Shown piece after piece: positions 1-64,000 of a stretch of DNA of 64,000 nt. Below the pieces are notes generated by a model. The model searched no databases. It was not told the origin of the DNA and saw only the letters and a program-made list of their open reading frames with translations. This DNA comes from an uncultured Cycloclasticus sp. (GTDB taxonomy: Bacteria; Pseudomonadota; Gammaproteobacteria; Methylococcales; Cycloclasticaceae). Every line of letters begins with the position of its first letter. Position 1 is the stretch's first letter. The translations under genes and the position numbers were made by a program. The stretch is from assembly GCA_913060865.1 (NCBI GenBank), contig CAJXTU010000002.1:124001-188000 (forward strand), written 5' to 3'.

Positions 1-546
1 CCAGAGATCAAAGATGCTGCGCGTTACGGTCTCGCCCTCGCCTTAATGAAAGATAGGCAGTTTGAAAAAGCTCGCGTTATTTTATCAGCGCTCAATAAAC
101 GCAACCCAACTCAACTCCATTATTTAACTGCCCTCGCACTCAATGAATATCGAGATAACAAACCTCAACGCTCTTTAACTTTATTCCATCAAGCAAGGCA
201 ACAATTCCCTCAAAGCCGCGCCGTTAATTTATTGTATGCAAAGGTTCTGTTACACAATGGCAAACCACAACAAGCATTAACCCATTTAAACGAAGACTTA
301 CAACGCTACGAGCCTACGCCTGATGTTTACGACCTACTCTCTATCGCTTATGGCCAGGTTGATAACTCAGTAAGAGGTTTCCAGTTTAGAGCTGAATATT
401 TTTTCTCGCTAGGCTTAACTAAAGATGCCATTATTCAGCTTGAACAAGCGCTACGCGCCGCCGATAATAACTTTTATTTAAGCAGTCAAATTGAAAACCG
501 CATCAATCAATTCCGAGCCGAACTTAACGCCCCACGATTACTATAA
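1..546 (+). CDS. M48-type protease C-terminal TPR region (BepA/YfgC-like), 5' truncated
   Basis: The reading frame is open from the first base of the window and ends at a TAA at 544-546, so only about 181 C-terminal residues are present. They are helical, with tetratricopeptide-like units such as ALALNEYRDNKPQRSLTLF and AKVLLHNGKPQQALTHL, and a final helix around QLEQALRAADNN. The layout resembles the C-terminal TPR half of periplasmic M48 metalloproteases of the BepA/YfgC family, which act in outer-membrane protein quality control. The HEXXH protease part would lie left of the window and cannot be checked. The identification rests on the TPR pattern and the ending; another TPR protein is possible. 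The first internal ATG (46) is not the real start. Confidence 0.6.
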   Translation, partial: PEIKDAARYGLALALMKDRQFEKARVILSALNKRNPTQLHYLTALALNEYRDNKPQRSLTLFHQARQQFPQSRAVNLLYAKVLLHNGKPQQALTHLNEDLQRYEPTPDVYDLLSIAYGQVDNSVRGFQFRAEYFFSLGLTKDAIIQLEQALRAADNNFYLSSQIENRINQFRAELNAPRLL

Positions 547-553
547 TTTTCAG

Positions 554-979
554 ATGACCGATATAAAAGCACCACCAGGAATTATTAAACGGCTTGCCGT
601 TGTTGTATACGACCTACTGTTATTGATAGCCATTCTATTTTTAGCCACACTGGTACTGTTACCTTTCCAAGAAAACAACTTGTTCCAACCTAACTCATGG
701 CAATACTCTGTTTACCTTTTAATTGTCAGCTTCTTTTTTTACGCTTGGTTTTGGACTAAAAGCGGTCAAACATTAGGGCTGCTTGCATGGAAACTACAGG
801 TGACAGATGAAAACGGCAACAATATCAGTTGGCAGCAAGCATTAATACGCTTCACCGTTGCTATTTTTTCTTGGGGATTATTTGGCTTAGGCTTTATCTG
901 GGTTCTGTTCAATAAAGACCGCCTTACGTGGCACGATATCGCCTCACATAGCTGCCTACGCTGGAAACAAACTAATTAG
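554..979 (+). CDS. RDD family membrane protein
   Basis: About 141 residues. The N-terminus MTDIKAPPGIIKRLAVVVYD is followed by hydrophobic segments near residues 15-37 and 50-70 and a third near 100-120. The family's first signature is seen as IIKRLAVVVYDLLLL, with R and D in the first helix. A later stretch, KSGQTLGLLAWKLQV, matches the RDD pattern of a G-x-T-x-G loop after helix 2. RDD proteins are small inner-membrane proteins of mostly unknown function, some linked to ion transport. I chose the ATG at 554, 8 nt after the upstream stop, because the family begins just before the first helix; an in-frame upstream ATG at 491 would overlap the upstream gene by 56 nt. It ends directly against the stop of lptG on the other strand. 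Confidence 0.8.
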   Translation: MTDIKAPPGIIKRLAVVVYDLLLLIAILFLATLVLLPFQENNLFQPNSWQYSVYLLIVSFFFYAWFWTKSGQTLGLLAWKLQVTDENGNNISWQQALIRFTVAIFSWGLFGLGFIWVLFNKDRLTWHDIASHSCLRWKQTN

Positions 980-2044
980 CTAGCCCATACGGCGAATAGT
1001 AAACATAGCCGCTGACAAGGCTAAAAAGAACGGTAACGAGGCCGCTATCACAGGGTGTAAACCGTATAACACGCCGACATTCCCAAACAACCTATCTACT
1101 AAGTTAAAACCAATACCAATCAACGCACCAATCAATATTCTCGTTCCCGTACTACCCGCTCTATTAACACCTAACACCATAGGAATGGCGATCAGTAACA
1201 TCACTAAAATAACGAAAGGGCGAACTAACTTACTCGTGATAGCCACCACGAAACGCGTAGAATCTTGCCCATTATTATCCAAAAACTCAATATAACTCGC
1301 CAAACCGATAATAGATAAACGCTCAGGCTTAACCACAATAACATCCAGTAGCCCTGGGTCTAACAATGACTCTAATTGCGCTGAATCCGAGTTAGACACA
1401 TTCACAGTCTGGTCGGTAATGGTTGTTTGATGTACGTCCTTAAGCTCCCACTTGTTATCAACAAAACTAGCCGTCGCAGCCTGTGTGGTATATTTCAGTT
1501 CATTCGACTCGGTCATCTCATAAATACTGACATCTTTAAGTTCTGATGAATTTGAAATTTCACGAATATTCAAATAAGCATCGCCATCCCTCGTCCAAAA
1601 ACCATACTTTGTTTTTAATGCAACTTGCTCATTTTTTGCGGTGAACTTTAACATTTGCGCGGCTTGCTCACTAACCGGCGCCACAAATTCACTGACTAAT
1701 AAAGAAACAACCATCAGCACCACACCGACGCGAAGCGATGCAAAAATAATCTGCCAACGGCTAATACCTGCCGCCCTCATTGCTGTTAATTCATAATTAT
1801 TCGCCATGCCACCCAGCGTGATTAACGCACCTAATAAAGCCGCTGAGGGAAGTAATTCATAAAAATTCCGAGGCACAATGAGTAGCAAATATTTAAAAAT
1901 CTCAGCAAGGCCATATTGGCCATCGCCCATATCATCCAATTCATCAGCAAAGGTAATCACCAACACCAGCGATAATAAGAATAATAATGCAATGCCGGTG
2001 CTTTTTAGCATTTCAACGGCAATGTACTTATTTATAACCTTCAT
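980..2044 (-). CDS. lptG: LPS export ABC transporter permease LptG
   Basis: 354 residues, the usual length for LptG. It is an inner-membrane permease of the LptB2FG complex that extracts lipopolysaccharide and feeds it to the LptC-A-D bridge. The N-terminus MKVINKYIAVEMLKSTGIAL leads into the first membrane helix. Helices near 60-80 and 100-125, a periplasmic beta-rich domain (about 130-260), and three C-terminal helices (about 268-350) match the YjgP/YjgQ fold. The start overlaps the stop of lptF by 4 nt (ATGA), so the two subunits are translationally coupled. The gene ends exactly against the RDD gene, leaving no room for a terminator between them. Confidence 0.92.
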   Translation of the reverse strand: MKVINKYIAVEMLKSTGIALLFLLSLVLVITFADELDDMGDGQYGLAEIFKYLLLIVPRNFYELLPSAALLGALITLGGMANNYELTAMRAAGISRWQIIFASLRVGVVLMVVSLLVSEFVAPVSEQAAQMLKFTAKNEQVALKTKYGFWTRDGDAYLNIREISNSSELKDVSIYEMTESNELKYTTQAATASFVDNKWELKDVHQTTITDQTVNVSNSDSAQLESLLDPGLLDVIVVKPERLSIIGLASYIEFLDNNGQDSTRFVVAITSKLVRPFVILVMLLIAIPMVLGVNRAGSTGTRILIGALIGIGFNLVDRLFGNVGVLYGLHPVIAASLPFFLALSAAMFTIRRMG

Positions 2045-3147
2045 TTTTTCAACAATAGCGTCTTTTTAACGTAACTAAAACCGAGCATTTTGATAACCAT
2101 AACACCCGCCAGCCCAATCATTCCAAGATGCACCCACCAAACCCCAACCCAAGAAGGTATCACTCCTTTCACCAACCATGAGTGGGACAAATTCATAAAG
2201 TTCTCAAAAATAATATAGACCAATAAGGCGATTAACAAATTTCCATACATCCCCGCCCTAGGCGAGACTTTGCTAATAGGAACTACCAATAAAGCAAAAC
2301 TAATCAGCGCTAACGGTAATGACCAACGCTTTTGTAGCTCACTAACCGCCCGCGGTGAATCCATGTCCATCAACTTACTCGTCGACATCTCTTTTGTACC
2401 AAATTTTACTGTCGAGTCAGATTTTTCAGCAACTACAACGCCGTATTGCTTAAATTTAGTCACCTTATAATCTGCCTGACCAGGTACTCCTTCGTAGCGA
2501 TTACCATCATTTAAAATAATAAAGCGATCACCTGTTTCGGGGTCAACCTTAATTTCACCGCTCTTAGATGCGGTAATACCTAACTTCCCATGCTGACGGT
2601 TTTGAATAAAAACATTATGCATTTTGTCGTCATCGGTAATTTTTTCAACGTAAAAAACCAAATCGCCACGGCTGTATTCGTTAAAACGCCCTTCTGCAAT
2701 ACCACGAATGTCCAAGTTTGATTGATCACTCGTTTTAACGCGTTCAATTTCCTGCATGAGCATTGGCGTTACCATCAGCGATAAGTAAAGCGTTAGTACA
2801 AACAACGGTATAACAAAAATAAAAATCGCTCGATAAATTCTCGTTAACCCTACTCCCGCAGAAAATAAGGCCGTCATTTCATGGTCTCGATACATTCTGC
2901 CCAACACCAATAAGATCGACAACAGTAAAGCCACAGGAAGAATTTTAATCACCAACAGCAGTGTGTTAAACGTAATTAACGACAACACTGCATCAGTTGA
3001 TAGCTCGCCAGCGGTCACTTTAGAAAACAGCCGAACCAACCGCTGACTTAGTAAAATAACCGACAAGACTGTCATAACGCCCAACATCATTTTACTCAGC
3101 TGAGTAATAAATAATCGATCAATAATTTTTAATTTAAACACAGACAT
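2041..3147 (-). CDS. lptF: LPS export ABC transporter permease LptF
   Basis: 368 residues. This is the partner permease of LptG in the LptB2FG exporter. It has six predicted membrane helices in two blocks of three (about residues 10-125 and 280-365) around a periplasmic domain. IDRLFITQLSKMMLGVMTVL at the N-terminus, and the charge pattern of the block before the periplasmic domain, fit the family. The ATG at 3147 is preferred; a TTG at 3150 precedes it directly. No strong Shine-Dalgarno sequence is visible. It diverges from pepA as in E. coli, with 209 bp between the starts that must hold both promoters. Confidence 0.92.
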   Translation of the reverse strand: MSVFKLKIIDRLFITQLSKMMLGVMTVLSVILLSQRLVRLFSKVTAGELSTDAVLSLITFNTLLLVIKILPVALLLSILLVLGRMYRDHEMTALFSAGVGLTRIYRAIFIFVIPLFVLTLYLSLMVTPMLMQEIERVKTSDQSNLDIRGIAEGRFNEYSRGDLVFYVEKITDDDKMHNVFIQNRQHGKLGITASKSGEIKVDPETGDRFIILNDGNRYEGVPGQADYKVTKFKQYGVVVAEKSDSTVKFGTKEMSTSKLMDMDSPRAVSELQKRWSLPLALISFALLVVPISKVSPRAGMYGNLLIALLVYIIFENFMNLSHSWLVKGVIPSWVGVWWVHLGMIGLAGVMVIKMLGFSYVKKTLLLKK

Positions 3148-3256
3148 CAAGGGTGTATTTGGCTTATAGTTAAGGCTACGTTATAGCTCTATGAGACGCG
3201 TATAATGGACATTTTTCTTCCCACTTAAGAGTAACGCACTCATAAAATAAAAATTT

Positions 3257-3272
3257 ATACCCTTTAGGGTAT
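3257..3272. promoter_or_regulatory. Short palindrome between lptF and pepA
   Basis: ATACCC, a TTTA spacer, then GGGTAT form a perfect 6-bp-arm inverted repeat about 85 bp upstream of the pepA ATG. A TATAAT hexamer lies at 3201-3206 on the plus strand but has no good -35 box 16-18 bp before it. The palindrome could bind a dimeric regulator or be a small hairpin in the pepA leader. No known consensus is matched, so the role is inferred from position alone. Confidence 0.3.
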
Positions 3273-3356
3273 TAGGCTCTAAAATCTATACAGATTATGC
3301 TGGCCTATCCTAACGGAAAAACCAAACAAAAACATTAAAATCACCGAGGTCACACC

Positions 3357-4844
3357 ATGCAATTTGTTTCAAAAACGGGTCAAATCGATAAACTGTCAAC
3401 CCCCTGTCTCATTCTGCCCGTTTTCAGTAAGGGCAAGCAGGCTGAGCTAACAGACCTATTCGATGAGTTACACGGCAAACAAATTACCACTGTATTAAAA
3501 CAAGGCGATGCGACAGGCAAACCCGGTAATACTCTGTTACTACAGATGCCTGCTGGCAGTAAAACTAAGCGCGTACTCCTAGTCGGATTTGGTGAACAAG
3601 GCAAAACAACGGCTGACGATTTCAATAAAGCCATCGCTGCCTCCATCAACACACTTAAAAGCCTGCCCATAAAAGCGGTTTGCTCAGCCTTATTAGCCGT
3701 TGAGGTTCATGAAAAAGATACTGACTGGAAAGTACGTCAACTTGTGCTCAAATCACGTGAAATGCTATACCAGTACACAGAAACACTCACCACATCTGCA
3801 CCCGATTCTCATACATTAGAAACGTATCAACTACTGGTAATGGCCGAGAGCACAACAAAAACCATCAACAAGGCCGCAGCAACCGCCAGCAGTATTGCCA
3901 ACGGCATTGATAGTGCAAAAAAACTGGCCGACTTACCCGGCAATATTTGCACACCCAGTTATTTGGCAGATACGGCAAAAGCGCTTGGAAAACAACATTC
4001 TGCACTTAAAGTAACCGTGCTAGATGAAGCAAAAATGGAAAAACTCGGCATGGGGTCCTTATTGTCTGTATCGCGTGGTTCTCGCCAACCCGCCAAATTG
4101 ATCACCATGGAACATAACGGTGGCCCTAAGTCTCAAAAACCTATCGTTATCGTTGGCAAAGGTCTCACCTTTGATGCCGGCGGCATTTCAATTAAACCCT
4201 CATCGGGTATGGATGAAATGAAATATGACATGTGCGGAGGCGCCAGTGTGTTCGGCGTAATGCAAATGTGCGCCGAATTGAACTTACCCATTAATGTCGT
4301 TGGTGTTGTCCCTTCATCTGAGAACTTACCCGATGGTGATGCCAACAAGCCGGGTGATATCGTCACCAGTATGGCGGGGTTAACCATTGAAATTCTTAAT
4401 ACCGATGCCGAAGGCCGCTTAATCCTATGTGACGCGCTCACTTACGCCGCAAAATTCAAACCCGACGTTGTGATTGATGTAGCGACCCTAACCGGCGCCT
4501 GTGTTGTAGCACTAGGTAAGCACGCAACCGGCTTATTGGGCAATAATGACGAACTAGCGAATGAACTACTGGGCGCAGGCATTAAAGCAGGCGACAAAGC
4601 TTGGCAATTACCCCTATGGGATGAGTACAAACCTCAATTAAAAAGTAATTTTGCTGACCTTGCCAATATTGGTGGACCCGCTGGTGGTACGATTACAGCT
4701 GCTTGCTTCCTGTCACGCTTTACCGAAGATTACAAATGGGCGCATCTTGATATTGCTGGTACTGCTTGGAAATCGGGCACCGACAAAGGCGCAACGGGTC
4801 GCCCTGTTCATATGTTAAGCCAATTCATTTTAGATCGCTGCTAG
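3357..4844 (+). CDS. pepA: Leucyl aminopeptidase PepA (M17)
   Basis: 495 residues, full length for the M17 family of cytosolic hexameric aminopeptidases, which need two metal ions. The N-terminal regulatory/oligomerisation domain spans about 1-170 and the catalytic domain the rest. The signature NTDAEGRL is present near residue 348. The metal ligands and catalytic Lys are carried by VGKGLTFDAGGISIKPS and by the DMCGG segment. In E. coli, PepA also binds DNA (carAB control, Xer recombination); whether that holds here cannot be seen. It is followed 15 bp later by holC, as in E. coli, so the two are probably cotranscribed. Confidence 0.95.
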   Translation: MQFVSKTGQIDKLSTPCLILPVFSKGKQAELTDLFDELHGKQITTVLKQGDATGKPGNTLLLQMPAGSKTKRVLLVGFGEQGKTTADDFNKAIAASINTLKSLPIKAVCSALLAVEVHEKDTDWKVRQLVLKSREMLYQYTETLTTSAPDSHTLETYQLLVMAESTTKTINKAAATASSIANGIDSAKKLADLPGNICTPSYLADTAKALGKQHSALKVTVLDEAKMEKLGMGSLLSVSRGSRQPAKLITMEHNGGPKSQKPIVIVGKGLTFDAGGISIKPSSGMDEMKYDMCGGASVFGVMQMCAELNLPINVVGVVPSSENLPDGDANKPGDIVTSMAGLTIEILNTDAEGRLILCDALTYAAKFKPDVVIDVATLTGACVVALGKHATGLLGNNDELANELLGAGIKAGDKAWQLPLWDEYKPQLKSNFADLANIGGPAGGTITAACFLSRFTEDYKWAHLDIAGTAWKSGTDKGATGRPVHMLSQFILDRC

Positions 4845-4859
4845 GCAAGGCTTCTCAAA

Positions 4860-5282
4860 ATGACCCGAATTGATTTTTATGTATTGCCTGATGATAGCGT
4901 CGATGCGCAACATATTTTCGCCTGTCGACTTGCTCAAAAAGCCAGCAAACAGGGTCACCGCGTTTACATCCATACCGAGTCTGAAAGTCAGTCTAAAAAA
5001 TTAGATGAGCTACTATGGTCATTTTCAGCCACCAGTTTTGTACCTCACACGATGAAAAGCGATGAATGTGCAAACACCCCTGTTTATATCAATCACAGTG
5101 GCGACCCTTTGGATATTCACGACGTGCTTATTAACCTCACGCCCAACACACCAGACTGTTTTGGGCGATTTGAGCGATTTGCAGAACTCGTCAATCAAGA
5201 TGAGTCCGTTAAACAAGCTGGGCGAGAGCGCTTTAAATTTTACAAAAGCCGGGGGTATCCCTTGCAGACTCATAAGATTTAA
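4860..5282 (+). CDS. holC: DNA polymerase III chi subunit HolC
   Basis: 140 residues, close to the 147 of E. coli chi. Chi joins psi to the clamp loader and contacts SSB. The N-terminus MTRIDFYVLPDD and the segment LACRLAQKASKQGHRVYIHT match the family start, as does LDELLWSFSATSFVPH, where the conserved W lies. A later stretch, VLINLTPNTPDCFGRFERFAELVNQDE, is the usual C-terminal part. The C-terminus ends at about RGYPLQTHKI. It sits between pepA and valS as in E. coli, but here a 606-bp spacer separates it from valS. Confidence 0.9.
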   Translation: MTRIDFYVLPDDSVDAQHIFACRLAQKASKQGHRVYIHTESESQSKKLDELLWSFSATSFVPHTMKSDECANTPVYINHSGDPLDIHDVLINLTPNTPDCFGRFERFAELVNQDESVKQAGRERFKFYKSRGYPLQTHKI

Positions 5283-5316
5283 TTCTTATAATCGCTGCCA
5301 CTTTCTTTTTACGATA

Positions 5317-5702
5317 AAAAGCACCTAAGGCATATGCTTCATTAAGCAGATAGCAAACATCTGCCAAATGAGACTAAAAACGATCCAAGAAAAGGTCGCC
5401 CAACTATCGTTTGCTTCCCATAAAACTCATTTAGTATTGGTAAGTGCAAAAAAAAAGGGGGGGGGTTGAAGTCAAAACCAGCATTTATCTATGCCTTTGA
5501 CTTATTTCTCCCTTTATCGCGTTTTGAATTTATATATATTTGGACTAGTGTACGCGTTGTTTAACGCTTAGCGAGTTTAGCGCACACCCAAAGAAATATA
5601 AATTCATGCCATTAGAGTCCCTTTTTCTTTAGTTCGTTTTTTAGTCTCGCTTTGCGGTTGGCTCTTGAACCGCTTAGTGAGACTTATGCCTTAGGTGCTT
5701 TT
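5317..5702. repeat. 386-bp imperfect palindromic element (MITE-like or structured RNA)
   Basis: The ends are perfect 17-bp inverted repeats: AAAAGCACCTAAGGCAT at 5317-5333 and its reverse complement at 5686-5702. The similarity goes further. The left arm to about 5400 is an imperfect reverse copy of the right arm from about 5620, including GAGACTAAAAACG (5370-5382) against a one-base-longer partner at 5635-5648. Many of the mismatches are transitions, which keep G-U pairing. Additional hairpins lie inside (5346-5364 and 5643-5684), and a central palindrome at 5526-5605. About 125 bp of the left half (roughly 5400-5525) has no partner on the right and contains an A9G9 run. TA dinucleotides flank both ends (5315-5316, 5702-5703). 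No coding frame fits. It fills most of the 606-bp holC-valS spacer. Confidence 0.6.
5526..5605. repeat. Central imperfect palindrome of the 5.3-5.7 kb element
   Basis: It starts GAATTTATAT and ends ATATAAATTC. Inside these arms, TTTGG..GTGTACGCG on the left faces CGCACACCCAAA on the right, with small bulges, and a shorter GCGTT/AACGC hairpin near the middle. The whole 80 bp could fold into one long AT-rich stem. It forms the tip of the larger palindrome described at 5317-5702. Confidence 0.5.
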
Positions 5703-5850
5703 AGGCATACAAAAATAACGAACGCCCAGCGGCATCGAAATCTATAATCAATACCTAAACCCTAAAGCTGACAACAAGCAGCCATTTGCTTGCAAGGCAT
5801 TTTCAGCAATAAAACTTGCTTACCAATAACCCCCAAACCCCCAACAAAGC

Positions 5851-5856
5851 TATAAT
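5851..5856 (+). promoter_or_regulatory. Possible -10 box for valS
   Basis: TATAAT lies 32 bp upstream of the valS ATG at 5889, a plausible distance for a short leader. There is no convincing TTGACA-like hexamer 16-18 bp before it; that stretch is C/A-rich. valS may therefore have its own weak or activator-dependent promoter, separate from pepA-holC. Confidence 0.35.
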
Positions 5857-5888
5857 ACTGCCTCTAAAAATCAACACCTGCACACACG

Positions 5889-8654
5889 ATGGATAAAACA
5901 TACGCCCCCCACGACATAGAATCTCGCTGGTACAGCCAATGGGAAAAACAAGGCTACTTTGAACCTAAGGGAGGCGATAGTGCCTATTGCATTATGATCC
6001 CTCCCCCAAATGTTACCGGTAGCTTACACATGGGCCATGCGTTTCAAGACACCATCATGGATTCGCTCACCCGTTATCACCGTATGCAAGGACATAACAC
6101 GTTATGGCAAGCCGGCAGCGATCACGCGGGTATTGCTACCCAAATGGTAGTAGAACGCCAACTGAACGCCGAAGGTAAAACACGTCATGATCTTGGCAGA
6201 GAACCGTTCGTAGAACGTATCTGGGATTGGAAAGAACATTCAGGCAACACCATTACGCAGCAATTACGCCGCATGGGCACCTCTTTAGATTGGTCACGCG
6301 AACGCTTCACCATGGACGAAGGCTTGTCAAAAGCCGTTAACGAAGTATTTGTTAAATTGCATGAAGAAGGACTTATTTATCGCGGCAAACGCCTCGTTAA
6401 CTGGGATCCTAAATTACACACAGCGGTATCCGACCTTGAAGTTATCTCGCAAGAAGAACAAGGCCATATGTGGCATATGCGCTACCCTCTTAGCGATGGC
6501 AGTGGTGAACTGGTGGTAGCTACAACTCGCCCAGAAACCATGTTAGGCGATACCTGCGTAGCCGTTCACCCATCAGATGAACGTTACCAACACTTGATTG
6601 GCAAGACTATCAACTTGCCTCTATGTGATCGCGAAATACCTATCATTGCCGACGATTATGTCGACCCAGAATTTGGTACAGGTTGCGTTAAAATTACCCC
6701 GGCCCACGACTTTAACGATTATGACGTGGGGCAGCGTCACAATATGCCGCTCATTAATATTTTCACCGTTGATGCAAGCATTAATAATGAAATGCCTGAA
6801 GCCTACCGCGGTTTAGATCGCGTTGAAGCGCGTAAACAAGTTGTTAGTGATTTAGATGCCCTAGGTTTATTGGTAAAAGTTGAAGATCATCGACTCATGA
6901 TTCCTCGTGGTGATCGCTCGGGCGTTATTATTGAGCCCTTACTCACCGATCAATGGTTCGTCAAAGCAAAACCCCTCGCTGAACCTGCCATTGAGGCCGT
7001 TAAAAGCGGAAAGATAAAATTTGTACCTGAAAATTGGGACAAAACCTATTACAACTGGATGAACGATATTCAGGACTGGTGTATTTCTCGCCAAATTTGG
7101 TGGGGCCACCGTATTCCTGCCTGGTACGATGAAAACGGCAATATTTATGTTGGGCGCAATGAAGCCGAGGTCCGCGAGAAAAACAACCTAAGCAACGACA
7201 CCCCGCTTAAACAAGACGAAGACGTACTCGATACCTGGTTCTCATCTGCCTTATGGCCGTTTTCCACCCTAGGCTGGCCAGATAAAACGCCCGATCTCGA
7301 TACTTTCTACCCAACCAGTGTATTAGTAACAGGGTTCGACATCATCTTCTTTTGGGTCGCTAGAATGATCATGATGGGCCTAAAATTCATGGGCGATGTA
7401 CCATTCAAAGAAATCTACATCCACGGCTTAGTACGTGATGCAGAAGGTCAAAAAATGTCTAAGTCCAAGGGCAATGTCCTAGACCCCATCGATTTAATCG
7501 ACGGCATCAGCCTAGATCAACTCGTTGATAAGCGCACCAAGGGACTTATGCAGCCCAAAATGGCCGCTAAAATCGAAAAAGACACCCGTAAACACTTCCC
7601 CGATGGCATTCCCTCTTTTGGCACCGATGCCTTGCGCTTCACCTTTGCATCGTTGGCGTCTACAGGGCGAGACATCCGATTTGATTTAAACCGCATTGAA
7701 GGTAACCGCAACTTTTGCAACAAGTTATGGAATGCTACTCGCTATGTCTTAATGAACACTGAGGGAGAAGACACGGGGCTTGGTAATGACAACTGTATTT
7801 ATAGTTTGCCAGATCAATGGATTGTGTCACGCTTACAAAGAACCGAAGCAAGTGTGATTGCTTCTATTGAAAAATACCGTTTCGACTTAGCCGCGCACGC
7901 CTTGTATGAATTCCTTTGGAACGAGTATTGCGATTGGTATCTAGAGCTTTCAAAACCTATTTTACTAGATGATAATAGTTCTGCTGAACAAAAACGCGGT
8001 ACGCGCAAAACGCTCATTCGCGTACTAGAAGCCGTGCTCCGTTTACTGCATCCTTTTATGCCGTTTATCACCGAAGAAATTTGGCAACAAATCGCTCCAT
8101 TGGCAGGCAAAAAAGGCGACACGATTATGCTGCAAGCGTATCCAAAACCTGATGAAAGCAAAATTTCACCAACCGCTGAAAATGATATGCAATGGGTGAT
8201 GGATTTCGTTATGGGGATTCGTCAAATTCGCGGTGAAATGAACATTCCACCTAGCAAACCACTACCAGTGCTGTTAAATAACTGCTCAGAAAGTGACCTA
8301 ACTCGTTTAGATAACAATAGGCTTTTAGTGAATAAGCTGGCCCGTTTGGAGTCCATTACAACGTTAACCTCCACAGACGAAGCACCTCAATCAGCCATCG
8401 CCCTCGTTGGTGATATGCAAATCTTAATTCCAATGGCAGGGCTAATTGATAAAAACGCCGAATTAGAACGTTTAAATAAAGAAATCGAGAAACTTGAAAA
8501 AGAGGCCGCTCGCATCAGCGGCAAACTATCCAACGCCTCATTCATCAACAAAGCGCCCGCTGCCGTTATTGAAAAAGAAAAAACTAAACAAAGCGACATC
8601 TCAACAAAACTTAGCAATTTGAATGAGCAAAAAGAAAAAATCTCGACCCTATAA
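5889..8654 (+). CDS. valS: Valyl-tRNA synthetase
   Basis: 921 residues, a class Ia synthetase that charges tRNA-Val. The HIGH-type motif is HMGH in [12 protein letters not shown] (about residues 41-52), and the KMSKS motif is in [14 protein letters not shown] (about residue 523). The editing domain lies between, with the [11 protein letters not shown] segment near 217. The C-terminal anticodon-binding domain and a final coiled coil (about 855-915, rich in L/E/K) that contacts the tRNA elbow are complete. The start is at an ATG 32 bp after a TATAAT box. Its position after pepA-holC follows the E. coli order. Confidence 0.97.
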
Positions 8655-8674
8655 ATAGCATTAAGGTAAGTAAC

Positions 8675-8704
8675 CTAGGGCCGGCAGTAGTTCGTCGGCT
8701 CTAG
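8675..8704. terminator. Hairpin between valS and the convergent DUF2970 gene
   Basis: CTAGGGCCGGC (8675-8685) pairs with GTCGGCTCTAG (8694-8704) over 11 bp with two G-U wobbles in the plus-strand RNA and an 8-nt loop. It lies 20 bp after the valS stop and overlaps the stop codon of the opposing small gene. There is no T-run on either side, so it is not a classic intrinsic terminator. It may protect the 3' end or assist termination. Confidence 0.35.
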
Positions 8705-8907
8705 CTAGGTAAAACCATCTTAACAACACCCATAACCAGAAAAATAAACAAAAGAGCCAATATAAAACCCGTCATAATAAAAACCTTCGGGTTACCATGT
8801 TGGAAATCTCGTTTTCTTCGCGACTCTTTTGATACACCTAAAAAAGACAACATCGTACTACCCACCATTTGCCAAAAAGAAGGCGCTAATTCATCATTCT
8901 GTTTCAT
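8701..8907 (-). CDS. DUF2970 small membrane protein
   Basis: 68 residues. The N-terminal amphipathic part reads SFWQMVGSTMLSFLGVSKES. It is followed by the conserved RRKRDFQHGNP segment and one hydrophobic helix (about residues 45-66, FIMTGFILALLFIFLVMGVV). This is the arrangement of the DUF2970 family, whose function is unknown. It faces valS tail to tail. Nothing in the context points to a specific partner. Confidence 0.8.
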   Translation of the reverse strand: MKQNDELAPSFWQMVGSTMLSFLGVSKESRRKRDFQHGNPKVFIMTGFILALLFIFLVMGVVKMVLPS

Positions 8908-8985
8908 TTAATACCCCAAGGTTACTAGGAGTATAGATTTTAACATTCTCTTTTCATTATCTTCTTCAGAAAATACTCTCTATCA

Positions 8986-9013
8986 ACACAAACATCTAAA
9001 TAGATGCTTGTGT
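8986..9013. promoter_or_regulatory. 28-bp dyad upstream of the glycosyltransferase genes
   Basis: Two 13-bp arms (ACACAAACATCTA and TAGATGCTTGTGT) with a 2-bp spacer differ at one position only. The dyad lies 78 bp upstream of the DUF2970 start and about 160 bp upstream of the first glycosyltransferase ATG. A near-perfect two-fold site this long could be an operator or an RNA hairpin. I do not recognise the consensus. The remaining sequence of this 264-bp spacer is AT-rich with no clear promoter boxes. Confidence 0.4.
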
Positions 9014-9171
9014 ATAAGACCTTACCCACTTCCCTATACCTATTTAAAACAATAAATAGTACGGACTCCCTCCCCTAAAACAGGCATTTTTTACTATTTA
9101 AGACAAAACCCTTTCCAACAAAAAATGTGAGACAATCAAAAACAATTTTAATTAACCCCACCCGTTCAAAC

Positions 9172-10044
9172 ATGGTCAAAAGCACTCCAACTCTCAGCAT
9201 TGTAATGCCCTGTTTAAATGAAGCAGAGAACCTCGAAGCCTTACTACCCCAACTAATATCTCTACAACCAACCGCTGAAATTTTAGTGATCGATGATGGT
9301 TCAACAGATACCTCCAAAGCTATCTGTGAGCAACATGGCGTTAAGGTCATCTCTCACCCTCATTCATTGGGTAACGGGGCATCAATAAAAACAGGTGCAC
9401 GCAACGCAACCGGTGAGGTTATTGTATTTATGGACTCCGACGGACAACACAACCCAGAAGATATCCAACGCCTACTGTATAAACTAAATGAAGGCTATGA
9501 CATGGTCGTGGGTGCAAGGCAACCTGATACTCATGCGTCCAAAAAGAGACAATTCGGTAATGCCGTGTTCAATAAACTGGCCTCTTTTATGACCGGCCAA
9601 AAAATAGAAGACCTCACGTCCGGCTTTCGAGCCGTTCGTGCAAAACATTTCAGAAAATTTTTATACCTTCTACCCAATGGCTTCTCATACCCAACCACTT
9701 CAACTATGGCGTTTTTCCGTTCAGCCTTACCCGTTGCGTATATTCCAATAAAGGCAGGCAAACGAGAGGGTAAAAGCAAAATAAAATTACTGAAAGATGG
9801 CCTACGTTTTTTTATTATTATCTTAAAAATTGGCGCGCTCTTTTCGCCCATGCGATTATTTTTACCCACCAGCGTCGTGTGTTTTCTTTTCGGCGTCATC
9901 AATCATATAGACAGCTATATTTCATCCGGTACATTTAGCAATGGCAGCTTATTACTGTATGTCGCCTCTGTGTTCATTTTTCTAATGGGGATATTGTCGG
10001 AGCAGATTTCCTCTTTGCATTATAGAAACACAGATAAAGAATAA
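9172..10044 (+). CDS. Family 2 glycosyltransferase with C-terminal membrane helices (dolichyl-phosphate mannosyltransferase-like)
   Basis: About 290 residues. The GT-A core starts LSIVMPCLNEAENLEALLP, followed by EILVIDDGSTD and a metal-binding region FMDSDGQHNPEDI, as in polyprenyl-phosphate sugar transferases (DPM1/GtrB-like). LTSGFRAVRAKHF is typical of this subgroup. Two hydrophobic segments near residues 225-250 and 260-280 would anchor it in the inner membrane. It probably transfers a sugar to polyprenyl phosphate for surface-glycan assembly; the sugar is not readable. I chose the ATG at 9172 over an in-frame GTG at 9127 because the fold begins right after it; neither has a clear ribosome binding site. 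It is followed 20 bp later by a GT4 gene. Confidence 0.85.
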   Translation: MVKSTPTLSIVMPCLNEAENLEALLPQLISLQPTAEILVIDDGSTDTSKAICEQHGVKVISHPHSLGNGASIKTGARNATGEVIVFMDSDGQHNPEDIQRLLYKLNEGYDMVVGARQPDTHASKKRQFGNAVFNKLASFMTGQKIEDLTSGFRAVRAKHFRKFLYLLPNGFSYPTTSTMAFFRSALPVAYIPIKAGKREGKSKIKLLKDGLRFFIIILKIGALFSPMRLFLPTSVVCFLFGVINHIDSYISSGTFSNGSLLLYVASVFIFLMGILSEQISSLHYRNTDKE

Positions 10045-10063
10045 TTCTTTACCTCAAGCATTA

Positions 10064-11272
10064 ATGAAGCCTTCAGCCCCATTAAAAGTCTTGATGCTAA
10101 CGTCAAGCTACCCAAGGAATGCTACTGACAACAGCTCCATCTTCTTACGCTACCTTGCTAAAAATTTAGCCAAACAACGTGTCAATATTCATGTTTTAGC
10201 ACCCGACCACCCACTTATTCAAAATACCAGCCTCGATAAAGGCGTAAAAAACCACTGGTTCAAATACCTTCCAAAACAATGGCAACGGCTGGCTTATGGT
10301 TCAGGCATACTTCCCAATTTAAAAAGAAACAAACTCCTTTATTTACAAGTTCCTTTTTTCTTAATCAGTATGTTTTTCTCTTTATTTTTCTTATGCAAAA
10401 AAATAAAGCCTGATGTTATTCACGCACACTGGATTATCCCCCAAGGGTTTATCGCTATCATTGTCGGCAAACTTTTAAATATACCTGTCATCGCCACAGC
10501 GCATGGTGGAGACGCTTTTTCACTTAATGCCAGCCTACTGAGTCGATTAAAGACATTCACCCTAAAACGATGCAAGTGCTGGACTTCAAATACGTCTGCT
10601 ACTGCAAATGCTTTTGGTGTCGCCAGCGATATGCCAAAACCAATCATTATCCCAATGGGCGTGGATATCGAACGTTTCCAATCTGGCCATGCGGATAATG
10701 TATTAGGCACTGACACTAGAAAAATAATCTTATTCGTCGGCCGACTGGTTGAAAAAAAAGGCGTCAAATACCTGATTGAAGCCTTTTCAATGCTGCCTAA
10801 AAAGACTCAAGATGAATCCATTTTATGGATTGTTGGAGATGGTGATGAACGTAAAAACCTTGAATATCAGGCCCATAATTTAGGCATCAAAAATATAAAA
10901 TTCTGGGGACAAATACAAAACAAACACCTGCCAGATTTTTATGCAGCCGCTAGCATATTCGTAGCTCCCTCTGTCATAGATTCAAAAGGCGATACCGAAG
11001 GACAAGGGGTTATTTTACTAGAAGCAATGGCGAGTAAAACGCCTATTATTTCCACTACTACAGGTGGAATACCAGAAGTTATTACGCATAAGGAAACTGG
11101 GGTTCTTGTTGCACCTAGTAATTCAAATGAGTTATCAGCCGCTATTGAGTATATATTTAACAATAATCATACCGCTCATGAATACACTGAAAATGCATTC
11201 ATTAAAATAAACAGGCCTTATTCTTGGGAAGTTATTTCTGATCAGTTTATCCAGCTTCCCTATAAGATCTAA
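10064..11272 (+). CDS. Family 4 glycosyltransferase
   Basis: 402 residues with a GT-B fold. The N-terminal domain begins LKVLMLTSSYPRNATDNSS and contains DVIHAHWIIPQGFIA and VIATAHGGDAF. The C-terminal domain has KIILFVGRLVEKKGVKYLIE and the nucleotide-sugar site near EGQGVILLEAMASKTPII, the E-x7-E pattern of retaining GT4 enzymes. A hydrophobic patch near residues 100-115 may associate with the membrane. The substrate is unknown. It is the second gene of a plus-strand pair and faces the minus-strand polysaccharide operon, with 33 bp between the stops. Confidence 0.85.
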   Translation: MKPSAPLKVLMLTSSYPRNATDNSSIFLRYLAKNLAKQRVNIHVLAPDHPLIQNTSLDKGVKNHWFKYLPKQWQRLAYGSGILPNLKRNKLLYLQVPFFLISMFFSLFFLCKKIKPDVIHAHWIIPQGFIAIIVGKLLNIPVIATAHGGDAFSLNASLLSRLKTFTLKRCKCWTSNTSATANAFGVASDMPKPIIIPMGVDIERFQSGHADNVLGTDTRKIILFVGRLVEKKGVKYLIEAFSMLPKKTQDESILWIVGDGDERKNLEYQAHNLGIKNIKFWGQIQNKHLPDFYAAASIFVAPSVIDSKGDTEGQGVILLEAMASKTPIISTTTGGIPEVITHKETGVLVAPSNSNELSAAIEYIFNNNHTAHEYTENAFIKINRPYSWEVISDQFIQLPYKI

Positions 11273-11305
11273 TTACATTTTTCGCCATATACCATTAATA
11301 ATTTC

Positions 11306-12229
11306 CTAATGGGACGCAGCACTTGTTCCATGCAAGTACACTAAACCCGACAAATACTTAACCACGCTCCTAGCTAGCCAATAGGGTAAAATTTCTTTTA
11401 GCAAAATCCAATTGAGCACTCCCACCATCGGCCAAACTATGGGTTTCGTCAATAAAACCAATAGTTTCAACCCACCTTTTGAGTACCTTACATCCGCTTT
11501 CGCAAAGTGCATCTTTTCATATGCTAATGCATGCTTTTCAATAAAAAAAGTTGATGAATACATACCACCTTTATACAACTTCCCGACTACAGAGTTCAGA
11601 GAAAGATCACACTTATGTTCAACAGAAGAATCTTTACAATAACGTATTTCAAATTGCTCACTAATAAGCCTGAGTAACAAATCTCTATCCTCAAACCCAT
11701 ATTGAGTAAACGCCTCATCAAATCCACCGACCTCTATAAAACTTTTTCGCGTCATCATGCAGTTTGCCGTGGTAAAAGACGCCAAATCGCCTTCGTTAAA
11801 CAACTTTTCTCGCCTTAACCCTACCTCATTCTGATATTTACCCCAAAAAGATGCTGAATTTACATAAATATTCCCACAACTGACCGATACATTAGCCTCA
11901 CTTAATGTTGCAATATGAGATGAAAGAACATAACTATTTTGCAATACGCAATCTGAGTCCAGAATATATACTAGACTCCCATTCCCCATACGAACCCCTG
12001 TATTACAAGCCGCCCCACGGCCTTTATTAACAGCATGTCGATGGACCGTTATTTTATCGCTTGGTATGTTTACACCTTTAAGCGAAATCTCTTTCTCTGA
12101 TCCGTCATCAACAACATTAATATGAAAAGACCAGCCCGATGGTAACCCTTGTGAACCCAAAGAATTAACGGTTTCTATAAGAAGAGAATCGTCGTTATAA
12201 ACAGGAATAACCACATCAACTGTATTCAT
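11306..12229 (-). CDS. Family 2 glycosyltransferase
   Basis: 307 residues. The GT-A motifs are seen in order: DVVIPVYNDDSLLIETV, INVVDDGS, NKGRGAACNTGV, and the metal site in YILDSDC. The later FDEAFTQYGFEDRDLLLRL holds the catalytic E-D region. The C-terminal 50 residues are hydrophobic and could sit on the membrane. It is the last gene of the minus-strand polysaccharide operon. The ATG at 12229 overlaps the preceding gene by 14 nt and has AAGGTG about 7 nt upstream; a GTG at 12238 is less likely. The sugar donor is unknown. Confidence 0.85.
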   Translation of the reverse strand: MNTVDVVIPVYNDDSLLIETVNSLGSQGLPSGWSFHINVVDDGSEKEISLKGVNIPSDKITVHRHAVNKGRGAACNTGVRMGNGSLVYILDSDCVLQNSYVLSSHIATLSEANVSVSCGNIYVNSASFWGKYQNEVGLRREKLFNEGDLASFTTANCMMTRKSFIEVGGFDEAFTQYGFEDRDLLLRLISEQFEIRYCKDSSVEHKCDLSLNSVVGKLYKGGMYSSTFFIEKHALAYEKMHFAKADVRYSKGGLKLLVLLTKPIVWPMVGVLNWILLKEILPYWLARSVVKYLSGLVYLHGTSAASH

Positions 12230-13412
12230 TAATAGCACCTTTACAAAGTTTCAACAGCTTTCTAGCTTGACATGAATAATGATATTCTTTAAATATATCC
12301 CTATTGCTATCTAAATCATTTTTCTCACGCCCCATTACTGACAAAATAGCCTGACCCGTGCTTTTCTTATCGTACCCACAAAACCACCCCTTTGCCTTAG
12401 AGGCTAGTTTAGATAACTCAACATCCGGATGAGCAATAACGACCCCTGGCACGCCTGAAACCAATAGTGGAAACAACTTTCCTGTCACCGTTCCTTTTTG
12501 CCAACTATTCGGTTCCAGTTCTTCCAAAACTAAAACCCCTACAGATAAATTCATCTCACTTTCAAGCTCGTTCGCGGGAATAGCTGGGCGCACCTCAACA
12601 AAACCATCAAAATTATTTTCTACCAACCACTCCTCCAAACGCCCCGAATAGTCCTTTATCAACCTAATTCGCAAGGAAATATTATGCTCCTCACTCAAAG
12701 CATCTAAAAATAACTTTAACGCACCTAGTCGATGCTCATAAATTGACCCTGCATATAAAAAACAGGGGTTTACGTCTTCCTCTTTCTCAATGAGGGCAGT
12801 ATCCGAGTCAACCCAGCCATTATAAATATATTCAAATTCATGCTGATACTTATCACTCAAATAGTCAGCAAGCACTTTTCCCACCGTTAAACATAATGCT
12901 GCTTTGCCTATTATTACCTTTTCAATATAGCTATTAAACTTTATTAATGGCTTAAACGAATATGAGGCTGGCAACTGAAAACTATCTCTCAAGTCCAAAA
13001 TCCAGGGTATCTTATATTTACAGGAAAACCATAGGCCAATCAGCATTGCCCCAGCTGGGCCGTACGTACTAATCAAAATATCTGCCTTTGAGCAATGAAA
13101 CATGACTCTGCGATTACGAACAGCACGCCACCAATGTAGAGCAGACACATCAAGATACGGAAAAGGCGAGTGAATAACCTTTCTAGCCTGCCCACCCTGC
13201 CCACCAGCGCCAGCATTTTTTTTAACTGACTTGGATTCAAAAACTACAACCGTTTCACCATACTCACCTATGTACTCGTTATCGTCCAAACCGGGCGTCA
13301 CAACACAAATATCAATCCCCTCTAAACGAAGGTAGCAAACCAACAAGCGCCAGCGACGAGCGGCAACCATCAGCTTATGTTCGTAATGCGTAGCAAAAAG
13401 CGTTACTACCAT
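12216..13412 (-). CDS. Glycosyltransferase, GT4-like
   Basis: 398 residues, probably GT-B. The N-terminal half has KADILISTYGPAGAMLIGLW and IPWILDLRDSFQLPAS, a typical acceptor-domain pattern. The C-terminal half has CFLYAGSIYEHRLGALKLFL and a weak nucleotide-sugar region around GKLFPLLVSGVPGVVI. The usual E-x7-E is not obvious, so the family assignment is less firm than for its neighbours. GGAGG stands 7 nt before the ATG, a strong ribosome binding site. It lies between wbpI and the last glycosyltransferase of the operon and overlaps the latter. Confidence 0.7.
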   Translation of the reverse strand: MVVTLFATHYEHKLMVAARRWRLLVCYLRLEGIDICVVTPGLDDNEYIGEYGETVVVFESKSVKKNAGAGGQGGQARKVIHSPFPYLDVSALHWWRAVRNRRVMFHCSKADILISTYGPAGAMLIGLWFSCKYKIPWILDLRDSFQLPASYSFKPLIKFNSYIEKVIIGKAALCLTVGKVLADYLSDKYQHEFEYIYNGWVDSDTALIEKEEDVNPCFLYAGSIYEHRLGALKLFLDALSEEHNISLRIRLIKDYSGRLEEWLVENNFDGFVEVRPAIPANELESEMNLSVGVLVLEELEPNSWQKGTVTGKLFPLLVSGVPGVVIAHPDVELSKLASKAKGWFCGYDKKSTGQAILSVMGREKNDLDSNRDIFKEYHYSCQARKLLKLCKGAINEYS

Positions 13413-13450
13413 AATTCAACCTCCGTCATCACGAATTTAAAACAAACAAC

Positions 13451-14530
13451 TCAATGCTCTAATTTACTAGATTGAATCTTATTTACAATTTTTAGTGCGG
13501 CATGTCCATCACCATAAATATCACCACCCAAAACTTTAGGTAATTTCATCTCCATTGATGCTGCAATAGCCCCTGCATCATACCCCACTAACCGATTAAC
13601 GCCCTGCTCAACTAATTCAACCCACTCTGTTTCAGCGCGCAGTGTCACACAAGGGACTTGATGAAAATACGCCTCCTTTTGGATTCCACCACTATCAGTC
13701 GCTATTAACCGTGCATTTTTCTCCAACATCGTCATATCAAGGTAGCCAACAGGCTCAATTATACGGATGGGTTCTTCAACTTTAATATCAAATAGCTGTA
13801 ATTGTTTTTTTGTTCGGGGGTGCAAAGGCAAGATAACGGGAACTGAAGAACTGGACAGACCTCGAATAATAGATGATAACCGTTGCTCATCATCCGTATT
13901 TTCTTGGCGATGTATCGTTGCCAAAACATACTCTTTAGAACTTAATGACAAAGCCTCTAAAATTGTACTTTTTTGCTCCGCTTTTTTAGAAAAGGCCAAG
14001 GCAACATCATACATAACATCACCCACTTGATGAATGTTGGATCGATCAACACCCTCTTTCAATAGGTTGCTCACCGCAAGATCTGTTGGAGCAAATAATA
14101 ACGTTGCAATATGGTCTGTTAATATTCGGTTAATCTCTTCCGGCATATTACGATTAAACGAACGTAATCCAGCCTCAACATGTGCCACGGGTATTTGCAG
14201 CTTAACAGCCGCTAAGGCAGCAGCTAATGTACTATCCGTATCACCATATACTAATACCCACTGAGGCTTTTCAATCAGCAGTAATTCCTCAATTTTCTCT
14301 ATCATACGGCCCGTGTTCTGACCGTGTGAGCCACCACCAACAGCTAAATTATAATCGGGTTTTGAAATACCCAACTCGTCAAAGAACACATCAGACATAT
14401 TCGCGTCGTAATGCTGACCCGTATGAACAAGCACCTCTTCTATAGCTTGCCCGCATTGTTTAAAAGCAAGAGAAACCACAGATGCCTTAATAAACTGAGG
14501 TCTTGCTCCGATGATTGTTATAATTTTAAT
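13451..14530 (-). CDS. wbpI: UDP-GlcNAc(3NAc)A 2-epimerase, WbpI/WecB family, with a probable AUU start
   Basis: 359 residues if it starts at the ATT at 14530. This gives MKIITIIGARPQFIKAS, the family's N-terminus with the GARPQF nucleotide-binding loop. Between the in-frame TAG at 14565-14567 and the GTG at 14479 there is no ATG, GTG or TTG. Starting at that GTG would remove the loop. AAAGGG lies 6 nt before the ATT. Other family motifs are present: HTGQHYDANMSDVFF, VYGDTDSTLA, HVEAGLRSFNRNMPEE and DSGGIQKEA. The FNRNMPEEINR stretch and the wbpB/D/E neighbours favour WbpI (making UDP-ManNAc(3NAc)A) over plain WecB. The enzyme is cytosolic and hydrolysis-independent. Confidence 0.85.
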   Translation of the reverse strand: MKIITIIGARPQFIKASVVSLAFKQCGQAIEEVLVHTGQHYDANMSDVFFDELGISKPDYNLAVGGGSHGQNTGRMIEKIEELLLIEKPQWVLVYGDTDSTLAAALAAVKLQIPVAHVEAGLRSFNRNMPEEINRILTDHIATLLFAPTDLAVSNLLKEGVDRSNIHQVGDVMYDVALAFSKKAEQKSTILEALSLSSKEYVLATIHRQENTDDEQRLSSIIRGLSSSSVPVILPLHPRTKKQLQLFDIKVEEPIRIIEPVGYLDMTMLEKNARLIATDSGGIQKEAYFHQVPCVTLRAETEWVELVEQGVNRLVGYDAGAIAASMEMKLPKVLGGDIYGDGHAALKIVNKIQSSKLEH

Positions 14531-14640
14531 TTTATTCCCTTTATATACTTCGTACTATTTATAACAAAAAACATACTCTATTTTGGTAAGCACCTAAAAA
14601 CACAACGTCATTCAAAATACGAAGTAGAACACTCACCATT

Positions 14641-16026
14641 TCAATTGGGTATTAATCCTAAGTAAAACTTTTTACTGTTTTTATTTCCAAAAAAACTATT
14701 ATGCCAAAGCAATGTAAAATCTCCATCAAATTGCTTGCACCTACCTTTTAATAGTTCAAACCTTTCAAACGCCTTTTTTGTATACCCTAACCCTTCGTAC
14801 CCATCAGAAATTACTGAACAATCCATCGCAACAAGTGGGCGCTGCTTAACGTTTAACGGAACTCTATTAGTTAAGTCAAACATTGTGTATTCGTAACACA
14901 CACCACACCTAAAGCCAGCCCTATCAGCAAAACCTAACGAGCTATCGTAAGTAAATCCATTATCATCCCATAGTTTTGGCGTTACCGAAGCGTCATACCT
15001 TAGGTAATGCTGTCTACCCCCACTATGTTTAACACCTAATTTATGATAAACACACTTTAATATATCTGCCGACATTCTGAAGTTTTTAGGAAATCTAAAT
15101 GTTTCATACCCTGGGTGAAAGCCTATTTCGTGCCCTCTTTGAATTATTTTAGTTAGTAAATTGCGCATTTTATCTTCAGTAAATCCATGGACAGACTCAT
15201 AAGAAGTAGATGTTTGCTGAGGGATAAAGAAAAAGGCCACTCTATTAGTCTCTTTATCATTTACATCCATAATCCATTTGATATTATTTCGGTACTCATC
15301 GAATTTATCAGAACCAAACTTCTTAAATACATAGTTCATAGCATCTAGAAAAGCCAAAGGTACATTCCTATCATTTAACAACTTATCGCCTACCCGAAAG
15401 ACTGTTCTTTTTAGCGAATACCCCGCCGTATCTATAGGGTGATCGACGTCACAACTAACAAGGCTCCTAAAGCGTCGCTTTTTACGCTCCAAACTTGGCC
15501 ACAATTGGTGCATACAAGCCCAAAGAATTTCTAAATATTCATTCACTATTGGGCGATCTAAAAAGTTAGCCTTAAAGGCTACAGACGCGCTAGCAGGAAA
15601 GCGGTCGTGCTCGTCGCGGTCTTGAGTAATCAATTCCTCATAACGGGATAACATAAAAAATGCCGAGCCGAAAACATCTAGATTTAAATGCCAATGATTA
15701 CCTTCTTTAACCAACCCAGCATGGCCATAAAGCACAGGAAGCATATCTTCAACCAGACTTACATTTAAACCGTCTTGAACTGTCTTCCAATCGTGCAAAG
15801 GCAACTCTGGCATAGACCCTTTCTTTAGCCAATTTTCATCTGCTTTATGAAAAAAATCCGCATTGACAGTCAAGTTCGTATCAGCGCCAAGCATAGAGAA
15901 CTTTATAATTGGTTCATCATGCACAGTCACATTAAAACCTAAACCCAAAAACTCATCGAGCATTACATCTAAAATATAGCGCTGTTCATTCAGGCAAACC
16001 TTAGGAATAGATACATTAACCATCAT
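14641..16026 (-). CDS. Polysaccharide deacetylase-like protein (DUF7033 + NodB-type domain)
   Basis: 461 residues. An N-terminal region of about 150 residues precedes a NodB-like TIM barrel. The barrel's first motif is SLVSCDVDHPID (about 200), where the two Asp match the D-D pair. The second is RGHEIGFHPGYETFR (about 310). Here the usual H-x3-H metal pair reads H-P-G-Y-E, so the second His is absent. The last motif is LLWHNSFFG near the C-terminus. This combination is known from surface-polysaccharide loci, where it is thought to act on an acetylated sugar. No signal peptide is visible, so action on a cytoplasmic lipid-linked precursor is possible. The start overlaps the stop of the GNAT/FemAB-like gene by 4 nt. 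Activity is uncertain because of the motif change. Confidence 0.75.
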   Translation of the reverse strand: MMVNVSIPKVCLNEQRYILDVMLDEFLGLGFNVTVHDEPIIKFSMLGADTNLTVNADFFHKADENWLKKGSMPELPLHDWKTVQDGLNVSLVEDMLPVLYGHAGLVKEGNHWHLNLDVFGSAFFMLSRYEELITQDRDEHDRFPASASVAFKANFLDRPIVNEYLEILWACMHQLWPSLERKKRRFRSLVSCDVDHPIDTAGYSLKRTVFRVGDKLLNDRNVPLAFLDAMNYVFKKFGSDKFDEYRNNIKWIMDVNDKETNRVAFFFIPQQTSTSYESVHGFTEDKMRNLLTKIIQRGHEIGFHPGYETFRFPKNFRMSADILKCVYHKLGVKHSGGRQHYLRYDASVTPKLWDDNGFTYDSSLGFADRAGFRCGVCYEYTMFDLTNRVPLNVKQRPLVAMDCSVISDGYEGLGYTKKAFERFELLKGRCKQFDGDFTLLWHNSFFGNKNSKKFYLGLIPN

Positions 16027-16985
16027 GATTGTTTTTTACTCAATCCACGCAAAAAACTCACCACTTTAAGCAACTTAGAATTTGTTTTTGAAATAGATAA
16101 ATAGGGTTTTTGAACAGCCCCAAAACCTCTAAAAAACCTTTCCACCGACTCAAGCATTGATCCTTCAAAATCAAACTTTTGGGTTACTGTTGATGAAAAC
16201 TTTATTGCCTCCCACATACATAGACTCGTTGCTCCACTATTCCTTAGTTTAGGGTCCCCACCCCCCATCAAATAGTACGCAGAATTCTCATCCCAAACAA
16301 TCAAAACACCCGCATGGTTTTGACCATTATTGTCCTGAGCAATAAACACTTTACACTGCCTACGAATATTCGCCGCATTGAATATATTCATTACCAAGCT
16401 TTCATTGTAAGGCAGAGGCTTCCCCTGCCTACTAAAGGTAAGTTGATTAAGTTTAATAAACTCTTCGATTCTTAAGTCTGTTCGCACCGTTAGATTAAAC
16501 TTATTTGCCGCTTTCTTTATATCTGTCTTTATATTTGCCTGAGTGCCAGACCACACTTTATCTAAATCTGACAAATCATCAATAACATACGTATACCCAG
16601 TGGTCTGCTGAAAGCCTTTCCAATAAAAGGGCAACCAATTTGTTCGGCCGTAGTGCCAATTTTGCTTGAAATAATGATACTTTGGTAACTGCTCGATTAG
16701 CTCTTGCATTAAATTTTTTTCTTGAGCTAAAGCCTTGCTATAGTTAGCCTTAGATTGTTTGATCCAAGGACCTGAATTTTGAGTTAATGGAGGCTGGGTT
16801 AATAATGTAAAGCCATAACGCTTTTTAACAAAGTAGGGCTGACTAGCAATAATTTCACCGTTTTTTTCTACTAGACACACATCCCAATTGGAACCACAGA
16901 CTAAGTCCAGCCACCAAGCCTGACTAAAAATCGGGATGGATTTTTCTATTTCACAAAACGCTCTATATTTTTTAACCTTAGTCAT
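16023..16985 (-). CDS. FemAB/GNAT-like acyl- or aminoacyl-transferase
   Basis: 320 residues. It shows the double-GNAT architecture of BioF2-like/FemAB proteins: an N-terminal part with FSQAWWLDLVCGSNWDVCLVEK, and a C-terminal part with CKVFIAQDNNGQNHAGVLIVWDENSAYYLMGG followed by LCMWEAIKFSS and KFDFEGSMLESVERFFRGFG. The last pattern is common in members found in O-antigen and capsule loci. FemAB proteins add amino acids from tRNA, while related proteins acylate sugars; the sequence does not say which. It overlaps the deacetylase gene by ATGA, so the two are probably made together and may act on the same residue. Confidence 0.7.
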   Translation of the reverse strand: MTKVKKYRAFCEIEKSIPIFSQAWWLDLVCGSNWDVCLVEKNGEIIASQPYFVKKRYGFTLLTQPPLTQNSGPWIKQSKANYSKALAQEKNLMQELIEQLPKYHYFKQNWHYGRTNWLPFYWKGFQQTTGYTYVIDDLSDLDKVWSGTQANIKTDIKKAANKFNLTVRTDLRIEEFIKLNQLTFSRQGKPLPYNESLVMNIFNAANIRRQCKVFIAQDNNGQNHAGVLIVWDENSAYYLMGGGDPKLRNSGATSLCMWEAIKFSSTVTQKFDFEGSMLESVERFFRGFGAVQKPYLSISKTNSKLLKVVSFLRGLSKKQS

Positions 16986-17083
16986 AGGTAATTATATTTT
17001 TTTGCGAAATGCCTATTTGAAAAGAGTTCATTCTTATAGTAGGCCAATTAAGGCCCCCTTTTGTGTATTTAAAATACGTTGAC

Positions 17084-18064
17084 TTAGCTCGTATAACCAT
17101 TCCAATCCAGTGCTGAAATTTTGTCTTCTAACTGGGATAACACCTCGCCCGCATATGAGTTTTTCTCTTCTATTAATATCGGTGCCCGCATAGAATTTTC
17201 CCTTACTTTTATATCACCCCCCAAAAATTCATGTACTCTAGTAAGTACGAGATTAATCTCATTTAGTTCGTTATAACTTAGCGTTAATACATTAGCTGCA
17301 GAAAACATGTTTTTATCTTTTTCAATTTGTTGCTCAACAAAATAAACCTGACCAACAATTTGCTCAACGGCTGTCAGTTTTTTAAGGCTGTCGTGATTTT
17401 CAGGCATCAGTGACCACCACTTACAGATATCAACATTAACCTTTTCTCTTGCTTTCAATATTGACTGGGAAACGTAGAGAGGGTCACGTTTAATCCATAT
17501 GAATTTCGCCTTAGGGAATATTTTAGACAACACCCTCATCCGTAAGGCAGCATTCAAATTTTTAAATACTAGAGGCTTATCATGGTAATTAATTATAGAG
17601 GTTATCTCTTGTCTTATCTCCCTTATAGCCTTGTCGCTAATATCACCTTCATCTACAAAATGACGATCTTTAGGCATCCAGCGATACCAAAAACTTCCAC
17701 ACTCGCTAGGTGCGTGAGCACCATACTTTGATGTGTTTCCATGTTCAGCCATAAAATTGTTATGCGGCTTACTCTTAAATATTTTTCGACTGAGCCAAAC
17801 CCCAAAAAAAATATTCCTATGTAAAGAACAAGCCAAATTATCTATATATAAAACATCTAATTCATTTGTAATGACCTGGTATAAAATTGTCGATCCTGTT
17901 CTCGGAGCGCCTATTATAAAAACAGGCTGATGCTTTAATGCAAGCTCGGAATAATGAGAAAAAACTTTCCTCTCAAATACAGAAATAAGCGGGGATAGAT
18001 AAGTCACCATGATTCTTAATAACTTAGTTAAATAGAGCTTTGGGTTAAGGTATTTGCTATGCAT
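17084..18064 (-). CDS. Sulfotransferase family protein
   Basis: 326 residues. The 5'-phosphosulfate loop is PVFIIGAPRTGSTILYQV (about 48-65), matching the P-loop-like G-x-x-R-x-G-[ST] signature for PAPS. The 3'-phosphate site is KAKFIWIKRDPLYVSQSIL (about 190), with R and S in the expected places. No signal peptide; a hydrophobic patch at about 15-30 may attach it to the membrane. It would transfer sulfate from PAPS to a hydroxyl of a glycan or lipid. It lies in the polysaccharide operon, upstream of the FemAB-like/deacetylase pair, separated by 98 bp, and follows a 260-bp spacer. Confidence 0.82.
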   Translation of the reverse strand: MHSKYLNPKLYLTKLLRIMVTYLSPLISVFERKVFSHYSELALKHQPVFIIGAPRTGSTILYQVITNELDVLYIDNLACSLHRNIFFGVWLSRKIFKSKPHNNFMAEHGNTSKYGAHAPSECGSFWYRWMPKDRHFVDEGDISDKAIREIRQEITSIINYHDKPLVFKNLNAALRMRVLSKIFPKAKFIWIKRDPLYVSQSILKAREKVNVDICKWWSLMPENHDSLKKLTAVEQIVGQVYFVEQQIEKDKNMFSAANVLTLSYNELNEINLVLTRVHEFLGGDIKVRENSMRAPILIEEKNSYAGEVLSQLEDKISALDWNGYTS

Positions 18065-18324
18065 TGTCTTGAAAATTGTATCGAGTGGTTATCCATAACA
18101 TCAATAAGTAATGACTACCTATAATACCAACGATTAACCACAGGAGTTGATCTTGTGACACCCCGTTAATGTTCGGTCATAACGAGTAAGCTCATCTGTA
18201 AAAAGCACATTTTGACCAAGCACCACTCTTAATACTCATCAATTTACCAAAAGAGCGCTCCTCCATATCCTCTATTCGACTCATTATCAACTCAAAAGTT
18301 TAGCTTCGAAGTATTGGATATACC
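18065..18324. other. 260-bp spacer without a recognisable gene
   Basis: This is the longest spacer inside the minus-strand polysaccharide operon. On the minus strand there are short open stretches (about 30 codons from 18277 downwards), all broken by stops, and none resembles a family I know. It could be the remnant of a lost gene or a leader with an internal promoter. No clear promoter boxes or terminator were found. Confidence 0.3.
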
Positions 18325-18948
18325 CTATTTTTTTAAGGCCGTAACTTGATATCCATTCATTAAAAACATGGCTACCATTGCTTTATAACTAACCAACTCT
18401 TTATTATCTAAGGCTTTATTCACCTTAGAAAGCTCCCAAAAATGAGCAATTGTACTAATTTTATTTCTTCTTATTGCAAGCCTGAAATTCAGCTCCTTGA
18501 AAAAAGGCAGGTGTAGCTTAAAATCCATTAATTGCCGCTCATTCCAAGGTAATGAAAAATACACTGTTTTGACTTTACTTAACTTCAATTTATTAATCAC
18601 TTTTTGGAATGTTATATAAGGCATATGCTCAAAAACCTCAAAAGCCAATACAGTATTGAAGTTACCTTCAATATAATTAAAATCTAATGCACTCTCGCAG
18701 ATATCAGGTTTTTTGTCCGCATCAATATCCAACGTTGTTACATTCCAATTCCTTTTTTTTAACAAGCTGGAGAGCAGTCCTGTCCCAACACCTATTTCTA
18801 AAATAGTGTCTTCTCGGACACAGTTATCATAAACGGTTTTAGCTTGATGATAATACCAACTAAAATGCATTTCATTTTCAAGTCCATTAATCCAATCTGC
18901 ACTATAAAAAACATCGATACCATCAATTTTCTTACTTGTATACTTCAC
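18325..18948 (-). CDS. Class I SAM-dependent methyltransferase
   Basis: About 207 residues. Motif I is DTILEIGVGTGLLSSLLKKR (about 50-69), the acidic residue of motif II is in VTTLDIDADKKPDICESA, and motif IV is NTVLAFEVFEHMPYITFQKV. This is a Methyltransf_11/23-like Rossmann fold. The target is unknown; in this locus it is probably a sugar or a lipid-linked intermediate. The start is uncertain. A GTG at 18948, with a run of Gs about 6 nt upstream, is preferred over a TTG at 18960. Both overlap the 3' end of the wzx gene. Confidence 0.8.
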   Translation of the reverse strand: MKYTSKKIDGIDVFYSADWINGLENEMHFSWYYHQAKTVYDNCVREDTILEIGVGTGLLSSLLKKRNWNVTTLDIDADKKPDICESALDFNYIEGNFNTVLAFEVFEHMPYITFQKVINKLKLSKVKTVYFSLPWNERQLMDFKLHLPFFKELNFRLAIRRNKISTIAHFWELSKVNKALDNKELVSYKAMVAMFLMNGYQVTALKK

Positions 18949-20329
18949 TACTCCCCCCAAAAAAATCTAAAATAATAAACACCATTAGAAGGCAAGTTGC
19001 TAAAAGAGCTATTTTTAACATTAACTTATCTTTTTTCAAAAAACTTAGCCATTCAAAAAATCCTGTTCCGACTATACGCAGCATCCATAGCCATAGCCCA
19101 AAATAAACAACAAAGCCTGATATCGAATAAAACAATACAGCACCATCACTTCCCCCTACAACTCCTCCAATCAGTAATGAAGAAATCCTAATAATTAAAA
19201 ACAAGACTTGCGCCAACAAGCCACCCTTCTGGTTATTGGTAAGTGAAACTACAATAGATAACGGCGATACAATAAATTGTACAAATAGCCAAGGAATCAT
19301 CCATTGAACATAAACACCAACATAAGACCACTCTTCCCCAAATAAAAAGACGGATAAGTCTTTTGCATAATAGCCAATAATTAATAATGGCAATAGCGTT
19401 AGCTTTATTAGCTCACTACTTGATTTGAGCAACAGACCAGCCAAACAACCATCATTTAAGGCTAAAGCAGCTTTAGAATGGAAGACTTGGCCGATTGACG
19501 AACTTATTAAGCTTAGTGGGGTTTGTAAGGCCCTATTTGCAAGTAAATAAAACCCGGCTACTCCTGTTGAGAATAGTGAAGCAAGTATTATTGGCGGCAA
19601 CATCCTACTGCTTGCATTTGCTAAAGCTGCAAGGGTTGTATACCTAGGGAAGTTTTTATAAACCCTCGATTTCTGTTTAAGTCGCCTCCAACTAACTCGT
19701 GATAAAAGCCCAAAGTCCAACTTATATGCCACACGGATTAACCTTATTAGACCAGAGCTTTGGCCAGCCACCCCTCCTAAAATCAGCCCCACTGGCCCAA
19801 GCTGAAAGAGCCCTAAACCAACTTGCGTTAAGACACTTGCAATTCCTTGCTGTAATTTTGTATTGGCTATATCGCTAAAGTATTGTCTCCTGATAGCCCA
19901 GTAATTAAACACTTGGTACATGCCTGATAGAAATACGCCTACTGGCACAAGCCATAGAAATGGAGAGATTAACGAGGTATTTAACCAAACTGGAATTTGC
20001 TGAAAAAAAGCAGCTATAAAAACAACCAGACACGTAGTCGTTATAAAAACACACAATACACATAACACAAGAACATTTGCTGCACTAGCATTCGTACGAG
20101 CCTGAGGAATGGCTAATTCATATCTAAAACTAGCAACGGTACTGATGATTCCTAATATGGATGCATAGACAGCCAAGACACCAAACTCTTCAGGCGTATA
20201 AAGTCTTGTTAGAATGGGAATAGCTAATACCATTATTAGCTGCCCAACGGCCGAACCACCCACTAGGAGCGAAACATTATGAGCCGCACTCCCTTTTGGT
20301 AGGTATCTAGAAAAAAACCGTCTCATCAT
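18932..20329 (-). CDS. O-antigen/polysaccharide flippase, Wzx-like
   Basis: 465 residues, almost entirely hydrophobic, with about 12-14 predicted membrane helices. The opening segment NVSLLVGGSAVGQLIMVLAI and the following LTRLYTPEEFGVLAVYASIL are typical of the polysaccharide-export MOP/Wzx superfamily. It should flip undecaprenyl-linked repeat units across the inner membrane. Its neighbours (nucleotide-sugar genes upstream, transferases downstream) fit. No Wzy polymerase or Wzz length regulator is in the window. The preceding gene ends 24 bp upstream. Confidence 0.88.
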   Translation of the reverse strand: MMRRFFSRYLPKGSAAHNVSLLVGGSAVGQLIMVLAIPILTRLYTPEEFGVLAVYASILGIISTVASFRYELAIPQARTNASAANVLVLCVLCVFITTTCLVVFIAAFFQQIPVWLNTSLISPFLWLVPVGVFLSGMYQVFNYWAIRRQYFSDIANTKLQQGIASVLTQVGLGLFQLGPVGLILGGVAGQSSGLIRLIRVAYKLDFGLLSRVSWRRLKQKSRVYKNFPRYTTLAALANASSRMLPPIILASLFSTGVAGFYLLANRALQTPLSLISSSIGQVFHSKAALALNDGCLAGLLLKSSSELIKLTLLPLLIIGYYAKDLSVFLFGEEWSYVGVYVQWMIPWLFVQFIVSPLSIVVSLTNNQKGGLLAQVLFLIIRISSLLIGGVVGGSDGAVLFYSISGFVVYFGLWLWMLRIVGTGFFEWLSFLKKDKLMLKIALLATCLLMVFIILDFFGGSSEVYK

Positions 20330-20353
20330 TAGATAAAAAGCTTTGTCTAGATG

Positions 20354-21439
20354 CTAATTAAACAGCTGTATTATTGTTTCCATTTCCACCTTGGTTAAAA
20401 ATGGATTCATAGGTAAGCTCAATACCTCTTCTGCCGCGCTTTCTGCTATGGGGAAGCTTCCAACTACATATTTAAGCGATTTAAAACACTCCTGCAAATG
20501 CAATGACAACGGATAATGTACTGCTGTTGGCACGCCGCCCTTATTAAACTTTTCTTGTACTCGCCCGCGATTATCGACTCGCACCGTATATTGTGCCCAG
20601 GTGCTAGTACGCCCCTTTTTTACACTTGGTGTCGTCACGATACTTTCTAAGTTATTACTATATTTTTGCGCCACTGCCTGCCGAGCTTTTATCTCACCCA
20701 CATAATGAGGCAACTTTGCCAATAAAACCGCTGCCTGAATCGTATCTAACCGCGCACCCAGTCCAATATATTTATGGTGATAGCGTTTGTTTTGCCCATG
20801 CACCCGTAACGTTTTTATTTTTTCGGCGTATTCATCATTATTGGTTAAAACCGCGCCCCCATCGCCATAACAACCTAGTGGTTTAGACGGAAAAAAACTG
20901 GTGGTATATATATCGCAATAATGCACCTCTGCTTGGTTTTTATAGGTCGCACCAAATGACTGCGCACCATCGATAATGACTCTTAGATTATGTTTGTTTG
21001 CAATGGCACTAATTTCATCCATATCCGCTGGTTGCCCATACAAGCTAACGGGCATGATAGCTTTAGTTTTTGATGTAACAGCTGCCTCGATTTTACTGGC
21101 ATCGATATTAAAGGTGCTTTCTTCAATATCGACAAATACCGGCACCGCTTTCAACAAGGCTATTGTTTCTGCTGTGGCTATAAAGCTGAATGCTGTTGTG
21201 ATAACTTCGTCACCGGGCTGTATATCAAGCGCCATCATGGCTAACAGCAATGCATCTGTTCCGCTTGAGCAAGTAATGGCGTGATTTGCGTTAGTAAACT
21301 TTTCTAGCTCACCTTCTAACTCTCTAATCTCATCGCCCATGATGTAGTTAGAGTTATCGAGTACTTTTTGAATATTTGCATCAATTTCTGTTTTGTATAA
21401 TTGGTATTGATGCTGAAGATTAGCGAAATCAATTTTCAT
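20354..21439 (-). CDS. wbpE: DegT/DnrJ/EryC1 aminotransferase, WbpE-like
   Basis: 361 residues from the ATG at 21439 ([16 protein letters not shown]), which overlaps the stop of the acetyltransferase gene by ATGA. This is a PLP-dependent sugar aminotransferase. [20 protein letters not shown] contains the PLP phosphate site. [10 protein letters not shown] carries the Asp for the pyridine nitrogen, and [19 protein letters not shown] the Schiff-base Lys (about 183). WbpE aminates the 3-keto-UDP-GlcNAcA made by WbpB. The wbpB-wbpD-wbpE order supports this over other family members, but substrate cannot be proved from sequence. Confidence 0.85.
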
Positions 21440-22023
21440 TGGGGGACATCTTCTATTTTTACTGCATCGTTTATCAATTGGTACACTTGCCCCGTATGAG
21501 CGCATGTTGTTTTTACTTTGCCCTGCATTGATAAATCGAGTTTTTCACCGTACTCACTCATCCAGCCAATTTGTTTAGCTGGGTTGCCTACCATTAGCGC
21601 ATAAGGTTTTACATCTTTGGTTATTACTGAACCTGCGCCTATAAAAGCGAACTGCCCAATTGTTACACCACAAACAATGGTGCAGTTTGCACCTAGGGTT
21701 GCACCTTTTTTTACATATGTATCCAAATATTCGTCTTTTCTTTCCACCAGAGATCGGGGGTTATATACGTTTGTAAATACCATGCTTGGGCCACAAAAAA
21801 CCCCTTCTTCCAAGGTGACATTATCGTAAATGGAAACATTATTTTGGATCTTACAATGGTGACCAATAATCACTTTGTTACCAACAAAAGCATTTTGACC
21901 AAGAGATACATTTTCTCCAATTTTTGCACCACCACACACATGCGCCCAGTGCCAAATACGCGAACCTTTACCTATTTGTGCACCTTTATCGATAATGGCT
22001 GTTTCATGTACTTTAATATCCAT
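21436..22023 (-). CDS. wbpD: UDP-3-amino-GlcNAcA 3-N-acetyltransferase, WbpD-like
   Basis: 195 residues from the ATG at 22023 ([18 protein letters not shown]). It is made of left-handed beta-helix hexapeptide repeats, visible as I-x-x-G-A-x-I-G and V-x-x-G-A-T-L-G units from about 10 to 150. The segment [20 protein letters not shown] has the His residues typical of the WbpD/WlbB group. It should transfer acetyl from acetyl-CoA to the 3-amino group of the sugar made by WbpE. It lies between wbpB (7 bp gap) and wbpE (4-nt overlap). Confidence 0.87.
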
Positions 22024-22030
22024 ATGATTA

Positions 22031-23086
22031 TTAATACTCCAAAGGCAGAGACACTGTTTTTCCATCTCTTGCTGATAAGTAAGCCGCTATTAGAACTTCT
22101 AATGATTTAAGCCCTTCTCGCCCATCTGTTTCTGGCTCTTCAATGCCCCGCATGACATCAATTACATTTTTATAATACAAAGGGTGTCCAAAACCATAGA
22201 CTGACGTTGTTTCATAGTTAGCTGTTTTCACTTGTTCATCATAATCTTTAGGTTCTTCAAACTCCCAGTGTTGTATCTCATTAACCGCCATTCCTCCAAT
22301 GCGAACACTGCCTTTTTCTCCTAGGATCGTTATGGAACCTTCCATGTTTTTGGGGTATGTCAGCATGGTGACACTCATTGAGCCTAGCGCACCACTTCGC
22401 CAACGAACATTCATTACCCCGGTATCTTCCACTTCTATGTCACGCGTTGTGCTCATCATGGCTTGAACTTTGTCTATAGGACCAATTAACCAATCAAAAA
22501 GATCCACATAATGACTTGCTTGATTCATAAACGCGCCACCATCAAATTCCCACGTTCCACGCCATTTTGCTTGGTCATAATATGACTGTGGCCTTGTCCA
22601 AAACACATTGATATGGACCATGTGGATTTTTCCGAAACGCTTTTCTTCTATGGCTCTCTTTAACAGCTGTAATGTTGCATTTTGACGATTCTGTTTAACA
22701 ACAAACAAATGCACACCTGCCTGATCACAGGCTTTAACCATATTGACGCCATCTTGCCACCGCGTCGCCATGGGTTTTTCGGTTATTACATGCACCCCGT
22801 ACTTAGCTGCTAGCTCAGCTTGCTCTGCGTGTAGGCCACTAGGTGTGCAAAGAGACACAACATCTAACTCTTCCGCCTCTAATAGCTCCACCAACTGCGT
22901 ATAACCACTAACATTGTGCTTATTCATATATTGGCCGAGTAACTCATGATCAGCATCGCACACTGAAACCAATTCTATGTTTTCCGAATGTTTTTCAATA
23001 GCTACCAAATGGTTGGCCGAAATTCGCCCACAACCCACTACAGCTACTCGTATTTTTCTTCCATTAATCTTCATGTGACTTTGCAT
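22031..23086 (-). CDS. wbpB: Gfo/Idh/MocA oxidoreductase, WbpB/WlbA-like
   Basis: 351 residues. The NAD-binding Rossmann fold opens [19 protein letters not shown]. The catalytic EKP motif is in [16 protein letters not shown] (about 98). The C-terminal half has the dimerisation beta-sheet with [35 protein letters not shown]. That stretch, including the conserved H-x2-D (HYVD), is typical of WbpB/WlbA, which oxidise C3 of UDP-GlcNAcA. It is the first gene of the minus-strand operon. An ATG at 23074 is an equally possible start; neither has a strong ribosome binding site. Confidence 0.87.
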
Positions 23087-23186
23087 CTATTATTCAACAT
23101 CCAAAAAAGAGGTATAAGAAACTGTAAGTCAGCATATAAAAAACCACAACAAATATCTAATTCATAATGAATAGTTGCACCGAAGA

Positions 23187-23202
23187 GATAATAGTTATTA
23201 TC
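23187..23202. promoter_or_regulatory. Palindrome between wbpB and pilB
   Basis: GATAATA, a GT spacer, and TATTATC form a perfect 7-bp-arm inverted repeat in the middle of the 214-bp divergent spacer. The half-site resembles the GATAAT unit of Fur boxes, but the match to a full 19-bp Fur box is only partial (about 12 of 19 in the best register). It could regulate the polysaccharide operon, pilB, or both. The rest of the spacer is AT-rich without convincing -35/-10 pairs. Confidence 0.35.
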
Positions 23203-23300
23203 ATTTAAACTTAAATTTACTGCACAAAACCTTATTTTCTACTAACATTAAAGAAGTATCGTTTATTATGTATTCAATATAGGGAATTATTCGACTTAAC

Positions 23301-25010
23301 ATGGCTGTATCTGGTGAAAAAGTTTATTTAGGTGGCTTAGCTAGGCGCTTAGTGCTTGACGGTTTAATTACTGAAGAAGCTGCTCGCAAGTATTTTGACG
23401 AAGCGAACAAGAAGAAAAATCCGCTCGTTACCTATCTTGTTGAACAAAAAGTTTTAGACAGTCAAACCATTGCTCTTTCTGCTTCTGAAGAGTTTGGCGT
23501 GCCATTGTTTGATATTAATGCTCTTAATGACGAGGTTATCCCAAGAGGCTTAGTCGACGAAAAACTCGTCCGCAAGCATCATGCACTGCCAATGTTCAAG
23601 CGTGGCAATAAATTGTTTGTTGCTGTATCTGACCCGACAAATCTTCAAGCATTAGACGAGATCAAGTTTCAAACGAGAATGAGCACCGAGGCCATTCTTG
23701 TTGAAGAGGATAAATTAACACGCGCCATCGAAACTGCAATGGATGAAGATGGCGCATCAATGGACGATTTACTTGATGACGATCTTGATAATATTGATTT
23801 CGATGATCCCGATGCAGAGCCTATAGACGATATTGATAGCGACATTGATGACGCCCCAGTCGTTCGGTTCGTTAATAAAATCTTGCTCGATGCGATTAAA
23901 AAAGGCGCCTCAGATATTCATTTTGAGCCATATGAGAAGAGCTTTAGAATCCGAACACGCCAAGATGGCATTTTGAAGGAAGTTGCTTCACCCCCAATGA
24001 ACATCTCAAACAAGTTGACCTCTCGCATTAAAGTGATGTCTCGGATGAATATTTCTGAACGCCGTATTCCGCAAGATGGCCGTATAAAAATGGCCTTATC
24101 AAAAAGTAGGGCTATTGATTTTCGTGTTAACACTTGCCCAACCTTATACGGTGAAAAAATTGTTTTACGTATTTTAGACCCAACCAGTGCGCAAGTTGGT
24201 ATTGAACAATTAGGGTTTGACGTTGAACAACGGGAAGCTTTCCTTACCGCTATTAAAAAACCTTACGGTATGATTTTGGTAACCGGGCCGACGGGTAGTG
24301 GTAAAACTGTAACTTTATATACCGCGCTGAATATATTAAATGAACCCGATATTAATATTTCAACCGCTGAAGACCCGGTTGAAATTACAGTGGCAGGTAT
24401 TAACCAAGTTAATGTTAACCCCAAAACCGGCCTCACCTTCGCTGAGGCATTACGCGCCTTTTTACGACAAGACCCAGACATTATCATGGTGGGTGAGATT
24501 CGAGACCTAGAAACGGCAGAGATTTCAGTTAAAGCTGCGCAAACCGGTCACCTTGTGTTATCTACTTTACACACTAACGATGCACCACAAACGCTGAATC
24601 GTTTAAACCAAATGGGCGTTCCTGCTTATAATATTGCCTCTTCGGTATTACTGATTATGGCGCAAAGGCTTGCTAGAAAACTGTGTGGTAAATGCAAGCA
24701 AGAAGAGCAGCTTCCCAACGAGCTACTCATTAAAGAAGGCTTTAGCGAAGAAGATGCAAAAGACCTGACTACTTTTAAAGCTATTGGCTGCGACCATTGT
24801 GTTAATGGCTACAAAGGCCGCGTGGGTATCTTTCAGGTTATGCCTATATCCGAAGCCATGGAGAATCTGATCATTCAAAACTGCTCAACAAATGAGCTTG
24901 TAGAACAATCAGCCAGTGAAGGGGTTTTAACACTTCGAGAATCCGGCCTGAGAAAAGTTAAAGACGGTATTACCAGTATTGAAGAAATAAATCGAATCAC
25001 TAAAGACTAA
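23301..25010 (+). CDS. pilB: Type IV-A pilus assembly ATPase PilB
   Basis: 569 residues, the usual length. It is the hexameric ATPase that drives pilus extension. An N-terminal MshEN/T2SSE-N domain (about 1-150) is followed by an acidic linker (about 150-190) rich in Asp. The ATPase domain has the Walker A GPTGSGKT (about 330), the Asp box TAEDPVEI, Walker B in DPDIIMVGEIRD, and the His box with TGHLVLSTLHTNDA. The tetracysteine zinc motif is CGKCKQ and CDHC (about 465-498). It diverges from the polysaccharide operon and heads pilBCD; pilA is not here. Confidence 0.96.
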   Translation: MAVSGEKVYLGGLARRLVLDGLITEEAARKYFDEANKKKNPLVTYLVEQKVLDSQTIALSASEEFGVPLFDINALNDEVIPRGLVDEKLVRKHHALPMFKRGNKLFVAVSDPTNLQALDEIKFQTRMSTEAILVEEDKLTRAIETAMDEDGASMDDLLDDDLDNIDFDDPDAEPIDDIDSDIDDAPVVRFVNKILLDAIKKGASDIHFEPYEKSFRIRTRQDGILKEVASPPMNISNKLTSRIKVMSRMNISERRIPQDGRIKMALSKSRAIDFRVNTCPTLYGEKIVLRILDPTSAQVGIEQLGFDVEQREAFLTAIKKPYGMILVTGPTGSGKTVTLYTALNILNEPDINISTAEDPVEITVAGINQVNVNPKTGLTFAEALRAFLRQDPDIIMVGEIRDLETAEISVKAAQTGHLVLSTLHTNDAPQTLNRLNQMGVPAYNIASSVLLIMAQRLARKLCGKCKQEEQLPNELLIKEGFSEEDAKDLTTFKAIGCDHCVNGYKGRVGIFQVMPISEAMENLIIQNCSTNELVEQSASEGVLTLRESGLRKVKDGITSIEEINRITKD

Positions 25011-25016
25011 AAAATT

Positions 25017-26237
25017 ATGGCATCTAGCGCATCTAAAGTTACTTATATATGGGAAGGAACCGATAATAAAGGCAACCGTAATAAAGGCGAAATTAACGCC
25101 CGAAGCGATGCGATTGTAAAGGCTGAACTACGCCGTCAGGGCATTCGTCCAATTAAGGTTAAGAAAAAACCAAAAGATCTGTTCGGTAGCATGGGCCAAA
25201 AACCCATCGTCCCTAAAGACATCGCAATTTTCAGTCGTCAATTAGCCACCATGATGGCCTCCGGCATCCCACTTGTACAATCCTTTGATATTATCGGCAA
25301 AGGACATGAAAAACCGGCCATGCGGGATATGCTCGCCGACATTAAGTCACACATAGAAGGCGGCTCAACCTTAACAGAAGGTTTAAGTAAATACCCATTC
25401 CAGTTTGATGATTTATTTTGTAACTTAGTTGAAGCCGGGGAACAGGCTGGTATCCTTGAAGAGTTGCTGGTCAAAATTGCTGAGTACAAAGAAAAAACTG
25501 AAAGCTTAAAAGCTAAAATCAAAAAAGCGCTAACGTACCCCATTGCAGTTTTGGTTGTTGCTGTTATTGTTACGTCCATTTTATTAATATTTGTTGTTCC
25601 ACAATTTGAAAGTCTATTTTCAGGTTTTGGCGCCGACTTACCCGCCTTCACCCAAATGGTCGTTGAGTTATCACGGTTTATGCAAGAATGGTGGTGGGCA
25701 GTATTTGGCATTATTGGTGGCGTCGTGTTTGTTATTATGCAAATCAAAAAACGTTCGCGTAAATTCAATCACCTTATCGACAGAATGATACTAAAGATGC
25801 CGATTATTGGTGACATTATGAACAAAGCGGCTATCGCTCGTTATGCTAGGACCCTCTCAACCATGTCTGCTGCTGGTGTTCCTTTAGTGGAAGCGCTTGA
25901 GTCTGTTGCCGGCGCAACGGGTAATATTGTTTACTCGGAGGCTGTCTTACAGATGAGGGAGCAAGTCGCAACGGGTATTCAGCTCCAACAATCCATGAAA
26001 AACGTGGGGTTATTTCCGCATATGGTTGTTCAAATGGTAGCCATTGGTGAAGAAGCCGGCTCGGTCGAAAGCATGCTTGGAAAGGTAGCTGACTTTTATG
26101 AAGAAGAGGTGGATAACGCCGTGGATTCATTGGCCAGCCTCATTGAGCCTTTGATTATGGCTATATTAGGTGTATTGGTTGGTGGGTTAATCATTGCCAT
26201 GTATTTACCCATCTTTATGTTAGGGTCTGTTTTCTAG
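25017..26237 (+). CDS. pilC: Type IV pilus inner-membrane platform protein PilC
   Basis: 406 residues with two repeated T2SSF domains (about 70-195 and 275-395). Each contains a G-x-P-L-x-x-A/S segment: ASGIPLVQSFDIIG and AAGVPLVEALESVAG. Three membrane helices lie near residues 178-198, 225-245 and 378-400. PilC is the platform on which PilB acts. The gene starts 6 bp after pilB, which supports one operon. Confidence 0.95.
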   Translation: MASSASKVTYIWEGTDNKGNRNKGEINARSDAIVKAELRRQGIRPIKVKKKPKDLFGSMGQKPIVPKDIAIFSRQLATMMASGIPLVQSFDIIGKGHEKPAMRDMLADIKSHIEGGSTLTEGLSKYPFQFDDLFCNLVEAGEQAGILEELLVKIAEYKEKTESLKAKIKKALTYPIAVLVVAVIVTSILLIFVVPQFESLFSGFGADLPAFTQMVVELSRFMQEWWWAVFGIIGGVVFVIMQIKKRSRKFNHLIDRMILKMPIIGDIMNKAAIARYARTLSTMSAAGVPLVEALESVAGATGNIVYSEAVLQMREQVATGIQLQQSMKNVGLFPHMVVQMVAIGEEAGSVESMLGKVADFYEEEVDNAVDSLASLIEPLIMAILGVLVGGLIIAMYLPIFMLGSVF

Positions 26238-26258
26238 CGAAACTCCTGATCGACTGAT

Positions 26259-27134
26259 ATGAGTATTATTCAAGCGCTTGAGCAAAGCCCTGTTTTTTTT
26301 CACCTATCAATCGGTATACTTGGGCTTTTAGTGGGGAGCTTTCTTAATGTAGTCGTTTATCGTCTACCTATTATGCTACAAAAAGCTTGGCGCCAAGAAT
26401 GCTTAGCATTTCTTGAACAGGAGGATTCTCAACCTACAACATCAGAGGTATTTAATTTATCTCAACCACGATCTCGCTGCCCATCTTGTGGACACCCCAT
26501 TAGCGCTCTCGACAATATACCCGTTATCAGCTATCTCTTTTTAAGGGGGCGATGCAAGAGTTGCAAAACCCCTATTTCAATACGCTATCCTAGCGTTGAA
26601 TTAACCACCGCCCTTTTATCCATCATTATCTCTGTTCAATTAGGCCCATCCATTCAAACGGGTGTGGCGCTATTGTTCACTTGGGCATTAATTTGCTTAA
26701 CCCTAATAGATTTTGACACTCAACTACTACCCGACTCGATCACTCTACCATTACTTTGGTTCGCTTTATTTGTAAGCCTTTTTAATGTTTTCGTAACACC
26801 GGAAACAGCTTTAATCGGCGCGCTAGTGGGCTACCTTACTCTTTGGTCTGTGTTTTGGCTTTTTAAATTAGCCACCGGAAAAGAGGGCATGGGATACGGA
26901 GACTTTAAACTTCTAGCGGCTATTGGCGCGCTATTAGGTTGGGAGATGCTTCCTCAGGTTATTATGTTGTCTGCTTTTGTTGGCGCTACTGTGGGTTTAA
27001 TACTCATCGCCGTCAAAGGGCGGGACAAAAACACTCCCATACCATTTGGCCCTTACTTGTCTATTGCCGCTTTTATCGCATTAATTTGGGGTGAAAAAAT
27101 CAATACTACCTACTTAACATTTGTTGGCTTGTAG
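26259..27134 (+). CDS. pilD: Prepilin leader peptidase / N-methyltransferase PilD
   Basis: 291 residues, about eight membrane helices. The cytoplasmic loop has two CxxC pairs (CPSCGH and CKSCKT, about 73-108) that bind zinc. The peptidase aspartates lie in LTLIDFDTQLLPD (about 150) and in GMGYGDFKLLAAIGALLGW (the GxGD motif, about 210). It cleaves the type-III leader of prepilins and methylates the new N-terminus. It may serve a type II secretion system as well. It starts 21 bp after pilC and ends 6 bp before coaE. Confidence 0.95.
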   Translation: MSIIQALEQSPVFFHLSIGILGLLVGSFLNVVVYRLPIMLQKAWRQECLAFLEQEDSQPTTSEVFNLSQPRSRCPSCGHPISALDNIPVISYLFLRGRCKSCKTPISIRYPSVELTTALLSIIISVQLGPSIQTGVALLFTWALICLTLIDFDTQLLPDSITLPLLWFALFVSLFNVFVTPETALIGALVGYLTLWSVFWLFKLATGKEGMGYGDFKLLAAIGALLGWEMLPQVIMLSAFVGATVGLILIAVKGRDKNTPIPFGPYLSIAAFIALIWGEKINTTYLTFVGL

Positions 27135-27140
27135 CGCAGC

Positions 27141-27746
27141 ATGCTAACTATTGGACTAACAGGCGGTATAGGCTGCGGCAAAACAACCGTCACACAATTG
27201 TTTGAAAAAAGAGATGTTCCTGTTATTGATGCTGATGTTATTTCTCACGCCATCGTACAACCCGCTCAACCCACACTGCTGCTTTTAAAAAACACTTTTG
27301 GCAAGCAAGTTCTTTTGGCGAACGGCGAACTCGATAGAAAATACTTACGCGAACTGATCTTTAACGACCCGAGTAAAAAAGAAACATTAGAAGATATTAT
27401 GCACCCGATCATTTATACAAGGATGCACAATGAGCTCGCTAAATTTGATTCCCCCTATGGTATTCTGAGTGTCCCACTCTTATTAGAAACAAACCACCAA
27501 ACCCAAGTTGATCGCGTTTTAGTGATTGATTGCCCAGAAACAGATCAGATTCAACGTGTAAAAACCCGTGACCAACTAAGTGACCAACTAATCAACTCAA
27601 TCATGAACGCCCAATGTTCACGTTCATTACGCATAAGCCTGGCTGATGATATTCTTATTAACAACAAATCTTTAGCAAGCTTAGATACAAAGGTGCAAAA
27701 GCTTCATGAATTCTACTTACAAATGAGCGCTGGAAAAAACAATTAA
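27141..27746 (+). CDS. coaE: Dephospho-CoA kinase
   Basis: 201 residues. The P-loop is GLTGGIGCGKTTV (about 5-17). DVPVIDADVISHAIVQP holds the substrate-binding Asp, and the lid region is ERVLV-like VDRVLVIDCPETDQIQRVKTR. The enzyme adds the 3'-phosphate in the last step of CoA synthesis. It follows pilD by 6 bp, a linkage (pilD-coaE-zapD-yacG) seen in many gammaproteobacteria. Confidence 0.95.
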   Translation: MLTIGLTGGIGCGKTTVTQLFEKRDVPVIDADVISHAIVQPAQPTLLLLKNTFGKQVLLANGELDRKYLRELIFNDPSKKETLEDIMHPIIYTRMHNELAKFDSPYGILSVPLLLETNHQTQVDRVLVIDCPETDQIQRVKTRDQLSDQLINSIMNAQCSRSLRISLADDILINNKSLASLDTKVQKLHEFYLQMSAGKNN

Positions 27747-27787
27747 TATCCTGCAAAATAGTAACTTTAAAGTCTAATTACGCGCTT

Positions 27788-28555
27788 GTGTCTGAACAAA
27801 TAACATACGAATTACCGCTTAGCGAACGTATCCGTACTTTTCTTCGATTAGAAGATTTATTTGAGCAAATGCTGCACTTCTCTCAACACGATGGCGAATG
27901 GCAAAACAGGGCAGAGCTAGGCTGCCTATTGGATATTATTGCCATTTCAAGCAGAACTGACTTAAGAAATGAAATTACAAAAGAAATTGAACGACATACA
28001 AAGTCTTTTGTTATCTTCGCTCAAAACCCGAAAGTAGACCGTGAAAAGCTTGAACAAAGCATCGAGCAACTTAACCAACTGAATCGACAATTACTCTCTT
28101 CTAGTGGAAGAATCGAACAGGTTTTAAGCCGTATTGATCTATTGAAATGCCTAGCTCAACGCCACAGTATCCCTGGCGGCACCTGTGACTTCGATCTTCC
28201 CGTCTATCATTTTTGGTTAAACAAACCTCTAAACACTCGTCGAGAACAAATTCATAGTTGGACCTCTCATTTAGACCCGATTCGTCAATCTATTTCTTTA
28301 CTTTTACAGTTCATTCGGCAAAGTGCCAACCCTACTCAAAAAATAGCGCACTCTGGCTACTATCAACAAAGTTTAGATGGCAATCAGCCGGTACAATTGC
28401 TGCGCGTTTCTTTGAATCGAGAATCTAGTTTTTTTGCCGAAATCAGTGGCGGAAAACATAGGTTTACCGTCCGCTTCATGCAGCCTTTTGAGTCTGAAAG
28501 ACCTAGTCAAACAAGTAACGATATTGACTTCACCTTAAACATTTGCCAGCTCTAA
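27788..28555 (+). CDS. zapD: Cell division protein ZapD
   Basis: 255 residues, close to the 247 of E. coli ZapD (DUF1342). The N-terminus YELPLSERIRTFLRLEDLF is the family signature, with an alpha-helical domain (about 1-180) and a C-terminal beta domain. ZapD cross-links FtsZ filaments. The start is a GTG at 27788, 41 bp after coaE. It ends one base before the yacG ATG. Confidence 0.93.
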   Translation: MSEQITYELPLSERIRTFLRLEDLFEQMLHFSQHDGEWQNRAELGCLLDIIAISSRTDLRNEITKEIERHTKSFVIFAQNPKVDREKLEQSIEQLNQLNRQLLSSSGRIEQVLSRIDLLKCLAQRHSIPGGTCDFDLPVYHFWLNKPLNTRREQIHSWTSHLDPIRQSISLLLQFIRQSANPTQKIAHSGYYQQSLDGNQPVQLLRVSLNRESSFFAEISGGKHRFTVRFMQPFESERPSQTSNDIDFTLNICQL

Positions 28556-28735
28556 ATGATACTTAAAACCGTTAAGTGCCCAACGTGCCAAAAAGAAATA
28601 CCCTGGGATAAGACATCCCCATTCAGACCATTTTGTAGTGAACGCTGCAAGCTAATTGACCTTGGTGAATGGGCATCCGAGAAACACGCGATTGCTGGAG
28701 AAAAGGTTTATTTACCTGACAACGAGGATTATTAA
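28556..28735 (+). CDS. yacG: DNA gyrase inhibitor YacG
   Basis: A short frame of 59 residues, directly after the zapD stop. The zinc finger is CPTCQK (Cys pair) followed by [19 protein letters not shown], the YacG/DUF329 signature. In E. coli, YacG binds GyrB and inhibits gyrase. The zapD-yacG pairing confirms the call. Confidence 0.93.
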
Positions 28736-28772
28736 ACATATAAAGCACGCCTCTTTATAAGGCTTAAACTTC

Positions 28773-29702
28773 TTAGAAAGCTCTAATACCTGCCACACCC
28801 ATCGCCCCTTTCGATTGTGCTTGATTGATATCTTCGGGCCCAAGGCCGCCTAGAGCAAAAACGGGCAACCATGCATGATCAGCCAAACGCTCAAATTCCC
28901 CCCAGCCTAATGGTTCTACATCCACATGTGTTTGTGTTTTACAAACCGGCGATAATACTGCAAACAACACACCTAAATCGCTCGCCATCTGTAACTCTTC
29001 TTGGTTATGACAAGATGCGGCAAACAAGAGCCCTTCTGGTAAAGTAGACTTGTTTTTTATACCACTCATATCGCTAGCCGTTAGATGCACACCTTCTGCA
29101 CCTATTTCTAACGCGTCTTCTATAGGCGCATTAACAAATAAACGGGCGCCCTTTTCCTTGCACATCTTTATAGCTTCCTCAGCTAACCCTTTATAACGCT
29201 CTTTACTAAACGATTTCGCACGCAACTGAAACAGCGTATGCCCACAATCAATCAGTCGCTCTAAATGACATAGCATGGCCTGTTCGTTGCCTATACTGTC
29301 ATCGATTATTGGATAATAACGCGGTAAATTCAGTGCTTCAATAATAGTTAAATTGGCGACTGGAAACGAAGAGCGCTCTAAATCGGATGTCACGACCCAT
29401 CTAGTAGGTTGACCTTCCATGGCGCATACATCACCTTTAAAACTATCCACTATATACACATCAAGGCAAACCGAGAGTTCACTATAGTCATGCTTTATTT
29501 GAATAAGCCGCGTTGCTGTTAAGACGGTTATATTCAACTCTTCAAGCAACTCCCTCCTTAAGGCTTGCTTGCTATCCTCACCCAACTCAAGCTTACCGCC
29601 TGGAAACTCCCATAAACCACCTTGAGGTACATCGTGGGCTCGTTTAGTGACCAGCACTTCGCCCCGTTCATTTTTTACAACGCCAACAGCTACTTTAAGC
29701 AT
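28773..29702 (-). CDS. Nudix hydrolase (MutT-like) fused to a ThiE/TenI-like domain
   Basis: 309 residues with two domains. The first (about 1-130) has the Nudix box GGKLELGEDSKQALRRELLE, with G, E, R, E, E in place and Asn where the late Gly usually is. It would hydrolyse 8-oxo-dGTP. The second (about 135-309) is a TIM barrel of the thiamine-phosphate synthase/TenI type: LFQLRAKSFSKERY, VHLTASD, SPVCKTQTHVD and PVFALGGLGPEDI. It departs from true ThiE at the phosphate-binding end, so enzymatic ThiE activity is doubtful. This fusion is known in gammaproteobacteria next to secA/argJ. Confidence 0.9.
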   Translation of the reverse strand: MLKVAVGVVKNERGEVLVTKRAHDVPQGGLWEFPGGKLELGEDSKQALRRELLEELNITVLTATRLIQIKHDYSELSVCLDVYIVDSFKGDVCAMEGQPTRWVVTSDLERSSFPVANLTIIEALNLPRYYPIIDDSIGNEQAMLCHLERLIDCGHTLFQLRAKSFSKERYKGLAEEAIKMCKEKGARLFVNAPIEDALEIGAEGVHLTASDMSGIKNKSTLPEGLLFAASCHNQEELQMASDLGVLFAVLSPVCKTQTHVDVEPLGWGEFERLADHAWLPVFALGGLGPEDINQAQSKGAMGVAGIRAF

Positions 29703-29729
29703 GCTTGATTAATCGATCAGCGTATTATT

Positions 29730-30953
29730 TTAGGAACGGTATTCTGCATTTATTTTGACATAATCGTACGATAAATCGCACGTCAAAATGGTGGAAGAGC
29801 TGGCTCCTTGAGCCAAACGAATTCGAACAAGAATTTCATCTTGATTCATTTTTTGTTGCCCTTGCTCTTCAGTGTAATCGCTCGAACGCTTACCAGATTC
29901 AACAATACACAGATCGTCTAAATAGATAGAAACGGCATCAACATCAATATTTTCGATGTTTGCCCTCCCTACTGCGGCTAAAATTCGCCCCCAATTAGGG
30001 TCTGAGGCAAAAAATGCAGTTTTTACCAAGGGGGACTGAGCAACCGTATAAGCAACTTCTTTTGCATCGCTAACATTTTTGGCTTGTTCAACACGCACTT
30101 TAATTAACTTAGTCGCCCCTTCGCCATCTCGTACAATCGCTTCGGCCAAAAAGCAGCACACTTCTTTTAGCGTTGATAAAAACACTTGATACCTTGGATC
30201 ATCGGGTGAATTAATAGAGCTGATATCCACAGCACCTGTTGCCATCAATACAACGGCATCATTCGTTGAGGTATCACCATCTACCGTAATACTATTAAAT
30301 GAAACATCAACCGCTTCCTTAAGCATTTTATTCAGCATTGGCTCACTAATAGGCATATCTGTAGCGACATAAGACAACATCGTTGCCATATCTGGCCTGA
30401 TCATTCCAGAGCCTTTGGCAATACCGGTTATTGTAATCTCGGCACCATCCAACTGTACTGTGCGAGAACAGCCTTTCTCAGAGGTATCCGTTGTCATGAT
30501 GGCTTTGGCCGCTTTTGGCCAATTATCTTTGCTAAACGAATCAATTGCCGATTGCAGGCTGCCTACTAATATATCAACCGGCAATGGTTCACCAATCACA
30601 CCCGTTGAAAATGGTAATACCTGTGTTTCTCTCGCATTCACTTTTTTAGCTAATTCAGCACAACATGTTTGGGCCGTTAATATGCCTGCCTTTCCCAGAC
30701 CTGCGTTTGCGTTACCTGAATTAATTAATAAATAGCGAGCCGACTCTTCAGCCAAATGTTTTTTAGCTAAGACAACAGGCGCAGCACAGAATTTGTTGTT
30801 TGTAAAAACAGCCGCCACATGCGTTTTCGGGTCTAATTCAAAAACCGTCAAGTCATCACGATCTGTTTGTGAAATACCTGCTGATGATGTTCCAATTCGA
30901 ACACCTGTTATTGGTTTTAGTTTTAAAGCGGTAACACCTCCAACAGGCATCAT
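29730..30953 (-). CDS. argJ: Bifunctional glutamate N-acetyltransferase / amino-acid N-acetyltransferase ArgJ
   Basis: 407 residues. ArgJ moves the acetyl group from N-acetylornithine to glutamate in the cyclic arginine pathway. The autocleavage site is KGSGMIRPDMATMLSY, where the Thr of MATML becomes the N-terminal nucleophile of the beta chain (about residue 190). The oxyanion-hole region and TVDGDTSTNDAV are present. GGAGC lies 3-4 nt before the ATG. The gene lies between secA and the Nudix gene. Confidence 0.95.
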   Translation of the reverse strand: MMPVGGVTALKLKPITGVRIGTSSAGISQTDRDDLTVFELDPKTHVAAVFTNNKFCAAPVVLAKKHLAEESARYLLINSGNANAGLGKAGILTAQTCCAELAKKVNARETQVLPFSTGVIGEPLPVDILVGSLQSAIDSFSKDNWPKAAKAIMTTDTSEKGCSRTVQLDGAEITITGIAKGSGMIRPDMATMLSYVATDMPISEPMLNKMLKEAVDVSFNSITVDGDTSTNDAVVLMATGAVDISSINSPDDPRYQVFLSTLKEVCCFLAEAIVRDGEGATKLIKVRVEQAKNVSDAKEVAYTVAQSPLVKTAFFASDPNWGRILAAVGRANIENIDVDAVSIYLDDLCIVESGKRSSDYTEEQGQQKMNQDEILVRIRLAQGASSSTILTCDLSYDYVKINAEYRS

Positions 30954-31050
30954 TAAGCTCCTAATAAGTTTTTATTCAAAAAAGACAGAATAGTCATTAT
31001 CAACGCACGTTTCGTTCATTAAACAAATAACAGCGATACTTTGACGCTGT

Positions 31051-33708
31051 TTACAGCTTACCGTGACATTGCTTGAATTTTTTACCCGAACCGCATGGAC
31101 AAGGGTCATTACGGCCGACTTTTTTATCTGAGCGTTTAAATGGCTGAGATTTATCCTCTCCATCACTTTTCTGTTCTTGCCCTAAGGCATTTGCATCTGC
31201 GTGCTGAAACTCCATATTTTGTTGAACCCGACGTTGCTCATCAACTGCTTGAACATCCTCTTCAGCACGAACTTGGACCTTAGTCACCAGCATAACAACT
31301 TCGCGTTTTAAGGCATCTAATAACGAGGTGAACAACTCGAATGCCTCACGCCGATATTCTTGCTTAGGGTCTTTTTGTGCGTAACCCCGTAGATGAATTC
31401 CCTGCCTCAAGTGATCCATCGCACTTAAGTGATCTCTCCATAATGAATCTAGCGTTTGCAACATCACTGACTTCTCAAAATGTCGTAGAACTTCTGCACC
31501 TGCTAAAATTTCTTTTTTAGCATAATCATCCACGATATTTTTTAAAATCAATTCACGCAGGCCATCTTCATGCAGGTTGTCATCTTCGTCTAATAAGTTT
31601 TTAATATTGAGCTTGAAGTAGAACTCATCTTCAAGCGCTGCCTGCAGTCCATCTATATCCCATTGCTCCTCCATCGATTGCGGAGGAATATATAGATCAA
31701 TTAATTGATTAACAACATCTTCACGAATTGAAACGATCGTATCAGCAATATTTGCCGATTCCATGATCTCATTTCTCTGATCATAAATAACTCGGCGCTG
31801 ATCATTGGCCACATCATCGTACTGAAGAAGTTGCTTACGAATATCGAAGTTATGCCCTTCTACTTTTCTTTGTGCATTTTCAATCGCTTTGCTTACCCAT
31901 GGGTGTTCAATAGATTCACCTTTTTCCAAACCCAGTTTTTGCATTAAGCCTGAAACCCGTTCTGAGGCAAATATTCGCATCAAACTATCTTCTAAGGATA
32001 AGTAAAAACGGCTAGCTCCTGGGTCCCCTTGACGTCCTGAACGCCCCCTAAGTTGATTATCAATACGTCTTGACTCATGACGTTCCGTACCAATAACACG
32101 AAGACCACCTGCATCTAGAACAGCTTGATGCTTTGCTTTCCAATCATCAGACAAAACATTTTCATCATCCTTACCACCCAAAACAATATCTGTTCCACGG
32201 CCGGCCATATTAGTCGCAATGGTTACCGAACCTAATGCGCCTGCGTTTGCAATAATTTGCGCCTCACGTTCATGCTGTTTAGCATTGAGGACTTCATGGG
32301 GTACTTTTTTTTCAGTTAACCGGGATGAAATATACTCGGACACTTCAATCGACGTTGTACCGACTAATACCGGTTGCTTACGCTGAAAGCAATCCTCAAT
32401 GTCTTCAACAACAGCTTCGTATTTTTCTTTCGCTGTTAAATAAATAAGATCACCAGCATCTTTTCGCGCCATATTCCGGTGTGTTGGAATAACAATCACT
32501 TCCAACCCATAGATTTGCTGGAACTCAAATGCTTCAGTATCAGCTGTCCCGGTCATTCCCGATAACTTCTTGTACATCCTGAAATAATTCTGGAATGTAA
32601 TAGAAGCCATCGTTTGATTTTCACTTTGGATCTTTACCTTTTCTTTTGCTTCAACCGCTTGATGAAGCCCTTCACCCCATCGTCTGCCAGGCATCGTTCT
32701 GCCGGTAAACTCATCAACAATAACGACTTGGTTGTTTTGAATAATATAATCGACATCTTTTTGGTACAACGCACTTGCACGTAATGCAGCATAAACGTGA
32801 TGCATGAGGCCAATATTTGAAGCATCGTACAAACTTTCGTTTTCGCTTAACAAACCACTGGATGTTAAAAGCTCTTCAATTTTTTCATGCCCTAACTCGG
32901 TTAAAAAAACTTGCTTTGACTTTTCATCAACCGTAAATTCGCCGCCTTCTTCGGACTCAACTTCTTCTGTTAAACCTTTAACTAACTCGTTTAGTTTTAA
33001 ATACAGATCACTTTTATCATCAGTTGGGCCAGAAATAATAAGCGGTGTTCTGGCTTCATCGATCAAAATTGAATCGACTTCATCGATAATGGCATAATTT
33101 AATTCGCGTTGAACTTTATCTTCAACACCAAACGCCATATTGTCCCGCAGGTAGTCAAAACCAAATTCGTTATTGGTACCATAAGTAATATCCGCAGCAT
33201 AAGCCTCTCGACGCTGCTCTGGACTCATCGCATTAACAATCACACCCGTTGTCATGCCTAAAAAGGAAAAAAGCTTACCCATCCACTCAGAGTCACGTTC
33301 GGCTAAGTAGTCATTAACCGTTACCATATGAACGCCTTTACCAGGCAGCGCATTTAAATACGCAGATAAGGTTGCAACTAATGTTTTACCTTCACCTGTT
33401 TTCATTTCAGCAATACGCCCGTCGTTAAGCACCATACCGCCAATTAATTGCACATCAAAATGACGCATACCTAAAGCACGCACACCTGCTTCTCTGACAA
33501 CGGCAAACACTTCCACAATTAATGATTCAAGCGTTTCTCCTTGATCAAGCCTACGACGAAACTCTTCGGTTTTTGCTTTTAGCGCCTCATCATCAAGTGC
33601 TTTGATTGACTCTTCAATGTCATTAATTTTTTTGACCGTTTTTTGCTTTGACTTAACTAATCGATCATTTCGACTGCCAAAAACTTTTTTTACAATATTT
33701 GAGATCAT
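31051..33708 (-). CDS. secA: Preprotein translocase ATPase SecA
   Basis: 885 residues. It is the motor that pushes preproteins through SecYEG. Walker A is [10 protein letters not shown] (about 102-111) and the DEAD-box pair is [16 protein letters not shown] (about 210). Motif III-VI regions include [14 protein letters not shown] and [11 protein letters not shown]. The C-terminal SecB/zinc-binding tail is [18 protein letters not shown]. All parts are complete. No SecM-like arrest peptide gene precedes it; instead an M23 peptidase and dciA stand between lpxC and secA. Confidence 0.97.
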
Positions 33709-33809
33709 TACGGATAAATTTTAGTGTGAAACGAAAAGCCAAATGATACCGCATATAGCCAAATAACGCGTGTTTTTTACCGCCTTTACAAGGCAAATTC
33801 CTTATAGGT

Positions 33810-33821
33810 ATAACGCGTTAT
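33810..33821. promoter_or_regulatory. Palindrome upstream of secA
   Basis: ATAACGCGTTAT is a perfect 12-bp palindrome in the 142-bp spacer between the M23 gene start-side neighbour (secA) and the M23 stop. A partial second copy, ATAACGCGT, lies at 33763-33771, 47 bp closer to secA. Two related sites could bind a regulator of secA. The consensus is unknown to me. Confidence 0.3.
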
Positions 33822-33850
33822 GATGAATACGGAGAATACTTATTTTTCGG

Positions 33851-34768
33851 CTAGCGAGAGCTATAGAGATATTGACGAGGATTGACTTTTTTACCATGCC
33901 GCAACACTTCAAAATGCACATGTGGCCCAGTCGAATGACCTGTTGAACCCATCTTGGCAATCACATCATTCTGCTTCACCACGTCGCCCTGTTTGACAAC
34001 GATTTCTTTGTTGTGCCCATAGCGCGTAACATAACCTGAACCATGATCAAGCTCGATTAAATACCCGTACCCACCTTTTTTTTCAGCCCAAGTCACCAAA
34101 CCCGATGCCGCTGCTAAAACACTAGTACCACTTTTACCCGCAATATCAACGCCATGATGAAACTTTTTCTTACCTGTAAAAGGATCTGCACGGTAACCAT
34201 AGTAAGACGATAGCCAGCCTTTTGCTACTGGCAAACCTGCTGGACGAACTTCTTTTGACAGCTTCTTATTTGCAGAAAAAACATCCAATAACTGCAGCTG
34301 TTTTTCACGCAATGATAACTGTTCACCAAGTACTTGAATATCGTGCAATAACTGGCTTTCTGTAAAACTTTCAACCTGACCGTCTAACTCAGCACTACCA
34401 ACAGCCGGCACTTCATCAAAATTAAACTCTGGGGAATTAATGTTTGCTTTTTTTGCCAAATGCTCACCGACTGCGTTCAACCTTGTTAGTTGTGCTTGCA
34501 TTTTCCCAACTCGCAACGCCATACTATCTAGCGTATTGGTCGTCTTCTCACGCATACGTTCAAGCTCCGAACGCTGGGTCATTAAGTCGTTGATCAACTC
34601 TTCTGATTGCTGGGTAACGTTTATGTCAGCGGCTTTAGGCATATATAAATATCCCGCTAACAACAAAACCAAACCAGCCATTATGCTGATGATTGTTTTT
34701 ATATGACTCTCAGAAAAACTGATCGTTTTCTTTTTACCTTTTGTTAACAGTATAATTTGCATATTCAT
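33851..34768 (-). CDS. M23 family metallopeptidase (membrane-anchored)
   Basis: 305 residues. One N-terminal membrane helix (about 30-45) is followed by a coiled coil (about 50-115, SEELINDLMTQRSELERMREK) and another helical stretch, then the LytM/M23 domain (about 200-300). The zinc ligands are seen in FHHGVDIAGKSG (H-x3-D) and GPHVHFEVLRHG (HxH). It is probably a periplasmic cell-wall endopeptidase or an EnvC/NlpD-like activator. All metal residues are kept, so an active enzyme is likely. It lies between secA and lpxC, as in many relatives. The start ATG is only 24 bp from the divergent dciA start. Confidence 0.9.
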   Translation of the reverse strand: MNMQIILLTKGKKKTISFSESHIKTIISIMAGLVLLLAGYLYMPKAADINVTQQSEELINDLMTQRSELERMREKTTNTLDSMALRVGKMQAQLTRLNAVGEHLAKKANINSPEFNFDEVPAVGSAELDGQVESFTESQLLHDIQVLGEQLSLREKQLQLLDVFSANKKLSKEVRPAGLPVAKGWLSSYYGYRADPFTGKKKFHHGVDIAGKSGTSVLAAASGLVTWAEKKGGYGYLIELDHGSGYVTRYGHNKEIVVKQGDVVKQNDVIAKMGSTGHSTGPHVHFEVLRHGKKVNPRQYLYSSR

Positions 34769-34792
34769 TCTTTATAGTAAGCGTAATTACTT

Positions 34793-35239
34793 ATGTTTAA
34801 ACAACCATTCAAAAACAAAAACTTACCTTTGAATGGCTTACAGCATATTCAGCAAAATCTAAATCAACAACGACTACTTCTTCTGCAGGTCCAATCTGCT
34901 TTACCTAAAGACTTGGCAACTCATTGTTTACATATCACGGCCAGCAAGAAAAACGTTACCCTATTTACCGACTCTTCCGTTTGGGCATCTAAATTACTTT
35001 ACCTGCGTCAACTTATTTTAAAGACTCTTTCTGATTACTCGGGAGCACCTGTTCACACTTTAAAGATTAAAGTTTTATCCAAGCAACGTGACATTAATCA
35101 ATCAATACCTAAATCACCTTCTAGGACTGCGCTAAAGGTTCTTTGTGAGGCCAATAATGCTGAGCTTACCGATAACCTAAAAATATCCATGAACAAACTA
35201 ATCAAGACACTACAAAAAAATAAACTATCTAAATTATAG
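34793..35239 (+). CDS. dciA: DciA family protein (DUF721)
   Basis: 148 residues. A KH-like domain is visible in LLLLQVQSALPKDLATHCLHITASKKNVTLFTDSSVWASKLLYLR, where the S-x-W-A-x-x-L-x-x-L pattern is the family signature. DciA loads the replicative helicase DnaB in bacteria lacking DnaC. Here it is a lone plus-strand gene between the M23 peptidase and lpxC, a usual place for it. Confidence 0.85.
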   Translation: MFKQPFKNKNLPLNGLQHIQQNLNQQRLLLLQVQSALPKDLATHCLHITASKKNVTLFTDSSVWASKLLYLRQLILKTLSDYSGAPVHTLKIKVLSKQRDINQSIPKSPSRTALKVLCEANNAELTDNLKISMNKLIKTLQKNKLSKL

Positions 35240-35253
35240 TTAACTGAGCATCC

Positions 35254-35272
35254 ATTGTTTCACCCAAACAAT
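35254..35272. terminator. AT-rich hairpin between dciA and lpxC
   Basis: ATTGTTT and AAACAAT form a 7-bp perfect stem around CACCC in the 52-bp convergent spacer. There is no T-run after it on either strand, and the stem is weak, so terminator activity is only suggested by position. Confidence 0.3.
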
Positions 35273-35291
35273 AAAACTATACGTCTAGGTT

Positions 35292-36206
35292 TTAAACCGA
35301 TGCCGGCAAGGGCTCCATATAAGAGATAGGAAACTCATCTTCTTCTTCAAAGGTCACTTCTTCCCATGCATCTTCCTGCACAAGCAACTTTCTCAATAAT
35401 TTATTATTAAGCTCGTGCCCTGATTTATGACCATGGAATTGACCAATTAAACTATGACCCAGTAAATATAGATCTCCAATCGCATCTAAAATCTTATGTT
35501 TCACAAATTCATCTTCGTAGCGTAAGCCATCTTCATTTAGCACTCTGAAATCATCAACAACAATCGCGTTGTCCATACTGCCGCCTAGGGCAAGGTTACG
35601 TTGGCGTAGCATTTCAATATCTTTCATAAAGCCAAACGTGCGCGCACGACTAATTTCTTTTACAAAAGAGGTTGAAGAAAAATCAATCGTGGCTTCTTGT
35701 ATACGCGACTTAAAGACCGGATGGTCAAACTCAATACTAAAGCCTACTTTAAAGCCTTCAAAAGGTACAAAACTTGCCCACTTATCGCCATCATCTACCC
35801 GCACTTCTTTTTTAATACGGATATAACGTTTTGCTGCATTTTGTTCTTCTATTCCCGCAGATTGCAGTAAAAAAACAAACGGACCTGCGCTGCCATCCAT
35901 AATCGGAACTTCAGCGGCACTTAAATCAATAAAAATATTATCAATGCCCAAACCTGCTATTGCAGACAACAAATGCTCTACTGTAGATACCCTGACACCA
36001 TTTTGAATCAGTGTTGTTGATAGTTGAGTATCTCCCACATTTTCGGCTTTTGCAGGAATAACTACGGCTTCGTCAAAATCCACTCGACGAAACACAATAC
36101 CTGCATTCGCGCCCGCTGGACGCAATGTTAAATAAACCTTTTCGCCACTGTGTAAACCAACACCTGTAGCACGAATCACATTTTTCAGCGTTCGTTGTTT
36201 AATCAT
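35292..36206 (-). CDS. lpxC: UDP-3-O-acyl-N-acetylglucosamine deacetylase LpxC
   Basis: 304 residues. LpxC is the committed step of lipid A synthesis and a zinc enzyme. Zinc ligands are in [12 protein letters not shown] (His, about 79) and in [17 protein letters not shown] (His and Asp, about 237-241). The second-domain segment [19 protein letters not shown] is present. It ends the dcw cluster after ftsZ, with a GC-rich hairpin between. Confidence 0.97.
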
Positions 36207-36316
36207 TTGAAACTCCCAAGCAGATAACTAAATTAATTTTTATCATTATTATGTCGAGATCTTAACACATTATACGATTTAACAAAAAACAGCCCATCAA
36301 CACATTCTTAGCCTTT

Positions 36317-36350
36317 ACCGCCCTCAAACCACTTATTCCTGGAGGGCGGT
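36317..36350. terminator. GC-rich hairpin between ftsZ and lpxC
   Basis: ACCGCCCTC (36317-36325) and GAGGGCGGT (36342-36350) form a perfect 9-bp stem with a 16-nt loop in the 157-bp spacer. No T-run follows on the minus strand, so it is more likely an attenuating or mRNA-processing hairpin than a full terminator. It could set the ratio of FtsZ to LpxC expression. Confidence 0.45.
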
Positions 36351-36363
36351 GTTATACGCCAGA

Positions 36364-37530
36364 CTAATCAGCCTGTCTTCTAAGAAAAGCGGGTATATCT
36401 AAATAAGCAGGATCCATTGTGTTATCTAAACCACTCACCTTTTGTGAGACAGACTCTAGTTTTTTGTCACGCATAATAGTCGGGATATCAAAGTCTTCTT
36501 CTTTTAGTTCAGCCACCTTAATTGACTCTCTTTTAACTTGCACAATAGGTGTTGGCTCTTCAACCGCTGCCACTTTGCAGCCTAAACCTGTAGCGACAAC
36601 CGTTACACGCATTTCATCTGATAGATCTGGGTCAATAACCGTACCTACAACAACATTGGCATCGTCTGAGGCGAAGTCTCTAATCGCTTGGCCAACCTCT
36701 TCAAACTCACCAATAGACATATCTAAACCGGCTGTAATATTGACTAAAATCCCACGAGCACCTTGTACATTAATATCTTCTAATAATGGACTATGAATAG
36801 CGGCTTCCGCTGCTTCACGTGCTCTTGATTCACCTCTGGCACAACCCGTCCCCATCATTGCATCACCCATTTCAGACATCACCGTTCTAACGTCAGCGAA
36901 ATCGACGTTAATCAAGCCTGGGCAGGTAATCAACTCAGCAATCCCCTGAACTGCACCTAACAAAACATCATTAGCCGCTTTAAAAGCATTCAACAAGGTC
37001 ATTTCTTTACCTAGCACATGCAATAGTTTTTCATTAGGGATCGTAATTAATGAATCAACATGAAGCGCTAATTCCTCAATACCTTTTTCTGCCAACAGCA
37101 TTCTTTTCTTACCTTCGAATGGGAATGGCTTGGTTACTACAGCCACCGTTAAAATACCCAGCTCTTTAGCTATTTCAGCCACAATCGGCGCGGCACCTGT
37201 ACCTGTACCACCACCCATTCCTGCAGTGATAAACACCATATCTGAACCGGCGATTACTTCTTGAATTCGTTCTCTATCTTCAATCGCTGCCTGACGACCG
37301 ATTTCTGGGTTAGCACCTGCGCCTAGACCTTTAGTACTGTTATTGCCTAATTGCAAAACCGTTTTAACGGGTGTATTTTTTAACGCCTGCGCATCGGTAT
37401 TTGCACAAATAAACTCAACACCATCTATTGCACTACTCACCATATGATTTACCGCATTACCACCACCGCCACCGACACCAACAACTTTGATGATTGCGTT
37501 TTGTGTGTGTGCATCCATTAATTCAAACAT
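36364..37530 (-). CDS. ftsZ: Cell division protein FtsZ
   Basis: 388 residues. The tubulin-type GTPase that forms the Z-ring. The tubulin signature is [10 protein letters not shown] (about 107-116). The T7 loop is [15 protein letters not shown] (about 206). A short C-terminal linker leads to the conserved tail [11 protein letters not shown], which binds FtsA and ZipA. It is preceded by ftsA, 53 bp upstream. Confidence 0.98.
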
Positions 37531-37583
37531 ATCAATTCCCCTATATTAATTACTCGTATTTAAAAATTTAATAAACTGTGTTG

Positions 37584-38813
37584 TTAAAAATTACCTTGAA
37601 ACCAACTTTTCATCTTTTCCCACATCGCTTCAAAACCACCTTTCATTTCACTACCACTAGCTAAACTGTTTTGCTGACCAAACAATAATAGCCCTACACC
37701 TGTTGCATAAATTGGGTTACGCACCACCTCACTTAACCCAGATACATATTGCGGGTAACCTAACCGCACAGGCATGTGGAACACCTCTTCTGCCAACTCA
37801 ACCAAACCTTCTACTTTTGCGCTTCCGCCCGTTAATACGATGCCGGCAGCGACAATATCTTCGTAACCCGATCGCCTCAACTCGGCCTGCACTAACATCA
37901 TTAATTCTTCATAGCGTGGCTCAATTATTTCTGCCAAATTTCCACGTGAAATTTTCCGCGTAGGGCGATCACCTATGCTCGGCACATCGATCATTTCATC
38001 TTCTTGAACCAGTTGCGTTAGCGCACACGCATACTTCAACTTAATCTCATCAGCGTGCTGCGTGGGCGTCCGCAGTGCGACAGCAATATCGTTTGTTACT
38101 TGATCACCAGCAATAGGAATAACGGCTGTATGGCGTATAAAACCATCACAAAAAACGGCTATATCTGTTGTTCCACCACCAATATCAACCAAACAAACAC
38201 CTAGTTCTTTTTCGTCATCCGTCAACACCGAACTACTAGATGCAAGTTGCTCTAAAATGATATCGTCTACTTCCAAACCGCATCGACGCACACACTTAAT
38301 AATATTCTGTGCTGCGCTCACCGCTCCGGTGACGATATGCACTTTCGCCTCTAGCCTAATGCCTGCCATACCCACTGGTTCTTTAATGCCCTCTTGCCCA
38401 TCAATAATGAATTCTTGCGGCATGATATGCAGGATTTTTTGGTCGGCAGGAATAACAACGGCTCTCGCCGCATCAATTACCCGCTCAATATCAGATGGAA
38501 TCACTTCACTTTCCTTAATCCCTACGACCCCGTTAGAATTCAGGCTACTAATATGACTGCCTGCAATTCCTACAAAAACTGAATTAATCTGACAACCTGC
38601 CATTAACTCAGCCTCTTCCACCGCACGTTGGATTGAGTGCACCGTTGATTCAAGGTTCACAACAACACCTTTTTTTAATCCACGCGAACTGTTTGTTCCA
38701 ATACCAATTACATCAATTGTTCCATCAGGGGTGATCTCACCCACGATGGCTGCTACCTTCGACGTTCCAATGTCTAAACCAACAATTAAATTTTTATCAC
38801 TGTGTTTCTTCAT
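37584..38813 (-). CDS. ftsA: Cell division protein FtsA
   Basis: 409 residues, actin-like. The phosphate-1 loop is LIVGLDIGTSKVAAIVG (about 9-25), phosphate-2 is VCLVDIGGGTTDIAVF (about 205), and the adenosine motif is IVLTGGSAKVEGL. The C-terminal amphipathic helix, GGFEAMWEKMKSWFQGNF, anchors it to the membrane. It tethers FtsZ. It starts 5 bp after ftsQ. Confidence 0.97.
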   Translation of the reverse strand: MKKHSDKNLIVGLDIGTSKVAAIVGEITPDGTIDVIGIGTNSSRGLKKGVVVNLESTVHSIQRAVEEAELMAGCQINSVFVGIAGSHISSLNSNGVVGIKESEVIPSDIERVIDAARAVVIPADQKILHIMPQEFIIDGQEGIKEPVGMAGIRLEAKVHIVTGAVSAAQNIIKCVRRCGLEVDDIILEQLASSSSVLTDDEKELGVCLVDIGGGTTDIAVFCDGFIRHTAVIPIAGDQVTNDIAVALRTPTQHADEIKLKYACALTQLVQEDEMIDVPSIGDRPTRKISRGNLAEIIEPRYEELMMLVQAELRRSGYEDIVAAGIVLTGGSAKVEGLVELAEEVFHMPVRLGYPQYVSGLSEVVRNPIYATGVGLLLFGQQNSLASGSEMKGGFEAMWEKMKSWFQGNF

Positions 38814-38818
38814 CTTTC

Positions 38819-39610
38819 CTAACTCTTAGTTGGTTGACTTTTATTCATTGCTAAAGTGGCTTTTTTTACCATCGCCTCATCAAACTTGTATCCAGCCTTC
38901 CATGTTACTGCGACACCATTTGGGTAGCGTACGTCCACTTCATCCAAGTGCTCTATCAAGCCCCCTTCGATGGATGCAAGAAGTAGCAATGACTTACTTA
39001 TTTTCTTTTCCGGTAACTCGTATCCAGCTTTAATTTTGACTCCGTTACCCAACACCGCAGACCAACTACCGTGCTCAGCTAAGGTCAGTTTTTCCACAGA
39101 AAGGTCCAAAATGTTTATCGATTGATCTATCTTTTTTTGCTCCGCTAATACCACCTTACTATGATCATCTACTCCTGATAGGCGTGGCAGCTGTAGCGAA
39201 GAATTATCAAATTCTGGTTTAAATATCTCTCCATTCACATTTAATAGTGCCGTTTCATTCCATACAGCAACGGGTCTCTGCTCTTCAACAATCAACAAAA
39301 TCGTATCCGGCCAAACACGTCTAATATGTGCTTTTTTAATCCACTCGATATCAGTTAATTTGTTAATAATGTCTGCCGTATTCATCGAAAAATAGCCCGT
39401 TTGTACTAGCGACGATAATGACGTCGATATATCTTCATGCGCCACATAATTTAACTCACCGCCAATACGCACATGCTTAATAGGCATTGTGGTGGGTTTA
39501 TCCAACCACGCTGTTAACTGCCAGACAATGATGACAGTCAATAACAAAAGCACCCCGCTTTTAGCCCATGACTTAGACTGTTCAAGCAAGTTGCCAGCTA
39601 ACTCTCTCAT
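38819..39610 (-). CDS. ftsQ: Cell division protein FtsQ
   Basis: 263 residues. One membrane helix (about 18-32) precedes the POTRA domain (about 40-110, PIKHVRIGGELNYVAHEDI), then the FtsQ/DivIB beta domain. It links FtsB/FtsL to the divisome in the periplasm. The start overlaps the stop of ddl by 4 nt. Confidence 0.93.
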   Translation of the reverse strand: MRELAGNLLEQSKSWAKSGVLLLLTVIIVWQLTAWLDKPTTMPIKHVRIGGELNYVAHEDISTSLSSLVQTGYFSMNTADIINKLTDIEWIKKAHIRRVWPDTILLIVEEQRPVAVWNETALLNVNGEIFKPEFDNSSLQLPRLSGVDDHSKVVLAEQKKIDQSINILDLSVEKLTLAEHGSWSAVLGNGVKIKAGYELPEKKISKSLLLLASIEGGLIEHLDEVDVRYPNGVAVTWKAGYKFDEAMVKKATLAMNKSQPTKS

Positions 39611-40545
39611 GCCAGCCCCCTGATTAAACTCGTTTCAAGAATTCGCAAAACTAACTCTTCAAAACTCATACCCGCTTGCTTCGCCGCCATAGGTACTAAA
39701 CTGTGGTCAGTCATACCGGGCACCGTATTTATTTCAAGCAACTGAGGCTGACCGGTTTGATCTAACATCAAATCAACTCGCCCCCAACCTTCACCACCTA
39801 AGACTTTAAATGCTCGAACCGATAAAGCCTGCAATACACGTTCTTGCTCATCACTTAAACCACATGGGCAATGATATTGCGTGGTATTGGTCGTGTACTT
39901 AGCCTCATAATCATAAAAATCATTCGGTGTTTCCAACCTAATCAGCGGCAAGGCCTCATCCGCTAAAATTGCTACGGTAAATTCTGCCCCTTCGACCCAT
40001 TGTTCAGCCATCACCTCACAGGCAAACGTTGATGCTTCTTTATACGCCTCATGAAGCTGCTCTTTGTTGTCGGCTTTCGCCATACCTAAACTAGAACCCT
40101 CCAACGCTGGCTTTACCATCACTGGAAACCCCAATTGAGTTGCGCAACGCTCCACATCTTGGTTACTTTTTAATTCCATCCATTCAGGTGTTGGAATATC
40201 AGCACCTAACCAACAAAGTTTCGTTCTTAATTTATCCATACCCAGTGCCGAGCCCAATACACCGCTGCCCGTATATGGAATACCTAACAATTCCAAAGCA
40301 CCTTGTAATTGACCATCTTCACCACCACGACCATGCATAATATTAAAAACGCGATCAACACCCATTCTTTTTAAATCATCTAAATCCGACACTTGCGTAT
40401 CAAATTGAACTGCATCAACGCCCTGCTTTTGTAGAGCAAACAGAACGGCTTGCCCACTCAATAAGGAAATGTCACGCTCGGCAGCCTTACCACCCATAGC
40501 AACCGCTACTTTGCCGAAACTCTCTGGCGATTTAAGCATACTCAT
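39607..40545 (-). CDS. ddl: D-alanine--D-alanine ligase
   Basis: 312 residues, ATP-grasp fold. Signatures are MHGRGGEDGQLQGALELLG (about 70-88), FPVMVKPALEGSSLG (about 144-158) and LLEINTVPGMTDHSLVP (about 267). It makes the D-Ala-D-Ala used by MurF. It is of the DdlB type, as expected from its place in the dcw cluster. Overlaps murB by ATGA. Confidence 0.96.
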   Translation of the reverse strand: MSMLKSPESFGKVAVAMGGKAAERDISLLSGQAVLFALQKQGVDAVQFDTQVSDLDDLKRMGVDRVFNIMHGRGGEDGQLQGALELLGIPYTGSGVLGSALGMDKLRTKLCWLGADIPTPEWMELKSNQDVERCATQLGFPVMVKPALEGSSLGMAKADNKEQLHEAYKEASTFACEVMAEQWVEGAEFTVAILADEALPLIRLETPNDFYDYEAKYTTNTTQYHCPCGLSDEQERVLQALSVRAFKVLGGEGWGRVDLMLDQTGQPQLLEINTVPGMTDHSLVPMAAKQAGMSFEELVLRILETSLIRGLA

Positions 40546-41450
40546 TGCACCAATTCCTCGCCGATAATACGCACTTCTGTCTGCAATAAAACACCCTGCT
40601 TTTCTTGCACTTGAGCCCTAACATACTCAATCAAACTTTCAATATCTTTTGCCGTGGCATTACCCGTGTTCAAGATAAAATTTGAGTGTTTTTCTGCTAC
40701 TTGTGCACCACCTATTGAGTAGCCCTTCAGTCCAGTTGCTTCGATCAAGCGCGCCGCATGATCACCTTCTGGGTTTTTAAAAACAGAGCCCCCACTCGGT
40801 ATATTGGTTGGCTGTGTTTTCGCTCGTTTTGCCAATAAACTACGAATTTTTTCACGGCTCTCTTCATTGCCACCCGCTGGAATATCCAAGTAGCATGCGA
40901 CAAACCATTCATCAGCAGCAACCGACACAAAGCGATAGCCTATTTCAAACTCACTTGCCTCGCGTTCAATTAACTCGCCACGCCGATTTAATAACAACAC
41001 CCTGCTGACTAACCCCCATGTTTCGCCACCAAATGCGCCTGCATTCATTGCTAATGCACCGCCCATCGTCCCAGGAATACCCGCTAAAAATTCTGCACCT
41101 GATAAGCCTTTTTCTGCCGCCAATTTAGCAACTAAAGCACACGGCACGCCTGCCTCGACTTTCAGCACCCCATTAGCTGTTTCTTCCATTTGCTTTAAAC
41201 AACCTCGCGTATAAATAACCGAGCCGCGCACGCCTCCATCACGAATCAATACATTACTGCCCAAGCCTAACCACAAAACAGGTTCATCGGCTGACAGTGA
41301 TTTTAAATAACGCTGCGTGTCTTCTATGCTCGTCGGCTTATACAAATGATCTGCAACGCCACCCACACGCCATGATGTATAGCGAGCTAAAGGCTCCCTG
41401 TCCATCAGTTGGCCCATCGGCAGATTCGTTGTTTTTGTCATCGCCTGCAT
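40542..41450 (-). CDS. murB: UDP-N-acetylenolpyruvoylglucosamine reductase MurB
   Basis: 302 residues, type I/II FAD enzyme. FAD-binding segments are LWLGLGSNVLIRDGGV and AEFLAGIPGTMGGALAMNAGAFGGE. The catalytic Ser is in IPSGGSVFKNPEGDHAARLI, and the late Glu in GVLLQTEVRIIGE. It makes UDP-MurNAc. AAGGAG lies just before the first of two possible ATGs (41450 and 41441). The length and motifs suggest the shorter MurB lacking the E. coli insertion. Confidence 0.95.
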   Translation of the reverse strand: MQAMTKTTNLPMGQLMDREPLARYTSWRVGGVADHLYKPTSIEDTQRYLKSLSADEPVLWLGLGSNVLIRDGGVRGSVIYTRGCLKQMEETANGVLKVEAGVPCALVAKLAAEKGLSGAEFLAGIPGTMGGALAMNAGAFGGETWGLVSRVLLLNRRGELIEREASEFEIGYRFVSVAADEWFVACYLDIPAGGNEESREKIRSLLAKRAKTQPTNIPSGGSVFKNPEGDHAARLIEATGLKGYSIGGAQVAEKHSNFILNTGNATAKDIESLIEYVRAQVQEKQGVLLQTEVRIIGEELVQ

Positions 41451-41456
41451 CGCTCC

Positions 41457-42911
41457 TTAAGTGTCCTGATCTGATTTTTGCTGATTATTTAACTGCGCTT
41501 CCAATTTTGCAGAAGCCGCGCCGATATCACCTGCACCAGACGTCAACACAATGTCATTGGGTAATAAGACTCCTTTTAAAACGATCGGTAATTGCTCAAT
41601 GTCTTTCACAAAGATTGGTATCAATTTCCCACGTTGGCGAATCGCCTTGCTCAGCGATGGCCCGTCTGACCCAGCAATTGGTTTTTCACCCGCGGCAAAC
41701 ACATCAAGTAAAACCAACACGTCCACTTCGTTTAACACCTCAACAAAGTCTTCAAACAAATCGTGCGTTCTTGAGTAACGATGGGGTTGAAAGGCTAACA
41801 CTAACCTTTTGTTTGGCCAGCCTTCGCGTACCGCTTTAATTGTTGCCATCACTTCACGTGGATGATGCCCATAGTCATCAACCAACAAAGCTGAACCATT
41901 ATCTAGGTTTATTTCTCCATTAACTTGAAAACGACGGCCGACCCCTTTGAACTGATTTAAACCTGCTGCAATTGCCTCATCAGACACACCTAATTCACTC
42001 GCTACTGCAATGGCAGCAAGCGCATTTAAAACATTATGCCTACCGGGCATATTTAAGGTTAATGGTAGAAGCTCATTCGTATTCAAACGTTTTAAATTGA
42101 AATGTGTACGCAAACCTTCTTGTTTTACATCCAGCGCTTGAAAATCTGCCGTTTGATCTATGCCATAAGTTAAAACTGGCTTACCAATTGAAGCCGATAA
42201 TTCGCGTACATTTTCATCATCAACACACAGGACGGCTAAACCGTAAAATGGTAGCTGATGTAAAAATGAGTTGAAAGCGTCCTTAACTTGTTGAAAATCA
42301 CCGCCATAAGTTCCCATATGGTCTTCATCGACATTGGTCACCACGGCGATCATTGGCTGAAGATGCAAAAATGAAGCATCACTTTCATCCGCCTCCGCCA
42401 CCAAATAATGGCTTTCACCCAATTTAGCATTGGTTCCTGCGCTGTTTAGTAAACCACCAATCACAAAAGTAGGGTCTAACTGCCCTTCTGTCATCAGTAC
42501 TGCCAGCAAACTCGTTGTGGTTGTTTTCCCATGCGTACCGGCTATGGCAATACCAAACCTAAATCGCATAATTTCAGCGAGCATTTCTGCACGAGGAATA
42601 ACCGGAATACGCTGCTCATTAGCAGCCAGCACTTCAACATTATCTTTTTGCACTGCGGTTGATGTCACCACCACATCGCAATTATTTATATTCTCCGCCA
42701 CATGGCCGATATAAAGACTCGCTCCTTGATCAACTAAACGTTGCGTTACCTTACTTTCACGAATATCGGAGCCTGACACATCGTAGCCAAGATTAATCAG
42801 CACTTCAGCTATGCCACTCATACCCGCACCGCCAATACCAATAAAATGTATCCGCTTCAATTTTCCGAAACCTAAATGCGCTGAATAGTGTTTGTGTGTA
42901 TTAGGCATCAT
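41457..42911 (-). CDS. murC: UDP-N-acetylmuramate--L-alanine ligase MurC
   Basis: 484 residues. The N-terminal nucleotide fold has [18 protein letters not shown], the ATP P-loop is [14 protein letters not shown], and [13 protein letters not shown] and [10 protein letters not shown] follow. It adds L-Ala to UDP-MurNAc. The ATG at 42911 overlaps the murG stop by 4 nt with AGAGGTG 6 nt upstream; it is preferred over an earlier in-frame start at 42929. It ends 7 bp before murB. Confidence 0.96.
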
Positions 42912-43969
42912 AAGGCCACCTCTAAACATGTATTGGCAACCAGCTCTGTTGCCTCTGGTTTTGCTAACGATCTTGCCATTGAACCCATCTCGGCTAACGC
43001 TTCATGATTCGACAACAATCCTTTTAAAGTTTCTGACAGTGACTCTGCTGTAAAAGCGTCTTGCGGCATCAATACCGCGGCATTTTCATCTGCAAGGTAG
43101 GCTGCATTTTTAGCCTGATGATCATCAATCGCATGGGGCAGCGGTATTAAAATTGAAGGCAAGCCCATTATCGCAAGTTCAGAAATCGTCATCGCACCCG
43201 CCCTGCAGATCACAATATCCGCCCACTGGTAGACTGCCTGCATATCATCTATAAACTCGCGTACATCTGCTTTCACATTCGCTTCGCTATATCTTTTCTT
43301 CGCTGTTTCAATCGTTGCCTTACCGGCCTGGTGAATAACGTCTAAGCCCAGTTCTTCTTGTAGACCTTGCAGTGCCGCCGGTACTGTTTCATTCAAAATT
43401 GAAGCGCCTAAACTGCCACCTACTATTAAAATATTTTTACCCTTTATTGCTCGATCAACACCCTGGTTGAGCAGTTCTTTGCGTACAGGGTTACCCGTAA
43501 AAATTGCTTTTACCGCTGGATCAAAACTCTTAGGAAATGCTTCTAAAACTCGTTTAGCAAAGCCTTTTAATACTCTATTTGTTGTACCGGGCACTCTATT
43601 TTGCTCATGAATAACCAAGGGTTTACCATGCAGCCAACTCATCAGCCCACCAGGGCCTGAAGCAAAGCCACCCAAACCCAACACCACGTCTGGTTGTCGC
43701 TGACGAATGATATTTGAAGCCTGATAACAAGCCTTGAGCAACATAAAGGGTGCCAACAATAAACTAGCGATGCCCTTGCCTCGCAAGCCCGACACACTCA
43801 ACCAGTCAATGGCGATTCCCGCCTCTGGCACCACACGCGCTTCAATACCTTTTTTTGTACCTAACCAACTCACTTGATGCCCTGCTGCTTGCAGGTAATC
43901 CGCCACGGCTAACGCAGGAAACACATGCCCACCGGTTCCACCGGCCATAATCATTATGCGTACTGCCAT
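42908..43969 (-). CDS. murG: UDP-GlcNAc:undecaprenyl-PP-MurNAc-pentapeptide transferase MurG
   Basis: 353 residues, GT28 family, GT-B fold. The N-terminal G-loop is [17 protein letters not shown] and the second loop is [16 protein letters not shown]. The UDP-GlcNAc site is around [24 protein letters not shown]. It makes lipid II on the inner face of the membrane. Overlaps ftsW by 16 nt. Confidence 0.97.
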
Positions 43970-45150
43970 GCCGACCTCCCTTTCAATTGAGCGACATAAT
44001 CTTGCTGGGTTTCATGATGAATACGACACAACAAACCCACTACCATACACATAACGATCATACTACTGCCGCCATAACTCATTAGCGGTAACGTTAAGCC
44101 TTTCGTCGGAAGCGCGCCCATGTTCACAGCGATATTCACAAAGGACTGCAAGCCAAGCCACACACCTAAGCCATACGCTGACAAGGAATAAAATCTTAAA
44201 TTCAGCCGCTCTGCCGCCTTGCCCATTTGAAATGCGCGCCAGATCAATAAACCAAACAACAAAATAACAGCACAAGAACCAACAAACCCTAGTTCTTCGC
44301 CTAACACAGCAAAAATAAAATCGGTATGTGCCTCTGGCAAATAAAATAATTTTTGAATACTGCTACCCAAGCCCACACCAAACCACTCGCCGCGCCCCAT
44401 TGCGATCAGTGATTGAACTAATTGAAAGCCTGATCCTAAATGATCCGCCCAAGGGTCCATAAACGCTGTGACACGCTCCATTCTATAAGCTGACGAGCCA
44501 ATAGCTACCACACCTAATACAAGCCCCATTAATACTAATACGACAAATTCAATTAAGCGCGCTCCACCCAAAAACATCATACAAACCACGCTAAAGCCGA
44601 TCACAAACGTTGCCCCAAAATCTGGCTCGGCTAAAAGCAAACCAAATACAACCCCTAATGGCAACATAGGTCTGACCAAGCCTTTGATTGACTCACGCAC
44701 AACATTCACGTGCCGTGTTAAAAACCCCGCCATATATAAGATACAAATTAGCTTCACAATTTCGGACACTTGAAGTCGAGCCACGCCTAAATTAATCCAG
44801 CGATAACTTCCGTTAACCTTCACACCAATCCCCGGTATAAAAACTAAAACAAGCAAAGCAATGGCCACCAAAATTAAACTTGGCCCGCTTTGTTCCCACG
44901 CTTTCAGTGGAATATTTGCCATAACAAACGCCATCAATAGGCCTATAACAACATGGGCTGCTTGACGTGCGGGATAATGCCAAATATTTTCAAACATTCT
45001 ATCGCCAAGATGTAATGATGCTGACACCACCATCACGTAGCCAATAGATAACAAACTGATCGCCGCAAACAACATCCAACCATCTAAGTAATAACGACCT
45101 CGCCTTGGCGCAAGTACAGAGTCTGCTGCAGTCGACATCATTACACTCAT
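43954..45150 (-). CDS. ftsW: Peptidoglycan polymerase FtsW
   Basis: 398 residues, SEDS family, ten membrane helices. YLPEAHTDFIFAVLGEELGFVG is the family motif carrying the catalytic Asp region. GLTLPLMSYGGSSMIV is the second conserved stretch. It polymerises septal glycan with FtsI. Overlaps murD by ATGA. Confidence 0.96.
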   Translation of the reverse strand: MSVMMSTAADSVLAPRRGRYYLDGWMLFAAISLLSIGYVMVVSASLHLGDRMFENIWHYPARQAAHVVIGLLMAFVMANIPLKAWEQSGPSLILVAIALLVLVFIPGIGVKVNGSYRWINLGVARLQVSEIVKLICILYMAGFLTRHVNVVRESIKGLVRPMLPLGVVFGLLLAEPDFGATFVIGFSVVCMMFLGGARLIEFVVLVLMGLVLGVVAIGSSAYRMERVTAFMDPWADHLGSGFQLVQSLIAMGRGEWFGVGLGSSIQKLFYLPEAHTDFIFAVLGEELGFVGSCAVILLFGLLIWRAFQMGKAAERLNLRFYSLSAYGLGVWLGLQSFVNIAVNMGALPTKGLTLPLMSYGGSSMIVMCMVVGLLCRIHHETQQDYVAQLKGRSAWQYA

Positions 45151-46544
45151 GACTTAAGCTCCTTAACGGCTGCTATAAATCGATCACCACGCTGCTGATA
45201 ACTGGCAAACTGATCCAAAGATGCACAGGCTGGCGACAATAAAACCGTATCTCCTTTAATCGCATGTTGTGCTGCTAATTGCACAGCTTCTTCTATAGTA
45301 GTAACGAATTTATACGGTATTTCAGCAACCGCCTCTTGCTGAAACCTTTGGGCATCGCGCCCCATCAAAATAACCAATGAAACGTTCGCTTTAATACCAG
45401 CAGCCAATGAACTAAAGTCAGCGCCTTTGCCATCGCCTCCCGCAATAAGAATAATAGGCGCATCCAGCCCATTTATCGCCGCTAAGCAGGCCCCTGGATT
45501 AGTTGCTTTTGAATCATTTATCCATGTGACACCTTTAATGTCTGCCACCCATTGCGTTCTATGCAACAGCCCTGGAAACTCAACGAGTGCTTCTTTTTGA
45601 GCCTTTCGTGGAATCTTTAATTCATCAGCCATCGCAATAGCTGCTAATGCATTTTGTACGTTATGCGTCCCTTTAATTTTAAGCTCAGAAACCGGCATAA
45701 TAACGTCATCGCCTTGCGACATAACATCACAACCATTTATCGACACAACACCATAATCACCCTGCTTGGGTTGATCCAAACCAAATGAAATGGCTTTACG
45801 ACCTAACGGTAATGTCGCTGATTTCACAATATCATCTTGACGATTTAACACCGCCACGCCATCACCAAAAAAGATACGCTCTTTCGCTTCGTAGTACGCA
45901 GCTACACTATGGTAGCGGTCCATATGATCGTCACTAATATTCAATATGGTCGCAACATTAGCTTTCAGTTGAGAGGTTCTTTCTAGTTGAAAACTAGACA
46001 GCTCGAGCACGTATAAATCTGCCGGTTTTTCCGATATAAGGTCTAATGCTGGCACACCTAAATTACCGCCAACCCTCACATCCCAATTGACTTTTTTAGC
46101 CATTTCACCCAGTAACGTAGTCACCGTGCTTTTTCCATTCGATCCGGTAATGGCTGCCACCGGCGCATCAACGCATACAGCAAACACATCAATATCACCA
46201 AAAACGGGAATTCCTTGTTCCGCGGCCGCTTGAATTTCTTCCTCGTCTAAACTAATACCTGGGCTAACGATAATATGTGTTGCAGCCTTAAATACGGCGT
46301 GATTAAAACCGCCCGTAAATACCGCAATATCACGATAAGATTCTTCAACCACCTCTAAACAAGGAGGCGTTTCGCGGCTATCAATAACGGCCACTTCAAT
46401 ATGATTCTTCTGAAGGAACTTAATCACCGATAAACCTGTCACACCAAGACCTACAACGAGTACGCGCACACCATCTTGATCAAGCCCCAAGCGGGCTAAA
46501 CCTAAACATGGATGGTGATATTCATTGTGCATCAGCGTTTCCAT
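45147..46544 (-). CDS. murD: UDP-N-acetylmuramoylalanine--D-glutamate ligase MurD
   Basis: 465 residues. The P-loop is [18 protein letters not shown]. The Mur-ligase segments DLYVLELSSFQLE, HNVQNALAAIAMAD and WINDSKATNPGACLAA are present. It adds D-Glu to the stem peptide. A short N-terminal extension ([14 protein letters not shown]) precedes the Rossmann domain. It shares one base with the stop of mraY (TAATG). Confidence 0.96.
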   Translation of the reverse strand: METLMHNEYHHPCLGLARLGLDQDGVRVLVVGLGVTGLSVIKFLQKNHIEVAVIDSRETPPCLEVVEESYRDIAVFTGGFNHAVFKAATHIIVSPGISLDEEEIQAAAEQGIPVFGDIDVFAVCVDAPVAAITGSNGKSTVTTLLGEMAKKVNWDVRVGGNLGVPALDLISEKPADLYVLELSSFQLERTSQLKANVATILNISDDHMDRYHSVAAYYEAKERIFFGDGVAVLNRQDDIVKSATLPLGRKAISFGLDQPKQGDYGVVSINGCDVMSQGDDVIMPVSELKIKGTHNVQNALAAIAMADELKIPRKAQKEALVEFPGLLHRTQWVADIKGVTWINDSKATNPGACLAAINGLDAPIILIAGGDGKGADFSSLAAGIKANVSLVILMGRDAQRFQQEAVAEIPYKFVTTIEEAVQLAAQHAIKGDTVLLSPACASLDQFASYQQRGDRFIAAVKELKS

Positions 46545-47626
46545 TACCTTAATTTCAAAGTGGATAAGCCGATCAACACCAAGATAAAGGTGATGATCCA
46601 GAAACGAACGATAATTCTTGGCTCAGGCCAGCCTTTTAATTCAAAATGATGGTGAATAGGCGCCATTCTAAAAATACGTTTGCCAGTCAATTTAAAAGAG
46701 ATAACTTGTAAAATAACCGACACCGTCTCCATCACAAACACCCCACCCATGATGACCAGCACTAACTCTTGACGCACTAGTACAGCTAACACACCTAAGG
46801 CTGCTCCTAACGCTAACGCACCGACATCACCCATAAACACCATCGCTGGGTATGCGTTAAACCATAAAAAACCTAAACCCGAGCCGACGATGGCACCGCA
46901 AAAAACTACTAATTCACCCGTACCTTTTAAGTTCGGAATTGATAGATATTGGGCAAATTGATAATTGCCAGATAAGTAGGCAAAAAGCCCTAACGCACCT
47001 GCAACCAAAACCGTTGGCATAATCGCCAATCCGTCCAAACCGTCTGTTAAATTAACCGCATTGCTGCTACCCACAATAACCAAGTAGGTCAGCGGGATAA
47101 ATAACCAGCCCAATTGAACACTCACGTCTTTAAAGAAGGGCACAAATAGGGTCGTTTCTTGCGGCGATGTCGCTGTGTAATATAAGAAAAATGCGGCTCC
47201 CAACGCGATGATTGATTGACCCAAATATTTTTTACCTGCTGATAAGCCTTTAGGGTCTTGGAGTGCTACTTTTTTATAATCATCAATAAAGCCGATGACG
47301 CCGGTTAGCAATGTAACAAGCAACACCACCCAAACATAGCGATTAGTCAGGTCGGCCCATAATAATGTGCTAGCGCCCACTGCTACCAAAATTAACGTAC
47401 CGCCCATTGTCGGCGTACCCGCTTTTTTAAAGTGCGTTTCTGGGCCATCGTCACGTACTGCTTGGCCTATTTTATGAAACGTTAGCTTACGGATCATCGC
47501 TGGCCCAACTAAGAACGCAATAAACAACGCCGTTAATGTTCCTAGAATAGAACGCATGGTTAGGTATTGAAATACCCTAAAACCACTGTGATATTCGGAT
47601 AGCCAATCAGCAAGTATTAGCAACAT
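46544..47626 (-). CDS. mraY: Phospho-N-acetylmuramoyl-pentapeptide transferase MraY
   Basis: 360 residues, ten membrane helices. Catalytic motifs are [15 protein letters not shown] (the DD pair), [18 protein letters not shown], and the [11 protein letters not shown] loop near the C-terminus. It makes lipid I from UDP-MurNAc-pentapeptide. Overlaps the end of murF by 10 nt. Confidence 0.97.
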
Positions 47627-49017
47627 TCGTCGTTCTCCATTAATGTTATTTTTTCGACTACCTGTTCCAAATTCTGTGAGCGAGACCCCTTTACTAAAAT
47701 CACTACCTCTGAGCCTATCTCACGCGCCAAATAGTCAGTCAATGTAGATTTATTCGAAAAATGAACCGCTTCTCTGTCTGTTACTTGGGGCTGTTCATTA
47801 AAAGCAGTTACCGCGTTTTTCATTTGCTCCCCAACGGCTAAAAACCGACACACATTACTATTAAAAACTTGAAGACCTAGCTGCCTATGAATATTTGCAC
47901 TATCAGCACCTAATTCGGCAAAATCACCCAACACCACCCAAACCGGCTGGGTAATATTTATCAAGCAACTCATCGCCGCATCGAATGACTTTGGATTGGC
48001 GTTATAGCAGTCGTTGATAACCACACTGCCCGCCAAGCCCTTTAACGCTTGCATACGTCCCTTTACCGCCACCAAACGCCCCAGCCCCTGTTTAATATTA
48101 GTCAATGGCTCGCCTAAACTAATCGCCGCACTTGATGCGGCGAGCGCATTTAATACGTTATGTTCGCCAATAAGGTTTAGTTGAATATCAATATGTTGTT
48201 GCTGGTAATTTAGAACAAAATTTGTCTTAAATTGGCCGTTTATCATGCCTGTTTTCACTGATTTTATATCGGCCCACACATCTGCTTTGTCTGACCAACC
48301 AAAACGTATCAGCTGCCTTTCTCCGAGCAATGCTAACCACTGCTCCAACCAAGGCTCTTCTTGATTCAAAATAGCAACACCGTTTTTACCAAGGCCTGAA
48401 ATAATTTCACCCTTGGCCTTAGCAACGCCTTGAATATCGCCAAAGCCTTCTAAGTGCGCCATGCCGACATTGTTTAAAATTGCCACGGTTGGTAACGCAA
48501 TATCACATAAATGAGCAATATCACCCTGGCGACTAGCGCCCATCTCAATGACCGCAACATCATGCTCTGGCGTTAACTTTAATAAGGTTAATGGCACGCC
48601 TATTTGATTATTCAAATTACCTTCTGTTGCCAATACCTGTTTTGAAAGCCCTAAAATACTGGCCAACATTTCTTTCACACTGGTTTTACCATTACTGCCG
48701 GTAATAGCCACTAATGGAATATCTAATTGCTCACGTTGCGCCTTAGCCATTACCGTTAATGCTTCCAACGTGTCATCAACTTTTACATACGGTATTTCAG
48801 CGGCAACATCGTTGCTAACAACAGCAGCTACCGCACCCTTATCACGCGCTTGAGCAACAAAATTATTTGCATCAAAATTCGCACCCTGCAAGGCGACGAA
48901 TAAATCACCATGCCGAATGTTTCTCGTATCTGTACTCACCGAATTAAAATGCACGTTTTCACCCACAAGGTGACCACTCACTGTTGCTGCTAATTGCTGG
49001 AGACTCATCACTTGCAT
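47617..49017 (-). CDS. murF: UDP-N-acetylmuramoyl-tripeptide--D-alanyl-D-alanine ligase MurF
   Basis: 466 residues. The N-terminal domain has [19 protein letters not shown]. The P-loop is [17 protein letters not shown], followed by [16 protein letters not shown] and [15 protein letters not shown]. It adds D-Ala-D-Ala, finishing the stem peptide. Overlaps murE by 10 nt. Confidence 0.96.
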
Positions 49018-50570
49018 TGACCCTCTCCTGCATCGCTCATCAACCTTGCCTTCAACGCTTCTTGCACCTGTGTAACATCACTAAACGCTATTTTGTTGGC
49101 TTGTATTTGTTGATAATTTTCATGCCCCTTGCCAGCCACTAAAATAATGTCACTACGACCAGCCGTCTCTATGGTTTGTCGTATTGCTTGTTCACGATCA
49201 AGAATAACGCTGGATTCAGCACCGCTTCGCATGCCCTTCTTAATCTGCTCGGCAATATCGGCAGCTGATTCAAATCGTGGGTTATCACTCGTAATAACGA
49301 CACTATCGGCTAAATCTGCTGCAATAGCGCCCATAAGGGGTCTCTTAGCTTCATCTCGATTGCCGCCACAACCAAAAACAACCCGTAGCACACCATCGCA
49401 ATGTTCACGTAAACTCAACAAGGCCAGCTTTAAAGCCTCTGGCGTATGCGCATAATCAACAACAACCGTTGGTGAAAGCTGGTCCTTAGCCACTTGCTGC
49501 ATACGGCCAGATACGCCCTTAATTGAGGCGACCTTACCGACTGCGTCATCAAACGAGTCGCCCAGCGCAACCAATACCGCCAACGTTGCCACTAAATTAT
49601 CTATATTAAAAGCACCAAATAAGGCCGAATGAATACATGCCGTTTGGTTATTAAAAGACACCTCAAACATTAAGCCTGTTGATATAAGCTGCTCATTTGA
49701 AATAACCCAACAATTTTCAATTCCATCCTGCTTTGTTGAACGTGAAAACGAATAAACCGTCACCCCTTGAGGTAATGCCTGAGCAATACGCTCACTAAAT
49801 ACATCATCTCTATTTAGCACAACAAACTCTAATGAAGCACACTTGAATAACGCTAACTTTGCCTCACCATAAGCGTCTAACGTTTTATGGTAATCAAGAT
49901 GATCGTGGCTTAGGTTGGTAAATACCGCCCCTTTGAAGTCGATCGCATTAACCCGCCCTTGATCCAAGCCATGCGAAGAAACTTCCATTGCAACCGTTTC
50001 AACCCCTTCGGCCAATAAGCTTGAAAGCTGTCGTTGCACACTGATCGCATCAGGTGTGGTGTTAATCGTTTCATTTAAATGCCCAACCGCGCCCCAACCA
50101 AGCGTACCAATAACAGCACTAACTGGCAGACTTGTACTTTTTTTAGAGTCTAGCGCCTGCGCGATAAAGTGACTAACCGATGTTTTGCCATTGGTACCTG
50201 TAATGCCAATCACGGATAACTCACGTGACGGATAATTATATAAACGTGCAGCCATCGTACTAATGTGGGCAGTTAAGCTTGCCAGTTCAATTAAAACGAC
50301 ACCTTGATGTTTTTTAACTCTTTCTGCTAAAAAATCACCGCCTGATGCTGGGTCATAAATAATCGCTATCGCACCCGCTTGTATTGCTTGTTCAGCGTAC
50401 TTTAAGCCATGCACTTGTGAGCCTGCCACGGCTACAAATACATCGTTTTTTTGGATATCGCGAGCATCCACATGCAAGTCTGCAACATACAAGTCGGCAT
50501 TCATTTTTGCTAAACCTTTAAGCAAAAACTGTAGCGATATTAATGAAACGTTCTGTCTGGCAGGCATCAT
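49008..50570 (-). CDS. murE: UDP-MurNAc-L-Ala-D-Glu--meso-diaminopimelate ligase MurE
   Basis: 520 residues. The P-loop is IGITGTNGKTSVSHFIAQ. MEVSSHGLDQGRVNAI and VVVDYAHTPEALKLAL are typical. Substrate choice is shown by TSDNPRFESAADI: the DNPR motif marks meso-diaminopimelate as the amino acid added, as expected in Gram-negatives. Overlaps ftsI by ATGA. Confidence 0.96.
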   Translation of the reverse strand: MMPARQNVSLISLQFLLKGLAKMNADLYVADLHVDARDIQKNDVFVAVAGSQVHGLKYAEQAIQAGAIAIIYDPASGGDFLAERVKKHQGVVLIELASLTAHISTMAARLYNYPSRELSVIGITGTNGKTSVSHFIAQALDSKKSTSLPVSAVIGTLGWGAVGHLNETINTTPDAISVQRQLSSLLAEGVETVAMEVSSHGLDQGRVNAIDFKGAVFTNLSHDHLDYHKTLDAYGEAKLALFKCASLEFVVLNRDDVFSERIAQALPQGVTVYSFSRSTKQDGIENCWVISNEQLISTGLMFEVSFNNQTACIHSALFGAFNIDNLVATLAVLVALGDSFDDAVGKVASIKGVSGRMQQVAKDQLSPTVVVDYAHTPEALKLALLSLREHCDGVLRVVFGCGGNRDEAKRPLMGAIAADLADSVVITSDNPRFESAADIAEQIKKGMRSGAESSVILDREQAIRQTIETAGRSDIILVAGKGHENYQQIQANKIAFSDVTQVQEALKARLMSDAGEGQCK

Positions 50571-52306
50571 TGCTTACCTCTTTCAACTGAAGCCAACACC
50601 GTTGCCTTTTCTATATCATCTGGCGCAATATTCATTAATCGTAGCGCACCGGCCATTACTCTAGAAAATACAGGCGCGGCAACCAAACCGCCATAATAAT
50701 CGCCGGCTTTTGGCTCATCAATAACAACAACCATCACTAATTTTGGGTCATTCGCAGGTGCCATACCCGCAAAAACACCTAAGTATTTATCTTCTGAATA
50801 ACCACCCGCAATCGCTTTTTTTACCGTCCCTGTTTTACCAGCCACGGAATAACCATGAACTTTTGCCCTTGGTGCGGTCCCCGTCCTACTCACCACGCCT
50901 TTCAACATTTCACGCACACTTTTTGCTACCGATGAATTCATCACCCGCACGCTCTCAGATGTTTGCGTATCAAGCACCAAAGACACTGGCTCTAACAAGC
51001 CATCATTAGCTAGAGCTGCATACGCATGTGCCAGCTGTAATGCCGATGCTGATAAACCATATCCAAATGACAAGGTTGCTGTTTCAATCGGCCTCCATTG
51101 CTCGTACCCTACTAATTTTCCTCGCGCTTCCCCCGGAAAACCTAAGCCAGCAGTACGGCCAAAACCTAAGCCATTCAACATTCCCCAAAGACTCTCTGGC
51201 GGAATGCCCAACGCTATTTTTGCCGATGCCACATTACTCGATTTCAAGAGCAACGTCGCCAAATCAATTTCACCGTAATTACGGTGGTCTCGCACCTGAC
51301 TACGTCCCACTTTCATATACCCTGGGTTAGTATCGATAATCGTTGAGGTATTGAATACACCTGACTCCATTCCGGCTGCCACGGTAAACGGCTTCATTGT
51401 TGAACCCGGCTCAAACACATCTACAAAAGCCCGGTTACGCACATGACTCGCTTTAAATTTTGAGCGATCATTTGGGTTAAATGCTGGTTGATTAGCAACC
51501 GCCAGCACTTCACCCGTTTTAGGGTTTAATAGCACTAATGAACCCGACATTGCGTTTTGTTGCGCAACAGCCGCCTTCAGCTCTCGGTACGCGAGGTACT
51601 GTAAGCGCCTATCAATTGATAATTGGATGTCCTGACCAGGAATTGGTGCGCGAATATCGTCAACATGCTTAACCATTCTGCGCTTACCATCGCGAAGAAC
51701 ACGCTCAACACCCGCTGTTCCTTTTAGCCGTTCATTCAGCGCTAATTCAAGCCCCTCTTGCCCTTCGTCATCAATATTAGTAAAACCTACGAGGTGCGCA
51801 GCCACTTCTCCATCGGGGTAATAACGTCGATATTCTTTTTGCAAATACACGCCCGGTATTTGCAATTCGTCAATTTTCTCGGCTATTTGAGGATCCATAT
51901 GTCGACGCAAATAAACAAAGCGTCTTGACGCCACTTTCTTTAGCTTTTTATCTAACGCCTTAACATTGAAACCAAGTAACGCTGCTAATTCACTTTTTCT
52001 ATCTTCTAAACTTAGCTCCTGCGGATTTACCCAAACCGAACTAACTGGCGCACTAATGGCCAACGCATGTCCATCTGCATCTGTTATTTTTCCACGATAA
52101 GCGGGCAATTTGATATCACGCAAATGCACCGCTTCCCCACGCTTTTGCAGATAGCTATTATTCAAAACCTGCAAATCAATCGCCCGATAAATAAGCGCAC
52201 ACATCACCAACATGAAGCACGCCAAAATAAATCGACGACGCCCTGCTAGTTCAGGCACAACGATCTTTTGTGCTTTATCGTTAGATTGTTGATGTCCGTA
52301 GTTCAT
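50567..52306 (-). CDS. ftsI: Septal peptidoglycan transpeptidase FtsI (PBP3)
   Basis: 579 residues. An N-terminal membrane helix (about 25-45), the pedestal domain, and the class B transpeptidase domain are present. The active-site motifs are in order: STMK (S-x-x-K, about 305), SSN (about 360), and KTGT (about 495). It cross-links new septal wall together with FtsW. It overlaps the end of ftsL by 4 nt. Confidence 0.96.
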   Translation of the reverse strand: MNYGHQQSNDKAQKIVVPELAGRRRFILACFMLVMCALIYRAIDLQVLNNSYLQKRGEAVHLRDIKLPAYRGKITDADGHALAISAPVSSVWVNPQELSLEDRKSELAALLGFNVKALDKKLKKVASRRFVYLRRHMDPQIAEKIDELQIPGVYLQKEYRRYYPDGEVAAHLVGFTNIDDEGQEGLELALNERLKGTAGVERVLRDGKRRMVKHVDDIRAPIPGQDIQLSIDRRLQYLAYRELKAAVAQQNAMSGSLVLLNPKTGEVLAVANQPAFNPNDRSKFKASHVRNRAFVDVFEPGSTMKPFTVAAGMESGVFNTSTIIDTNPGYMKVGRSQVRDHRNYGEIDLATLLLKSSNVASAKIALGIPPESLWGMLNGLGFGRTAGLGFPGEARGKLVGYEQWRPIETATLSFGYGLSASALQLAHAYAALANDGLLEPVSLVLDTQTSESVRVMNSSVAKSVREMLKGVVSRTGTAPRAKVHGYSVAGKTGTVKKAIAGGYSEDKYLGVFAGMAPANDPKLVMVVVIDEPKAGDYYGGLVAAPVFSRVMAGALRLMNIAPDDIEKATVLASVERGKQ

Positions 52307-52581
52307 TTAACCTTTATGTAAACTATTTGTTCCGGCTTTGGTGTTTGTAAATTTAATTTTGTACGAGCGAGTTTTTCTATCCGACTATTTGAGGACCAGG
52401 TGTTTTTTTCTAGCTGCAAGCGACTCCATTCGACGCCCAGCCTGTCTTGTTCACGCAACTCTTTTTGCAGCTGGTTAAACTTTAAACGGGCGTCATATTT
52501 CACATACACAACAGCCATTGCAGACAACATCACTAACAGCAAAAAAAATAGCGACATACCTGCTAACCCTTGATCGGTCAT
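52303..52581 (-). CDS. ftsL: Cell division protein FtsL
   Basis: 92 residues. One membrane helix (about 8-27) is followed by a leucine-zipper-like coiled coil (KFNQLQKELREQDRLGVEWS) and the tail KLNLQTPKPEQIVYIKV. It forms FtsQLB with FtsQ and FtsB and helps activate FtsWI. It starts in the stop codon of rsmH (TAATG). Confidence 0.92.
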   Translation of the reverse strand: MTDQGLAGMSLFFLLLVMLSAMAVVYVKYDARLKFNQLQKELREQDRLGVEWSRLQLEKNTWSSNSRIEKLARTKLNLQTPKPEQIVYIKVK

Positions 52582-53516
52582 TACAATTTCTCCGCGATGC
52601 GTAACACAGCACTACGGCTCCTAACATTACTCGCCACTTCATCCACAGATGCTTTAATTGCCTTGCCAATCGTTTTTAGTAAAGGTTTCTTAGCATCCAA
52701 CGGCATCGGTAAGTTGCGCGGCACCACCTCGCCACGGGACTGCTCACGCATAAATCGCTTTACGATACGATCTTCCAGCGAGTGAAAACTAATCACAGCC
52801 AAGCGCCCTCCCGGTTTAAGGGTTCCTACTGAATTTGCCAATGCTTCTTCGAGATCATCTAGCTCTTTATTCACCTTAATTCGAATCGCTTGAAAACTTC
52901 GAGTGGCTGGGTGCTTGCCCGGTTCCCGTCTGGTCACTATGTTTTCAATTAATTTTGCTAACTGAGCCGTTGTTTCAATCGCTTTTTCTTGTCGCTGAAT
53001 AACAATCTCCGCCGCAATTCTTCGGGCAAATTTCTCTTCGCCGTAAACACGCAACACCTTCAACAACTCACCCTCTTCAACTCTCGATAACCACTGCGCA
53101 GCCGATTCACCTTGAGTGACGTCCATTCTCATATCCAAGGGTCCATCATTCATAAAACTGAAACCACGCTCCGCCACATCTAACTGAGGCGATGACACCC
53201 CAAGGTCGAGCAAAATCCCATCTACCTTTCCATACCACTGTCGATCAGCAGCTAACTCATTCATACACGCAAAACTACTATGCGCTAACTCGAATCGCTC
53301 ATCTGTTAACAATTGTTGTGCCTGAGAAGAATTCAAAGCATCCATATCCTTATCGATAGCAAGCAACTTCCCTTGAGGTGACAAAACCTGCAAGATTGAC
53401 CCGCTATGTCCACCACGACCAAAGGTTCCATCGATATAAACCCCATCAGTTTGTCGTATCAGCCCATCTATCGCTTCATTTAATAAAACTGGCTTATGTA
53501 ATGCTTTACCAGACAT
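52581..53516 (-). CDS. rsmH: 16S rRNA m4C1402 methyltransferase RsmH (MraW)
   Basis: 311 residues. HKPVLLNEAIDGL and YIDGTFGRGGHSGSIL form the SAM-binding entry. GILLDLGVSSPQLDVAERGFSF and FHSLEDRIVKRFM are family signatures. It methylates C1402 of 16S rRNA. It shares one base with both mraZ and ftsL (TAATG at each junction). Confidence 0.97.
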   Translation of the reverse strand: MSGKALHKPVLLNEAIDGLIRQTDGVYIDGTFGRGGHSGSILQVLSPQGKLLAIDKDMDALNSSQAQQLLTDERFELAHSSFACMNELAADRQWYGKVDGILLDLGVSSPQLDVAERGFSFMNDGPLDMRMDVTQGESAAQWLSRVEEGELLKVLRVYGEEKFARRIAAEIVIQRQEKAIETTAQLAKLIENIVTRREPGKHPATRSFQAIRIKVNKELDDLEEALANSVGTLKPGGRLAVISFHSLEDRIVKRFMREQSRGEVVPRNLPMPLDAKKPLLKTIGKAIKASVDEVASNVRSRSAVLRIAEKL

Positions 53517-53971
53517 TAAAGCGACAACGTTCCCAGTTCAGGTGAAAGATCACCCTCTTCTGCAATCTCCTCTTCAAACCATACGTCACGTTTAGTGACC
53601 CACGCTTGCTCATTCCAAATTTCGAACTTATTTCCTTGTCCAATCATGACTGTCTTTTTGTCCAATTCAGCAAACTCGCGAAGTGGCGGCGAAACAAGCA
53701 CTCGACCCTGCCCATCCAGCTCACATTCTGTGGCATGACCAATCAACAAACGTTGTAAACGCCTAGCCTGCTTATTAAGTGTTGGTAATTTTATTAGTTT
53801 GCGCTCTATATCTTCCCAAACCGGTAGTGGATACAATAAAAGACTATGTTCACGATCAACCGTCATCACCATTTGCCCATCACAAGAGGCTTTCAATTGC
53901 GCACGATAACGCGTAGGGATAGACAATCGCCCCTTTGCATCCAACGTAACGTTATTGACTCCTCTAAACAA
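53516..53971 (-). CDS. mraZ: Transcriptional regulator MraZ
   Basis: 151 residues from a TTG at 53971, giving MFRGVNNVTLDAKGRLSIP, which fits the family's length (152 in E. coli) and first residues. AAGGGG is 6 nt before the TTG. An ATG at 53977 would have no spacing from that site, and a GTG at 54019 would add 16 residues foreign to the family. Two SpoVT/AbrB-like swapped-hairpin domains, each with D-x-(K/Q)-G-R, are seen: LDAKGRLSIPTRYR and LDGQGRVLVSPPLR. MraZ represses the mra promoter by binding TGGG-type repeats; such repeats lie just upstream. Confidence 0.92.
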   Translation of the reverse strand: MFRGVNNVTLDAKGRLSIPTRYRAQLKASCDGQMVMTVDREHSLLLYPLPVWEDIERKLIKLPTLNKQARRLQRLLIGHATECELDGQGRVLVSPPLREFAELDKKTVMIGQGNKFEIWNEQAWVTKRDVWFEEEIAEEGDLSPELGTLSL

Positions 53972-53994
53972 ACCCATCCCCTTATCGTCTATTT

Positions 53995-54018
53995 TCCCTT
54001 TTCTACCACTTTGCCCCA
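53995..54018 (-). promoter_or_regulatory. Putative MraZ operator repeats
   Basis: On the minus strand, TGGGG (54014-54018), TGGTA (54004-54008) and AGGGA (53995-53999) follow one another at 10 and 9 bp. The known MraZ site is TGGGN repeated every 10 bp between the promoter and mraZ. One repeat is perfect in the TGGG core and the others are partial. The position between the -10 box and the mraZ start supports autoregulation. Confidence 0.5.
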
Positions 54019-54027
54019 CTTTTTTGC

Positions 54028-54057
54028 ACTATAAGGATGAAAATACCACTCTGTCAA
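54028..54057 (-). promoter_or_regulatory. Promoter of the mraZ-dcw operon
   Basis: TTGACA (54052-54057) and TATAGT (54028-54033), reading on the minus strand, are separated by 18 bp. This is a near-consensus sigma-70 promoter (6/6 and 5/6). Transcription would begin about 50 bp ahead of mraZ and run into the MraZ repeats. With most downstream genes overlapping, it probably drives much of the cluster. Confidence 0.75.
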
Positions 54058-54465
54058 GCTTCCTTTTCCATAAATACTTTCTTTACGAACAAACACTTAG
54101 CTACATTTTTTACAAGATTTTAGAGAGCACGTTAAATTACACAATAAAGGCAATAAAAATCATGGGGTTGAGGCGCTTTATTAAAGAAAATACTAGAAAT
54201 AGAATTATTATGGCGGCTTGACAAAGAAACGCGGCTGATCAAGCACTATAACGGCAAGCACTGCCAAATAAATAACAACTCAATGATTAATAAGAAGTTT
54301 TTTAACTTATCTTAATCAATCACATTCAAAAAATACCCGCAGAGCTTTTAGCCACATAAGAATTACAATAAACGACACCGTGTCACTTGCTTGTCACACA
54401 CAAACATTACGATTTAATGCACTTATTAAGTTAATGAAACTAGCAATCAAGGAGATAGGGCCAAC
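54058..54465. other. Spacer between the mra promoter and fabI
   Basis: About 400 bp of AT-rich sequence between the divergent mra promoter and the fabI-like gene. AAGGAG at 54450-54455 is the fabI ribosome binding site, 10 bp before the ATG. A TTGACA at 54217-54222 on the plus strand has no partner at 16-18 bp. I see no gene, repeat or terminator in it. Confidence 0.4.
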
Positions 54466-55251
54466 ATGGATATGTATTCAGTAGAAAACTTTAATTTAAA
54501 GGGCAAAAAAGGCTTAATTATTGGTATTGCAAACACCGAATCCATTGCATACGGCTGTGCCAAGGCGTTTAAAGCATTAGGTGCTGATTTGGCAATAACG
54601 CATTTAAATAAAAAGTCTATATCATACGTTGCGCCCATTGCCGAAGAGTTAGGCGCTGATATTCTTATGCCCTGTAATGTTCAAAACTCGGGGGAACTTG
54701 AGGCTGTTTTTGACACCATTAAGCAGCAGTGGGGACAATTAGATTTTGTCCTTCACTCAATTGCCTTCGCCCCCAATATTGATTTACATGGACAACTAAT
54801 TGACTCCTCATCTGATGGCTTTTTAATGGCGATGGATGTTTCCTGCCATTCTTTTATCAGAATGAGTCGTTTAGCAGCCCCTTTAATGACAGAAGGCGGC
54901 TCGCTGTTTGCCATGAGTTTTTACGGTGCCGAAAAAGTTGTTGAAAATTATGATTTAATGGGCCCTGTGAAGTCGGCCCTAGAAAGCTCCGTTCGTTATT
55001 TAGCCAGCGAGCTCGGTCATAAAGGTATTCGTGTCTATTGTATATCGCCCGGGCCCGTCAAAACGCGTGCTTCATCGGGCTTAAAATCCTTTGACAAGTT
55101 AATCAGTGATACGATAATTCGAACACCGACTCAACACTTAGCAACCATTGCTGATATAGGCAAAGCGACAGCTTTGATGGCAACCCCAGCAGCAACTATG
55201 ATCACAGGGGAAACCATTTTCATTGATGGCGGGCACCATATTATGGGGTAA
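54466..55251 (+). CDS. fabI: Enoyl-[acyl-carrier-protein] reductase, FabI-like
   Basis: 261 residues, a divergent short-chain dehydrogenase. The cofactor loop GLIIGIANTESIAYGCAKAF matches FabI's I-A-N-x-x-S-I-A-x-G. LDFVLHSIAFAP is the second FabI motif. The catalytic Tyr and Lys are in ENYDLMGPVKSALESS (Tyr-x6-Lys, as in FabI rather than the Tyr-x3-Lys of other SDRs), with an earlier Tyr ten residues before. GPVKTRASSGLKSFDKLI follows. It would reduce enoyl-ACP in fatty-acid synthesis. AAGGAG precedes the ATG. It is followed 56 bp later by the PatZ-like gene. Confidence 0.88.
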   Translation: MDMYSVENFNLKGKKGLIIGIANTESIAYGCAKAFKALGADLAITHLNKKSISYVAPIAEELGADILMPCNVQNSGELEAVFDTIKQQWGQLDFVLHSIAFAPNIDLHGQLIDSSSDGFLMAMDVSCHSFIRMSRLAAPLMTEGGSLFAMSFYGAEKVVENYDLMGPVKSALESSVRYLASELGHKGIRVYCISPGPVKTRASSGLKSFDKLISDTIIRTPTQHLATIADIGKATALMATPAATMITGETIFIDGGHHIMG

Positions 55252-55307
55252 CTCTAGTATCAAACTCACTCATTTTCACATTCAAACGTTAGCAAAAGGG
55301 TTTATTA

Positions 55308-57992
55308 ATGAGCAACAATACCATCTCAAATTTTTTCTCACCTCAAACCGTTACCGTTATTGGCGCTAGCCCCAGAGAAGGCTCACTCGGTCTAATTATC
55401 CTCAAAAATCTATTGGAAGGCGGCTTAGTCACCGACAAGCTGACAGCCGTTAACCCTAAATATAAAACGATTCTAAGCACCCCATGCTATAAAAGTATTA
55501 CCGACTTACCTGATGTGCCAGATTTAGCCGTTATCGTTTCACCTGCCAAAACTGTACCCGCGTTAATACACCAGCTGGGGCAAAAAGGAACCCAATGCGT
55601 GGTCGTGATCAGCGCTGGCTTTTCTGAAGGTGAGAGTGCTCACGGTAAGAAACTAGAAGAAGAAATGCAAACCGCTGCCCGTGATTATGGCTTACGCATT
55701 ATAGGGCCCAATTGCCTAGGCATTTTGTCACCCATTAATGGTCTTAATGCGAGCTTTAGCCACCTTATGCCTAAAAAAGGAAAAATTGGTGTCATCTCAC
55801 AATCTGGCGCCATGTTAACGTCAATTATTGACTGGGCTTGTGGGCGCGGGATTGGTTTTTCTCATTTGATTTCGTTGGGCGACATGAATGATATTGGGTT
55901 TGCTGAGATGCTAGATTTTATGTCAGCAGATCCAGACACAAATGCCATTTTGATTTATATGGAATCGGTTCATCAAGCTCGTCGCTTTATTTCTGCGGCA
56001 AGGGGTGCAGCGCGTACTAAACCCATTATTGTTTTAAAGGTTGGGCGTTCAGACGAAGGCCGGCAAGCTGCCGCTTCACACACAGGGGCTTTAGCAGGTT
56101 CCGATGAGGTGTATGACGCAGCCTTTAATCGCAGCGGTTTACTCCGTGTAGATGTCATGAGTGAACTATTTTATGCGGCAGCCTCCTTAACCGCGATCAA
56201 ACCCGTCAGGGGGGAACGTTTGGCAATCGTCACTAACGGCGGCGGAATGGGCGTTTTAGCAACCGATTCATTGATTCATAATGGGGGGAAACTGGCAAAA
56301 CTATCCCCTGACACACTAGCTATTTTAAACACTAAACTACCCCCAACGTGGTCACATGGTAACCCCATTGATATTATTGGTGATGCTGGGCCAGAGCGCT
56401 ATACCGATGCCATCAAAGCGCTTGAGAACGATAAAGGTATTGATGCTGTATTAGTTTTAAATTGCCCGACGGCCGTCGCATCAAGCCTAGACGCTGCCCA
56501 AGTTGTGGCTGACATTGCACAAAATAGCAACAAATGCTTACTCACTAGTTGGGCAGGATGTGCCACGGCTGAAAAAAGCCGAGCACTATTTGCTAAGCAA
56601 CATATTCCAACCTATGCAACACCAGAAGCTGCTGTTAACTCCTTTATGCATTTGGTCCGTTACAAACGCAATCAAGATAACTTAATGGAAACACCCCCCG
56701 CTCTTGCGGCGGATTTAACGTTTGATTCTGACAAAGCCTGGGGGGTTGTCGCGAAGGTTCTCTCTGAAGGGCGAGAGTGGCTCAATGAACTGGAGGCAAA
56801 GGCTGTTTTACAAGCATACGGCATTCCAACGGTCGAGAGTCAACTAGCAAAATCTCCTGAAGAAGCCGCTGCTATTGCGGAAAAAATGGGCTTCCCTATT
56901 GTTATTAAACTATTTTCCTCCGACATTTTGCATAAATCAGATGTTCATGGGGTTGCTCTAGATTTGCAAAGCTCCGAAGCCGTTCAGCAGGCCGCTGTCG
57001 ATATTGAAAAAACCACTAGAAACATACGCCCCGATGCAAAAATTGAAGGCTTTACGGTTCAACGCATGGTTAATGCCAAAGGTGCTCATGAGTTAATTTT
57101 AGGTGTTTTAAATGACGATACATTTGGCCCCGTTTTACTGTTTGGTCAAGGCGGAACCGCTGTTGAAATACTTAACGATAAGGCACTTGCTCTACCCCCA
57201 CTAAACCTAAAGCTAGCGAAGGATATGATTGCTAGAACAAAGGTTTATCAGCTATTAAAAGGCTATCGAGACCAAGACCCCATCAACATGGATGCTTTAC
57301 AACTAACGTTAATCAAACTCTCTCAGATGGTGATTGACCTTGACCATTTAGCAGAGTTAGACATTAACCCTTTATTGGCCGATAAGAACGGTGTTATTGC
57401 GCTTGATGCAAGAATCAAAGTCTCTCTCAGTAAAGTATCAGGGGCAAAGTTACTAGCGATTCCACCTTACCCACAAAAATATGAAGAACTGGTTCGGCTT
57501 AGTTCAGGTAAAACATTCCAAATAAGACCGATTAAACCGGAAGATGAGCCCGCACTGATAAAGAACTTTGAACTGTTAACAAAAGAAGAGATTCGCTTTA
57601 GATTTTTTCATGCCATTAAAGAAATGAACCATTCAATGGCTGCCCGTTTCACACAAATTGATTATGACCGCGAAATGGCATTCGTTGCAACAGACCCCAA
57701 TGGAACACCCGATTGGAAACTACATGCAGTTGCCCGTTTAATAATAGACTCATCGGGTGATTATGCTGAATTTGCATTGGTTGTAAACCACTTGGTCAGC
57801 GGCCAAGGCCTTGGAACTTTATTAATGTATCGACTTATTTCTTACGCTAAAAAGCAAGGTCTAAAAGGCCTTTATGGGGATGTTCTAAAAGAGAACGAGG
57901 TGATGATTTCTATCTGCAAGAAAGTTGGGTTTACAGTTCAAACGAAAACTGAGGATCCTAATATCATAACGTGCGAACTACGCTTAACTTAG
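55308..57992 (+). CDS. Acyl-CoA ligase (ADP-forming)-like protein with C-terminal GNAT domain, Pat/PatZ-like
   Basis: 894 residues. In order: CoA-binding domain (about 8-140, VIGASPREGSLGLIILKNL), ligase-CoA domains (about 150-460), ATP-grasp domain (about 480-700, FPIVIKLFSSDILHKSDVHG), and GNAT acetyltransferase (about 740-890, with the acetyl-CoA loop HLVSGQGLGTLLMYRLI). This is the layout of lysine acetyltransferase PatZ/YfiQ, which controls acetyl-CoA synthetase. The segment AASHTGALAGSDEVYDAAF retains the His that is phosphorylated in true ADP-forming acyl-CoA ligases, so ligase activity is not excluded. It follows fabI and may be cotranscribed. Confidence 0.88.
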   Translation: MSNNTISNFFSPQTVTVIGASPREGSLGLIILKNLLEGGLVTDKLTAVNPKYKTILSTPCYKSITDLPDVPDLAVIVSPAKTVPALIHQLGQKGTQCVVVISAGFSEGESAHGKKLEEEMQTAARDYGLRIIGPNCLGILSPINGLNASFSHLMPKKGKIGVISQSGAMLTSIIDWACGRGIGFSHLISLGDMNDIGFAEMLDFMSADPDTNAILIYMESVHQARRFISAARGAARTKPIIVLKVGRSDEGRQAAASHTGALAGSDEVYDAAFNRSGLLRVDVMSELFYAAASLTAIKPVRGERLAIVTNGGGMGVLATDSLIHNGGKLAKLSPDTLAILNTKLPPTWSHGNPIDIIGDAGPERYTDAIKALENDKGIDAVLVLNCPTAVASSLDAAQVVADIAQNSNKCLLTSWAGCATAEKSRALFAKQHIPTYATPEAAVNSFMHLVRYKRNQDNLMETPPALAADLTFDSDKAWGVVAKVLSEGREWLNELEAKAVLQAYGIPTVESQLAKSPEEAAAIAEKMGFPIVIKLFSSDILHKSDVHGVALDLQSSEAVQQAAVDIEKTTRNIRPDAKIEGFTVQRMVNAKGAHELILGVLNDDTFGPVLLFGQGGTAVEILNDKALALPPLNLKLAKDMIARTKVYQLLKGYRDQDPINMDALQLTLIKLSQMVIDLDHLAELDINPLLADKNGVIALDARIKVSLSKVSGAKLLAIPPYPQKYEELVRLSSGKTFQIRPIKPEDEPALIKNFELLTKEEIRFRFFHAIKEMNHSMAARFTQIDYDREMAFVATDPNGTPDWKLHAVARLIIDSSGDYAEFALVVNHLVSGQGLGTLLMYRLISYAKKQGLKGLYGDVLKENEVMISICKKVGFTVQTKTEDPNIITCELRLT

Positions 57993-58155
57993 GCTATAAC
58001 GATTTAATAACATTAGAAATATGTATAGCCTATAGTCAATTACTGAAAAACTCTTCTGCTCATTGATTCTGAAGATTAAAACAATAAAGGCAATACGGAC
58101 GAATATTACCTCAAGCCGTATACTTTAGCTTAACGTCTAATACTTAGGAGTACCG

Positions 58156-59382
58156 ATGGAAATTCGCGCGATTACTTTTTTTACTCAACTTCCGGCTCAT
58201 GCCAGCTTGCAACAGATGCAACAACACATTGCTCCATTGGGTAAACAGGCTATGCAGATTAGGAAGCTATTTACTGAGGCTGGCTTTGCCGTACAAAGTT
58301 TGCGGCTAGCAACTCAACCCTTGGAGCAGCTGTTGCCCCGCGGCGCCACCACCGAGCAGTTAGCCACATTTGCACGGCAGTATGAGCAAACTGCTAGTGA
58401 AGCGGGTTTTAAACATATGGCCTTAGGCACGCTCGGAGCCAGTTCGACAACGGGTGATAAACGTCTTGATACCGGCTTACTCAAACAACTACTAGCTAGA
58501 TTACCTGCCGTCATTAGTGCAACTGATTGGGTATTTACCTCGGTACAACTTGCAGACCAAACAGCGGGATTCAAAGCAGAACTTTTACCACTGGCCGCGC
58601 AAGTGGTGATTGATAACGCACCCATGAAAGCGGACGGTTTTGGGAACCTACGCTACTGCATGGTTGCCAACATGCCCGCATTTAGCCCTTTCTTCCCCGC
58701 AGCTTGGCACGACGGCAACTACCCGTCTGCATTTTCAATCGCCATCGAATCCGCTGACACCGTAGTAGATTTATTAGAATCAATCGATGGCGCTGAAGAA
58801 CGTTGGTTATCTGCACCTGCCTTAACCGCCAGTTTTAACGCCCTAGGTGCAAAGCTTGATAGTTTAGGAACCAAAGCAGCTACCTGCAATGGGTTGGAAT
58901 ACCGAGGCATTGACATGACACCCTCACCCTACCCAAGCATCCCCCGCTCTTTCGGCCGCATAGTGGAATTACTAACTAACGAACCCTTTGGCGGACCAGG
59001 AACAATATCAGCAGTCGCTCTAATCAAACAAAGCCTAGATGCAGCAGAGTTTCAACGGGCAGGTTATTGCGGAATCATGCTATTGCCATTAGAAGATGCC
59101 GTACTGGCAGAAAGCGCCAAGACTCAAGGTTTCGGCATTTCAACTCTATTAGCTTGCTCCGCAGTTGGAGCGACAGGCCTAGATGTTATACCTGTTAGCG
59201 GTAACTTGCCACAGAATCAAGTCGAAGGGTTAATGCGCGACACAGCCCAGTTGGCCATGGCCTTGGACAAACCATTAACCGTCCGCTTACTACCCATACC
59301 CGGACTGCAAGCAGGCGAGTTAACGAAATTCAATTTTGATTATTTCGCCTCGACACGGATATTTGAACTGCCCGGTCATTGA
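58156..59382 (+). CDS. DUF711 family protein
   Basis: 408 residues. The protein matches the DUF711 (UPF0210-like) family, related to pyruvate-formate-lyase/glycyl-radical-fold proteins but without a known reaction. Conserved stretches are GLEYRGIDMTPSPYPSIPRS and LLTNEPFGGPGTISAVALIK. GYCGIMLLPLEDAVLAESA follows. No signal peptide or membrane segment. TTAGGAG lies 6 nt before the ATG. It stands alone: 163 bp after the PatZ-like gene and before tRNA-Met on the other strand. Its GC looks slightly higher than its neighbours', by eye only. Confidence 0.75.
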   Translation: MEIRAITFFTQLPAHASLQQMQQHIAPLGKQAMQIRKLFTEAGFAVQSLRLATQPLEQLLPRGATTEQLATFARQYEQTASEAGFKHMALGTLGASSTTGDKRLDTGLLKQLLARLPAVISATDWVFTSVQLADQTAGFKAELLPLAAQVVIDNAPMKADGFGNLRYCMVANMPAFSPFFPAAWHDGNYPSAFSIAIESADTVVDLLESIDGAEERWLSAPALTASFNALGAKLDSLGTKAATCNGLEYRGIDMTPSPYPSIPRSFGRIVELLTNEPFGGPGTISAVALIKQSLDAAEFQRAGYCGIMLLPLEDAVLAESAKTQGFGISTLLACSAVGATGLDVIPVSGNLPQNQVEGLMRDTAQLAMALDKPLTVRLLPIPGLQAGELTKFNFDYFASTRIFELPGH

Positions 59383-59448
59383 TAACGTCCAAAAACAAAA
59401 TGAACGCACCTAAGATAATCGCGTAATTTGAAATGGAAGGGCTTGAAA

Positions 59449-59525
59449 TGGTGGTCATGGGTGGACTTGAACCACCGACCCCAGCATTATGAATGCTGTG
59501 CTCTAACCAGCTGAGCTACATGACC
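59449..59525 (-). tRNA. tRNA-Met (CAT), elongator-type
   Basis: 77 nt including an encoded CCA. The acceptor stem GGTCATG/CATGACC, D arm GCTC-AGCTGGTT-AGAGC, anticodon stem CAGCA/TGCTG around TTCATAA, and TGG..TTCAAGTC T arm all pair. The anticodon is CAT. The acceptor has a normal first base pair (G-C), unlike initiator tRNA. A lysidine-type tRNA-Ile (also CAT before modification) cannot be fully excluded without comparing identity bases. It lies just downstream of ychF on the same strand and has its own promoter. Confidence 0.93.
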
Positions 59526-59543
59526 ATACTTTGAAGGCTGTGA

Positions 59544-59572
59544 ATTTTCGTGGTTTCGGCTTATTTTGTCAA
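59544..59572 (-). promoter_or_regulatory. Promoter of tRNA-Met
   Basis: TTGACA (59567-59572) and GAAAAT (59544-59549), on the minus strand, are separated by 17 bp. The -35 is perfect and the -10 matches four of six. The tRNA's first base lies 18 bp downstream of the -10 box. Confidence 0.7.
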
Positions 59573-59599
59573 GCCAAACAAGCATATACACGCCAATTT

Positions 59600-60691
59600 T
59601 TACACATTAAACCTAAAGTGAGTGACGTCTCCATCCTGCATAATGTAATCTTTACCTTGAACGCCTAACTTGCCTGCCTCTTTTGCGCCCTGCTCTCCAT
59701 TGTATTGAACAAAATCTTCATAGGCGGTGATCTCTGCGCGGATAAAACCTTTTTCAAAATCGGTATGAATAACACCCGCTGCTTGTGGTGCTGTGGCGCC
59801 TTGCTTAATCGTCCAGGCTCTCACTTCTTTTACCCCAGCAGTAAAGTATGTTTGCAGACCCAGTAAGTGATAACCGGCTCTAATAACTCGGTTCAAGCCT
59901 GGTTCTTCCAACCCCATCTCTTCCAGAAATTCGGCTCGTTCATCTTCTTCTAATTGAATAATTTCTGCTTCCATCGCCGCACAAACAGCAACAATTTCTG
60001 CACTTTCTTCTTTAGCTAATTTTGCCACCGCATCCAAGTGCGGGTTATTTTCAAAACCATCTTCTTGCACATTGGCAATGTATAGCATGGGTTTTAAGGT
60101 AAGCAGTTGCAGATCCGAAAATGACTTCAATTCATCGTCATCCAAGCCTAATGTTCTTAACGTAATATCTGAATCTAAATGGGCCAACGCTTTTTCTATC
60201 AAGGCTTTACGTTTTAACTCGTCTTTATTGCCAGACTTCGATGCTTTCGTCGCTTTAGTTAACGCCTTATCTAGCGATGCCATATCGGCTAACGCTAACT
60301 CAGTTTGAATCACTTCTATATCAGCCAATGGATCAATTTTTCCAGCAACGTGAATCACGTCATCGTCTTCAAAACAACGCACTACATGCGCAATCGCATC
60401 AGATTCACGAATATTCGCCAAGAACTGATTACCTAACCCTTCCCCTTTTGATGCACCTGCCACCAAGCCTGCAATATCCACAAACTCAAATGTTGTGGGT
60501 ATGACGCGCTCTGGGTTGACGATTTGCGCTAGCTTATCCAAGCGTAAATCAGGCACGGGAACAATACCCGTATTCGGCTCAATCGTGCAGAATGGGTAGT
60601 TTTCTGCTGCAATGGTTGCTTTAGTCAACGCATTAAAAAGGGTTGATTTACCAACATTCGGCAAGCCAACGATTCCACAATTTAAAGCCAT
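59600..60691 (-). CDS. ychF: Redox-regulated ATPase/GTPase YchF
   Basis: 363 residues. An Obg-family P-loop protein: [20 protein letters not shown] (about 5-24), [19 protein letters not shown] (G3, about 70), and YIANVQEDG (NxxE-type G4, which favours ATP over GTP in this family). A coiled-coil domain (about 130-200) and the C-terminal TGS domain (about 275-360) are complete. It binds ribosomes. Confidence 0.96.
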
Positions 60692-60725
60692 AAGATACTC
60701 TCTTTGAAATTCTATAAAGGCGGTG

Positions 60726-60754
60726 ATTATACGTGAAGCGCCTACAGACTTAAA
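60726..60754 (-). promoter_or_regulatory. Probable promoter of ychF
   Basis: TATAAT (60726-60731, minus strand) is perfect. TTTAAG (60749-60754) is a poor -35 at 17 bp. Transcription would start about 30 bp upstream of the ychF ATG. Confidence 0.5.
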
Positions 60755-60836
60755 AACAATCTAAGTGATAATGGCATACAAACGCCTAGTCGCGTAAAAT
60801 GCACCGTTTATATTCAGAAAATCAATAGGTAAACTC

Positions 60837-61943
60837 ATGAAAAATTACAAAATTGCCGTCATGGCCGGTGATGGAATTGGCCCAGAAATTATGCAAGAAG
60901 CCGTTAAGGTTCTGAAGCTCGTTGAAGAACGCAATGATGTAACGTTTGAATTAATGCCTGCACTCTTTGGCGCATGCGCCTACTTTGAAACCGGTGATGC
61001 TTTTCCACAAGAAACCAAAGATATTTGCGATCAGGCCGATGCCATTATTAAAGGCCCTATCGGTTTAAGTCATGAAGAATCGAAAAAAATCCCCATTGAT
61101 AAGCAACCTGAACGTGGTGCATTACTACCAATGCGTAAACGCTACAACACGTACGCTAACTACCGCCCTGTTTCTCTTCCTCAAAGCCTTGCCCATTTCT
61201 CGCCGTTAAAGCCTGAAGTTATTGGTGATGGCATTGATTTGATAATGATTCGTGAATTGGTCGGCGGTTTATACTTCGGCGAAAAAGAAGTCGGTGTAAA
61301 CGACAAAGGCCTACGCTATGTGAAAGAAACGTTGGAATACGATGAAGCGCAAATTCGCCAAATCATGCATCACGCATTCAAATTGGCCAATAGCCGCAAA
61401 AAAGTTTTGCACAACATCCATAAAAGCAACGTATTGAAGTCATCCGTTCTTTGGAATGAAGTTATGGAAGAAGTAGCAACCGAATACCCTGACGTTAAAG
61501 TTATCAATATTCTGGTTGATGCCGTAGCCACCTTACTTTGCCTAAAACCAACGCAGTTTGACGTGATGGTAATGGAAAATATGTTTGGCGATATCTTGAG
61601 CGACCAAGGTGGCGGCATTCTCGGCTCACTAGGCTTAATGCCTTCAGCTTGCTTAGGCGATGAAAAAGCCTACTACGAGCCATCACATGGTTCTGCTCCA
61701 GATATTGCAGGGCAAAATATTGCTAACCCATATTCAATGATTGGCTCTGTCGCTATGATGCTTGAGTATAGCTTTGATATGCCTGCTGAAGCGAAGAACG
61801 TTTGGAACGCTATGCAAGGTGTATTTGCTGATGGTTATTCTACCGCTGACTTATCTAAACCCGGTAGCGGTGTCAACATGATCAGCACCGAAGCGTTTGG
61901 TGACAAAGTCGTTGAAAAATTGAGAGCTATGCCAACAGTCTAG
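60837..61943 (+). CDS. Isopropylmalate/isocitrate dehydrogenase family protein, LeuB-like
   Basis: 368 residues of the beta-decarboxylating dehydrogenase family. The start MKNYKIAVMAGDGIGPEIMQ fits. The catalytic Tyr is in IRELVGGLYFGEKEVG (about 145), the Lys in HNIHKSNVLKSSVLW (about 200), and the metal Asp in MENMFGDILSDQGGG (about 250). PSHGSAPDIAGQNIANP is the cofactor loop. It departs from usual LeuB where the VDKANVL and YVDAAxMQL signatures should be: HKSNVL and ILVDAVATLL are found instead. The context (leuA-like and leuD on the opposite strand) makes a 3-isopropylmalate dehydrogenase role the first guess, but isocitrate-, tartrate- or methylmalate-type substrates are possible. Confidence 0.75.
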   Translation: MKNYKIAVMAGDGIGPEIMQEAVKVLKLVEERNDVTFELMPALFGACAYFETGDAFPQETKDICDQADAIIKGPIGLSHEESKKIPIDKQPERGALLPMRKRYNTYANYRPVSLPQSLAHFSPLKPEVIGDGIDLIMIRELVGGLYFGEKEVGVNDKGLRYVKETLEYDEAQIRQIMHHAFKLANSRKKVLHNIHKSNVLKSSVLWNEVMEEVATEYPDVKVINILVDAVATLLCLKPTQFDVMVMENMFGDILSDQGGGILGSLGLMPSACLGDEKAYYEPSHGSAPDIAGQNIANPYSMIGSVAMMLEYSFDMPAEAKNVWNAMQGVFADGYSTADLSKPGSGVNMISTEAFGDKVVEKLRAMPTV

Positions 61944-61961
61944 CATTGACGATATTGACAT

Positions 61962-61992
61962 AAAAAAGGCTTACATAATGTAAGCCTTTTTT
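61962..61992. terminator. Bidirectional intrinsic terminator between the leuB-like and leuA-like genes
   Basis: A6, then GGCTTACA, a TAA loop, TGTAAGCC and T6. The stem is 8 bp and perfect, flanked by A and T runs, so it can stop transcription from both convergent genes. It begins 18 bp after the leuB-like stop. Confidence 0.88.
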
Positions 61993-62017
61993 ATTACCTA
62001 ATTGTTAACATTTACGA

Positions 62018-63544
62018 TCAAGCATTTTCATGTAATTGAATATTAATCATCCGTAGTGCTGCCAAGATAGACGCAAATACCTGGTTAGCATGTACACCGC
62101 GCGTTTTACGCATTTTGCGCTCGTTAGCCCAAGTAATAACACACTCTGTGAGCGCATTAGTGTGCCCACCCTTTGGAATTCTCACTTCGTAATCTTCCAG
62201 CTCTGGCAACACAGTATCGTAGTTAACAAGTACTTGATTAACCGCCTGTATAAATGCATCAAATCCACCGTTTCCTTCGCCGCTGGCTTTGTGTTCGCTG
62301 CCTTTAATGTTAACGCTGATGTTAGCAACGGACGACTGGTCTAAGCGGCTAGTTATGGTGCAGTCAAGCAAGCGAATATGCTTGTAGCTTTCGCTTTCCA
62401 ACACATCGGCAATAATAAACGGCAAATCCTCGGTGGTGATCGTTTGCTTAGAGTCACCCAACCGTACAATACGTTCCAACACTTTCTTTTGATTTTCTTC
62501 CGATAGCGTAATACCTAAACGTTCTAAGTTTTTGCTCAGCGATGCTTTGCCGCTCATTTTCCCCAAAGCATAACTACGAATCCTTGAAAAACGTTCTGGG
62601 CTGAGCTTACTTTCGTATAAACCGCCTTTCTTATCACCATCGGCATGAATGCCGGCCGTCTGAGTAAACACATCATCTCCAATAATAGGCGCATTAGCCG
62701 CCACCCACTTGCCAGAGAAGTTTTCCACCATATTACTTAGGCGGACGATATTACTCTCATCAATGGATAGCTTCATCCCCATCTTATCGCGTAAAACAAC
62801 GGTTACTTCTGAGACAGACGCATTGCCTGCACGCTCACCTAGGCAGTTCACCGTACAGTGTATTGCACTAACACCTGCCCGAACGGCTGCCATGATGTTG
62901 GCGGTACCCAGCCCGTAATCATTATGTGGATGAAAGTCAAACTGAACACCAGGAAACCTTGCACACATATCACTCAGCGCATCAAAAACCTCATCAGGCG
63001 ACATGACGCCCAAGGTATCCGGCAACATAAAGTGGTCAATGCCTGCATCTTTAATGCTGTCCATAAAGGCAAATACGTACTCTGGGCTATCAGCGTAACC
63101 GTTCGACCAATCTTCGAGGTAAACATTAACCTTTAAACCTTGCTCCAAGGCATAGTTGACTGTATTGAGCACTTGCTCAACATGTTCTTCTAAGGTTTTA
63201 CCTAGCTGCTCTCGACAATGTTTCTCGCTACCTTTAGTGAGCAGGTTGATCACTTGTCCGTTAGCAGCAACAATCCAGTCCACGCTTCGTTTGTGATCGG
63301 CAAAACCCAACACTTCAACTTTACCATCAAAGCCTTTGGCTTTTGCCCATTCACTGATACTGCTAACTGCTTCTTGCTCCCCTTCAGAAACACAAGCCGA
63401 AGCCACCTCTATACGGTCCACACGCAATGATTCAAGCAATGCTTTTGCAATACTGACTTTCTCAGCAGGCGAAAACGACACGCCCTGCGTTTGCTCACCA
63501 TCACGCAGGGTCGTATCCATAATTTGAATATACCTTGATTCCAT
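62018..63544 (-). CDS. 2-isopropylmalate synthase-type enzyme (LeuA-like)
   Basis: 508 residues. The HMGL-like TIM barrel (about 1-270) starts IQIMDTTLRDGEQTQGVSFS and contains the metal-binding HPHNDYGLGTANIMAAVRAG and CTVNCLGERAGNASVSEV. A central region leads to the C-terminal regulatory (LeuA dimer) domain (about 370-500). It probably condenses acetyl-CoA with 2-ketoisovalerate, but citramalate synthase, which uses pyruvate, shares the layout. The N-terminal pattern RVDRIEVASACVSEGEQEAV recalls the shorter LeuA variant more common in Bacteroidetes. The ATG at 63544 is preferred to a GTG 9 nt upstream. It follows leuD by 29 bp. Confidence 0.85.
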   Translation of the reverse strand: MESRYIQIMDTTLRDGEQTQGVSFSPAEKVSIAKALLESLRVDRIEVASACVSEGEQEAVSSISEWAKAKGFDGKVEVLGFADHKRSVDWIVAANGQVINLLTKGSEKHCREQLGKTLEEHVEQVLNTVNYALEQGLKVNVYLEDWSNGYADSPEYVFAFMDSIKDAGIDHFMLPDTLGVMSPDEVFDALSDMCARFPGVQFDFHPHNDYGLGTANIMAAVRAGVSAIHCTVNCLGERAGNASVSEVTVVLRDKMGMKLSIDESNIVRLSNMVENFSGKWVAANAPIIGDDVFTQTAGIHADGDKKGGLYESKLSPERFSRIRSYALGKMSGKASLSKNLERLGITLSEENQKKVLERIVRLGDSKQTITTEDLPFIIADVLESESYKHIRLLDCTITSRLDQSSVANISVNIKGSEHKASGEGNGGFDAFIQAVNQVLVNYDTVLPELEDYEVRIPKGGHTNALTECVITWANERKMRKTRGVHANQVFASILAALRMINIQLHENA

Positions 63545-63573
63545 CGCTATCACTTATTGACTAAACGCTATGC

Positions 63574-64000
63574 TTAACTCGCCCAAAGCCAAGGAAAACG
63601 CTTCTTATGCTCTTCTTCGAAAGCACTTATTTTGTCAACGTGTTTTAGCGTTAAGCCAATATCATCAAGCCCATTCAACATGTTATCTTTACGGAACGGA
63701 TCTATTTCGAATTTAAAGCCATTACCCGCAGGGGTAATAACTTGCTGTTCTTCAAGGTCAACGATAAATTTAACCCCTTCATTGGCGGAAATTTCATCCA
63801 TCAACATTTGTAACTGATCAGCATCTACTTTGATCGCCAAAATACCGTTTTTAAAGCAATTGTTATAAAAAATGTCTGCGTAGCTGGTCGAAATAATCGT
63901 ATTAAACCCATAATCCGCAATCGCCCAAGGTGCGTGCTCACGTGATGAGCCACAACCGAAATTATCACCTGAAACAAGCACCTTAGCGCCTTTAAAGGCT
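63574..64000 (-). CDS. leuD: 3-isopropylmalate dehydratase small subunit LeuD, 5' truncated by the window edge
   Basis: About 142 C-terminal residues; the frame is open to base 64000. The signature LVSGDNFGCGSSREHAPWAI is present, the swivel-domain part of the aconitase fold, followed by YADIFYNNCFKNGILAIKVD. With LeuC it isomerises isopropylmalate. The usual length of about 200-215 suggests roughly 60-70 residues are missing on the right, with leuC probably beyond. The GTG at 63981 is internal, not the start. Confidence 0.94.
   Translation of the reverse strand, partial: AFKGAKVLVSGDNFGCGSSREHAPWAIADYGFNTIISTSYADIFYNNCFKNGILAIKVDADQLQMLMDEISANEGVKFIVDLEEQQVITPAGNGFKFEIDPFRKDNMLNGLDDIGLTLKHVDKISAFEEEHKKRFPWLWAS

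Follow-up and report, generated by a model that had tools for sequence, protein, structure and literature searches.

The stretch that fills the holC-valS spacer is, taken as a whole, probably an eroded copy, made of two units, of a palindromic element that is dispersed, modular and non-coding and that would fold on its pyrimidine-rich strand and spread in a non-autonomous manner. It is located in a window of 64,000 nucleotides, the whole stretch of DNA that was analysed. Judging from the covariation among its relatives, the pyrimidine-rich strand, present either in RNA form or as one particular single strand of DNA, may fold into a hairpin and a triple-helix pseudoknot, a predicted fold that can be likened to the telomerase/SAM-II type. 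The distribution of the copies suggests that the element spreads between genes as a non-autonomous mobile element, MITE-like in effect, that gaps between convergent genes are favoured as sites, and that one or two accessory genes may sometimes be carried between the element halves; the mobilising machinery might recognise the folded end rather than the end sequence. Sequence comparison revealed that further hairpins nest in the loops and stems of the units and that the units are usually paired outward. The structural family is well supported, and its mobility can reasonably be inferred. Throughout the text Y denotes the pyrimidine-rich strand, which is the + strand of the window for the right unit, and P the opposite one.

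The element between holC and valS

The two units of the element and their parts are listed in Table 1. Both outer edges (5291-5301 and 5728-5740) resemble the usual edge of a unit. The right unit shows 90% identity (blastn) to a second right-half copy in the same genome (G000:C3:107065-107281), which is located between genes that we take, from their translations, to encode SHMT and ABC-F. The left unit gave a weak match to the R1 covariance model on the - strand (E 0.3 in the window search). The pseudoknot of the right unit is eroded in the window copy (GTCCC vs AGGCA), few of its pairs being left; with the left hairpin truncated and the right pseudoknot broken, this copy looks inactive from its sequence. 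The run of nine A and nine G is the exact break point of the left long hairpin; it may be a tract prone to slippage, or else an artefact of the assembly.

Table 1. Positions of the element and its parts in the window.
Feature	Position	Strand	Remarks
Complete element as delimited here: a pair of inverted units with their intervening spacer	5291-5740		within the holC-valS intergenic region 5283-5888
Left unit, outer part	5302-5401	-	inverted identity of about 75% with both the right unit and the second copy in the genome
Left unit, pseudoknot stem	5302-5321	-	
17-bp repeat, left copy	5317-5333	+	edge of inserted hairpin module, not a transposon end
Left unit, inserted hairpin module	5322-5377	-	
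Left unit, stem 3' arm, mirror (third-strand) segment and pseudoknot 3' strand	5377-5401	-	GGTCGCCC at 5394-5401
Left unit, truncated arm of long hairpin	5403-5447	-	both arms kept in the relative G016 (L013/L056 comparison)
A9G9 homopolymer tract	5448-5465		at the break point of the left hairpin
Small spacer hairpin AAGTCAAAA..TTTTGACTT	5469-5503		between the units in relatives too
Right unit, complete, on the more stably folding (Y) strand	5510-5727	+	covariance model 108.7 bits, E 1.2e-24 (window)
Long covarying hairpin with conserved GCGAGTTTAGCGC apex	5510-5614	+	central palindrome of the earlier note
Right unit, pseudoknot / predicted triple-helix region	5615-5727	+	covariation seen at family level
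Right unit, pseudoknot 5' strand	5617-5621	+	
Right unit, predicted pyrimidine third strand	5622-5630	+	
Right unit, stem 5' arm	from 5632	+	
Right unit, inserted hairpin	5641-5697	+	
17-bp repeat, right copy	5686-5702	-	edge of inserted hairpin module
Right unit, loop and stem 3' arm	5698-5727	+	

An earlier note on this DNA had described a large palindrome with perfect 17-bp terminal repeats, nested imperfect arms and a central palindrome, and had proposed either a MITE or a structured RNA. The 17-bp inverted repeat is indeed present (two matches in the 64-kb window vs 0.32 expected at up to 3 mismatches), as are the nested arms (5306-5347/5672-5713 and 5358-5380/5638-5660) and the central palindrome (5525-5543/5588-5606). 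The repeats are not the ends of the element, however: homology with relatives runs outward to about 5303 and 5728, and a 56-nt hairpin nested in the stem of both window units accounts by itself for the seemingly terminal repeat. The supposed unpaired insert of about 125 bp (5403-5509) proved to be made up of the truncated left-hairpin arm, the A9G9 run and the small spacer hairpin. TA dinucleotides had been reported at both ends; the left one is there (5315-5316), while AG stands on the right side (5703-5704). A MITE of the IS630/mariner type, in line with the inverted 17-bp repeats and the multi-copy family, was thus rejected as highly improbable, since TA is one-sided, the 17-bp repeat is internal to a module and does not bound the copies of the relatives, and the ends vary in sequence, their pairing being what is conserved. 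Moreover, the choice between MITE and structured RNA may be a false one, as the family is a conserved structure that behaves in the manner of a dispersed element. In its folding the 386-base stretch surpasses 100 shuffles by far on both strands (z -7.8 on + and -6.9 on -). A lack of other copies and of covariation, which the note had named as speaking against itself, is not what was found: the repeat is dispersed, it has relatives and these display compensatory change.

Family matches were obtained by blastn in 15 of the 18 genus genomes, the source genome included, and a covariance model built from 15 genus units had matches in 16 of the 18, one to nine in each. The five model matches of the source genome (G000) are the window unit, the copy on C3, one at C6:83262, and a pair of adjacent, oppositely directed units at C5:124667-125068; the pair makes up a two-unit element flanked by convergent ORFs. 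The holC-valS spacer is 606 bp long here; holC was found in 17 of the 18 genus genomes, and in seven of the 17 (G003, G004, G005, G007, G009, G014, G017) the spacer measures 74-82 bp. Model matches lie inside the spacer in six genomes (G000, G001, G006, G010, G013, G016). Inspection by eye revealed remnants of a second unit type in G002 and G012, and in G011 a unit remnant with a transposase inside, presumably IS3-like; the spacer of G008 holds a YoeB/YefM pair (Pfam). The short spacers of seven relatives and the varied fillings elsewhere indicate that the spacer is a gain, as had been suspected, and also a hot spot. The G016 spacer (L056, G016:C20:13267-14139) holds two elements. In front of the second stands a duplicated 63 bp of the 3' end of holC (13620-13682), which gives the impression that this element carried its old flank along when it moved.

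Predicted fold of the unit

Comparison of the copies showed that each unit comprises 160-220 nt, with a long hairpin followed by a predicted H-type pseudoknot, the loop of which would pair with a segment beyond the stem. On the Y strand the long hairpin starts with CCCTTTATCGCG and ends with GCGATTAGGG; then come the pseudoknot 5' strand, the pyrimidine linker TTTTCTTTGG and the stem GTTCGTTTCTTTTG / CAAAAGAAATGAAC, the loop of which is paired with the segment preceding the linker, and a short unit edge, for example CGCCCTCGCGGCAGCGAAA, closes the order. Some copies harbour extra hairpins ending ACTTATGCCTTnGGT, nested within the stem or within the apex of the hairpin. Another gammaproteobacterium (L085, around 1600) has a REP-like GTAGGGTGGGTTAGACGCG..CCACC palindrome inside the hairpin of a unit.

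The pairing was assessed on an alignment of 15 of the 29 extracted genus units, namely those of at most 170 nt, which have no large insert. In these, 96.4% of the cells were paired vs 86.6 after shuffling, and 20 of the 54 pairs had changed on both sides vs 10.3 in shuffled data, none of the 500 shuffles reaching 20. The covariation score was 0.288 as against 0.100 shuffled and 0.025-0.062 in slid-partner controls; the helices had been predicted from the same alignment, except for the pseudoknot, which was named by the analyst. The pseudoknot helix itself was 93.3% paired, with three of its five pairs doubly changed. Outside the genus, at least four of the five pairs were present, in a fixed register, in 65 of 157 distinct loop/partner combinations, the null having a mean of 8.8 and a maximum of 20 (10,000 shuffles); for this test 215 of 238 instances had been kept beforehand by a mirror identity of at least 5/7. 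In the named-genome set, among the matches listed, 58 of 87 had at least four consecutive pairs (null mean 11.5, maximum 23, 5,000 shuffles). Since the instances share ancestry, the shuffle p-values are too small. Additionally, the hairpin 5' arm was present in 109 of the 119 listed loci, all of which were used and had been chosen solely by an exact match to the 3' 22-mer, which carries no information on the 5' arm.

The linker is the mirror image of the purine strand of the stem, the arrangement that would be expected for a parallel pyrimidine third strand, as in a triple helix. Stem and mirror covary among 61 distinct pairs (table 297/62/26/42, odds ratio 7.7, p 4e-13), and the result held for G alone with the consensus G position removed (p 4e-6); both p-values are too small because kinship among the sequences is uncorrected, and the orientation filter of the test (purine-rich third segment) could favour the result. 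This orientation-filtered test superseded a looser triplex scan (p 0.012), which yielded mostly false positives. G shifts jointly in AAGAGAAA/AAAGAGAA, AAGAAAAA/AAAAAGAA and others. In two groups (G188; G019, G177 and G380 with G176) a T of the purine strand has C in the mirror, that is, a Y-strand G opposite T-A, and G.T-A is a tolerated exception in pyrimidine triplexes. Mirror covariation was missing in CAACGAAA, AAAAGTAA, CAAAGGAA, the genus copies with AAAATAAA and one AAGAGAAA, and the mirror rule is broken in some copies, for example in G141, L204 and L223.

The remark of the earlier note that many arm changes keep G-U pairs was confirmed in so far as one strand is favoured: the fold of Y is more stable than that of P for 27 of 29 genus units (p 3e-7) and for 111 of 151 others (p 2e-10). 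The pseudoknot stem has 58 A-C vs 17 G-T mismatches on the P strand, which means mostly G-T on Y, in a count that treats both wobble senses alike. A G-U count of 82 vs 4 was biased, because the structure had been predicted on that strand, and was replaced by the comparison of folding stabilities. The higher stability of Y and its prevailing G-T mismatches speak for RNA, or for a single defined strand of DNA, rather than for a cruciform in double-stranded DNA.

Whole elements are imperfect palindromes, being 67-76% self-inverted over 498-584 columns (L155, L145, L276, L278, L307), and palindromes attract template-switch repair. It could be supposed, accordingly, that the element is a by-product of DNA repair, in which template switching (quasi-palindrome correction) keeps palindromes self-complementary while the fold is unselected. 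We consider this very unlikely, since template switching does not give rise to mirror repeats, whereas stem and mirror segment were seen to covary; furthermore, the pseudoknot strands are not adjacent hairpin arms, and a strand bias is not expected from such repair.

Distribution, pairing and possible mobility

The core motif AAAAGAAASKAACCAAAGAAAA, with at most 2 mismatches, occurs in 50 of the 369 class genomes sampled, a few of which look like chance matches; since the motif is almost identical to its mirror image, a reversed control also has matches in some genomes. In the named-genome collection at least 119 stretches carry the core. The 80 titles listed include Methylobacter, Luteimonas, Chitiniphilus, Mucilaginibacter, Aquimarina, Cyclobacterium and Thiobacillus, as well as metagenome-assembled genomes labelled Deltaproteobacteria, Nitrospirae, Cloacimonadota, Ignavibacteriae and Selenomonadales, labels that may be contaminated. 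The bacteria with a core belong to several phyla, and the complete record of Ilyobacter polytropus (Fusobacteriota) has the core in 12 places. It is nearly absent from the plasmid and phage collections, where four BLAST queries, two of them from the window element, matched 2 plasmid records; with one search in E. coli included, matches were limited to one Aeromonas caviae and one Ilyobacter polytropus record. Carriage by plasmids or phages was rejected on this near-absence from both collections. A known RNA family was also discarded: Rfam 15 gave nothing above the gathering threshold in the window except a tRNA, and its six matches in eight loci with units were all below the gathering score. 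No description of a triple-helix pseudoknot repeat was found in open-access full texts, which miss most subscription papers.

Neighbouring cores less than 800 bp apart were outward in 22 of 36 cases (317-696 bp), direct in nine and inward in five, an outward excess of p 5e-6 against one quarter in a count that leaves out 25 listed duplicate or overlapping loci. Between 700 and 6000 bp, 9 of 14 were outward (p 0.002). When copies within a genome were compared, no target duplication was readable, as the inverted similarity continues into the flanks.

Five pairs at 1.1-1.75 kb (L083, L139, L153, L289, L301) consist of 79-88% inverted copies that bound a single larger ORF, and a sixth pair, found with the model in G006, encloses two. 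The cargo scans covered these seven larger ORFs of six pairs; small repeat-made ORFs and the wider outward pairs (3.8-5.2 kb; L167, L209, L223, L237) lay outside them. Three of the seven match PADLOC candidate defence families (PDC-S33, PDC-S57, PDC-S59), one is HEPN_AbiU2 (Pfam), one has an ion-channel domain and two are without a match. No PADLOC match was obtained for ten genes that immediately flank four of the pairs (3/7 vs 0/10, p 0.05); the Pfam families of these ten include RecJ, peptidase M3 and glycosyl hydrolase 77. These few cases are suggestive of a defence-like cargo between paired units. A cargo tied to one gene family was dismissed, since of the ten RelA-like homologues of one cargo gene in the 369 class genomes none was flanked by cores. 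In G002 (L355, G002:C73:51000-61000) a unit at 6555-6706 stands just upstream of an IetA-type defence ATPase (6954-8063, PADLOC E 5e-128), and in G005 a unit is near a gene with an antitoxin-type match; neither gene was counted as enclosed. In L139, L153 and L083 the repeats yield short ORFs sharing an FF..KK.VTK-like stretch, which may be annotated elsewhere as hypothetical proteins.

Among core-bearing loci of at least 2,500 bases, which alone were counted, convergent gaps were over-represented (30/87 vs 40/211, p 0.006). This preference, together with the strand-specific folding and the covariation, would also suit a structured RNA or mRNA 3' element useful to the host (a stabiliser, an attenuator or a small RNA) that is repeated by chance. 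We regard this explanation as unlikely: the presence at the same site is patchy, the outward inverted pairs put the folding strands on opposite DNA strands, and neither the modular nesting nor the cargo agrees with it.

As regards the mover of the proposed mobile element, the alternative with somewhat better prospects than a host-useful RNA, although still doubtful, is a RAYT-type system, in which long self-complementary inverted-repeat units are moved by IS200-like Y1 (tyrosine) transposases, like the "TIRtrons" of PMC3733652. Y1_Tnp was found in 15 of the 18 genus genomes and was enriched in the core-positive genomes of the class (40/50 vs 201/319 others, p 0.024; two of the 40 near E 4e-4). 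In the genus, 5 of 26 Y1 matches are less than 6 kb from a unit as against 0.6 expected (p 4e-4, for a distance chosen after looking). Against a RAYT-type system, units were present within 1.5 kb at one of the 20 Y1 loci examined, and there on one side of Y1; no Y1_Tnp was found in the nearly complete core-bearing genomes G019, G043, G136 and G380; and the GTAG tag is missing from the element. Y1_Tnp was not found in 10 of the 50 core-positive genomes, and a Y1 transposase as the sole mover was rejected as it is not universal among them. Clusters of Y1 transposase genes and units were observed in the genus (L352, L353, L354, L355, L356). A retroelement in need of a resident reverse transcriptase was discarded because RVT_1 is missing from most core-positive genomes (found in 8 of 25), and a TnpB guide-RNA element because the TnpB zinc ribbon PF07282 was over the cut-off in none of 25.

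Relation to known repeats and structures

Triple-helix pseudoknots occur in telomerase RNA, SAM-II and ENE. The family resembles them in its strand order, the pyrimidine linker being, to judge from the covariation, parallel to the purine strand of the stem; unlike them, it is a repeated bacterial element and has no Rfam match above gathering. If the predicted fold is right, the triple-helix pseudoknot would be a widely repeated structured element in bacteria that has no Rfam match.

REP, BIME and REPIN repeats (PMC3733652, PMC3116915) are 20-40-bp units tagged GTAG or CGTC, and the inverted repeats of TIRtrons can be self-complementary (PMC3733652). Like these, the present family consists of dispersed extragenic palindromes which form dimers and have a possible link to Y1 transposases; unlike REP and REPIN, the window element bears neither tag, GTAG and CGTC being absent from 5291-5740. 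With MITEs, for example those of Coxiella (PMC5896051), the family shares short, non-coding, inverted and dispersed copies, but it has no common end sequence, the ends being conserved as structure.

The closest known kind is the intrastrand-triplex repeat (BoxC/PIT). According to the main text of PMC4666352, the BoxC, PIT and TM_ECO repeats are intergenic, dispersed, without a known enzyme, and made of a hairpin with a mirror third strand; some stand in inverted pairs, their sites vary between related strains, and the BoxC type has been known since the 1990s without an assigned function. The family agrees with that description in being intergenic and dispersed, in its Watson-Crick hairpin with a mirror third strand, in its inverted pairs and in its variable sites. 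A hairpin with a third segment mirroring the purine strand was found at the family level, the window copy being eroded. The BoxC consensus CCCTCNCCC N3-6 GGGNGAGGG N3 GGGNGAGGG is absent from both strands of the window and present in 6 of 357 loci. All six exact BoxC motifs in 1.24 Mb of loci lie less than 500 bp from a core, in 16% of the bases (p 1.5e-5), two of them being one inverted pair and two coming from one genome; with a looser motif 6 of 9 are near cores (p 8e-4). One more exact match stands outside the counted set, in L317, a locus that had been retrieved on account of a RelA-like gene. The family may thereby give the BoxC-type triplex repeats a physical neighbour and a testable origin.

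A far-reaching reading, which we put forward tentatively and hold to be no likelier than the RAYT-type system, is that of a widespread unnamed class of bacterial mobile elements, whose two ends would be recognised as a folded triple-helix pseudoknot and not by their sequence, in which copies and BoxC repeats would be nested, and which would act as a carrier for single defence genes. Should the units indeed enclose defence genes, they could serve as a marker for finding such genes. Compared to BoxC, which PMC4666352 in its main text describes as G/C-rich, about 36 nt long, with loops of 3-6 nt, and with no mention there of "pseudoknot" or AAAGAAA, the triplex of the present family is A/T-rich and is combined with a long hairpin and with a pseudoknot that covaries, in units of 160-220 nt and elements of some 400-700 bp. 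The pseudoknot, the size, the breadth and the cargo at least set the family apart from the BoxC-type repeats.
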